NCBI RefSeq assembly: GCF_016793225.1
Contig: NZ_JAEUMN010000026.1
Location: 1 to 35,520 of the forward strand
Direction of reading: 5' to 3'
Length of the DNA stretch: 35,520 nucleotides
Source: Phenylobacterium sp.
GTDB taxonomy: Bacteria; Pseudomonadota; Alphaproteobacteria; Caulobacterales; Caulobacteraceae
How positions within the stretch are numbered: position 1 is the stretch's first letter; every line of letters starts with the position of its first letter. This document shows, piece by piece, positions 1 through 35,520 of this stretch. A program made the translations under genes and the position numbers. Under the pieces are notes generated by a model that searched no databases, had not been told where the DNA came from, and saw nothing but the letters and a program-made list of their open reading frames with translations.

Positions 1-129
1 TCGCTCTGCGAGCGGCGCTACCAGGGCGGCCTGGGCGTGGGCGCCGGCTTCACGTTCAGCATCGAGTGCCGGGGTCAGCCGGCGGCGCCGGCGGCGGGCT
101 CCGCTCCGGCGGGCGGGGCGAACGCCTGA
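1..129 (+). CDS. C-terminal fragment of an unidentified protein
   Basis: An open frame runs from the first base of the window to a TGA at 127-129, giving the last 42 residues of a protein whose start lies outside. The visible part is a Gly-rich stretch (GGLGVGAGFTFSIEC) followed by an Ala/Pro/Gly-rich tail. The alternating small and aromatic residues could suit the last beta strand of an extracytoplasmic protein, but I do not recognise the family. Its last 55 bases overlap, tail to tail, the end of the DUF2239 gene on the other strand. It could also be a chance open frame in GC-rich DNA. Confidence 0.35.
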   Translation, partial: SLCERRYQGGLGVGAGFTFSIECRGQPAAPAAGSAPAGGANA

Positions 130-680
130 CCGGCGAGTCGCTGCACATAGTCCGAGATGTCGGGCGGCCAGGGCGCCATGTGGGCGGCGAACGCGGCGGC
201 GTCGCCCGCGTAGAGCGCGCGGACCGCGTCTTCATAGGCCGGCAGATCGCCCGCCAGGGTCGTCATGACCCGATAGGCCGCCTCCTGGGCGGCCCGGCGG
301 CGGTCCGGGCCCGCGGACGTGCGGCGGGCCTCCTCGACGAGGCGGCGCAGCGCGGCCGATGCGCCGCCCGGCTGCTGCGCCAGCCAGTCCCAATGCCGGG
401 GCAGCAGCGTCACCTCGCGGGCGACGACGCCGAGGCGGGGACGTCCCCGTCCTTTCTGGACGCCAGGCGGCGAGCTCCGCTTCGCGCGCGCTTCATACTC
501 GGCCACGGCGCCGTCGGGGCCATGGCGCAGCTCGAGATCCACGACGCGCCCCGACGCGTCGTCGAACACTAGGACGGGCGGCGCGTCGGGACGAGTCGCG
601 GCCCTGGCGATGTCGGACAGGTCGCCCGTTGCGTGACGGCGAGAACCGGCAAACGCCGTGAAGGTGGGGCTGGCGCCCAT
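75..680 (-). CDS. DUF2239 family protein
   Basis: This encodes about 201 residues. The N-terminus (MGASPTFTAFAGSRR) and the following LVFDDASGRVVDLELRHG match my memory of DUF2239 proteins, which are common in proteobacteria and have no established function. A Lys/Arg-rich segment (KGRGRPRLGVV) sits near the middle, then the conserved EVTLLPRHWDWL stretch and an Ala-rich helical C-terminus. I chose ATG 680; a TTG at 740 in the same frame would add 20 residues unlike the family and would overlap the upstream gene. It lies 34 bases downstream of the metallo-hydrolase gene on the same strand and may share its transcript. No signal peptide or membrane segment is visible. Confidence 0.7.
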   Translation of the reverse strand: MGASPTFTAFAGSRRHATGDLSDIARAATRPDAPPVLVFDDASGRVVDLELRHGPDGAVAEYEARAKRSSPPGVQKGRGRPRLGVVAREVTLLPRHWDWLAQQPGGASAALRRLVEEARRTSAGPDRRRAAQEAAYRVMTTLAGDLPAYEDAVRALYAGDAAAFAAHMAPWPPDISDYVQRLAGQAFAPPAGAEPAAGAAG

Positions 681-714
681 GCCGCAGACTCCGAGTCTTA
701 TTACCCGGATATAA

Positions 715-1701
715 TTACTCGCCGCGGAGGCTCTGCACAATAGGGACGCCGCGGGCCTCCTTGTACGCGGAGGCGACGATCGGCGTGACCCAGTACTGAC
801 GGAACCATCGCCGGAGCCAGGGATCGTCGCCGACGAAGGCCTGCATCTGGCGGCTGGGATCGACCGCCGCCTGCACCTGCTCGAGCGTGCGGCCGGAGTC
901 GGCGAGGGGCTTCACCTGGGCGCGGATGTCGGCAAGCGCCGCCACGAGCCGGTCCACGTACGCGCGGTCGCGCTGCGGAGGGCCGTGCCCGGGGATCAGC
1001 GTCGCAAAGTCCATCGCCCGCAGCCTGCCCAGCGCCCCGATCCAGTCGGAGGGGTAGCTGCCGAAGCCGAAGGGGACGGGAGCGACCACGATGTCGCCGG
1101 CGACCAGGATCCTCTGGCGCGGCAGCCAGACCACCGCATCGCCGTCGGTGTTGGCCCTGCCGAGATGGAGCACCTCGACCGGCGTCTGCGGGTCGGGAAG
1201 GTCAAGCCGCGTGTCGAACCCCTCGGACACGGACAGAGTCACCGCGCCGTCCATGTCGACCGCGTATTGGCGGAGGAGTCGCTCCGACGCGGCCCAGCCC
1301 GCCTGTTCCTCCGCCGTCTTCGCCTCTTCACCCATGCGGCGCACGTTGGGGATGAAGTCCTGCAGGCTCTTCTGCAGGGTGGCGTTCGCGACCGCGTCGG
1401 GCGCGGCCGGCGTGTTCATGGTCTTCGCCGTGCGCAGGTGGCTCTGCGTCGCGCGGGTCGCGATGGTGCGCGCGGCCGGCCAGGCCTTCAGGATCTCGGA
1501 CAGGCCCTGGGGATGGTCGCCGTGCCAGTGGGTGATCACGACGGCCTTGACGGGCTTGGGGCTCAGTCGCCTGACCGTCTCGACAACCCGGCGCCCGGCG
1601 CCCGGCGAGCCTCCTGTGTCCACCAGGACCAGCCCTTCGGCCTGTTCGATCACGGTCACATTGCCGGCCGGCTGCACCTGGAACGTCGGCTGCATGAGCA
1701 C
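715..1701 (-). CDS. MBL-fold metallo-hydrolase, mature domain (gene interrupted upstream)
   Basis: The protein has the metallo-beta-lactamase fold signature HWHGDH (residues about 58-63) and a later GDIVVAP metal-ligand segment (about residue 200). The segment GRANTDGD has Asn where many family members have a zinc-binding His; I believe this variant occurs in the periplasmic subfamily to which this belongs. The substrate is unknown. The first possible start after the upstream stop is GTG 1701, followed by ATG 1695, but the same reading frame continues upstream through an in-frame TAG (1720-1722) into a good signal peptide starting at GTG 1830. The gene is therefore probably a once-exported enzyme that has been split by a nonsense change or a base-call error. 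If translation restarts at 1701 or 1695, the enzyme would stay in the cytoplasm. Confidence 0.8.
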   Translation of the reverse strand: MLMQPTFQVQPAGNVTVIEQAEGLVLVDTGGSPGAGRRVVETVRRLSPKPVKAVVITHWHGDHPQGLSEILKAWPAARTIATRATQSHLRTAKTMNTPAAPDAVANATLQKSLQDFIPNVRRMGEEAKTAEEQAGWAASERLLRQYAVDMDGAVTLSVSEGFDTRLDLPDPQTPVEVLHLGRANTDGDAVVWLPRQRILVAGDIVVAPVPFGFGSYPSDWIGALGRLRAMDFATLIPGHGPPQRDRAYVDRLVAALADIRAQVKPLADSGRTLEQVQAAVDPSRQMQAFVGDDPWLRRWFRQYWVTPIVASAYKEARGVPIVQSLRGE

Positions 1702-1719
1702 CCAGACGCGCGGGTCAAC

Positions 1720-1830
1720 CTACACGGCCTCCTGAACATAGCCGTCGGGCGCGGTCGGCTGGGCCAGACCGGGGCCGGCAAGGGCAAGAAGGAGGCAGGC
1801 GAGGGCGAAGGGAGCGCGTATCCGGATCAC
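1720..1830 (-). pseudogene. Signal-peptide segment cut off from the MBL hydrolase by an amber codon
   Basis: Reading from GTG 1830, 36 codons encode a basic start (VIRIRA), a hydrophobic core (PFALACLLLALAG), an Ala-Gln cleavage-like site (GLAQ) and a short mature start (PDGYVQEAV), then TAG at 1720-1722. Six codons later (VDPRVW) the same frame enters the GTG/ATG starts of the hydrolase. The frame is continuous and the stop is the only interruption. A one-base change of TAG to AAG, CAG or TGG would restore a normal exported protein of about 370 residues. Confidence 0.7.
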
Positions 1831-1888
1831 GCGGGAAGCCGAGACCGCTCCGGCCTCGAGGTCAAATGAAAGGGCTTCATGGCTGGAC

Positions 1889-1919
1889 GGAAGGGCCCGG
1901 ACCTGATCCGGACCCTTCC
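1889..1919 (-). terminator. Hairpin downstream of tRNA-Thr, possible terminator
   Basis: Two 13-base arms (1889-1901 and 1907-1919) pair with a single mismatch or wobble around a 5-base loop, directly after the CCA end of tRNA-Thr on the minus strand. The sequence beyond the hairpin has only short T runs (CCCTTTCATTTG), so this is a weak intrinsic terminator or a processing and stability structure. Confidence 0.45.
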
Positions 1920-1921
1920 GA

Positions 1922-1996
<75 letters not shown>

Positions 1997-2007
1997 GAAG
2001 GCGCGCG

Positions 2008-2036
2008 CTATAGCGGGAGCCGCGCGCGGCGTGAAG
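2008..2036 (-). promoter_or_regulatory. Predicted sigma-70 promoter of tRNA-Thr
   Basis: On the minus strand CTTCAC (2036-2031) is followed by exactly 17 bases and CTATAG (2013-2008). This is close to the alphaproteobacterial housekeeping consensus CTTGAC-N17-CTATAT. It ends 12 bases before the tRNA 5' end at 1996. Promoters of the same form precede tRNA-Phe and tRNA-His in this window. Confidence 0.55.
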
Positions 2037-2093
2037 CCCCAAATCGCGCCGCCGGACTTGACGGCGACGGCCTCGGGGTCGCACCTGCGGGCC

Positions 2094-2240
2094 ATGTCCA
2101 GGACGACGGACGGCAAGAACCCTCAGCGCGAATCCCGCGAGGCCCAACTCGCCCAGGCGTTGCGCGCCAACCTCAGGCGCCGCAAGGCGGGCTCTGCGCC
2201 GCAGCCTCCTGTGAAGCCGCACGAAACCTCCACGGATTGA
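2094..2240 (+). CDS. Small basic conserved protein upstream of murA
   Basis: A 48-residue, highly basic, helical protein, with a core LAQALRANLRRRKA that resembles short proteins commonly found next to murA in alphaproteobacteria (pattern LAxALRxNLxRRKAQ). The function is unknown; the charge suggests RNA or ribosome contact, which is speculation. I chose ATG 2094 because the conserved part begins soon after it; the frame is open back to 2031, but the extra residues look non-conserved. It sits 92 bases before murA on the same strand and could be cotranscribed with it. Confidence 0.6.
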   Translation: MSRTTDGKNPQRESREAQLAQALRANLRRRKAGSAPQPPVKPHETSTD

Positions 2241-2332
2241 CGGCTTGGCGCGTTCGCGCGGGGCACGCTAGATAGCGGCGCAGATGGACCGCGCGAGGGA
2301 CGCGGGCCGCACGGGCTTCGTTAGGACACCGA

Positions 2333-3625
2333 TTGGATCGCATCGCCATCACCGGCGGCGCTCGGCTGGAGGGGGAGATCCCCATCAGCGGCGCCAAGAA
2401 CTCTGCCATCAAGCTGATGGCCGCGAGCCTTCTCACGGAAGAGCCCCTGCGGCTGACGAACATGCCCCGGCTCGCGGACACACGGTTCTTGGGACGGCTG
2501 CTGCAGCGACTGGGCGTCGAGGTCGCCGAGTCCGAGGGGGCCGACGGGCCGGAGACGCTTCTGACGACGCCGGAGATCGTGAGCGGATTTGCGCCGTACG
2601 ACCTGGTCCGGCAGATGCGCGCCTCGTTCAACGTCCTGGGGCCGCTGCTGGCGCGGAGCGGACAGGCGAAGGTCTCACTGCCCGGCGGCTGCACGATCGG
2701 CGCCCGGCCGGTAGATCTTCATCTGAAGGCGCTGGAGACCCTGGGCGCCAAGATCGACCTGCATGAGGGCTATGTTTACGCGCAAGCGCCGCGGGGCCTG
2801 AAGGGCGGCCAGATCGACTTCCCCTTCGTCTCGGTCGGCGCCACCGAGCACACGCTGCTGGCCGCGGTCCTGGCCGATGGCGAGACAGTCATGACGAACT
2901 CGGCCTGCGAGCCCGAAATCACCGACCTGGCCGACTGCCTGAACAAGATGGGCGCCAAGGTCACGGGGGCGGGGACTCCCACGATCCGAATCGAGGGCGT
3001 GAGCCGCCTGTCCGGCGCGACCCATGCGGTGCTGCCCGACCGGATCGAAACGGGCACCTACGCGCTGGCCGCCGCGATGGCCGGCGGCGAGGTGCGTCTG
3101 ACGAAGACCCGCAGCGACTTCATCCAGGCGCTCATCGACAAGATGGTCGAAGCGGGGGTGGACGTGACGTCCCACGCGGACGGCCTGACGGTGAAGCGCG
3201 GCGGCGGCCGACTGAAGGCGGTCGAGCTCACCACCGATCCCTATCCCGGCTTCGCCACCGACCTGCAGGCGCAGTTCATGGCGCTGATGACCCTGGCCGA
3301 GGGCGAGAGCGTCATCCGCGAGACGATCTTCGAGAACCGGTTCATGCATGCGCCGGAACTCCGCCGCCTCGGAGCCGATATCTCGGTGCAGGGCGGCGAG
3401 GCGAGGGTTCGCGGCGTCGCGGCGCTGGAGGGCGCTCAGGTGATGGCCACCGACCTTCGGGCGTCTGTCAGCCTGGTGATCGCGGGCCTCGCGGCGCGGG
3501 GCGAGACGGTCGTCAACCGCGTGTACCATCTGGACCGCGGCTTCGAGCGCCTGGAGGAGAAGCTGGGCGCATGCGGTGCGCAGGTCCGGCGCCTCAAGGG
3601 CGACGGCGCGGAAGAGGTCGAGTAG
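2333..3625 (+). CDS. murA: UDP-N-acetylglucosamine 1-carboxyvinyltransferase
   Basis: MurA transfers enolpyruvate from PEP to UDP-GlcNAc, the first committed step of peptidoglycan precursor synthesis in the cytoplasm. The 430 residues match the family length (about 420). Visible landmarks are the substrate-binding Lys22-Asn23 in GAKNSA, and the catalytic Cys120 in the loop [14 protein letters not shown], which is the residue alkylated by fosfomycin. The protein is Cys-type, so fosfomycin sensitivity at the target is expected. The start is TTG 2333, preceded by AGGAC; the family N-terminus MDRIAITGG begins there. It leads a run of closely spaced plus-strand genes, with DUF2948 starting 3 bases after its stop. 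Confidence 0.97.
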
Positions 3626-3627
3626 GC

Positions 3628-4053
3628 ATGACCGGTACGGGGCAGCTCCAACTGCTGGCCGAGGACGAAGAGGACCTGGCCGTGATCTCGGCCGCGTTGC
3701 AGGACGCCGTGGCCAAGGTGGGCGACGTCTCGTTCGAGGCTCGCGCGCGGCGCCTGACGATCGCCTTCAACCGGTACCGCTGGGAGGCGGGGGCGCGTCA
3801 GCGGGTCCGCTCGGCGTTCCAGGTCGGCGGCGTGCTGGACCTGAAGGCCAGGAAGATCCGGCGCGACCGCAAGGACGCCGTCCTCGAGCTGCTGGCGATC
3901 CGTTTCGATGCGGGCGAGGCGCCGGGCGGCGTGCTGACCCTCAGTTTCGCCGGCGGCGGGGATCTCCGCGCCGAGGTCGAATGCATCGATGCAGTCCTGG
4001 CCGACGTCTCGGAACCCTGGCCGACGCCGCGCGCGCCCAAGCACGCCGACTGA
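3628..4053 (+). CDS. DUF2948 family protein
   Basis: A 141-residue cytoplasmic protein matching DUF2948, a family found in alphaproteobacteria between murA and hisD. The function is unknown. The conserved N-terminal part LLAEDEEDLAVISAALQDAV and the central FNRYRWE and LDLKARKIRRDRKDAVLELLAIRF segments are present, ending in a beta-rich segment and an ECIDAVLADVSEPW tail. It has no membrane segment or catalytic motif I can name. ATG 3628 follows the murA stop by 2 bases, so translation is probably coupled; the GAAGAGG inside the murA end can act as its ribosome binding site. Confidence 0.85.
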   Translation: MTGTGQLQLLAEDEEDLAVISAALQDAVAKVGDVSFEARARRLTIAFNRYRWEAGARQRVRSAFQVGGVLDLKARKIRRDRKDAVLELLAIRFDAGEAPGGVLTLSFAGGGDLRAEVECIDAVLADVSEPWPTPRAPKHAD

Positions 4054-4095
4054 CGCGATGGCCTTGGCCGCCGCGCGCGGCTATGAGAGCGCGCC

Positions 4096-5382
4096 ATGCG
4101 CCGCTTCCACGCCTCCGACCCCGGTTTTCAGGACGCCTTTTCCGCCTTCATCGCCGAGCGCCGCGAGACGCCCGAAGAGGTGGACGCCCTGGTGCGGGAC
4201 GTGCTCGCCGCGGTCCGGCAGGAGGGCGTCGAGGCGCTGCTGCGGTTCGCCCGGGAGTTCGATCGCGTCGAGCTGACCGAGGCGACGCTGCGGGTCACCC
4301 CCGAGGAGATCGCCAGAGGCGCCGAGGCCTGCCCCGCAGAGGTGCGCGAGGCCATCGCCTTCGCCGCCGCGCGCATCCGCGCCTACCACGAGCGGCAGCG
4401 GCCGGCGGACCAGCGCTTCACGGATGCGGCCGGCGTGGAACTGGGCTGGCGATGGGGGCCCCTGGAGGCGGTCGGCATCTATGTGCCTGGGGGCCGCGCG
4501 GCCTATCCGTCCACCGTGCTCATGAACGCCGTGCCCGCGGCCGTGGCCGGCGTCGAGCGGATCGCCATGGTGACGCCGCCCGGACGGCTGCAGCCCGCCG
4601 TCCTCGCGGCCGCGCAGGAAGCGGGCGTCACCGAGATCTGGCGCGTCGGCGGCGCGCAGGCGGTGGCGGCCCTGGCCTATGGCGCGGGACCCATCCGCCC
4701 CGTCGACAAAATCGTCGGCCCCGGCAACGCCTTCGTCACCGCGGCCAAGCGGCGGGTCTACGGAACGGTAGGAATCGACGCTCTGGCGGGCCCGTCCGAG
4801 ATCGTGGTCGTCGCGGACGGCGCCAACGATCCCCAATGGATCGCGGCGGACCTTCTTTCGCAGGCCGAGCACGACCCCGCCGCCCAATCCATTCTCATCA
4901 CCGACGACGAGGCGTTCGCGGCCCGGGTCGAGGCGGCGGTGGCCGAGCAGCTCTCCGCGCTGGCGACCGGCGCGGACGCGGCGGCTTCGTGGCGCGACCA
5001 CGGCGCCGTCATCATCGCGCCGCTCGACGAGAGCCCCGGTCTCGTCGACCAGATCGCCCCCGAGCATGTGGAGTTCGCGCTGGACCAGCCGGAGCGGCTC
5101 GCCGACCGGGTGCGGCACGCAGGCGCGATCTTCCTCGGCCGCTACGCGCCTGAGGCGGTGGGCGACTACGTGGCCGGCTCGAACCACGTGCTGCCGACCA
5201 GCCGCGCCGCGCGCTTCTCTTCGGGGCTCTCGCTCTACGATTTCCTGAAGCGGACCTCGATCGTGCGGTGCGATCCGGAGTCGTTCGCCGCCCTTGCCCA
5301 GGCGACCATCACGCTGGCCGAGGCCGAGGGGCTGCCGGCGCACGCGCGCTCGGCCGCGATCCGGCTGGGCCAGGGCCGCTAG
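4096..5382 (+). CDS. hisD: Histidinol dehydrogenase
   Basis: HisD catalyses the last two steps of histidine synthesis, oxidising L-histidinol to L-histidine with two NAD+ in a Zn-dependent cytoplasmic homodimer. All hallmark residues can be placed: AGPSEIVVVAD (231-241), the zinc-site Gln256 and His259 in SQAEHDP, the catalytic Glu323-His324 in PEHVE, Asp357 in AVGDYVAGSNHVLPT and the late His416. The length of 428 residues is normal. ATG 4096 matches the family start. It follows DUF2948 by 42 bases, and an intrinsic terminator at 5406-5428 closes this part of the run. Confidence 0.96.
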   Translation: MRRFHASDPGFQDAFSAFIAERRETPEEVDALVRDVLAAVRQEGVEALLRFAREFDRVELTEATLRVTPEEIARGAEACPAEVREAIAFAAARIRAYHERQRPADQRFTDAAGVELGWRWGPLEAVGIYVPGGRAAYPSTVLMNAVPAAVAGVERIAMVTPPGRLQPAVLAAAQEAGVTEIWRVGGAQAVAALAYGAGPIRPVDKIVGPGNAFVTAAKRRVYGTVGIDALAGPSEIVVVADGANDPQWIAADLLSQAEHDPAAQSILITDDEAFAARVEAAVAEQLSALATGADAAASWRDHGAVIIAPLDESPGLVDQIAPEHVEFALDQPERLADRVRHAGAIFLGRYAPEAVGDYVAGSNHVLPTSRAARFSSGLSLYDFLKRTSIVRCDPESFAALAQATITLAEAEGLPAHARSAAIRLGQGR

Positions 5383-5405
5383 GCCGGCCCCGCCCGGCAG
5401 CCCGG

Positions 5406-5428
5406 GCCCCGGCGCCGCGGGGCTTTTT
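5406..5428 (+). terminator. Intrinsic terminator after hisD
   Basis: A GC stem GCCCCG (5406-5411) and CGGGGC (5418-5423) with a 6-base loop is followed by TTTTT (5424-5428), 23 bases after the hisD stop. This has the standard intrinsic terminator form and separates the murA-hisD unit from the UPF0262 unit. Confidence 0.75.
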
Positions 5429-5504
5429 CCATGTCCAAGGCCCAGCTTCTGCGGAGGCGGGATGACGGGAGCCCCCGGTTTGCAATAAAGCTCCGCGTGG
5501 GACC

Positions 5505-5984
5505 ATGGCCGAAGACCTGAAGAAGACGCACCGCCTGCAGTCGGTCGAGCTCGACGAGGAGTCGCTCGCCGCGGTTTCGCGCGACCAGGAGCAGGAGCGT
5601 CAGATCGCCATCTTCGATCTGCTGGAGGAGAACTACTTCCATCCCGAGGGCGCCGACGGCGGGCCCTACGACCTGCGCATGGGCCTGCTGGAGAACCGGC
5701 TGGTGCTCGACATCAAGGGGCCCTCGTACGAGCGCCGCCACATCCTGTCGCTGTCGCCCTTCCGGACGCTGATCAAGGACTACTTCATGATCTGCGACAG
5801 CTACTACCAGGCCATCCGCAACTCGACGCCGCAGCAGATCGAGGCCTTGGACATGGGTCGCCGCGGCCTGCACAACGAGGCGTCCGAGCTGTTGCAGACG
5901 CGTCTGGGCGGCAAGATCGAGACCGACCTCGACACGGCGCGCCGGCTCTTCACCCTCATCTGCGCCCTTCACTGGCGAGGTTGA
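5505..5984 (+). CDS. UPF0262 family protein
   Basis: A 159-residue cytoplasmic protein of the UPF0262 family, restricted mainly to alphaproteobacteria and without known function. Landmarks I recognise are the acidic start [20 protein letters not shown], the [11 protein letters not shown] and LVLDIKG segments, and [19 protein letters not shown]. The late segment [18 protein letters not shown] suggests a helical C-terminus. It begins at ATG 5505 after the hisD terminator and is followed 6 bases downstream by the low-molecular-weight phosphatase gene, an arrangement I believe is conserved in related genomes. A functional link with the phosphatase is therefore likely but unproven. Confidence 0.85.
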
Positions 5985-5990
5985 TGGGGC

Positions 5991-6458
5991 ATGTCGGACC
6001 AACCCGGCAAACGCCAGCCCGATGCGGTCCTCTTCTGCTGCAACTTCAACCAGGTGCGCTCGCCGATGGCCGAGGCGCTGCTGAAGCTGATCGCCGGTAC
6101 GCGCATCTTCGTCGACAGCTGCGGTCTGAAGCGGGCGAGCTTCGATCCCGACGAGGACGAGATGGAGGTCGATCCCCTGGCCGCATCGGTGATGCAGGAG
6201 CTGGGCGTCGACCTGGCGCGGCATCGCTGCAAGGTCTTCGACGACCTCGAGGACGATTCCTTCGACCTGGTCATTTCGCTGACTCCCGAAGCGCAGCACC
6301 GCGCCATCGAGATCGCCCGCGGCCGCGACGCCGAGATCGAGTACTGGCCCACGATGGATCCGACGCTCGTGGAGGGCTCCCGCGAGCACCGGCTGGAGGC
6401 GTATCGGCAGGTCCGCGACGGGCTCGCGGCCCGCATTCGGGAGCGGTTTGGCGGCTGA
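5991..6458 (+). CDS. Low-molecular-weight protein-tyrosine-phosphatase-like protein
   Basis: This belongs to the LMW-PTPase/ArsC-like fold. The P-loop CNFNQVRS has catalytic Cys17 and Arg23 (C-X5-R), followed by SPMAEALL, and the general acid is probably Asp122 in WPTMDP. Such proteins hydrolyse phosphotyrosine or reduce arsenate. The residues after the loop and the MDP acid segment favour a phosphatase, although the neighbouring Cys16 makes the loop unusual. The protein is 155 residues with a normal domain length and no signal peptide. It follows UPF0262 by 6 bases and precedes infA, whose own promoter seems to lie between them. Confidence 0.85.
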
Positions 6459-6469
6459 GGCCGCGCCGT

Positions 6470-6499
6470 ATCGACCTGCCCCCCTCCGATGCGCTATAT
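6470..6499 (+). promoter_or_regulatory. Predicted promoter of infA
   Basis: CTATAT (6494-6499) matches the alphaproteobacterial -10 consensus exactly. A poor -35 candidate ATCGAC (6470-6475) lies 18 bases upstream. Transcription would begin near 6506, giving a leader of about 75 bases before infA. Confidence 0.45.
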
Positions 6500-6580
6500 T
6501 CGGCGTCGCAGATTGCGGCTCGCAGCCAGACGGCGCGAGCCGTCGTCGTATGTGAAGTCGAGGAAGGACCAAGGAGCCGC

Positions 6581-6799
6581 ATGGCGAAGGAAGAACTGCT
6601 CGAGTTTCCGGGTACGGTCAGCGAAGTGCTGCCGAACGCGACGTTCCGGGTGAAGCTCGAGAACGACCACGAGATCATCGCCCATACGGCGGGCAAGATG
6701 CGCAAGAATCGCATCCGGGTGTCGGCCGGCGACAAGGTGCTCGTGGAGATGACGCCCTACGACCTCACCAAGGGCCGCATCACCTTCCGCGTCCGCTGA
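6581..6799 (+). CDS. infA: Translation initiation factor IF-1
   Basis: The 72-residue sequence is a textbook IF-1: a single S1/OB-fold domain from MAKEELLEF to GRITFRVR. It binds the 30S A site and helps IF-2 and IF-3 select the initiator tRNA. The conserved stretches [31 protein letters not shown] and [17 protein letters not shown] are all present. I chose ATG 6581; AAGGAG lies 5 bases upstream. An open frame extends upstream to 5981, but it crosses the phosphatase gene and has no family similarity. The maf gene follows after 19 bases. Confidence 0.98.
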
Positions 6800-6818
6800 C
6801 GAGACCGAGGCGCGAGAC

Positions 6819-7403
6819 TTGCCCGCGCAGCAGCGCCTCGTCCTGGCTTCCGCGAGTCCCCGGCGGCTCGACCTTCTCCGTCAGATCGGCGTGGTTCCAG
6901 ACGCCGTGGACGCGGCGGAGCTCGACGAATCCCCACAACCCGACGAGACCCCGCGCCAGCTTGCGCTGCGGCTCGCGTGCGCCAAGGCGTCGCTGGTGGC
7001 CGCCCGTTGGCCGGACGCCCATGTGCTGGCCGCCGACACCGTGGTCGCCGTCGGCCGTCGCGTGTTGCCCAAGGCCGAGGACGACGCGCAGGTGAGGTCC
7101 TGCCTGCAACTGCTCTCCGGCCGCGCGCACCGCGTGCTCACCGGGGTGGCGGTGTGCGCGCCGGGCGGGCGGACGGCGCGACGGCTGGTGGAGACCCGGG
7201 TCCACTTCAAGCGGCTGAGCGCCTCGGACGTCGAGGCCTACCTCGCGAGCGGGGAGGGCGTTGGGAAGGCCGGCGGCTACGCCATCCAGGGTCGCGCCGG
7301 CGCGATGGTCATCGCCCTCCAGGGCTCCTACTCGGGCGTCGTGGGACTGCCCCTCTACGAGACGGCGAGCCTGCTCGAGGGCCTGGGGTTCCGCCGCTCA
7401 TGA
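6819..7403 (+). CDS. maf: Maf-family nucleoside triphosphate pyrophosphatase
   Basis: Maf proteins hydrolyse non-canonical or selected (d)NTPs to monophosphates and pyrophosphate. The 194 residues show the substrate loop ASASPRR (10-16), the catalytic Asp73 in ADTVVAVG, the LSGRAHRVLTGVAV segment and the GKAGGYAIQGRA motif (about 147-158). These match the family throughout. The start is TTG 6819, at the family N-terminus; no better start is available before infA ends. Its stop overlaps the ATG of the RNase gene (ATGA at 7400-7403), so the two are translationally coupled. Confidence 0.93.
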   Translation: MPAQQRLVLASASPRRLDLLRQIGVVPDAVDAAELDESPQPDETPRQLALRLACAKASLVAARWPDAHVLAADTVVAVGRRVLPKAEDDAQVRSCLQLLSGRAHRVLTGVAVCAPGGRTARRLVETRVHFKRLSASDVEAYLASGEGVGKAGGYAIQGRAGAMVIALQGSYSGVVGLPLYETASLLEGLGFRRS

Positions 7404-8440
7404 GCGCCCGCCGCATCTTCCTCGACAGGAGCGTCGGCGAAACGCGCGGCGTCGTGACGCTCGACGGTCGTCCCGAGCGCCTGATCCTGCGGCGGGACGA
7501 CGACGATCCCCGGCTGCAGCTCGGCGCACGCCTCGTCGCGCGCGTCGAGAACGTGGAGCCCGCGCTCGCCACGGCGTTCCTCGACCTGGGCGGCGGCCAG
7601 AAGGCGATCCTGCCGTTCAAGCCCGATCAGCGGCCGGTCCGCGGCGCGGCGGTGGAGGTCGACATCCGCGGCGAGCCGCGCGCGGGCAAGCTCGCGACCG
7701 CGCGGCTGATCGGGGCGGGGGAGGGCGCGCCGCGCCTGCTGCAGCCGCCGCCGGACGTCGGCGACATCCTGACCACGCTGGTCCGCGACGCCGCCCTGGT
7801 GGAGGGCCGTGCCGCGCGCGCCGCCGCCGACGAGGCCGAGGCCGAGGCCCTGGAAGCCGTGTTCCCGCTGCCGGGGGGCGGTTCCGTGGCCATCGAGCCC
7901 ACGCGGGCGCTGACGGCCATCGATGTGGACCTCGGCGAGCGGAAGGGCGCCGACGCCAAGCGGGCCGCCCGGGCCGGCAACCTCGCGGCGCTGTCCGAGG
8001 CCGCGCGCCTGCTGCGCCTCAAGAGCCTCGGGGGGCTGGTGATCGTGGACCTGGTGGGCCGCGGCCACGACGGCGCCGCCCTGATGGCGGCCGCCCGGCA
8101 GGCGTTCGGACCTGACAATCCGGGGGTGGCGATCGGACCCGTGGGACGGTTCGGGACCATGGAGATCTCGATTCCCCGCCGGACGCGGCCGCTCTCGGAG
8201 CGCCTGGCCGACGCGCGCGGCGCGCTCACCGACCGCACGCTCGCCCAACGCCTCGTGCGGCGCCTGGAGGACGAGGCGGCCGCCCAGCCCGGCGCGCGCC
8301 TCGCCGCGGCCTGCGCGCCCGACGTGGCCGCCGCCGCGACCCCCCTGATCCGGGCCCTCGCAGACCGCTTCGGCGCCCGCTTCGACCTGCGCCCCGATCC
8401 CGCGCACCCGCGGGAGCGGTTCGACGTGGCGCGCTCATGA
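7400..8440 (+). CDS. Ribonuclease E/G-like protein, short form
   Basis: This 346-residue protein resembles the catalytic half of RNase G/E. An S1-like region near the N-terminus (about 35-110: [32 protein letters not shown]) is followed by the catalytic-core signature [14 protein letters not shown] and [23 protein letters not shown]. The family metal-binding Asp is kept in AIDVD; the second region reads VDLVG where E. coli has IDFID, so one acidic residue of that motif is lost. The CPxC zinc-link cysteines used for dimerisation are absent, and the protein is about 140 residues shorter than E. coli RNase G. I expect RNA binding and possibly endonuclease activity. It overlaps maf upstream and yacG downstream by 4 bases each. 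Confidence 0.85.
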
Positions 8441-8607
8441 GCGGGGCGAGGTGTCCGACCTGCGGCAAGCCGCCGGATCCGGCCTACCGGCCGTTCTGCT
8501 CGCGCCGCTGCGCCGACGTCGACCTGCAGCGCTGGCTGTCGGGAAGCTACGCCATCCCGGCCGAGGAGGACGAGGGCCTGCCCGACCGCGACGCGGCCGA
8601 CGAATAG
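8437..8607 (+). CDS. yacG: DNA gyrase inhibitor YacG, zinc-ribbon protein
   Basis: A 56-residue protein with four zinc ligands: Cys6 and Cys9 in RCPTCGK, and Cys21 and Cys25 in RPFCSRRC. The motif [13 protein letters not shown] and an acidic tail follow. This matches YacG, which in E. coli binds the GyrB C-terminal region and inhibits gyrase. It starts at ATG 8437, overlapping the RNase stop by 3 bases (ATGA), and is the last gene of the housekeeping run. The length is close to the E. coli protein (65 residues). Confidence 0.93.
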
Positions 8608-8633
8608 CCCTCGAAATTCCTGTCTCCGCGTCG

Positions 8634-8662
8634 CTGGACTTCCAAAAGCGGCTCTTCTATAG
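8634..8662 (+). promoter_or_regulatory. Predicted sigma-70 promoter of tRNA-Phe
   Basis: CTGGAC (8634-8639), a 17-base spacer and CTATAG (8657-8662) closely follow the alphaproteobacterial consensus. Initiation near 8669 would give a leader of about 20 bases before the tRNA. Confidence 0.6.
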
Positions 8663-8690
8663 ACACGCCTCCCGCGCGGGCGGACCCCGG

Positions 8691-8766
8691 GCCTGGGTAG
8701 CTCAGTTGGTAGAGCAGCGGATTGAAAATCCGCGTGTCGGTGGTTCGAATCCGCCCCCAGGCACCA
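8691..8766 (+). tRNA. tRNA-Phe(GAA)
   Basis: A complete 76-base cloverleaf with encoded CCA. The acceptor stem is GCCTGGG/CCCAGGC, the D arm GCTC-AGTTGGTA-GAGC, the anticodon arm GCGGA-TTGAAAA-TCCGC with anticodon GAA, and the T arm GGTGG-TTCGAAT-CCGCC. All stems pair, with one T-G wobble in the T stem. Confidence 0.97.
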
Positions 8767-9341
8767 TCTCCCACGGTTCCTCATCATTGCGCCGCCGGGC
8801 GCCCTCGTCGAGGCGGCCCCACCATCCCGGACGGGCTTGAGCCCGCGCCGCGAGGGCTGCGATGGCAGGTCCGGCGGCGGCCGAGCCGGCCGCGGAACGC
8901 CTGTCATTTGAGCAATCTGTGTTCCAAAAGATTGCTGCGTCGCAGCATCAGTTCGCGACGAGCGGTCGCCTTTCGAGCGCTCTTCCAACGAAGTCCTGTG
9001 TGCAGCGCACAATTCGTGCCGAAGCGTCAGAAAAATGACGGCCGCGGGAAAGCTTCTGCCCCTTGACGCTTCGATATGGGGTTGCCAAAGGGTCGGTCCG
9101 CTTGTCTTACAAAGCGGTAAGACTTTGGGTTCCTCCCGCAGGAGTTCAAGGCCGTCCGCCCAACGCCAATCCCTGCGCAAGTCGGGGTCCCGCGTTCCGG
9201 GTCGGGCGCAGCGATAGCGCCTCTGGCGTTCTGGCCGCGCGAGTGGTTTGGGCGCCGGGCTTTGTTTTAACTAGGGTGGAGACGCTCTCGCGCGACGACC
9301 CTCCGGCCAATCGTGCTAGACCAACCAGGAACTGGCGACAG
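8767..9341 (+). other. 575-base gene-free stretch before exbB
   Basis: No frame here looks like a real protein: the longest open frames are Arg/Ser-rich shadows running out of tRNA-Phe. The stretch holds a locally AT-richer part (about 8905-9130), an inverted repeat at 9104-9123, and a CTTGAC -35-like hexamer at 9062 that has no matching -10. The exbB promoter and any iron-dependent control must lie here, but I cannot place them. Confidence 0.5.
9104..9123 (+). repeat. Inverted repeat upstream of exbB
   Basis: GTCTTAC (9104-9110) and GTAAGAC (9117-9123) form a perfect 7-base inverted repeat around 6 bases. An alternative pairing uses CCGCTT and AAGCGG, which share the same centre region. It lies about 220 bases before exbB and could be an operator or an RNA structure. 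The local sequence looks tRNA-like, but no full cloverleaf folds. Confidence 0.4.
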
Positions 9342-10250
9342 ATGCTCGACAACAAACTGAAGATGACCTTCTCCGCTCTCCTCGGCGCCGTGGCGCTGAG
9401 CGTGAGCGCGCCGGCGTTCGCTCAGGACGCCGCCGCCCCGGCCGCCCCGGCTGCAGATGCGGCCGCCGCGGCTCCTGCCGACGCCGCCGCCGCTGCTGCT
9501 CCGGCCGCCGCGCCTGCCGCGCCCGCCGCCGAAACGGCCGATCCGCCGACCATGAAGAACGCGGGCAAGCTGAACGTCGGCACCATGTTCATGGACGCCG
9601 ACCCCGTGGTTAAGGTGATCATGATCGGCCTCGCTCTCGCCTCGGTGCTGAGCTGGACGATCCTCGTCACCAAGATCCTCGAGTTCCGCTCGCTGAACCG
9701 TCAGTCCGACGGCTTCGTCGAGAGCTTCCGGGGCGCCAAGTCGATCACGGACATGAGCCGGATCGCGCTCTCCGAGGAGTATGACGGCAACCCGCTGGCC
9801 GACATGGCCGCGGCGGCCGCCCAGGAGATCGAGCTGTCCAAGCAGGCCGGCCTCTCCATCGCCGGCGAGCACCGCGACACCACCATGGGCCGTGCGGAAC
9901 ACGCGGTGAGCGCGGTCCAGGCCTCGCTGGCCCGTCGCCTCTCGGGCGGCATGCAGTACCTGGCCTCGGTCGGCTCCAACGGTCCGTTCATCGGCCTGTT
10001 CGGCACCGTCTACGGGATCATGAACTCGTTCATCGGCATCGCGAACACCAACACGACCAACCTGGCCGTCGTGGCGCCCGGCATCGCCGAAGCGCTGCTC
10101 GCCACCGGTCTCGGCCTGTTCGCCGCCATCCCCTCGGTTATCTTCTACAACTACTTCCAGACCCGCATTTCCGCCTACGGCGCGCGGTCGGAAGGGTTCG
10201 TGGCCGAGCTGATGAACGCGATCTCCCGGCAGCTCGACAAGGGGGCGTAA
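9342..10250 (+). CDS. exbB: TonB-system energy transducer ExbB
   Basis: ExbB is the inner-membrane MotA/TolQ/ExbB proton-channel subunit that, with ExbD, energises TonB. The 302 residues start with a signal-peptide-like segment (cleavage near AFAQ, residue 28), then a long Ala/Pro linker (29-66) that E. coli ExbB lacks. Three membrane segments follow, at about 88-112, 205-234 and 246-271. The conserved SVGSNGPFIGLFGTVYGIMNSF and the last helix with ATGLGLFAAIPSVIFYN are typical. I chose ATG 9342 (AGGA upstream, proper signal peptide); the frame is open back to 9063 but without family similarity. The N-terminal extension is a type I know from alphaproteobacterial ExbB. Confidence 0.92.
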   Translation: MLDNKLKMTFSALLGAVALSVSAPAFAQDAAAPAAPAADAAAAAPADAAAAAAPAAAPAAPAAETADPPTMKNAGKLNVGTMFMDADPVVKVIMIGLALASVLSWTILVTKILEFRSLNRQSDGFVESFRGAKSITDMSRIALSEEYDGNPLADMAAAAAQEIELSKQAGLSIAGEHRDTTMGRAEHAVSAVQASLARRLSGGMQYLASVGSNGPFIGLFGTVYGIMNSFIGIANTNTTNLAVVAPGIAEALLATGLGLFAAIPSVIFYNYFQTRISAYGARSEGFVAELMNAISRQLDKGA

Positions 10251-10255
10251 TCTAG

Positions 10256-10687
10256 ATGGCCGCCAAACTCTCGAGTGGAGGGGGCGGGCGCTACGAGGAG
10301 CAGCAGAACTCCGAGATCAACGTCACGCCCTTCGTGGATGTGATGCTCGTGCTTCTGATCATCTTCATGGTGGCGGCGCCGCTGGCGAGCGTGACCGTCA
10401 AGGTCCAGCTCCCGCCTGCGGTCGCCCCGCCGGGCACCAATCCTCCGAAGCCGGTCTACATCTCGATCCAGCCGAACGGCAGCATCTTCATCCAGGACTT
10501 CCGGACGGATCTGGCGACGCTGGGGGACGACCTTCGAAAGAACCTGGGGAACACGCGTAATCCTGAGAAGGAACGCATCTTCATCCGGGCGGACAAGGAC
10601 GTGCTGTACGGCGATTTCATGGGCGTCATGAACATGCTGCAGGACAACAATTTCTACAGCGTGGCCCTCGTCGGTGAAGACAAGTAG
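10256..10687 (+). CDS. exbD: TonB-system biopolymer transport protein ExbD
   Basis: ExbD forms the proton-conducting helix inside the ExbB pentamer. The 143 residues have a short cytoplasmic N-terminus, one membrane segment (about 28-45) with the key Asp28 in TPFVDVMLVLLIIFMV, and a periplasmic domain with the conserved YISIQPNGSIFI and IFIRADKDVLYGDFMGVMNML. It starts 5 bases after the exbB stop and ends 10 bases before tonB, so the three form one operon. Confidence 0.95.
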   Translation: MAAKLSSGGGGRYEEQQNSEINVTPFVDVMLVLLIIFMVAAPLASVTVKVQLPPAVAPPGTNPPKPVYISIQPNGSIFIQDFRTDLATLGDDLRKNLGNTRNPEKERIFIRADKDVLYGDFMGVMNMLQDNNFYSVALVGEDK

Positions 10688-10697
10688 GTGGTGACCC

Positions 10698-11402
10698 ATG
10701 ACTGACGCTCACCACGAAGCCCTCACCCGGCACAACCCGTTCGACGATCCGAAGCCGAAGCGCCGGCCCGGGATGATCATCGCGCTCGTCGGGGCCGTCG
10801 TGGTCCATGGCGCGCTCGGGGTCTATCTCTGGAAGTCGCGGTTCGAGCCGAAGTACAAGGAGTACTCGGACGAGGTGACGGACGTGGCTCTCATCAAGCC
10901 CGTCCCGCCGCCTCCGCCGCCGCCTCCGCCTCCGCCGCCGCCGAACACCCCGCCGCCGCCGCCGCCGAAGCTGCAGCCGCGTCCGCCGGTGGCCGTGCCG
11001 GACCTGCCCTCGATCCCGCCGCTGCCGGTTCCGCCGGTCGAGCGTCGGATCGAAGAGCCGCGTCCGCCGGCCGCGCCGCCGCCGGAACCGCCGCGTCCTT
11101 CGGTGATCACCAACCCGGACTGGCTTCGCCGCCCGACCGGTGAGGACGTGGCCCGGTACTATCCGGACCGCGCGCAGCGGATGGAAGTGGAAGGCTCGGC
11201 CTCGCTGAGCTGCCAGGTGACCGCCCGCGGAACGCTGGAAGGCTGCTCCATCGTCTCGGAGAACCCCTCCGACATGGGCTTCGGCGACGCTGCGATGAAG
11301 ATGTCCAGGCTCTTCAAGATGCGGCCGCAGACCAAGGACGGCCAGCCCGTCAGCGGCGGCACGGTGCGGATCCCGATCCGCTTCGTTCTACCGAAGGGCT
11401 GA
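10698..11402 (+). CDS. tonB: TonB protein
   Basis: TonB spans the periplasm and opens TonB-dependent outer-membrane receptors. The 234 residues show a cytoplasmic N-terminus, one membrane anchor (about 25-44) with the functionally essential His37 (VVVHG), a Pro-rich periplasmic stretch (about 66-135) that includes a run of 13 prolines after residue 68, and a C-terminal TonB domain (about 145-234, from YYPDRAQRMEVEGSASLSC to VRIPIRFVLP). Two Cys residues in that domain (SLSC and EGCS) could form a disulphide. It is the last gene of exbB-exbD-tonB, closed by a strong terminator. Confidence 0.95.
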   Translation: MTDAHHEALTRHNPFDDPKPKRRPGMIIALVGAVVVHGALGVYLWKSRFEPKYKEYSDEVTDVALIKPVPPPPPPPPPPPPPNTPPPPPPKLQPRPPVAVPDLPSIPPLPVPPVERRIEEPRPPAAPPPEPPRPSVITNPDWLRRPTGEDVARYYPDRAQRMEVEGSASLSCQVTARGTLEGCSIVSENPSDMGFGDAAMKMSRLFKMRPQTKDGQPVSGGTVRIPIRFVLPKG

Positions 11403-11426
11403 TCCGCAAGGATCGACGACACAAGG

Positions 11427-11458
11427 GCCCCGGCCGCCATGCGCGGCCGGGGCTTTTT
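11427..11458 (+). terminator. Intrinsic terminator of the exbB-exbD-tonB operon
   Basis: A perfect 11-bp stem, GCCCCGGCCGC (11427-11437) with GCGGCCGGGGC (11443-11453), and a 5-base loop are followed by TTTTT and further T-rich sequence. It starts 24 bases after the tonB stop. Confidence 0.9.
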
Positions 11459-11511
11459 CTTTGCCCGCGGCGACCCTGTGCGCGATCCCGCGCGCGGCGG
11501 CTCCGAGCCCG

Positions 11512-11540
11512 CTTGATCGGACCGCCCCCGCCGACTATTA
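11512..11540 (+). promoter_or_regulatory. Predicted sigma-70 promoter of tRNA-His
   Basis: CTTGAT (11512-11517), a 17-base spacer and CTATTA (11535-11540) fit the alphaproteobacterial consensus. It ends 20 bases before the tRNA. Confidence 0.6.
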
Positions 11541-11560
11541 CAGCGCGCTCGCGATGACGC

Positions 11561-11637
11561 GCCGCCCTAGCTCAGTTGGTTAGAGCGCCAGATTGTGGCT
11601 CTGGAGGTCCCCCGTTCGATCCGGGGGGGCGGTACCA
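11561..11637 (+). tRNA. tRNA-His(GTG), without an encoded G-1
   Basis: A complete 77-base cloverleaf with encoded CCA: acceptor GCCGCCC/GGGCGGT, D arm GCTC-AGTTGGTTA-GAGC, anticodon arm CCAGA-TTGTGGC-TCTGG (anticodon GTG), and T arm CCCCG-TTCGATC-CGGGG. In the standard alignment the base before position 1 is C, position 1 pairs with T72 as a G-U wobble, and the discriminator is A73. Most bacteria encode G-1 opposite C73; the loss of G-1 with A73 is the known alphaproteobacterial exception. Confidence 0.95.
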
Positions 11638-11782
11638 TCGCAGATCCCCTCGCTCTCGAGAGACGACGGCCCGTCCGTTCGGGACCCCTTGCCTTGCCCA
11701 GCGTCACCCTTGCAGCTTGCGTCCCGGAGTCTAACGTGTGTTTGACCGACCGCGCGCCAGAGGCGGCGAAGGGGAGAAGGCC

Positions 11783-12766
11783 ATGATCAAAACCCGCATC
11801 ACCGAGATGTTCGGCATCGAGACCCCGCTCGTCATGGGCGGCATGACGGGCGTCGGATATGCGCCGCTCGTGGCGGCCGTCGCCAACGCCGGCGCGCTCG
11901 GGTTCATCACCGCCCACCATTCTCAGTCGGCCGAGGAGCTCCACAAGGAGATCCAGCGCTGCCGCGACCTCACCGACAAGCCGTTCGGGGTGAACCTGAC
12001 GCTGCTGCCGTCGCTGAACCCCATCCCCTACGACGAGTACCGGCAGGCGATCATCGAGAGCGGCGTGAAGATCGTCGAGACCGCCGGCCGCGCGCCGGTC
12101 GACCATCTGCCCGCCTTCAAGGAGGCCGGCGTCAAGGTGATCCACAAGTGCACCTCCGTGCGGCACTCGGTGTCGGCGGTGAAGCACGGCTGCGACGTGA
12201 TCTCGATCGACGGCTTCGAGTGCGCCGGCCACCCGGGCGAGGACGACATCGGTCTGATCGTGCTGCTGCCGGCGACGGCCGATGCGGTGAACGTGCCGAT
12301 CATCGCCTCGGGCGGCATGGCGGACGGCCGCAGCCTGGCGGCGGCGCTGGCGCTCGGCGCCGACGGCGTGAACATGGGCACGCGCTTCATGGCCACCCAG
12401 GAGTGCGACATCCACGAGAACGTGAAGCGCAAGATCGTGGAGAATTCCGAGCGCGACACGCTGCTGACCAACCGCACGCTGCGCAACACCAGCCGCGTCG
12501 CGCGCAACGCCATCTCGGAAGAGGTGGTCAAGATCCAGCAGGACCCCACGAAGACCATCGAGGACGTGCGCCACCTGGTGGCCGGCGTGCGGGGCCGCAA
12601 GAACGTGCTGGGTGAGGGCGACACCGACGGCGGCATCTGGACCGTGGGCCAGAGCCAGGGCCTGATCCACGACATCCCGACCTGCAAGGAACTGGTGGCG
12701 AACATCATGCGCCAGGCCGAGGAGGTCCTTCAGCGCGACGCCCGCCGCGTGATGGTGACGGCCTGA
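11783..12766 (+). CDS. Nitronate monooxygenase (2-nitropropane dioxygenase family)
   Basis: A 327-residue FMN-dependent TIM-barrel enzyme that oxidises alkyl nitronates such as propionate-3-nitronate. The N-terminus ITEMFGIETPLVMGGMTGV, the active-site segment SIDGFECAGHPGEDD (about 158-172), the phosphate-binding VPIIASGGMADGRSLAAALALGADGVNMGTRF and the late GVRGRKNVLGEGDTDGGIWTVGQ segment fit the family. It is cytoplasmic. ATG 11783 has a GGGGAGAAGG ribosome binding site; the frame is open back to 11738, but those residues are not family-like. Some relatives are enoyl reductases of fatty-acid synthesis or act on other substrates, so the exact substrate is uncertain. Confidence 0.88.
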   Translation: MIKTRITEMFGIETPLVMGGMTGVGYAPLVAAVANAGALGFITAHHSQSAEELHKEIQRCRDLTDKPFGVNLTLLPSLNPIPYDEYRQAIIESGVKIVETAGRAPVDHLPAFKEAGVKVIHKCTSVRHSVSAVKHGCDVISIDGFECAGHPGEDDIGLIVLLPATADAVNVPIIASGGMADGRSLAAALALGADGVNMGTRFMATQECDIHENVKRKIVENSERDTLLTNRTLRNTSRVARNAISEEVVKIQQDPTKTIEDVRHLVAGVRGRKNVLGEGDTDGGIWTVGQSQGLIHDIPTCKELVANIMRQAEEVLQRDARRVMVTA

Positions 12767-12778
12767 GGATCGGAGAGG

Positions 12779-12805
12779 CGCGCTCGCTCAACCGGCGAGC
12801 GCGCT
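12779..12805 (+). terminator. Hairpin after nitronate monooxygenase, weak terminator
   Basis: A perfect 10-bp stem (12779-12788 with 12796-12805) and a 7-base loop lie 13 bases after the stop codon. The following bases (TTGCC) are not T-rich, so termination by this hairpin alone is uncertain. Confidence 0.45.
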
Positions 12806-12884
12806 TGCCAAGCTGAAGCGTTGAAGCTGTAGTCCGGACCCAGGGGGGAGACGGGCGACAAGAAGGCGCGCGGCCCTTGCCGAT

Positions 12885-12893
12885 GGGGGGGGG
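12885..12893 (+). repeat. Nine-G homopolymer at the start of the metalloprotease gene
   Basis: Nine consecutive G lie between an ATG (12883-12885, whose G is the first of the run) and the TTG start at 12897. With nine G the ATG frame stops after eight codons. With ten G (or seven) that ATG would read straight into the protease frame. The run may also act as the Shine-Dalgarno sequence for the TTG. Confidence 0.7.
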
Positions 12894-12896
12894 CGC

Positions 12897-15038
12897 TTGC
12901 CGAGCGTAACGACATTCGACGCTCTGCTGTCCGGCCTCTCCTGGAACGGCATCGGGGTCAGCGGACGGCCGACGTTCGTGACCTACTCCTTCGATGCGGC
13001 GCCCCATCCCGACTACGCCCTGGCCTTTCCGAGCGCCTTCCTGGGGAGCTTCCAGCCGCTGACCGCCGCCGAGCAGGATGTGGCGCGGCAGGCCCTGAAG
13101 GCCTGGGGCGACGCCAGCGGGCTCACCTTCCTCGAGGTCCCGGCCGGGCGTGGCGACATCCGCTTCGGCGTCTACGACTTCCGGCTGGGGCCGGAAGACA
13201 TCGAGGACAGCGCCGCCTTCGCGTTCAATCCGTTCGTCTTCGACGATCCCGAAGGCGCCTTCGAGGACCACTTCGGCGGCGACATCTTCATCGACCTGGG
13301 CCAGGCGACCTTCGACACCCTGGTGCACGAGATCGGCCACGCCATCGGGCTCAAGCATCCGTTCGAAGGCCAGACGACGCTCGACGCGTCGGTCGACGAC
13401 ATCGCGCACACCGTGATGACGTACAATCCGGCGGGCGGCCCCGCCGCGGCCCTGGGTTCGCTCGACATCCTGGCGGTCCAGCACCTCTACGGCGGCCCCG
13501 CCACGGATGGGACCCAGGCGACCAGCTGGAGCTGGGACTCCGCAGCCTACATCCTCACCCTGGCAGGCGGCCCCGCGAACGACACCCTCGCCGGCGTGGC
13601 CGTGGCGGACCGGATCACCGCGGGGGCAGGAGACGACTACGTCATGGCGCGCGGCGGCGCCGACGTGCTGGACGGCGGAGACGGCGCCGACACCATGGCC
13701 GGCGGCGACGACGCCGACACCCTCGCCGGAGCGGCCGGCAACGACGTGCTCGACGGCGATCCCGGCGACGACAGCCTGGCGGGCGGCGAGGGCGCCGACG
13801 ACCTGTGGGGCCTGGCGGGCGCCGACACCATCACCGGCGACGAGGGGGGCGACACGCTGCACGGCGGCTCGGGCGCGAACCGTCTGTTCGGCGGGTCCGG
13901 CAACGACGTCATCATCGTGGTCGACGGTCGCAGCACCGTCGATGGCGGCGAGGGGGCCGACCAGCTCTGGCTCGTGCCGCTGTCCTCCGCCAGCGCGGTC
14001 CTGACCTACGCGAGCCTGACGGCGGGCGGCGGGACCTATACCGGCATCGAGTCGGTGGTGATGTTCGGCGACTTGAACGTGGACACCCTGGTCGGCGGGG
14101 CGCTGCCGGACCTTCTCATGGGCGAGGGGGGCGCGGACTCCATCGTCGGCGGCGCGTCCGACGACGGGCTCTTTGGCGACACCGGCGCGGACACGCTGTC
14201 GGGCGGCGAGGGCGCGGACTACCTCGAGGGCTGGAGCGGCGACGACTGGCTGATTCCGGGCGGCGGCAACGACCTCATCTGGGGCGCCTCCGGAATCGAC
14301 ACCGTGGACTTTTCGGGCGAGCTGGAAGGCATCGACGTCACCATCAACGCCCCGCGCTCGATCAGCGGCGCGATCGAGGAGATGCTCGACGTCGAGAACA
14401 TCGTGGGCACGGCGTACGCCGACAACATCATCGGCGACGGCGGCGCGAACCGCCTGTTCGGCGGGGGCGGCGCGGACACGGTCAACGGCCGCGACGGCGC
14501 GAACTACCTGCGCGGCGACGACGGGGCCGACAGCCTGCTCGGCGGCGCGAACTTCGACGACATCAACGGGAACGTGGGCGAGGACACGGGTTCCGGCGGG
14601 GGCGGCGACGACTGGGTCGTGGGCGGCAAGGACAACGACCGCCTCTCGGGAGACGATGGCGCGGACCTGGTCTACGGCAACCTGGGCGCCGACACCTGCG
14701 AGGGCGGGGCGGGCGCCGACACGATCCGCGGCGGCCAGCAGGACGACGTGCTGCAGGGCGGCGCCGGGGACGACTACCTGTCGGGGGACAAGGACAGCGA
14801 CACGGTCACCGGCGGCGAGGGGGCGGACATCTTCCACACCTTCGGCGACGCCGGCGTCGACCGTGTTATGGACTTCAGCCTCGCCCAGGGCGACCGCGTG
14901 ATGCTGGATCCCGGAACCCAGTACAGCCTGTCCCAGGTGGGCTCCGACACCGTCATCAGCATGACGGGGGGCGGCCAGATGATCCTGGTCGGCGTCGCCC
15001 TGTCCAGCCTGACCGGCAACTGGATCTTCGGGAACTGA
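12897..15038 (+). CDS. Serralysin-type (M10) metalloprotease with RTX calcium-binding repeats
   Basis: A 713-residue secreted zinc protease. The catalytic domain covers about residues 1-195: the zinc motif HEIGHAIGLKH (His144, Glu145, His148, His154), the Met-turn Met174 in HTVMTY, and the serralysin-typical LDILAVQHLYG. Residues about 225-650 contain many GGxGxDxLxGGxG nonapeptides that bind calcium in a beta-roll, and the end (about 650-713, FGDAGVDRVMDFSLAQGDRV to NWIFGN) resembles the type I secretion end domain. There is no N-terminal signal peptide, as expected for ABC-dependent export. No ABC exporter is in this window. The start is TTG 12897, which gives the family-like MPSVTTFDALLSGLSW; the frame of ATG 12883 would need a one-base change in the adjacent G run. 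Confidence 0.92.
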   Translation: MPSVTTFDALLSGLSWNGIGVSGRPTFVTYSFDAAPHPDYALAFPSAFLGSFQPLTAAEQDVARQALKAWGDASGLTFLEVPAGRGDIRFGVYDFRLGPEDIEDSAAFAFNPFVFDDPEGAFEDHFGGDIFIDLGQATFDTLVHEIGHAIGLKHPFEGQTTLDASVDDIAHTVMTYNPAGGPAAALGSLDILAVQHLYGGPATDGTQATSWSWDSAAYILTLAGGPANDTLAGVAVADRITAGAGDDYVMARGGADVLDGGDGADTMAGGDDADTLAGAAGNDVLDGDPGDDSLAGGEGADDLWGLAGADTITGDEGGDTLHGGSGANRLFGGSGNDVIIVVDGRSTVDGGEGADQLWLVPLSSASAVLTYASLTAGGGTYTGIESVVMFGDLNVDTLVGGALPDLLMGEGGADSIVGGASDDGLFGDTGADTLSGGEGADYLEGWSGDDWLIPGGGNDLIWGASGIDTVDFSGELEGIDVTINAPRSISGAIEEMLDVENIVGTAYADNIIGDGGANRLFGGGGADTVNGRDGANYLRGDDGADSLLGGANFDDINGNVGEDTGSGGGGDDWVVGGKDNDRLSGDDGADLVYGNLGADTCEGGAGADTIRGGQQDDVLQGGAGDDYLSGDKDSDTVTGGEGADIFHTFGDAGVDRVMDFSLAQGDRVMLDPGTQYSLSQVGSDTVISMTGGGQMILVGVALSSLTGNWIFGN

Positions 15039-15171
15039 GGCTCGCCTGAAGCGGGTCCGCCATGGGGGCACGCCGACGGCAACAGGTCAGCGCGTCCATC
15101 GCCTGCGCGCCTTCGGCCGGGATCGGCCGTCGGAAGCTGCCAACAGGCGGAAAACGGTGATAGCGAGGGCC

Positions 15172-15864
15172 ATGGTTCGAGCGGGTGGACAGACCGGGGG
15201 CGCGGTGCGGGGCCGCAGGCCCAAGGGGCAGGGGCCGGACCTGCGCCAGGCCATACTTGACGCCGCGGAGTCCCTCTTCTCCCGCCACGGCTTCTACGGC
15301 GTCACCGTCCGGCAGGTGGCGGGCGAGGCGGGCGTCGACACCGCGCTGATCCACTACTACTTCGGCGCCAAGCGCGAGCTGTTCGACAGCGTCTTCGCGC
15401 GGCGTGCCCAGATCCTGAACGAGATCCGCGTCGAGGCGATCGCGGCCTATGCGGCCGCCCACGCCGGCCGCATGACGCTCGAAGGCGTGATCGAGGCCTT
15501 CATCGACCCGCTCGTCGAGCTCGCCTCGACCAACGACGAGGGCTGGAAGAACTACTTCCGGCTGGTCGCGCTGGTGAACAACACGCCCGCCTGGGGCGGC
15601 GAGACGATGCACCGGTTCTTCGATCCGGTGGTGCGCCAGCTGATCGACACCCTCGAGGCGGCCTGTCCGGGGGCCGAGCGGCGCGATCTCTACTGGGGCT
15701 ACCAGTTTCTCAGCGGCGCGATGATGCTGACGCTCTCCGAGACCGGACGCATCGACCAGCTCTCGGACGGCCTGTGCCGGTCCACGGATCTCGCCGCCGT
15801 CCGCGCGCGGCTCTACGCGTGGTGTGCGGCAGGTCTCACGGAAATCGTGCGGCGGAGGGCGTAG
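15172..15864 (+). CDS. TetR-family transcriptional regulator
   Basis: A 230-residue regulator. The N-terminal helix-turn-helix is clear: ILDAAESLFSRHGFYGVTVRQVAGEAGVDTALIHYYF, and the following FGAKRELFDSVFARR is standard for TetR proteins. The C-terminal ligand domain contains FIDPLVELASTNDEGWKNYFRLVALVNNTP, reminiscent of the regulators of acyl-CoA or drug efflux genes; the ligand is unknown. I chose ATG 15172 with GAGG just upstream; GTG 15157 would add five residues. It is separated from the protease by 133 bases and followed by an AT-rich stretch carrying a probable small RNA. Its targets cannot be assigned from position. Confidence 0.9.
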   Translation: MVRAGGQTGGAVRGRRPKGQGPDLRQAILDAAESLFSRHGFYGVTVRQVAGEAGVDTALIHYYFGAKRELFDSVFARRAQILNEIRVEAIAAYAAAHAGRMTLEGVIEAFIDPLVELASTNDEGWKNYFRLVALVNNTPAWGGETMHRFFDPVVRQLIDTLEAACPGAERRDLYWGYQFLSGAMMLTLSETGRIDQLSDGLCRSTDLAAVRARLYAWCAAGLTEIVRRRA

Positions 15865-15989
15865 CCCAGGCTTGCCGCGCCGCAACATCGTTATGCGTCG
15901 CGCAACAAAGCATCATAAAATCAATTGTATAGACTGCGGCGGCGCTGATTTCACCCTTGCAAGAAATTTCCGCTTGCGTGCAGTGCAAC

Positions 15990-16068
15990 ATCGGCGCACA
16001 AAGGTCCTGCCCTTTTGGGCGTTTCCTCCCTATGAACTGGCCGCGCCCCCGGGCGCGGCCTTTTTTTT
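15990..16068 (+). ncRNA. Probable mmgR/alpha-r8-like (Rfam suhB) small RNA
   Basis: An AT-rich intergenic region ends in three elements in order: a small hairpin GCCC-TTTT-GGGC (16009-16020), the single-stranded stretch TTTCCTCCCT (16022-16031), and a strong terminator with eight T (16039-16068). From memory, the alpha-r8 family, whose founder is mmgR of Sinorhizobium meliloti (a regulator of polyhydroxybutyrate storage), has this layout and an invariant UUUCCUCCCU ten-mer that resembles an anti-Shine-Dalgarno sequence. The 3' end is firm; the 5' end is estimated from the family's length of about 77 bases. A TATAGA at 15928-15933 could instead start a longer RNA. Confidence 0.6.
16039..16068 (+). 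terminator. Intrinsic terminator of the small RNA
   Basis: GGCCGCGCC (16039-16047) pairs with GGCGCGGCC (16052-16060) around a 4-base loop, followed by eight T (16061-16068). It lies 174 bases past the TetR stop, too far for a simple gene terminator, and it ends the small RNA described here. Confidence 0.9.
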
Positions 16069-16090
16069 GCGCCTGGGGGTCAGCGCCGGC

Positions 16091-16840
16091 CTAGACCTCG
16101 ATGAGCGCGTACTCGACGCCCAGGTCCCGGTTCAGCACCGGCCGCGCGACATTGTAGACAGGCACCCCGCCGGGGGTCCGGCCCTCGTACGCCCCGCGGT
16201 GGGCGTGGCCGTGGAGCGCGCAGCGGACGCCCTCGAACCGGTCGATCGTCTCGCCCATGCGCGTGCTGCCCAGGAAGGCGAAGATCTCGGGCGGCTCGCC
16301 CTCCACCGTCGCCTGCACCGGGGCGTAGTGGGTGACGACGACGATGCGCTCGGTGCGCAGCATGCGCAGCGAGGTCTCGAGCTTGAGATTCTCGTCCACC
16401 GAGGCCTGCACGAACGCCTTGATCTCGGGCTCGCCGAACGCGGAGAGCATGTGGCGCCCGTAGCCGCCGATGAACCCCTTGCAGCCGGCGAAGCCTACGC
16501 CTCCGATCTCGAAGGCCTCGCCGTCCAGCACATGCATCCCGGCGTCGTGGAGGATGCGCGCCACCTCGCCGGGCTGGCCGCACTCGTAGTCGTGGTTGCC
16601 CAGCACCCCCACCACGGGGATGGTGCAGACGCGCAGGTCCTCGGCCAGGATCTCGGCCTCCGGCGTCTTCCCGAAGTTCGTCAGGTCGCCGCAGAGGGCG
16701 AGCACGTCGGCCTCCTGCGCGATCCGCGCGAAGAGGTCCCGGTACGGCTGGCGCATGTCCTCGCCCACGTGCAGGTCGCCGATGGCGGCCAGCCTCAGCG
16801 GCCGCGCTGCAGCCGCGCCCGGCTCAGGCGATGGGTTCAT
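16091..16840 (-). CDS. Calcineurin-like metallophosphoesterase
   Basis: A 249-residue cytoplasmic phosphoesterase with the complete two-metal motif set: GDLH (Asp22, His24), GDLTN (Asp52), GNHD (Asn82, His83, Asp84), THYAP (His171) and GHAH (His212, His214). Substrates of this broad family include nucleotides, cyclic nucleotides, phosphoproteins and RNA or DNA ends; the sequence alone does not decide. ATG 16840 has GAGGAA upstream. The start lies inside the end of the nucleotidyltransferase gene (17-base overlap), so the two are cotranscribed and probably work together. Confidence 0.9.
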   Translation of the reverse strand: MNPSPEPGAAAARPLRLAAIGDLHVGEDMRQPYRDLFARIAQEADVLALCGDLTNFGKTPEAEILAEDLRVCTIPVVGVLGNHDYECGQPGEVARILHDAGMHVLDGEAFEIGGVGFAGCKGFIGGYGRHMLSAFGEPEIKAFVQASVDENLKLETSLRMLRTERIVVVTHYAPVQATVEGEPPEIFAFLGSTRMGETIDRFEGVRCALHGHAHRGAYEGRTPGGVPVYNVARPVLNRDLGVEYALIEV

Positions 16841-17603
16841 GCCGTTCCTCCAAGCCCTTGCCCACCACGTCGGCGAAGCCGAAGTCCGTGATGTCGACGA
16901 GGTAGTCCCGGGGGCTGAACATCCGTCCGCGGCACACCTTGATCCGGGCCGGCGGCAGTTCGATCTGCGCCGACAGGCGCTCGGTCAGTTCCGTCATCAC
17001 CCAGGCAGGGATGACGTTCCGCTCGGTGGGATAGATGAAGCGGAAGTTCAGGAGGTGGATCAGCAGCACCTCCCAGTACGGCTCCATGTACGCAAGCAGC
17101 CGCTTCCAGTCGATGCGGTCGTGCTGGCGCAGGATGACATGCGCGACGTCGGCGCCGTCGTAGCGATAGCGATCCTGGATGAACATCTTGGAGACCACGA
17201 GTTCGGTCGGCGACGTGATCCTCGCCGTGGCGCCGTAGACCTCGATGGTGTCGTTGTCCTCGAACCAGGCGTCCGTCACCGGCGCGGCGCCGTTCGACAT
17301 GGCGAAGATGACGTCGAAGAATCGGTTGTCCTGCCAGACCTTGGCGATCCAGCGCTCATCCTCGACCTCGGTGCGGTAGCCGCGGGCCTGGAAGTAGGCG
17401 AGGATCTTCGGGAAGTCGCCGGCCTTGCAGAAGACGTCCAGGTCCTTGGTCGGCCGGACGATCCCCGTGTAGGCGCAGACCGCGTAGGTCCCGGACAGCA
17501 GGAAGCCGATGCCCGACTCCGTCAGGAGGCGGAGGCTCTCGGCATAGAACGCCTCGGCGTCCGGCGGGGGCTCGAAGGCGGAGGCGTCATAGGCTTGGGA
17601 CAT
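16824..17603 (-). CDS. Nucleotidyltransferase-fold protein (MNT/AbiE-like)
   Basis: A 259-residue protein with the minimal nucleotidyltransferase signature: LLSGTYAVCAYTG (about 35-47, the GS-like motif), the metal-binding Asp54 and Asp56 in TKDLDVF, and a likely third Asp97 in FFDVIF. The second half, with SPTELVVSKMFIQDRYRYDGADVAHVIL, resembles DUF-type proteins in which a nucleotidyltransferase domain is joined to a helical domain. The reaction would be NMP transfer to an unknown acceptor such as a nucleic acid, protein or small molecule. The gene overlaps the phosphoesterase gene by 17 bases. I see no toxin-antitoxin partner of the usual kind. Confidence 0.8.
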   Translation of the reverse strand: MSQAYDASAFEPPPDAEAFYAESLRLLTESGIGFLLSGTYAVCAYTGIVRPTKDLDVFCKAGDFPKILAYFQARGYRTEVEDERWIAKVWQDNRFFDVIFAMSNGAAPVTDAWFEDNDTIEVYGATARITSPTELVVSKMFIQDRYRYDGADVAHVILRQHDRIDWKRLLAYMEPYWEVLLIHLLNFRFIYPTERNVIPAWVMTELTERLSAQIELPPARIKVCRGRMFSPRDYLVDITDFGFADVVGKGLEERHEPIA

Positions 17604-17735
17604 CGGGCTGAGGAACGGCAGCGCCCTGCGCCGGTTCCGCGTCAGGACGATTCCAGCCCTGTCCGTCCGGGGCGGCCGGAGTCGCAGAGCCTGTCGCTCC
17701 CTCGGCCGGCCCCCGCCACACGGCCGATACAGCGA

Positions 17736-17984
17736 TCAGTGGTCGGTGTCGGACGCGCGGGCGATCCGCCTGAGGGCGGCGGCGAGGCGATAGGCGTGCG
17801 AGCGGCTCATCTCGCCGTCGCGGTGGCCGCCGGAAAGCTGGCTTGCGAGCTGTTCCAGCGCCGAGGGCGGCCGTCCGGGCGCGAAGACGCTGGCCAGCAT
17901 CTGCGCCTCCGCCATCAGGTCGGCGCGCGCGTGCGGCGGGCACGCGTCGAGCAGCACCTCGTCGAAGTCGACGATCGTGCCCAT
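17736..17984 (-). CDS. Small protein of unknown function
   Basis: An 82-residue protein beginning MGTIVDFDEVLLDACPP, mostly helical, with charged Arg/His-rich parts (GGHRDGEMSRSHAYRLAAALRRIARASD). I do not recognise the family. ATG 17984 has AAGGA about 9 bases upstream; a longer frame goes to 18020. It lies alone between the nucleotidyltransferase gene (132 bases away) and a divergent small gene. No membrane segment or signal peptide is visible. A small DNA-binding or regulatory protein would suit the charge pattern, but this is a guess. Confidence 0.55.
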   Translation of the reverse strand: MGTIVDFDEVLLDACPPHARADLMAEAQMLASVFAPGRPPSALEQLASQLSGGHRDGEMSRSHAYRLAAALRRIARASDTDH

Positions 17985-18155
17985 CCTGGCGGATCCTTCA
18001 TGGCGTCGGGGCCGGCCCATCGGAGGCGACTAACCCCCTCTGCCGCGAGGGGTTCCGCGCAACCTGCGACGGATGAGCGCTGTTATGCCAGCCGCGCGCT
18101 GGGGTTGCTTGCATTCGCCCGATCGATGTTCGACTTTCCAAAAAAAGGGGAACCC

Positions 18156-18380
18156 ATGGATTCGGAGCACGGCAAACGTCTCGCCCAGAACCTTGTCGAA
18201 CTCCTGATCCCCTATGAGGAAGAACTGATCCAGCTTGAGCGCGACGTCCCTGCTTTCGGCCCGTTGAGAAGGGCTGTCGGCATCGCGATCGCAGAGAGCT
18301 GCTACTTCATTTCGGACAACGCGGTCTGCCAGGAAGAAGCCGTTCCCCCCGCAGACGGTCCCGCTAGCCGCGCCCGATAG
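18156..18380 (+). CDS. Small acidic protein of unknown function
   Basis: A 74-residue protein, [31 protein letters not shown] and a central [16 protein letters not shown] segment, with a predominantly helical acidic N-terminus and two Cys residues. I do not recognise it. I chose ATG 18156 because AGGGGA lies 5 bases upstream, after a run of seven A; the in-frame ATG 18126 has no such site. It lies 29 bases before the XRE regulator, so the two probably share a transcript, and it may be a partner or modulator of that regulator. Confidence 0.55.
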
Positions 18381-18409
18381 CAAGCCCCCCAAGGAGACCC
18401 GAAAGACCC

Positions 18410-18796
18410 ATGGCCAACAAACCTGAAGCGGCTGCAGATCCGGTAGACGTCGCCGTCGGCGCACGCATCCGGCTGCTGCGCAAGGTGCGTGGGCTGTCGC
18501 AGCAGGCGCTGGCGGAAGCCGCCGGCGTGACCTTCCAGCAGATCCAGAAGTACGAACGCGGAGCCAACCGCGTCAGCGCTTCCATGCTCACGCGCATCGC
18601 CAAGACCCTTGGCGTGCCGGTGGCCGAGATGTTCGGGGAAGCCTCGGCCAACAGTGGCGCGGTCGACGAAGTCGCCGCTCTCCTGGCTGAGCCAGGCGCC
18701 CTGGAACTGCTGAAGGCCTATGCAGGACTGCCGCGCGGCGTGTCGCGTTCCGCCCTGGTCGAATTCGTCCGTAGTCTGCGGAGCCAGCCGGGCTAA
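18410..18796 (+). CDS. XRE-family helix-turn-helix regulator
   Basis: A 128-residue DNA-binding protein. Residues about 18-72 form a Cro/CI-type helix-turn-helix: [20 protein letters not shown], the recognition segment [21 protein letters not shown] and [16 protein letters not shown]. This YERG-NRVSAS type is widespread in alphaproteobacteria (related to PraR/PhrR-like regulators). The C-terminal part (about 80-128) is helical and may dimerise. It is followed 9 bases later by the M20 peptidase gene on the same strand. Confidence 0.88.
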
Positions 18797-18805
18797 GAGA
18801 GGCGC

Positions 18806-20134
18806 ATGCCTCTTCTTCTCCGGTTCCTCTTCATCCTCGCCGCGGCGTCGCCGGCCGCGGCGTCGGCTCAGGCTGCGCCTCGGCTGACGCCGGCCGAGGC
18901 GCGCATGATCGCCGTCGTCGATGCGGAGCAGGGACGCCACCTCAAGCTCCTCGAGTCCCTGGTGAAGGTGAACTCGGGGACCATGAACCTGCCCGGCGTG
19001 CAGCGCGTCGGCGAAATGCTGCGCCCCGAGTTCGAGCAGCTGGGCTTCACCGTGCGCTGGGTTCCCATGACCCGGACCGGCCGGGCCGGACACCTCATCG
19101 CCACCCACAAGGGTGACGGCAGGGGCAAGCGCCTGCTGCTCATCGGCCACCTCGACACCGTCTTCGAACCGGACAGTCCGTTCCAGGGCTGGAGGGTCAC
19201 CGGCGACACGGCCGAAGGGCCGGGCGTGGGCGACATGAAGGGCGGCGACGTGATCATCGTCGCAGCCCTGCGGGCGATGCACGCCGCCGGCGCCCTGAAG
19301 GCCGCGGACATCACGGTGGTCCTCACGGGCGACGAGGAGAAGCCCGGCGAGCCCCTGTCCGTCGCCCGCGCCGATCTGATCGAAGCCGGGCGCAACAGCG
19401 ACGTGGCGCTCGACTTCGAGGGCCTGTCGCGGATCGGCGGCCGGGACGTCGGCTCGATCGCGCGCCGCTCCTCGACGTCCTGGACCCTCCGCGCCGCCGC
19501 GCCGTCCGGCCATTCCTCAGGCGTCTGCAAGGGGCAAGCGGGCTGCGGAGCCATCTACGAGCTCACCCGCATCCTCGACGCCTTCCGCCGCGAGCTGCCC
19601 GAGCCGAACCTGACCTACAACGTCGGTCTCGTCGTCGGGGGGACGTCCGCGGCCCTCAACGCCGACGACACGGGCGGACAGGCCAGCGGCAAGCCCAATG
19701 TCATCGCCGCCGAGGCCATCGCGCGCGGCGACATCCGCACCCTGTCGCCGGAACAGGAGGCCCGCGTGCGCGCCCGCATGCAGGCGATCGTGGCGCAGCA
19801 CCTCGACAAGGCCACGGCGACGCTCGAATTCTCGGACGACAGCTACCCGCCCATGGCGCCCACCGAGGGCAACCGGGCGCTGCTCGCCGAGCTCAATCGC
19901 GTCAACGCCAGCCTCGGGCTCCCCGCGATGCCGGAAGGCGATCCCGCCGGCCGGGGCGCGGGCGACATCTCGTTCGTCGCCTTCATCGACGGGCTGGTCG
20001 GGCTGGGGATGGCGGGGGAGGGCAGCCACGCCCCGGGCGAGACCGCCGACCTCAGGAGCCTGCCGGTCCAGGCCAAGCGCGCCGCGCTGCTCATGGCCCG
20101 CCTCTCGAGGCAGCCCCGGCCCAGGTCACCCTAG
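18806..20134 (+). CDS. Secreted M20-family metallopeptidase (glutamate carboxypeptidase-like)
   Basis: A 442-residue exported zinc peptidase of the M20 family. A signal peptide covers about residues 1-23 (hydrophobic LLLRFLFILAAASPAAASAQA). Metal and catalytic residues are visible: His115 and Asp117 in GHLDTVF, Asp143 in GVGDMKGG, the catalytic Glu177-Glu178 in LTGDEEKPGE, and a late His in GEGSHAPGE. The family includes carboxypeptidase G2, which removes C-terminal glutamate from folates and peptides; the specificity here is unknown. It ends tail to tail with the MFS gene, sharing a 4-base overlap of stop codons (20131-20134). Confidence 0.9.
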   Translation: MPLLLRFLFILAAASPAAASAQAAPRLTPAEARMIAVVDAEQGRHLKLLESLVKVNSGTMNLPGVQRVGEMLRPEFEQLGFTVRWVPMTRTGRAGHLIATHKGDGRGKRLLLIGHLDTVFEPDSPFQGWRVTGDTAEGPGVGDMKGGDVIIVAALRAMHAAGALKAADITVVLTGDEEKPGEPLSVARADLIEAGRNSDVALDFEGLSRIGGRDVGSIARRSSTSWTLRAAAPSGHSSGVCKGQAGCGAIYELTRILDAFRRELPEPNLTYNVGLVVGGTSAALNADDTGGQASGKPNVIAAEAIARGDIRTLSPEQEARVRARMQAIVAQHLDKATATLEFSDDSYPPMAPTEGNRALLAELNRVNASLGLPAMPEGDPAGRGAGDISFVAFIDGLVGLGMAGEGSHAPGETADLRSLPVQAKRAALLMARLSRQPRPRSP

Positions 20135-21660
20135 TCGGCGTGCGCCGCGGAGCCCGGCTCCCGCATGATCGGCGCCGCCCTGCGCAGCATGAGCACGAGC
20201 GGCAGCAGCACGCAGGTGGCCAGCGCCATCCAGCTGAAGATGTTGACGTACCCCAGCATCGACGACTGCCGCGTCACTTCGCCGTTGAGAACCGACAGGC
20301 CCGGCAGCGACTGCAGGCTCATGAGCGGCGGCAGCACGCCCTGCAGGACGGGGCTCGACGGGTCCATCCGTCCGGCCAGGTGGCTGTGCACGGCGGCCGC
20401 GTCGCGGATGACCATGGCCTGCACCACCGAGATGCCGACGCTGGAGCCGATGCTGCGGCCCATGGTCTGAACGATCGTGCCCTCGATCCGGTGGACGGGG
20501 TCGAGCGTCGCATAGGCGAGGGTGCTGAGGGGGGAGAAGAGCAGCCCGGTGCCGAAGCCCTGGATGAACCCGCTGACGATGAAGGGGGTCGACGTCATCT
20601 GCAGGTTGAACCCGCCCATCATCCATAGCGCCACGATGTTCAGGACGAGGCCGATCACCAGCGACGTGCGCGCGCCGAAGCGGACGACGAACCACGGCAC
20701 GAGCAGGAAGGCGATCAGCGAACCGATCCCGCGTGGCATGCTGACCACGCCCGCGTGCATGGCGGAGTAGCCCAGCAGGTTCTGCATGAAGGACGGCAGG
20801 AGCGCGCTGGTGGAGAACAGCAGCACGCCCGTGAAGAAGCTGAAGATCGTGGTCCCGATGAAGTTCCGGTCCTTGGCCAGGTCCCGGTGGAAGAAGGGGT
20901 GCTTGCCGGTCGCGGTCTGCACGACGAAGACCCAGAGCCCCGCGACGCTGACCGCCACGTAGAACCAGATCTCCATCGACTCCATCCAGTCCTTCTGCGG
21001 GCCGCGGTCGAGCATCATCTGCAGCCCGACGATGAAGGCGATGAGCCCGCCGAAGCCGATGAAGTCGAAGGGGCGCTCGCGTCCCCCACGGTCCCGGGCC
21101 ATGAAGTTCTGGACGCCCAGCCAGGCCAGGATGCCGATCGGCAGGTTGATGAAGAACACCCACCGCCAGTCCATGTTCTCGGTGATCCAGCCGCCCAGGC
21201 TGGGGCCGATGATGGGCCCCATGATGACCGCCGCGCTCCAGATGCTCATCACCCGCGGGATCATCGCCATCGGGAAGATGTCGAGCATCACCGACTGGGA
21301 GAGGGGCATCAGGCCCGCGCCGGCTAGGCCCTGGAGCACGCGGAACGCCACCATCTGGTCGACCGTCTGCGCCATGCCGCAGAGCATCGAGGCCACGGTG
21401 AAGCCCACGATCGAATAGACCAGCATGGTCTTGCGCCCGATCTTCTGGGCCAGCCAGCCGGCCAGCGGCGTCGCCACCGCCGTCGCCAGGATGTAGGACG
21501 TCAGGACCCAGGTGATCTGCTCGGGCGACGCCGAGAGGCTGCCCTGCATGTGGGGCAGCGCCACGTTGGCGATCGTCGAATCCAGGGTGTTCATCAGCGT
21601 CGCCAGCATCAGCGCGCCGGTGATCGGGACCCGGTTCCTAACGTCCTGTGCGGCCGCCAT
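20131..21660 (-). CDS. EmrB-type MFS drug efflux transporter (DHA2, 14 membrane segments)
   Basis: A 509-residue inner-membrane proton antiporter of the drug:H+ DHA2 group. The start is typical (PITGALMLATLMNTLDSTIANVALPHMQGSLSASPEQITWVLTSYILA), with motif A-like LAGWLAQKIGRKTMLVYSI and motif C-like AVIMGPIIGPSLGGWITENMDWRWVFFINLPIGI. I chose ATG 21660; a frame extension to 21711 crosses the outer-membrane gene. Its start lies 23 bases inside the end of the outer-membrane factor gene, so the operon order is membrane fusion protein, outer-membrane factor, pump. Together they form a tripartite EmrAB-TolC-like exporter of hydrophobic compounds. Confidence 0.93.
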   Translation of the reverse strand: MAAAQDVRNRVPITGALMLATLMNTLDSTIANVALPHMQGSLSASPEQITWVLTSYILATAVATPLAGWLAQKIGRKTMLVYSIVGFTVASMLCGMAQTVDQMVAFRVLQGLAGAGLMPLSQSVMLDIFPMAMIPRVMSIWSAAVIMGPIIGPSLGGWITENMDWRWVFFINLPIGILAWLGVQNFMARDRGGRERPFDFIGFGGLIAFIVGLQMMLDRGPQKDWMESMEIWFYVAVSVAGLWVFVVQTATGKHPFFHRDLAKDRNFIGTTIFSFFTGVLLFSTSALLPSFMQNLLGYSAMHAGVVSMPRGIGSLIAFLLVPWFVVRFGARTSLVIGLVLNIVALWMMGGFNLQMTSTPFIVSGFIQGFGTGLLFSPLSTLAYATLDPVHRIEGTIVQTMGRSIGSSVGISVVQAMVIRDAAAVHSHLAGRMDPSSPVLQGVLPPLMSLQSLPGLSVLNGEVTRQSSMLGYVNIFSWMALATCVLLPLVLMLRRAAPIMREPGSAAHAD

Positions 21661-23140
21661 CGGCGTCTCCCGAAGCCTGGGCCGTGCGCCAGTCGGCCGC
21701 CGAGGCGGCATAGAGCGCGACGAGGTCGGCGAGCTGCCGGCCGCGGGCCTCGGCGAGCCGCCGCCGGTCGAAGCTCAGCTGCCGCCGGGACTGGACCACG
21801 TCGGCGGCGGTGCGCGCGCCGAGCTGCGCCGCGGCCAGCGTGTCGTCCGCGACCCTCTGGCTGTGCGCCACGGCCCGCGTGAGGGTCGCGACTTCCTCCT
21901 CGTCGGTCCGCAGCGCCGCCATGGCGTCGGAGACCTCGCGGAACGCCTTCAGGACGGTCCGGCGATAGTTGGCGACGGCCAGCTTCGCCTCGGCCTCCGC
22001 GGCCCGGGTGCGGGCCTTCCGGGCGCCGCCGTCGAACAGCGGCGCGGTCAGCCCGCTCAGCAGGGTGTAGCCGGTGGACTGGGTGTCGAAGACCTCGTCG
22101 GGCGAGAGGCCGGACAGCGCCCCGTTGGCCGAGAGTCGAAGGCTCGGGTACTGCTCGGCCATGCGCGCGCCGATGGCGGCCGTTGCGGCGTGGGCCTCGG
22201 CTTCGGCGGCGAGGATGTCGGGGCGGCGGCGCACGAGATCGGACGGCAGGCTCACGGGAACCTGGGCCGGGACGACGAACGCCCCCAGGTCGAAGTCCGG
22301 CGGCGTCCAGTCGGCGGGCGAGCGGCCCACCAGGAGGGCCAGCTGGTGCCGGGCCGCATCGTACTGGCGCCGCAGCGGGGGCAGGGCGGCCTCGTCCTCG
22401 GCCAGCTGGGCTTCGATCCCGGTCAGCGTCGTGCGCGGGATGCCGCCGATGTCCAGCGCCTTGCGGGCCAGGCCGAGCAGGATGCGGTCGTCCTCGACGA
22501 TCGTCTCCAGCGCCTGGATCTGCCCCCGGAGCTCCGCCACGCGGAAGGCCTGCAGGGCCACGTTGCCGGACAGGGCGAGGTAGGCCGCGTCGGCCTCGCG
22601 GGCGGCCTGGTCCACGCGGGCGCGCGCCTCTTCCACCCGCCGCCGGCCGCCGCCGAACAGGTCGAGGTCGTAGCTGACCCGGCCCCCCACCGAGAAGAGG
22701 TTGAACACCCGGCTCCCCGAGAACGGCGAAGGCGTCCCGTCCGCCGAGCGGCGGAAGCCGAACGCGCGCGAGTTGAACTTCTGCCGCTGGACGTTGGCGG
22801 TGGCCTCGAGCTGCGGGCCCAGTTCCGCCCCTGCCTCGAGGGCCTCGGCCTGGTAGCGCTCCAGCGTCGCCTGCGCCGCCGCCACGTCGGGGCTTTCGGC
22901 CAGGGCCATCCGCACCGTCCGGTCCAGCGCCTCGGAACGGAAGGCGGCCCACCAGGGGCCGGCCGTCCGGGCGTCCGGGTCCAGGCGCACGATGGCCGCC
23001 CTCGTTTCCCCCGCCATCGCATAGTCGGCCGCGCCCGTGGGCGGGGCGGGGGGCTTGAAATCGGGCCCGACGGTCGTGCAGCCGGCGAGCGCGATCGCGA
23101 GCGCGGCCAGCGGCGCCAGGGAAGCGAGGCGGGCCGCCAC
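21638..23140 (-). CDS. Outer-membrane efflux lipoprotein (NodT/OprM family)
   Basis: A 500-residue TolC-fold outer-membrane channel. It starts with a lipoprotein signal peptide whose lipobox LAGC ends at Cys21, followed by TTVGPDFKPP, a hallmark of NodT-type factors. Two OEP repeats follow: the first around WWAAFRSEALDRTVRMAL and the second around LPSDLVRRRPDILAAEAEAHAATAAIGARMAEQYPSLRLS. The final part contains the periplasmic helices. The start is GTG 23140; it begins 5 bases after the membrane-fusion gene ends, so the genes are cotranscribed. Confidence 0.93.
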   Translation of the reverse strand: MAARLASLAPLAALAIALAGCTTVGPDFKPPAPPTGAADYAMAGETRAAIVRLDPDARTAGPWWAAFRSEALDRTVRMALAESPDVAAAQATLERYQAEALEAGAELGPQLEATANVQRQKFNSRAFGFRRSADGTPSPFSGSRVFNLFSVGGRVSYDLDLFGGGRRRVEEARARVDQAAREADAAYLALSGNVALQAFRVAELRGQIQALETIVEDDRILLGLARKALDIGGIPRTTLTGIEAQLAEDEAALPPLRRQYDAARHQLALLVGRSPADWTPPDFDLGAFVVPAQVPVSLPSDLVRRRPDILAAEAEAHAATAAIGARMAEQYPSLRLSANGALSGLSPDEVFDTQSTGYTLLSGLTAPLFDGGARKARTRAAEAEAKLAVANYRRTVLKAFREVSDAMAALRTDEEEVATLTRAVAHSQRVADDTLAAAQLGARTAADVVQSRRQLSFDRRRLAEARGRQLADLVALYAASAADWRTAQASGDADGGRTGR

Positions 23141-23145
23141 CGCCG

Positions 23146-24204
23146 CTACCGCCCGCGCCCGGGCGCGGTCAGGTCCACCTTGACCACGGCGGACAGCCCG
23201 GCGCGCGCCGCGCGCTCGGGCGGCGGCCTGTCGAACTCGATGCGCACGGGCAGGCGCTGCGTGACCTTCACCCAGTTGCCGGTGGCGTTCTGGGCCGGCA
23301 GCACCGAGAAAGCCGCGCCGGTCCCCGGCGGGAAGCTGGCTACGTGGCCCTTAAGGGGGCCGCCGGGATAGGCGTCGATGTCGATCTCCACGGGCTGCCC
23401 GACGTGCATCTTGCCGATCTGGGTTTCCTTGAAGTTGGCTTCGACCCAGGGCCGGCCCGACAGGAGCCAGAAGGCGGTCTGCGAGGCGTTCAGGTAGGCG
23501 CCGATGGGAAGCTGGTCGACGCGCGCCACGACGCCGTCCGAGGGCGCGACGACGGTCGCATGGCTCAGGTCCAGCCGCGCCCGCTCCAGCTGCGCCTTGG
23601 CCTGCATGACGCTGGGTGCGCGGTCGCCGATGTCGGCCTCTCCGCCCAGGGCCGCCAGCGCCTGCGCCGCCTGGCGCTCGGCGATCGCCAGCTGGTCGCG
23701 CGCCTGGTTGGCCGCGTGGATCGCCTGGTCCACCGCCTGGCCCGACGCGGCGCCGGCGGCGTTGAGCTGCCGCTGCCGCACGACCTCGCGCTGGGCGAAC
23801 GCCAGGTTCTCGCGCGCGGCGCTGATCCCTGCCGTCTCCCGGGCATACGCCGCCCGCGCCTGGCCGACGGCGAGGCGGGCCGCGGCCAGCTGGGCGTCGG
23901 CCAGGTCCAGGCGGGCCTGCAGCTCGCGCTGGTCGAGGCGGAACAGCACCTGCCCGCGCTTCACGGACTGGTTCTCCCTGACGTAGATCTCGACCACGCG
24001 TCCGGGGATCGAGGGCGCCACCGGGGTCTTGGCGATCTGGACGTAGGCGTCGTCGGTGGTCTCGGATCGCCCTGCGGTCAGCACGAAGTAGGCCAGCACC
24101 GCCAGCACCAGCACCGGGCCGGCGATCATGATGATCCAGCGCCGCCGAAGCACCCCCGACCGGCGTCCACCGGACGCCGACGCGCCTTCCTCGTTGTCCG
24201 TCAC
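23146..24204 (-). CDS. EmrA/HlyD-type membrane fusion protein
   Basis: A 352-residue periplasmic adaptor of the tripartite efflux pump. A cytoplasmic N-terminus rich in Gly/Ser/Arg leads to one membrane anchor (about 25-45, IIMIAGPVLVLAVLAYFVLTAG), then the EmrA signature TTDDAYVQIAKTPVAPSIPGRVVEIYV, a long coiled-coil hairpin (about 100-190) and the barrel part PSDGVVARVDQLPIGAYLN. I chose GTG 24204, which has GGGGGAAG 8 bases upstream; GTG 24222 in the same frame would add six residues. It is the first gene of the operon. No regulator lies beside it. Confidence 0.9.
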   Translation of the reverse strand: MTDNEEGASASGGRRSGVLRRRWIIMIAGPVLVLAVLAYFVLTAGRSETTDDAYVQIAKTPVAPSIPGRVVEIYVRENQSVKRGQVLFRLDQRELQARLDLADAQLAAARLAVGQARAAYARETAGISAARENLAFAQREVVRQRQLNAAGAASGQAVDQAIHAANQARDQLAIAERQAAQALAALGGEADIGDRAPSVMQAKAQLERARLDLSHATVVAPSDGVVARVDQLPIGAYLNASQTAFWLLSGRPWVEANFKETQIGKMHVGQPVEIDIDAYPGGPLKGHVASFPPGTGAAFSVLPAQNATGNWVKVTQRLPVRIEFDRPPPERAARAGLSAVVKVDLTAPGRGR

Positions 24205-24261
24205 GCTTCCGACTTCCCCCACGACGCGGCGGGTCCATGGCCCGCCGTCGACTCCACTCGA

Positions 24262-25893
24262 CTAGGCGCTCACGCCGAGGGCCGCCAGCGCCCGTTCCTT
24301 CACGGCCTTGTAGTCAACCTTCCCGTTGGGGGCGCGTCCGATGGACTCGACCACCACAAGCTCGCGCGGCGCCTTGTAGCCCGCAAGCTGCGCGTGCACG
24401 TGGGCCGAGAGTTCGGGCAGGGTCGGCGAGGCGCCGGCCTCGGGCTCGACCACGGCGCAGATCCGCTCGCCGAACCGAGGGTCGGGTACGCCCACGACCA
24501 CCGCGTCGCGCACGGCCGCATGGCGCTTCAGCGCTTCCTCGACCTCTTCGGGGAAGACCTTCTCGCCACCGGTGTTGATGCAGACCGAGCCGCGGCCCAG
24601 CAGCTTCAGCGTCCCGTCTGTGTTCACCTCGGCCCAGTCGCCGGGGACGCTCCAGCGGACGCCTTCCATCACCTTGAACGTCTTGGCGGTCTTCTCTTCG
24701 TCCTTGTAGTAGCCGAGCGGGAGGAAACCCGTGACCGCCACCAGCCCGCGCTCGCCCGAGCCGGGCTCCACGCGGGTTCCGTCCTCGCGGAACACGCCGG
24801 TGTTCGGGCCCAGCATGAACGCCGCCGTCTGGGCCTCCTGACCCGCGGCCGACGCCGAGGCGCCCAGTCCGACGGCCTCGGACGAGCCGAAGCTGTCGGC
24901 GATCATCGCCTGCGGGATGTGCCCCAGCAGCCCGCGCTTGTTCTCGTAGCTCCACATCGAGCCCGACGAGCTCATGGCCCGGACGCTCGAGAGGTCCCAC
25001 TTCCCGGGATTGGCGTCGAGCGCCTCGAGCATCGGCGTGGAGAACGCCAGGCCCACGATCACGATGTTGGTGGCCTTCAGCCGCTCGACCTCGTTCCACA
25101 GCTCGATGGCGTTGAACTTGCGCGAGGGCAGGGTGCACACCGTGCCGCCGGCGTTGAAGGCGATGAAGGCCGAGAACTGGCCGGTGCCGTGCATCAGCGG
25201 CGCGGCGACCATCGACGTGGGCTTCAGGTGTTCGGGCCCCTTGATCCGCGCCACCAGCTCCTCGATCGAGGTCGCCGGCGGGATCCCCAGCGCCGCGTTG
25301 CCGCCCGCGCCCAGGACCTGGAACAGGTCGTCCTGGCGCCACATCACGCCCTTCGGCATCCCGGTGGTTCCGCCGGTGTAGAGCAGCAGCAGGTCGTCGC
25401 CCGACCGTCCCCAGGGCGCCTTCACCGGACGCTGCGCCGGCGCCTTCGCGACGATCGCGTCGTAGTCGTCCGCCCAGGCGGGTACGGCGTGGCCCGGCTC
25501 GGCCACCGCCACCCAGGCCTTCACCTTGGGCAGCTGGGGCCGGATCTTTTCCAGCAGTTCGGTGAAGCCCGCGTGGAACACCACGGCCTCGGCGTCGGCG
25601 TTGTCGAAGAGGTAGCGCACCTCCTCGGGCCCGTAGCGGTAGTTGGTGTTGACGGGCGCGAACCCGCCCTTGAACGCGGCGAAGTAGGTCTCGAGGTACT
25701 CCGGCCCGTTGAACAGGTAGCCCGCCACCTTGCCCTGGCGGCTGAGGCCCTTGGCGATGAAGTGCGCCGCGAGCGCGTCCGCGCGGGCGTCGAACTGGGA
25801 CCAGGTCAGCACCCGGTCCGCCTGGATCTGGGCCGCCTGATCGGGCTGCGACCGCGCGATCGCTTCCCAGATATCCGCAATGGTCCAGCCCAT
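24262..25893 (-). CDS. Fatty acyl-CoA synthetase (AMP-binding family)
   Basis: A 543-residue ANL-superfamily ligase that activates a carboxylic acid with ATP and joins it to CoA. The AMP/P-loop motif YTGGTTGMPKG is at 172-182, with further core motifs in FGSSEAVGLGAS, LLGRGSVCINTGGEKVFPEEVEEAL, and the catalytic Lys525 in PNGKVDYK. The organisation resembles the FadD group of acyl-CoA synthetases, some of which act on steroid side chains or unusual fatty acids; the substrate is not defined. The start ATG 25893 has GGGAGG upstream and a possible TTGACA -35 at 25963-25958 on the same strand. It is divergent from the hydrolase-like gene. Confidence 0.92.
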   Translation of the reverse strand: MGWTIADIWEAIARSQPDQAAQIQADRVLTWSQFDARADALAAHFIAKGLSRQGKVAGYLFNGPEYLETYFAAFKGGFAPVNTNYRYGPEEVRYLFDNADAEAVVFHAGFTELLEKIRPQLPKVKAWVAVAEPGHAVPAWADDYDAIVAKAPAQRPVKAPWGRSGDDLLLLYTGGTTGMPKGVMWRQDDLFQVLGAGGNAALGIPPATSIEELVARIKGPEHLKPTSMVAAPLMHGTGQFSAFIAFNAGGTVCTLPSRKFNAIELWNEVERLKATNIVIVGLAFSTPMLEALDANPGKWDLSSVRAMSSSGSMWSYENKRGLLGHIPQAMIADSFGSSEAVGLGASASAAGQEAQTAAFMLGPNTGVFREDGTRVEPGSGERGLVAVTGFLPLGYYKDEEKTAKTFKVMEGVRWSVPGDWAEVNTDGTLKLLGRGSVCINTGGEKVFPEEVEEALKRHAAVRDAVVVGVPDPRFGERICAVVEPEAGASPTLPELSAHVHAQLAGYKAPRELVVVESIGRAPNGKVDYKAVKERALAALGVSA

Positions 25894-26050
25894 GACGCTA
25901 CGCCTCCCGACAAGCTCTTGTTCGTTGGTGGAAATCTGGCCTCCTGCCGTGGGGTTATGTCAAACGTCCGTTGGCCCGTGGGCGCCGTAACGGACGCCAC
26001 CCGGCATGGCGCGCCCCAGCAAATCTGAAGAGGCGCCGAGACATTCCCTA

Positions 26051-26075
26051 TATTCCTACAAAACGAGTAGGAATA
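26051..26075 (+). promoter_or_regulatory. Palindromic operator-like site between divergent genes
   Basis: TATTCCTAC (26051-26059) and GTAGGAATA (26067-26075) form a perfect 9-base inverted repeat with a 7-base spacer, 11 bases before the ATG at 26087. A TATATT -10-like hexamer (26049-26054) overlaps its left arm. A dimeric repressor bound here would block transcription of the hydrolase-like gene. As RNA the hairpin would cover the AGGA that could serve as its ribosome binding site. Confidence 0.6.
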
Positions 26076-26086
26076 AAGTCTCGTCC

Positions 26087-26764
26087 ATGCCCCACGCCCT
26101 GATCGAGATCGCCCTCGACGACGGCGCCGTCGACGCCGCCGTCGCCACCCCGCCCACACCCGGGCGCCACCCGCCGATTCTGCTGCTCGGAGGGCGCCGT
26201 GGGCTGGATTCGAGGCTGCTTTCCTGGGCGGCCCGGTTATCCGCCCACAGCTTTTTCGTCCTGGCGCCCGATTTGTCGGACCTCTCGGCCGATGACCGCC
26301 GTGAGGCCGGCTGGGCCGCTCTGGACCACCTGGCGGACGAGCGCGCCTGCGACGACGAACGGGTGGGCGTGGTTGGTTTCGGGGCCGGGGCCGACCTCGC
26401 GCTGGTGCTCGCGGGCTGGCGCGCCGAGCGGATCGCCGCCGTGGCGGCCTACGGCGGGCGTGGCTTCGGGCCCCGGTCCGCGGTGGAGATTGCCCAGAGA
26501 ATCAACGGGTTCGTCCGCATCGGATACCAGCTTGGCGGACACGCGGGCCGTGCGGGCGTCGTCGAGACGGCGTTGGCTGCGGCGGGCGTCCTGTTCGACA
26601 TCGAGGTCTACGGCGAGGAGCCGGACGGGCCAGGCCTGATCGACCTGATGCACCGCGTTCTGCGCCCCGCGGCAGCGGCGTCGCGCGCCTTCGAGGCGGA
26701 CAACCCGGCGACGCCGGCCCCCCCGTGGCGCATCTCCGGTGGCGCGCCGCCTCTTCCGCGTTAG
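26087..26764 (+). CDS. Dienelactone-hydrolase-like alpha/beta protein lacking the nucleophile
   Basis: A 225-residue protein with an alpha/beta-hydrolase architecture like dienelactone hydrolase: the core strands HPPILLLGG and FFVLAPDLS, a D-rich helix, and the nucleophile elbow region ERVGVVGFGAGADLALVLAG. In active members this elbow reads G-x-C/S-x-G; here it is G97-F98-G99-A100-G101, so position 99 is Gly and no Ser or Cys can attack. It is therefore probably not a classical hydrolase. I chose ATG 26087 (MPHALIEIALDDG); ATG 26006 in frame would add residues that span the palindrome. It lies 71 bases before the SWIB gene. Confidence 0.7.
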   Translation: MPHALIEIALDDGAVDAAVATPPTPGRHPPILLLGGRRGLDSRLLSWAARLSAHSFFVLAPDLSDLSADDRREAGWAALDHLADERACDDERVGVVGFGAGADLALVLAGWRAERIAAVAAYGGRGFGPRSAVEIAQRINGFVRIGYQLGGHAGRAGVVETALAAAGVLFDIEVYGEEPDGPGLIDLMHRVLRPAAAASRAFEADNPATPAPPWRISGGAPPLPR

Positions 26765-26835
26765 GATGCATCCAAGCGACTCGGACCCGGCCCCCCGCCG
26801 GGCGGTCGTGCGACACTCACTAGCTGGGGGAGCCC

Positions 26836-27096
26836 ATGGCCACTGGAAAAAACACGAACGCCCTGCAGAAGCCCCTGACGCCCTCCGCCGAACTGGCTGC
26901 CGTCGTGGGCTCGGGCCAGCTTTCGCGCGGGGAAACCGTCTCGAAGATCTGGGACTACATCAAGAAGAACAACCTGCAGAATCCCGCGAACAAGCGCGAG
27001 ATCCTGGCCGACGCCAAGCTGAAGCCGATCTTCGGCGGCAAGGACAAGGTCAGCATGTTCGAGATGAACAAGCACCTGGCGGCCCACCTGAAGTAG
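26836..27096 (+). CDS. SWIB/MDM2-domain protein
   Basis: An 86-residue protein made almost entirely of a SWIB domain (about 15-85): LTPSAELAAVVGSGQLSRGETVSKIWDYIKKNNLQNPANKREI, then LKPIFGGKDKVSMFEMNKHLAAHL. The domain is best known from eukaryotic SWI/SNF chromatin remodelers, from MDM2 and as fusions to chlamydial topoisomerase I; small stand-alone bacterial versions exist without clear function. The N-terminus is basic and may touch DNA. GGGGAG lies 5 bases before ATG 26836. A probable terminator follows at 27145. Confidence 0.92.
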   Translation: MATGKNTNALQKPLTPSAELAAVVGSGQLSRGETVSKIWDYIKKNNLQNPANKREILADAKLKPIFGGKDKVSMFEMNKHLAAHLK

Positions 27097-27144
27097 GGCG
27101 GGATGCAGCGGCGCCTCGCATTGCGCCGCGTGTACGGTGTCAGG

Positions 27145-27174
27145 GACCTCGCGGGCTGTTCGCCCTGCGAGGTC
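27145..27174 (+). terminator. Probable terminator after the SWIB gene
   Basis: GACCTCGCGGGC (27145-27156) pairs with GCCCTGCGAGGTC (27162-27174), with one bulged T and a 5-base loop. It is followed by TCTTCACTTTTGG, which is moderately T-rich. Confidence 0.6.
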
Positions 27175-27190
27175 TCTTCACTTTTGGGGT

Positions 27191-27211
27191 CCGGCCCGAC
27201 ATAAGGGCCGG
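27191..27211 (+). repeat. Inverted repeat just upstream of the LicC-like gene
   Basis: CCGGCCC (27191-27197) and GGGCCGG (27205-27211) are a perfect 7-base inverted repeat with a 7-base spacer, 20 bases before GTG 27232. It could be an operator or a leader hairpin near the ribosome binding region. Confidence 0.4.
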
Positions 27212-27231
27212 CTCCGCAAACGGACCACCAC

Positions 27232-27975
27232 GTGACCGCGCCGAACAGAGCCATCATCCTCGCCGCCGGCCAGGGCAAGCGCCTCCTGCCGCTCACCGAG
27301 GACCGTCCCAAGTGCCTGGTCGAGCTCTCCGGCCGCAGCCTGCTGGCGTGGCAGCTCCTGCGCCTGCAGGCGGCCGGGGTGGCCGAAACGGTGATCGTGA
27401 CGGGCTTCCGCGCCGACGCCGTGGAGGCCGAGATCGCGAAGCTGGGCCTCGCCATGCCCGTCCGGCTGGCGTTCAACCCCTTCTACACCGTCAGCGACAA
27501 CACCGCCTCGTGCTGGATCGTCCGCGAGGAATTCGACCGCGAGATCCTGGTGCTGAACGGGGACACGCTGTTCGGTCCGGGCGTGGCCGAGGCGCTGCTG
27601 GCGGCGCCGCCCGCGGAGATCACGGTCACCATCGACCGCAAGCCCGCCTACGACGCCGACGACATGAAGGTGCTGACCGAGCACGGCCGCCTCGTCGCCA
27701 TCGGCAAGACCATCGAGGCCTATGACGCCGAGAGCATCGGCTTCCTGCGCTTCTCCAAGGCGGGCGCGGCCAAGTTCCGCGCCGGCGTCGAGAGCGTCCT
27801 GGCCCACCCCGAGGGCCTGCGCCGCTGGTACCTGTCGGTCATCGACGAGCTCGCCCGCGCGGGCGTCGACGTGAAGGTCTGCTCCATCGAGGGGCTCGAA
27901 TGGGGGGAAATGGACTTCCCCCAGGACGTCGACAACCTCAACCGCCTCTCCAGCGGCTGGACCGCACCGGCCTAA
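27232..27975 (+). CDS. Sugar- or choline-phosphate nucleotidyltransferase (LicC/HddC-like)
   Basis: A 247-residue cytoplasmic enzyme of the NTP-transferase (GT-A-like) superfamily. The nucleotide-binding signature AIILAAGQGKRLLPLTEDRPKCLVEL (about 7-32) and the metal-binding Asp in LVLNGDTLF are clear. The closest families I recall are LicC-type phosphocholine cytidylyltransferases and sugar-phosphate nucleotidyltransferases, which make CDP- or NDP-activated head groups. The start is GTG 27232. It faces the ceramide-synthase-like operon and ends 27 bases from the other nucleotidyltransferase, so I infer that it activates a polar head group for a lipid; the substrate is unproven. Confidence 0.85.
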   Translation: MTAPNRAIILAAGQGKRLLPLTEDRPKCLVELSGRSLLAWQLLRLQAAGVAETVIVTGFRADAVEAEIAKLGLAMPVRLAFNPFYTVSDNTASCWIVREEFDREILVLNGDTLFGPGVAEALLAAPPAEITVTIDRKPAYDADDMKVLTEHGRLVAIGKTIEAYDAESIGFLRFSKAGAAKFRAGVESVLAHPEGLRRWYLSVIDELARAGVDVKVCSIEGLEWGEMDFPQDVDNLNRLSSGWTAPA

Positions 27976-28002
27976 GGATCGGACACGCGCGGCGAGGGGC
28001 CG

Positions 28003-28758
28003 CTACGCGTCGCCGACGATCTTCCGCACCAGGTCCAGGTCCGCGGGCTTGTCCACGTCCACCGAAGCCAGGCCGTAGGGCGTCTCCACGATCGCCGCGG
28101 TGACGCCGGCAAGACGGCCAAGCCGTTCGGCCGCGGCCTTCAGCGTCAGCCAGCCCAGCGCATAGCTCGCCAGCATCCCGACGCCCAGGATGCCGGCCAT
28201 GCGCCACGGGCGCTTCCGCTCGGCCTCCACCCGCCGCCAGAGGTCGACCACGGCCAGCGCGCGCGCGTTGGCCAGGTAGAACAGGTTGCAGCCGCTCCAG
28301 TGCCCGTCGGCAAGCTTCAGCCAGGTGCGCCGGGTGTCTGGGGCCGCCCGTTCCACGGTGGCGCGCGCGGCCACGAGGGCGGCGACGTCGGCGTCGCTCG
28401 GCGTGTCGTCCAGGAACCGGCGGATCCATTCGCCGTCCAGCAGCGCGTGATCCGCCGTCGTCACCAACAGCGGGGTCCCCAGGTGCGCGCCCGCCGCCTT
28501 GACGCTCAGGCTGGGTCCGGCCTGCTCGTCCAGGACCTCCAGGCCCAGGACTTCGGCCTCGCGCCGCACATCCGGGTGGCTGGAGACGACGGCGATCCGG
28601 CCCGCGCCTGCGTCGCGCAGCGCCACGGCCACCCGCGCCAGCAGCGTGCGGCCCTGCAGCCGGATCAGCGCCTTGTGCGTCGCCTCCCCATAGGCCGCGA
28701 CCGCATCGACCGCGCCGGGCCGCGAGCCGGCCAGCACCAGCGCGGCGAACCCGCTCAA
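28003..28758 (-). CDS. MobA-like NTP transferase domain protein
   Basis: A 251-residue protein of the NTP_transf_3 (MobA-like) family. The N-terminal FAALVLAGSRPGAVD replaces the stricter LAGG-x-SRRMG signature, and Lys near THKALIRLQGRTLL, the Asp in LLVTTADHALL and the late VDVDKPADLDLVRK (the typical D-x-D end of these proteins) are visible. A hydrophobic stretch (about 175-195, MAGILGVGMLASYALGWLTL) may attach it to the membrane. The start TTG 28758 overlaps the stop of the GNAT gene (TTGA), so translation is coupled. It is the last gene of the operon and probably transfers a nucleotide to a lipid head-group precursor. Confidence 0.75.
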   Translation of the reverse strand: MSGFAALVLAGSRPGAVDAVAAYGEATHKALIRLQGRTLLARVAVALRDAGAGRIAVVSSHPDVRREAEVLGLEVLDEQAGPSLSVKAAGAHLGTPLLVTTADHALLDGEWIRRFLDDTPSDADVAALVAARATVERAAPDTRRTWLKLADGHWSGCNLFYLANARALAVVDLWRRVEAERKRPWRMAGILGVGMLASYALGWLTLKAAAERLGRLAGVTAAIVETPYGLASVDVDKPADLDLVRKIVGDA

Positions 28759-29888
28759 GCGAGCGCCTTCTGGTACAGCCGATAGGTCTTGTAGACCTTC
28801 GCGCCGCCCACGTCGCAGATGCGGCGCATGGCGGCGTTGTCCTCCAGGATCCACGAGAGTTCGTAGCGCTCGTAGCCCAGCTTGCGCGCCTGCTGGGCCA
28901 CGGCGTCGATCAGCTGGAAGGGCAGGAGCTGGCCGCGCAGGCTGGCGGCGAACTTGCGCTTCACCCCCATCAGGGGCACGCGGCCGGTCTTCACGCCCTT
29001 CACCTTCAGCCGCCACAACAGCTTGGCCCAGCCAAACGGGAACAGCCGGCCCTTCAGGTCGGCGATCGCCTCGTTGATGTTGGGCAGCAGCACCATGAAG
29101 CCCGCCGGCTCGCCGTCGATGTCGGCGAACCAGGTGAGCCGGGGGTCGATCACCAGCTTCAGGGTCGTCGCCAGCGCCTGCGTCTCGGCCTCGGTGGTGG
29201 GCGTGAAGCCCCAGTTTTCGCTCCAGGCGTCGTTCAGGATGCTCGTGAGGGTGCGGACCTCGGCGTCGAAACGCTTCATGTCCAGCATCCGCAGGGTGAC
29301 GCCCTCGGCCGGACCCTTGCGCACCCGCCGCAGGATCGGCGCGGGCAGGTCGTCGGCCACGCTGCAGACATAGGCGAAGATGTCCTTGGCCTTGGCGTAG
29401 CCCGCGCCCTCGATACGGCCGGGCGTGTGCGGCGCGTCGTGGCCCATCATGAACATCGGGGGCGCCTCGTGGCCCTCGACCAGCAGGCCCACCTCCTCGT
29501 TGGTGGAGAGGTTCACCGGCCCGACGGCCGTGCGGCAGCCCCGCGCCTTCAGCCAGGCCTCGGCCGTGGCGAACAGGGCGGCGAAGACCTCGGCGTCGTC
29601 CTCGGCCGCGACCATGCCGAAGTGGCCGACGCCGTCCTTCGTCGTGGGGTTCAGGTGGTCGATCTGGGCGCTGATCCGGCCCACGTCGCGGCCGTCCCGC
29701 ACCGCCAGCCAGAACTGCACGTCGGCGTGCTCGAAGAACGGGTTGCCCTTGGCCGAGAGCGATTCCCGGCGTTCGAACATCAGGGGGGCGATGTAGTTCG
29801 GATCGCCCGCGCCCAGCCGCATCGGCACGCGGATGAACCGCTCAAGGTCGGCGGCGGTTTCGACCGGCTGGATCTGGACGCCCCCCAA
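28755..29888 (-). CDS. GNAT-fold acyltransferase, probable bacterial ceramide synthase (bCerS-like)
   Basis: A 377-residue protein with GNAT-like features: an N-terminal FIRVPMRLGAGDPNYIAPLMFERRESL, the VGRISAQIDHLN strand, and a C-terminal second acyltransferase half with FADIDGEPAGFMVLLPNINEAI and ELSWILEDNAAMRRICDVGGAKVYKTYRLYQK. Proteins of this type are often labelled dATP pyrophosphohydrolase without support. In Caulobacter crescentus, the bacterial ceramide synthase that N-acylates the sphingoid base is, as I recall it, a GNAT-superfamily protein of about this size next to Lpt-like genes. The same neighbours occur here, so I call this a probable ceramide synthase. The start is TTG 29888, 4 bases after the LptG-like stop. 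Confidence 0.75.
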   Translation of the reverse strand: MGGVQIQPVETAADLERFIRVPMRLGAGDPNYIAPLMFERRESLSAKGNPFFEHADVQFWLAVRDGRDVGRISAQIDHLNPTTKDGVGHFGMVAAEDDAEVFAALFATAEAWLKARGCRTAVGPVNLSTNEEVGLLVEGHEAPPMFMMGHDAPHTPGRIEGAGYAKAKDIFAYVCSVADDLPAPILRRVRKGPAEGVTLRMLDMKRFDAEVRTLTSILNDAWSENWGFTPTTEAETQALATTLKLVIDPRLTWFADIDGEPAGFMVLLPNINEAIADLKGRLFPFGWAKLLWRLKVKGVKTGRVPLMGVKRKFAASLRGQLLPFQLIDAVAQQARKLGYERYELSWILEDNAAMRRICDVGGAKVYKTYRLYQKALA

Positions 29889-29892
29889 GGCG

Positions 29893-30951
29893 CTAGCCCT
29901 CGCGATAGATCAGCATGGTCAATCCGAACGCGGCGAACATGGCGGGCGCCGCCCAGGCCGCCAGCAGGGGCGGCGCGGCGCCGTTCTCGCCCAGCGCCGT
30001 GAAGGCGCCGTCGAACACGAGGAACAGCAGGCCCGACGCCAAGCACTGGACGATCAGGGTGGCGCCGCCGCCGCGGAAGTTCGCCAGCGCCGCGGGCGCG
30101 GCCAGCAGCAGCATCACCAGGCACGCGGCAGGCGCCGCCCAGGCCCGCTGCAGCTGGGTGTCGTAGAACGTCCGTGGCCGAACCGAGAGGCCGCCGGCGA
30201 GCGCCCGGCTGGCCTCCGCCGGGGTCACCGACGTCTGCCCCATGGCCAGCGTCCGCACGTCCCCCGGCTTCAGGGTATCCGACCAGTCCATGGACCGCGC
30301 CGCGCCCTCGGCGATGCTGGCCGCGCCCAGGGTTTCGAACCGCGGCTCCACCAGCCGCCAGCGCTCGTTCTCGTAGACCGCCGCCCGCGCCGTGGTCCGC
30401 TGCACCAGCCGTCCGGTCTGGTCGCGCCGGTAGATGGTCACCTTCTCCAGGCTCCGTCCGTCCGGATCTCGGGGCACCGCGACGACGATCTCGTCGCCAA
30501 GCCGGAAGGTGAGGGGATCCACCACCTTGTCCGGATCCGCCGGCGTCGAGCTCTGCCACCACGTCGAAAGCTGCGCGTCGGTGCGCGGGGCGATGACCAT
30601 GCCGATCGCGAGCTGCGCCACGGCCAGGGCCAGGGCGGCCGGCGCGGCGATCATCGTGACGCGGTAGGCCGATATCCCCGTCGAGCGCATGGCGGTCACG
30701 GCGCTCTCGCCGGCCAGCTTGCCGAAGGCGAACAGCGAGCCCGCCAGCACCGAAAGCGGCGCCGCCTGCTCGATCAGGCGCGGCAGCCGCAGCATCGCGT
30801 AGTAGGCCACGCCCTCGGCGCCCAGCTTGCGGTCGAGGATCTCGGTGGTCACGTCCAGCAGGTCGAGGATCTGCAGGATCCCGACCATGATCGCCAGGGC
30901 CGCGAGGATCCGCGATCCCATCAGGCGCAGCAGGTAGCTCGAGAGCGTCAT
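29893..30951 (-). CDS. LptG-family permease
   Basis: A 352-residue LptF/LptG (YjgP/YjgQ) inner-membrane subunit. These pair with the ABC protein LptB to pull lipopolysaccharide out of the membrane toward the Lpt bridge. Membrane segments are predicted at about 12-35, 60-80, 100-122, 270-290, 300-315 and 325-348, with the periplasmic beta-jellyroll domain between segments 3 and 4. The ATG 30951 overlaps the LptF stop (ATGA), the usual lptF-lptG arrangement. No lptB, lptC or lptA is next to it. Because the next gene is the ceramide-synthase-like one, this pair may carry sphingolipid instead of, or as well as, LPS. Confidence 0.88.
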   Translation of the reverse strand: MTLSSYLLRLMGSRILAALAIMVGILQILDLLDVTTEILDRKLGAEGVAYYAMLRLPRLIEQAAPLSVLAGSLFAFGKLAGESAVTAMRSTGISAYRVTMIAAPAALALAVAQLAIGMVIAPRTDAQLSTWWQSSTPADPDKVVDPLTFRLGDEIVVAVPRDPDGRSLEKVTIYRRDQTGRLVQRTTARAAVYENERWRLVEPRFETLGAASIAEGAARSMDWSDTLKPGDVRTLAMGQTSVTPAEASRALAGGLSVRPRTFYDTQLQRAWAAPAACLVMLLLAAPAALANFRGGGATLIVQCLASGLLFLVFDGAFTALGENGAAPPLLAAWAAPAMFAAFGLTMLIYREG

Positions 30952-32135
30952 GCCGGCTGCGCCTGGCCCGCGCGCCGCAGCTTGAAGCGCGCGACCTGGG
31001 TGGCGATCAGCTCCATCACCCGGCCGATCGGGGTCTCCCCGGGCCGCTTGCGGCTGCTGACGAAGACCACGATCGCGATGCTCGCGAAGACCACGAAGGG
31101 CAGGCCCACGGCGAGCGCCGGGTTCGCCCGTCCCGTGTCGGCCAGGCCCTCGCCCAGCTGGACGGCGTGGTAGAACGCCAGCAGCAGGAGGCCGCCCACG
31201 ATCACGCCCGGCGCGCGGCCGCTGCGTTTGGCGGCCAGCCCGAGCGGCACCGCCAGCAGCGGCAGCAGCGGCAACACCAGCGCGCGCGCCAGCCGCCCGT
31301 AGAGCTCGCCCAGCAGGGTGTCGCGCGGGATCGACGTGCGCCCGCTTTCGGCCTGGTCGGCCAGCTCGAAGAGGGTCAGCTCCCGCTCGTCGCCGCCCCG
31401 CGAGCGCAGCAGCCGGGCCGGCCCCTGCACCGGCAGCTGCATCGTGAAGTCCTCGAAGCTGAGGAGCTCGGGGTGACCCTGGCGGTCATAGCGAAGCTGC
31501 TGCCCGTTCTTGAGCATCAGCTGCACGTTGCGGCCGTCGGCCGTGCGGCGGACCTCGGCCATGCCGGCGGTGGTGATCTCCTCGCGGCCGTTCTCGGTGA
31601 TCCGGCGGATGAAGACCCGGCTGAGCTGCTGGCCGGCCGCATCGGCGGCGTCGGTCGTCATCGTCAGGTCCTTGGACGGGATCAGGATCGTCTCGGCGGG
31701 GACCAGCCCGTTCCAGCCGGCGTTCTGGGCGGTGTGCAGCACGGCGCGATAGGCGTAGCGGCTGTAGGGCTGCAGGAAGCCGAACACCACCAGGCTCACC
31801 GCCGCCAGCCCCGCGGCCAGGCAGAGGTAGGGCGCCGCCAGCCGCGTCAGCGACACGCCGGCGGCCAGGAGGGCGTCCACCTCGGAGGACTGGTTCATCC
31901 GGTTGACGACGATGATCAGCGCCAGGAAGAACGCCGCCGGCAGGGTCAGGCCCACGTAGTGCGGCACCAGGTTCACCGCGAGCTGCGCCACGAAGCCGAA
32001 CCGGTCGCTGGACGCCGCCAGCAGGTCGAGCAGCCGCAGCGTGCGCTCCAGGAGCAGCGCGATCAGGGTGACCCCGGTCGCCCCGACCATCGGCCAGAAG
32101 GCCAGCCGGAGCAGGTAGCGGTCGATGCGGCTCAA
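30948..32135 (-). CDS. LptF-family permease
   Basis: A 395-residue partner of the LptG-like protein, with the same six-segment plan: helices at about 12-30, 55-77, 97-121, then a periplasmic domain (about 140-285), and three C-terminal helices at about 290-372. Family segments LLERTLRLLDLLAASS and VNRMNQSSEVDALLAAGVSLTRLAAPYL are clear. The start is TTG 32135 with GGGGGA upstream; it gives the family-like MSRIDRYLLRLAF. It follows the HIT gene by 22 bases, so the HIT-lptF-lptG-GNAT-NTase genes form one operon. Confidence 0.88.
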   Translation of the reverse strand: MSRIDRYLLRLAFWPMVGATGVTLIALLLERTLRLLDLLAASSDRFGFVAQLAVNLVPHYVGLTLPAAFFLALIIVVNRMNQSSEVDALLAAGVSLTRLAAPYLCLAAGLAAVSLVVFGFLQPYSRYAYRAVLHTAQNAGWNGLVPAETILIPSKDLTMTTDAADAAGQQLSRVFIRRITENGREEITTAGMAEVRRTADGRNVQLMLKNGQQLRYDRQGHPELLSFEDFTMQLPVQGPARLLRSRGGDERELTLFELADQAESGRTSIPRDTLLGELYGRLARALVLPLLPLLAVPLGLAAKRSGRAPGVIVGGLLLLAFYHAVQLGEGLADTGRANPALAVGLPFVVFASIAIVVFVSSRKRPGETPIGRVMELIATQVARFKLRRAGQAQPA

Positions 32136-32157
32136 TCGGTCCCCCGGGGTGCGGCGG

Positions 32158-32592
32158 TCATGCCCGCCAGAGGGCGGCGAACTCGGCGGCCAGCGCGCCG
32201 GCCTCCTCCTCGCTCAGCGCGACGTGCGACGCAAGCGCCGGCGGACCCGGCCAGCCCGCATCCCGGAACACATGGCCGCCATGGCTGCGCTCGCCGTCGT
32301 AGCGCGGCAGCACGTGGAAGTGGACGTCGGGATCGACCATCATCAGCATCAGGTAGTTGATGCGCTCGTAGGCCACAGTATGGCGAAGCAGCGCCTCGAC
32401 GCCGTCCACGGCGGTCTTGAGATCGGCGAAGGCCTCGGCCGAGAGATCCGAGAAGGCCGTCGCCTCCTCCTTGCAGACCACCACCAGCGATCCGTACGTC
32501 GGCTGCTGCGGCCGCACGAGCACCAGCCACTTCGCGGTCTCCGCGACCAGGGTGTTCGGGTGCCCGAACTTGCGGGCGGTGGCGTTGCTCAC
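32158..32592 (-). CDS. HIT-family protein
   Basis: A 144-residue histidine-triad protein. The core LVLVRPQQPTYGSLVVVCKEEATAFSDLS (about 27-55) and the active-site segment DPDVHFHVLPRY (about 97-108) are present. HIT proteins hydrolyse nucleotide phosphoramidates, dinucleoside polyphosphates or similar. The usual triad H-x-H-x-H is D-x-H-x-H here; the second His, the nucleophile in HINT and FHIT, is kept, so activity is possible. I chose GTG 32592 with AGGGAC upstream; the frame is open to 32757 but without similarity. It is the first gene of the Lpt-ceramide operon, 83 bases after the TetR gene ends. Confidence 0.85.
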   Translation of the reverse strand: MSNATARKFGHPNTLVAETAKWLVLVRPQQPTYGSLVVVCKEEATAFSDLSAEAFADLKTAVDGVEALLRHTVAYERINYLMLMMVDPDVHFHVLPRYDGERSHGGHVFRDAGWPGPPALASHVALSEEEAGALAAEFAALWRA

Positions 32593-32675
32593 GGTGCGTC
32601 CCTGGCGATGCGGCGAAGCGCGATCATAGGGACCGGCCCCCCGCGGCGAAAGCGGGAACGGCGGCTTTCGTGCGC

Positions 32676-33230
32676 TCAGGCGCCGGCGAGCCGGAACCAG
32701 TCGGTGAGGCTTTGCCGCACGTGATCGGCCAGCGACCCCTGCGGGTCCATCGCCCACTGCACCAGGGCGCCGTGGTGCTGCGCGTCGAGCAGCGCGGCCG
32801 CCCGCTCCGCCGGGATCGGCAGCGGCGGCAGCCGCCGCACGATCGCGTCCCGGAACAGGGCGAACCGCTCCCGCGCCAGGCGGTTCATGGCCGGGTCGCG
32901 GATGTCCTCGCGAAGCCAGAGCAGGTGGTCGGCGAGGCTCGGGTTGTCTCCGAACAGGCGGGTGGCGTCGGTGTAGATGCCGATCACGACCTCGCTGCCG
33001 ACGCCGTCGGGCAGCCCGGCGACCCAGGCCGTGAAGCGGACGTTGTCGTGGGCGAAGGCGCGCGCCACAAGCGTCTGCTTGTCGCCGAAGCGCTGGAGCA
33101 GCGTGGCCGGCGACACGCCGACGTCGCGCGCCACGTCGGCCAGCGTGAACCCCGCCGGCCCCGCCGCGGCCATCAGGGGCAGGGCGCGCTCCAGGATCGC
33201 CTCGTCGCTGATCGACTTCTTCCGCGGCAC
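32676..33230 (-). CDS. TetR-family transcriptional regulator
   Basis: A 184-residue regulator. The DNA-binding domain is clear: AILERALPLMAAAGPAGFTLADVARDVGVSPATLLQRFGDKQTLVARAF. The C-terminal half (FLARxx-like SEVVIGIYTDATRLFGDNPSLADHLLWLREDIRDP) is a typical small-ligand domain. The start is GTG 33230, 2 bases after the upstream stop. A longer frame is open to 33923 but covers the neighbouring gene. It is the third gene of the SDR operon, whose leader carries an 11-base palindrome at 34897-34924; autoregulation through that site is likely. Confidence 0.88.
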   Translation of the reverse strand: MPRKKSISDEAILERALPLMAAAGPAGFTLADVARDVGVSPATLLQRFGDKQTLVARAFAHDNVRFTAWVAGLPDGVGSEVVIGIYTDATRLFGDNPSLADHLLWLREDIRDPAMNRLARERFALFRDAIVRRLPPLPIPAERAAALLDAQHHGALVQWAMDPQGSLADHVRQSLTDWFRLAGA

Positions 33231-33232
33231 GC

Positions 33233-33850
33233 CTAGCGGGCTCCCAGCTGCGCCCAGGCGGCCAGCGCCGCCAGCTTCTGCTCCTTGCGCCAGGGCTTGC
33301 CCGCGTCCGCGCCCAGCGCCTTGAGAGTCGCCTCGATCTCGTCCGCGCCGAGGGTCAGCCGATCGCGCGCCGCCTCGGGCAGGGACTTCTCGTCGATCTC
33401 GGCGCAGGTCAGGCCGCAATGCCGGCACGCCGCACGCATCGCCTCGCGCACCGCCAGTCCTTCGGCCACCGCGGGGTGCTCGGGCGCGCCGAGGCTGTAG
33501 GCCAGGAGGTCGGTGATCCAGCCCGCGCGGTTGACCAGCAGCGCCGCCGACGCGGGCGCCTCGCCCTGGCGCCGCAGCCGCTCCACCAGCCCGCTCAGCG
33601 CCGCCGCGGCCAGGGCGTCCTGACGGCGGCGGCCTTCCTCGACCGCCGCGGCGGCCTCGGCCGTCGCGCCCTGCCGGGCCCGCTCGTAGGCGACGGCGTA
33701 GGGCTCCAGGGCAAGGCGGTCGCCCGGCTCCGCGGTCGCGAGGACGGTCGACAGCACGACGCGCGGCCCCGCCGTCACGGCGACGGCCACGCAGCCGCCC
33801 CGGCCCGCCCGCAGGCCGATGACGGCGGGAGGGGGCGCCGCGGCGCTCAT
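33233..33850 (-). CDS. Protein of unknown function, possibly RNase H-like fold
   Basis: A 205-residue cytoplasmic protein. I do not recognise a named family. A beta-strand-rich start (AVIGLRAGRGGCVAVAVTAGPRVVLSTVLAT), the LALEPYAVAYERARQG segment, an Ala-rich helix, and the later ASAALLVNRAGWITDLLAYSLGAPEHPAVAEGLAVREAMRAACRHCGL stretch resemble a group of actinobacterial and alphaproteobacterial hypothetical proteins with a possible RNase H-like fold. It contains a Cys pair, CRHC. The start ATG 33850 overlaps the SDR stop (ATGA), and its stop is 2 bases before the TetR gene, so it is central in a three-gene operon. Confidence 0.6.
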   Translation of the reverse strand: MSAAAPPPAVIGLRAGRGGCVAVAVTAGPRVVLSTVLATAEPGDRLALEPYAVAYERARQGATAEAAAAVEEGRRRQDALAAAALSGLVERLRRQGEAPASAALLVNRAGWITDLLAYSLGAPEHPAVAEGLAVREAMRAACRHCGLTCAEIDEKSLPEAARDRLTLGADEIEATLKALGADAGKPWRKEQKLAALAAWAQLGAR

Positions 33851-34884
33851 CGCGCCACGGGCGCGAGGCCCGGCCCCAGGTCGGCGAAGCCCAGCGCCCG
33901 CGCCAGGTCCTCGGCCAGTTCACGCCGCTCGGGCACGCGGTGGATCTGCCAGTACCGCGACCACATCAGGAAGCGGCTGTAGTCGTCCTGCGGCGGCGGG
34001 TCGGCCGACGCCATGGCCTTCGCCTGGGCGTCGAAGAACCCGTGGAAGTCCGGCGTGCGCCCGTCGACGTCCGTGAAGCCGTACTCGCGCGCCACGTCGG
34101 CGGCGAACAGGGTGAGGCCCGCCTTGCGCCCGACCTGTGGGTCCGCCGCCAGGGCCGCGACCGCGCGTCCCACCAGCGCCGGCGATTCCGACTCCGCGAA
34201 GTAGGGGTCCTTGGCGACGGCGTCGGGCCAGGTCGTCTCGGTCACCCCGAAGTGCTCGAGCACCGCCTCCGAGCGCAGGAAGCCGGGCGAGACGGCGAGG
34301 GCGGTCACGCCGGTGCGCAGCAGTTCGGCGGCCATGCCGTAGGCCGCCCGTCCCAGCGCCGCCTTGACGAGATCGTACAGGAGGTGCCCGCGGTATCCCG
34401 GCAGATGGCCGTCGATCACCTCGACGATCAGGCCACGCTTCGCCGCCACCATCATCGGGGCCAGGTGGCGGTTGGTGATCAGGTGGCTGACCAGCGTCTG
34501 GTCCAGATAGGCGCGCACGCCCGAGAGGTCCGCCTCCCAGAAGCGCTTGCCCCAGTCGATCATCGGGTCGGCGCCCCAGACGCTGTTCACCAGCACGTCG
34601 AGCCGGCCCGCCTCGTCGCCGATGCGCGCGGCGAGCGCCGCCACCTCGTCTTCATGGGTGTGGTCGACGCGGACGCCGACCGCCTGGCCGCCGGCCGCCT
34701 GGATCAGCGCGACCGTCTGGTCCAGCGTCTCGGGCCGGTCCATGCCCGGCGGATGGCCCGCCGCGCTGCGCCCGGTGCAGTAGACGCGCGCGCCCGCTTC
34801 GGCGAGCGCCCGGGCGATCCCTCGGCCCGCCCCGCGGGTGGCGCCGGCCACAAGCGCAACCTGCCCCTCGAGAGGCCTCTCCAT
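33847..34884 (-). CDS. Short-chain dehydrogenase/reductase (SDR), DHRS1-like
   Basis: A 345-residue SDR with a C-terminal extension of about 80 residues beyond the classical domain, as in DHRS1-like members. The NAD(P)-binding signature AGATRGAGRG (Gly14, Gly18, Gly20) and NSVWG (Asn100) are present, and the catalytic YxxxK is Tyr170/Lys174 in YDLVK. The usual catalytic Ser, 12-13 residues before Tyr, is not there: the segment reads VEVIDGHLPGYRGHLLY, with Asp or Ile at that place. I chose ATG 34884 with GGGAGCGG upstream. The operator-like palindrome lies 12 bases upstream of it. The gene starts the SDR - unknown - TetR operon. Confidence 0.88.
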   Translation of the reverse strand: MERPLEGQVALVAGATRGAGRGIARALAEAGARVYCTGRSAAGHPPGMDRPETLDQTVALIQAAGGQAVGVRVDHTHEDEVAALAARIGDEAGRLDVLVNSVWGADPMIDWGKRFWEADLSGVRAYLDQTLVSHLITNRHLAPMMVAAKRGLIVEVIDGHLPGYRGHLLYDLVKAALGRAAYGMAAELLRTGVTALAVSPGFLRSEAVLEHFGVTETTWPDAVAKDPYFAESESPALVGRAVAALAADPQVGRKAGLTLFAADVAREYGFTDVDGRTPDFHGFFDAQAKAMASADPPPQDDYSRFLMWSRYWQIHRVPERRELAEDLARALGFADLGPGLAPVAR

Positions 34885-34896
34885 GCGACCGCTCCC

Positions 34897-34924
34897 GTTT
34901 ATAAATGAATGCACATTTATAAAC
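34897..34924 (-). promoter_or_regulatory. Perfect 11-bp palindrome, probable TetR operator
   Basis: GTTTATAAATG (34897-34907) and CATTTATAAAC (34914-34924) are exact inverted copies separated by AATGCA, which contains the palindrome TGCA. This 28-base AT-rich site stands out in very GC-rich DNA, 12 bases before the SDR start codon, and fits the size and symmetry of TetR operators. The TetR gene in the same operon is the most likely binder. Confidence 0.75.
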
Positions 34925-34955
34925 CGGCCAGCCGCCTAAACAAGGTGTTTAGCCG

Positions 34956-35520
34956 CTAGATGAGGTGGAAGCGCCCCAGCGTCGCCACCGTCCGATCCGG
35001 CGCCAGGCCGTGCGCCGTGACCCGGGCGCGGAAGCCGCCGCCCTCGGCCGTGACCTCGATCTCGTTCCAGCGCGCGGGCTGGTCGTGCGGGCGGCCGAGG
35101 GGCGTGGACGCCGAGGGCACGCCCAGCGCGGGGATCGGGCCGGCGGGACCCGGCAGGCTGCTCAGCACCGCCTCGTGGGCATGGCCGTGCAGGACAAGTT
35201 CGCACCCTGCGTCCGCGACCGCGGCCCTCAGCGCATCGGCATCCGTCAGCGACTTGCGGCCCGACACGACGCCGCGGGACACCGGATGGTGCACCAGGAC
35301 CACGCGGAAGCGCCCGCGTGTCTGGTCCAGCAGCGCCCGCGCGGCCTCGACCTGCTCGCGTCCGAGCGTCCCGGTGGCTAGGTGCAGCGGCGTGGGGCGC
35401 GCGGACGAGAGGTTGACCATCGCGACCGGGCCGCGCACCCGCAGGTACGGAAACCCGTCCGCATCCCCGTCGCCCAGCCAGGGGCGCCAGGGCGCGAAGG
35501 CCTCGGGCGCGCCGTGGGCC
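34956..35520 (-). CDS. Metallophosphoesterase, C-terminal part (runs off the window)
   Basis: The frame is open from the window end to a TAG at 34958-34956, at least 187 residues. The C-terminal half of a calcineurin-like phosphoesterase is clear: AMVNLSSARPTPLHLATGTLGREQVEAARALL, the metal-binding VHHPV, and the LHGHAHEA motif that ends the core. Two Pro-rich loops and a short beta strand follow. The earlier motifs (GD, GNHE/D) must lie outside the window. It is distinct from the phosphoesterase at 16091 in sequence and size. It shares the strand with the SDR operon but starts far upstream, so I cannot say whether it is linked. Confidence 0.85.
   Translation of the reverse strand, partial: AHGAPEAFAPWRPWLGDGDADGFPYLRVRGPVAMVNLSSARPTPLHLATGTLGREQVEAARALLDQTRGRFRVVLVHHPVSRGVVSGRKSLTDADALRAAVADAGCELVLHGHAHEAVLSSLPGPAGPIPALGVPSASTPLGRPHDQPARWNEIEVTAEGGGFRARVTAHGLAPDRTVATLGRFHLI

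Follow-up and report, generated by a model that had tools for sequence, protein, structure and literature searches.

The Caulobacter ceramide-phosphoglycerate locus in a Phenylobacterium, with a probable second LptF/LptG permease and a HIT gene that accompanies the CPG2 genes

The route by which bacterial sphingolipids get to the outer membrane was stated as an open question in 2024 (PMC11324152). In a Phenylobacterium draft genome an LptF/LptG pair is encoded directly beside a GNAT protein resembling bacterial ceramide synthase, with a HIT gene in the same run. The window analysed, by which we mean the whole stretch of 35,520 nucleotides, carries these genes at 27,232-32,592. We are confident that the stretch is the Phenylobacterium version of the C. 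crescentus ceramide-phosphoglycerate locus, with a probable second permease and a HIT protein which probably takes part in the step to ceramide diphosphoglycerate (CPG2).

Genes of the locus and their Caulobacter counterparts

The preliminary description had reported five packed genes on the minus strand and a nucleotidyltransferase gene facing them from the plus strand, and an ORF check of the six genes agrees with it in coordinates, strands and gaps; Pfam matches bear out the name of each gene. The minus strand encodes the HIT protein (32158-32592, GTG start, Pfam HIT E 7e-5), LptF (here LptF2; 30948-32135, TTG start) and LptG (LptG2; 29893-30951, ATG start), which both match Pfam LptF_LptG (E 1e-70 and 5e-62), a GNAT protein (28755-29888, TTG start, Pfam GNAT E 4e-6) and a MobA-like nucleotidyltransferase (28003-28758, TTG start, Pfam NTP_transf_3 E 2e-16), with gaps of 22, -4, 4 and -4 bp. 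On the plus strand a LicC-like nucleotidyltransferase gene (27232-27975, GTG start, Pfam NTP_transferase E 8e-14) ends 27 bp from the stop of the MobA-like gene. Because three of the genes begin with TTG, the exact N-termini of their products are unsure. We compared 90 loci that carry a bCerS relative, many of them truncated by contig ends; in 41 the HIT, LptG, bCerS and MobA-like genes recur in the same order and strand, so the arrangement is not a matter of chance.

The GNAT protein is, judged from its sequence, a bacterial ceramide synthase (bCerS/CerS, CC_1154 type) with predicted N-acylation activity. It shares 61-67% identity with the proteins of 10 Caulobacter-titled loci, which stood in for the C. 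crescentus CerS itself in this comparison; spt lies in the stretch of eight of these ten, the other two stretches being truncated. As for a solved bCerS relative, the best PDB match covered 42 residues of an unrelated protein (E 0.015). The LicC-like enzyme is the orthologue of CpgD and a predicted CTP:phosphoglycerate cytidylyltransferase (CC_1152 / CCNA_01210 type), the C. crescentus enzyme having been characterised (PMC12275187, PMC13228409). It is 59-65% identical to the copies in seven Caulobacter-titled loci, and in the alignment it keeps the reported contact residues for CTP and glycerate R17, N90, N109, G110, S168 and W199, whereas the contact residues Thr88 and Thr93 of C. crescentus are replaced by serine (S88, S93), likewise in C. 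endophyticus. The MobA-like protein is a putative CofC/MobA-like nucleotidyltransferase and the CC_1153 orthologue; its CofC match is weak and below cut-off, and in 52 of the 90 loci its gene is found downstream of bCerS in the same orientation. Taken together, CpgD, the CofC/MobA-like enzyme, bCerS, LptG2, LptF2 and the HIT protein correspond to CC_1152-CC_1157, the HIT protein being the probable CC_1157 orthologue.

For C. crescentus PMC11324152 already describes the CC_1152-CC_1157 locus, which matches in genes and roles, as well as the idea of export, and reports that dihydroceramide formation requires cerS, spt, cerR, acpR and aasR, with the lipid phenotypes; activities of CpgB and CpgD have likewise been published for this organism. 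In the Phenylobacterium assembly the remaining genes lie outside the window. Contig C14 carries aasR, cerR, acpR and spt, contig C24 cpgA, cpgB and cpgC with a cut phosphoesterase gene, contig C51 the second LptF/LptG pair of the genome, and contig C171 an LptC-LptA-LptB run. The spt, cerR, acyl carrier protein and LptB/C/A genes, not seen in the window by the preliminary description, are thus all present. C24 is the one short contig (7.4 kb) with cpgABC and also contains another acpR-spt, which shares 86% identity with the C14 copy; for these reasons mis-binning of cpgABC is possible. A search for LptC2 gave a single Pfam LptC match (E <=0.001) in the 97.5% complete draft, beside LptA and an ABC ATPase, so the exporter would be mixed or incomplete. 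An acyl-CoA ligase of the window (24262-25893) was considered as AasR and rejected: it matches NCBIfam PRK07798, and an aasR relative adjoins spt on C14.

The HIT gene and the genes for CPG2

The HIT protein has a variant triad, D89-V-H91-F-H93, which is invariant in 13 aligned proteins; the domain match lies above the Pfam cut-off and the predicted structure model has a pLDDT of 92.5. Its second and third His are kept and common to 2OIK and FHIT, which share the HIT domain but carry a His in the first position of the triad, where all 13 have Asp.

In C. crescentus the probable counterpart CC_1157 was deemed probably unrelated to the cluster, its mutants showing no high cofitness with it (PMC11324152). 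New here is that the HIT gene keeps company with the genes for the final step, the synthesis of CPG2. Its presence agrees with that of cpgA in 67 of 70 genomes and with that of cpgD in 68 of 70. Both L042 and C. vibrioides OR37 have lost cpgA, and their HIT gene is missing or decayed, while the intervening phosphoesterase gene remains in place; neither genome gave a cpgD match. In Roseospira HIT follows cpgD on the same strand. Agreement was also simulated along the bCerS tree, keeping the count of HIT rows close to that observed: HIT and cpgA agree in 66 of 68 rows versus 62 at most in all 22,491 draws kept, and for HIT and cpgD (67/68) no draw was as high. The values for the MobA-like gene (62/68, p 0.0001), phosphoesterase (52/67, p 0.006), LptF (50/68, p 0.02), cpgB (41/67, p 0.25) and spt (37/67, p 0.64) come from locus stretches alone, where genes can be lost from view at contig ends, and this tilts the comparison towards cpgA and cpgD.

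A simple tie of HIT to the MobA-like gene, for which the overall agreement is also high, was not adopted: G009, OR37, L042 and both Acidisoma keep the MobA-like gene and have no HIT, cpgA or cpgD match. A clear loss of cpgB from the Burkholderiales was considered and set aside; L094 and L096 have weak CpgB-like matches.

Part of the agreement between HIT and the CPG2 genes is explained by common inheritance, as these genes lie mostly in one cluster, and a strict pair test has only four pairs on well-supported branches, which puts p 0.05 out of reach. Together with the published cofitness result this makes the unrelated passenger a serious alternative, if one somewhat below an even chance; the joint losses around a retained phosphoesterase gene, the Roseospira order and the simulated agreement with cpgA argue against it. 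As the role of the HIT protein in the pathway we propose a part in CPG2 synthesis, perhaps with CDP-glycerate as substrate. A wider reading, to which we would give only just short of an even chance, holds that the D-x-H-x-H protein is an unrecognised part of a CPG2 module acting on CDP-glycerate or on the nucleotide released by CpgA, that addition of the second phosphoglycerate is confined to cells in which CpgD, CpgA and HIT occur together, and that LptF2/LptG2 exports ceramide-based lipids in general, whether or not they bear the CPG2 head group. With the HIT link, one more candidate joins a pathway of which the later steps are still under study. C. vibrioides OR37, with cpgA and cpgD not found and HIT decayed, represents a natural test, for which CPG without CPG2 is predicted.

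The LptF/LptG pair beside bCerS

The ten sampled LptF adjoining bCerS, that of the window included, form one clade with a support of 99/96, and so do the ten corresponding LptG (98/93). Both clades span alpha-, beta- and gammaproteobacteria, Hydrocarboniphaga and Variovorax included, and stand apart from every other sampled pair in trees whose rows were hand-picked (the pairs of G002, G009, G011, G012, G017 and G025 are among those left out, and two Rhodanobacter rows were excluded from the final trees). The window LptF is 29% identical to the other LptF of its genome, and the C51 pair groups with the LptF/G pairs of spt-less relatives. A Nitrospirillum pair that sits near bCerS without adjoining it, at a distance of about 6 kb, is not part of the bCerS-linked clade. 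Of the 90 loci, 62 have LptG upstream of bCerS in the same orientation.

The number of pairs follows spt. LptF/G genes were counted in 30 genomes of the order: 10 of the 11 with spt have more than two, against 1 of the 19 that lack spt (Fisher p 4e-6), a figure that becomes 2 of 19 when the fragments of G006 are included (p 2e-5). Cases that speak against a fixed link are G020, with spt, bCerS and a single pair, and Rhodanobacter (G038), with a bCerS relative and a single pair. In G021 neither spt (E 1e-100) nor bCerS (E 1e-10) gave a match, yet the genome carries a pair placed next to the bCerS-linked clade.

The preliminary description had proposed sphingolipid synthesis and export and named three findings that would overturn this proposal. 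The two that we examined came out in its favour, as the GNAT protein shares 61-67% identity with those of the Caulobacter-titled loci, and the genome has two LptF/LptG pairs, of which that of the window groups with the bCerS-adjoining pairs and not with that of C51.

LptF2/LptG2 constitute a second permease, probably extracting ceramide-based lipids from the inner membrane, and would share LptB, LptC and LptA of the cell to pass them to the outer membrane; both the lipid transport and the sharing are probable steps that we infer. The cargo is probably wider than CPG2, since the pair adjoins bCerS also where no head-group gene was found nearby. CPG2 as sole cargo would fit the single run of the window pair with the HIT and MobA-like genes and the cofitness of 0.60 between CC_1156 and CC_1159 (PMC11324152). 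We consider it improbable, as eight loci keep LptG beside bCerS in a stretch without cpgA, cpgB, cpgC, the MobA-like gene and cpgD; their genomes have no cpgA match and for cpgD one weak match (G055), with cpgB and cpgC judged from the stretch alone. Robiginitomaculum and Acidisoma also keep LptF and LptG in genomes without a cpgA, HIT or cpgD match. It is very unlikely that the pair is a duplicate LPS exporter and accidental neighbour of bCerS: both proteins are clear LptF/LptG family members and would share the one LptC of the genome, but the clade across three proteobacterial classes, the link of pair number to spt, the grouping of the other pair with those of spt-less relatives and the frequent position of LptG upstream of bCerS speak against it, and an LPS role was rejected from tree and gene counts. 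The LptF2/LptG2 clade and its tracking of spt make the sphingolipid route to the outer membrane testable.

Proposed pathway and comparison with known systems

The gene set, orthology, LptF/G clade and co-occurrence were observed directly, and the following pathway is consistent with them. Spt would condense serine with an acyl chain carried by AcpR and loaded by AasR. N-acylation of the product by bCerS and reduction by CerR, in an order that is unsettled in print, would give ceramide, from which CpgB and CpgC would lead to ceramide phosphoglycerate (CPG). CpgD is expected to make CDP-glycerate. The CDP-alcohol phosphotransferase CpgA probably draws on this compound to attach the second phosphoglycerate, yielding CPG2. 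The HIT protein probably assists here, with a cytidine nucleotide such as CDP-glycerate as its substrate.

The LptF/LptG of the LPS exporter belong to the same family as the window pair, with F before G in both. The window proteins are set apart from the LPS permeases by their clade, and they score below the NCBI cut-offs for LPS LptF and LptG, the C51 pair not having been scored as a control. LptC2 (CC_1168) of C. crescentus has no counterpart found in the Phenylobacterium genome. Unlike in the C. crescentus locus, spt and cpgABC are found on contigs other than that of the block from HIT to CpgD, and a TetR gene lies upstream of HIT where C. crescentus has a phosphoesterase gene. In gene kinds and order the window matches CC_1152-CC_1168 of C. 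crescentus (PMC11324152), and the loci of P. kunshanense and Caulobacter have the gene order of the C. crescentus locus.

The locus and its published counterpart

The six genes between 27,232 and 32,592 encode, on the minus strand, an HIT protein, LptF, LptG, a GNAT protein and a MobA-like protein and, on the plus strand, a LicC-like nucleotidyltransferase. Checking of open reading frames and start codons confirmed the gene positions and the gaps of 22, -4, 4 and -4 bases reported in the preliminary description, and Pfam agrees with all six of its gene names. Its interpretation as a sphingolipid locus is right as well: the same kinds of genes are found in the C. crescentus region CC_1152-CC_1168, the export step being a published proposal. 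According to PMC11324152, CC_1152 and CC_1153 are nucleotidyltransferases, CC_1154 is the ceramide synthase (CerS; here bCerS, the GNAT protein), CC_1155 and CC_1156 belong to the second LptF and LptG versions, CC_1157 is "probably unrelated", CC_1158 is a phosphoesterase, CC_1159-CC_1161 are head-group genes, CC_1162-CC_1165 are spt, acpR, cerR and aasR, and CC_1168 is LptC2; outward carriage of phosphosphingolipids by these Lpt proteins and a flippase is proposed there. CC_1152 is CpgD, which produces CDP-glycerate (PMC12275187, PMC13228409). Among the ten named relatives closest to the GNAT gene, nine carry the title Phenylobacterium and one "uncultured Alphaproteobacteria bacterium", on which basis the DNA is assigned to Phenylobacterium. 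A protein of 86 residues, encoded at 26836-27096, resembles the C-terminal portion of a fusion between a DNA topoisomerase and an SWI domain; it recurs near the block in four of the stretches from the same genus that were compared (identity 93-100%, one copy being cut).

The genes missed at first (spt, cerR and those for LptB, LptC and LptA) are present on other contigs of the draft assembly (G000; 4.6 Mb in 197 contigs, of which the window is the whole of C4, 35,520 bp). Contig C14 carries cerR and an spt relative 95% identical to spt of P. kunshanense, together with acpR, aasR and a Polysacc_synt flippase-like gene; AcpR and AasR serve Spt. On contig C24 (7.4 kb) we find cpgA (CDP-OH_P_transf) and cpgB (DAGK_cat), a cpgC relative that has no Pfam match, and a truncated phosphoesterase gene. 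The contig also carries acpR-spt for a second time, in DNA 86% identical to C14 over 1,779 bp. Either acpR-spt is truly duplicated in this genome (L116:119-1587 on C14, L117:5657-7125 on C24) or a contig has been mis-binned. In P. kunshanense (L034) relatives of the C14 and C24 genes and the block from HIT to CpgD form one run. A single LptC gene, on contig C171, is followed by genes for an LptA-family protein and an ABC ATPase, which is taken as LptB; no second LptC was found in this genome. In Caulobacter sp. Root343 an LptC2 candidate (L194:7476-8192; Pfam LptC, E 2e-20) lies upstream of aasR. A bCerS relative with 57% identity is encoded in a Geothrix MAG labelled Acidobacteriota (L064); aasR and cerR lie no more than about 2 kb from it, acpR and spt at a distance of about 11 kb. 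This is due either to transfer or to mis-binning.

Two LptF/LptG pairs and the putative cargo of one

The LptF/LptG pair of the block (LptF2/LptG2) is not the only one of the genome. Another pair is encoded on contig C51, and trees of 32 LptF and 32 LptG proteins, which are unrooted and contain several long branches, separate the two. The LptF of the block falls into a clade with the nine other sampled proteins whose genes adjoin bCerS (support 99/96), and so does its LptG (98/93); the members come from Phenylobacterium, Caulobacter, the genomes G004 and G028, Hydrocarboniphaga and Variovorax. The C51 pair groups with pairs of relatives without spt. The next branch beside the bCerS-adjoining clade is the pair of G021 (L192:8633-10938 on G021:C5; support 100/95 and 97/94), a genome that gave no match for spt (E 1e-100) or bCerS (E 1e-10). 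A Nitrospirillum pair that lies some 6 kb away from bCerS instead of adjoining it (L072; G035:C8:227230-229414) falls outside the clade, and in G025 neither pair adjoins bCerS. Among 30 genomes of the order, including the one studied here, more than two LptF/LptG matches occur in 10 of 11 genomes with spt versus 1 of 19 without (Fisher p 4e-6; 2 of 19 and p 2e-5 when three G006 fragments are counted), p values which serve only as a guide because the genomes are related.

Synteny was studied in 90 loci with a bCerS relative (10 plus 80 named, the best of at least 560 confirmed candidates). LptG lies at most 4 kb upstream of bCerS on the same strand in 62, a MobA-like gene downstream in 52 and HIT upstream in 42; HIT, LptG, bCerS and the MobA-like gene occur together in 41, a CpgD more than 50% identical in 40, and spt within the compared stretch in 60, many stretches ending at contig ends. 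Eight loci have LptG beside bCerS, with none of cpgA, cpgB, cpgC, MobA-like gene or CpgD in the compared stretch; searching their whole genomes gave no match for cpgA and at most one weak match for cpgD. Because LptG and bCerS are kept together there without head-group genes nearby, with cpgB and cpgC judged from the compared stretches, LptF2/LptG2 probably serves ceramide-based lipids in general. Seven genomes, Burkholderiales by locus title, have a second CpgA-like CDP-alcohol phosphotransferase (G037, at C3:61613-62437, G068, G070, G075, G077, G078 and G079), placed just upstream of bCerS in G037, G068 and G070; perhaps it represents a variant head-group step.

Co-occurrence of the HIT gene with cpgA and cpgD

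We infer CC_1157 to be the HIT gene from its position and from the loss of CC_1157 together with CC_1159 in Zymomonas, reported in PMC11324152. In Caulobacter loci a DUF2141 gene also lies in the same gap as the presumed CC_1157. Thirteen aligned HIT proteins share D-V-H-F-H-V-x-P-R, where the solved HIT protein closest to them in sequence, 2OIK, has H-V-H-W-H. HIT enzymes commonly cleave nucleoside phosphates, and for this reason our guess is that the protein acts on CDP-glycerate.

The search for HIT, cpgA and cpgD covered 70 whole genomes that have bCerS or spt, namely the 11 spt-bearing genomes of the order plus the genomes behind 59 of the 80 named loci; the remaining 21 named loci were without a whole LptG beside bCerS. 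HIT and cpgA are both present in 43 and both absent in 24, HIT occurring alone in two (G001, G057) and cpgA in one (G085). For cpgD (E below 1e-30, four weaker matches in G020, G035, G055 and G074 being scored absent) the numbers are 44 and 24, with HIT alone in G001 and cpgD alone in G085. The G057 genome, a 2.5 Mb MAG, contains a fragment of CpgD. A decaying sphingolipid cluster (L188 on G001:C62, L189 on G017:C103) still matches spt, acpR, cerR, HIT and LptF fully or nearly; in G001 cpgB is split, LptG is reduced to its first 41 residues, and bCerS gave no match.

The bCerS tree comprises 68 rows, G001 and G011 being left out because their bCerS is absent or split; HIT changes nine times on it. 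A strict pair test yielded four pairs, nearly all agreeing, too few to reach significance. When HIT was evolved on this tree with its frequency kept near the observed one (22,491 draws), the agreement with cpgA (66/68) and cpgD (67/68) exceeded the null maxima of 62 and 63; agreement with the MobA-like gene is also high (62/68, p 0.0001), that with phosphoesterase, LptF, cpgB and spt lower.

Most telling for the HIT link are lineages which lost the parts separately. In L042, from a 3.0 Mb MAG, and in C. vibrioides OR37 cpgA is gone and the intervening phosphoesterase gene kept, while HIT is either absent or reduced to a remnant that lacks the motif (L051:7421-7681 in OR37); neither genome has a cpgD match. 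C. vibrioides OR37 keeps CpgB, CpgC, bCerS, LptF2/LptG2 and the MobA-like gene. In Roseospira the HIT gene comes after cpgD, both on one strand. However, CC_1157 mutants are described in PMC11324152 as without cofitness with the cluster, which counts against the link.

Comparison with the known system

The CpgD residues R17, N90, N109, G110, S168 and W199 (numbering of the copy studied here), mapped via relatives instead of the C. crescentus sequence, are kept in our CpgD alignment (A4); PMC13228409 reports that they contact CTP, magnesium waters or glycerate. Two further contact residues, T88 (through its backbone) and T93 (through its side-chain hydroxyl), are Ser here, as in C. endophyticus. 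In the open-licence PMC literature, which mostly excludes subscription journals, we found nothing tying HIT or histidine triad proteins to ceramide phosphoglycerate or Caulobacter sphingolipid, and among the matches listed there nothing beyond PMC11324152 on transport by LptF2/LptG2. Since the C. crescentus locus and CpgD are published (PMC11324152, PMC12275187, PMC13228409), the core of the finding was already known; added to it here are the test of the LptF/LptG clade, the hint of a wider cargo and the co-occurrence of HIT with cpgA and cpgD.
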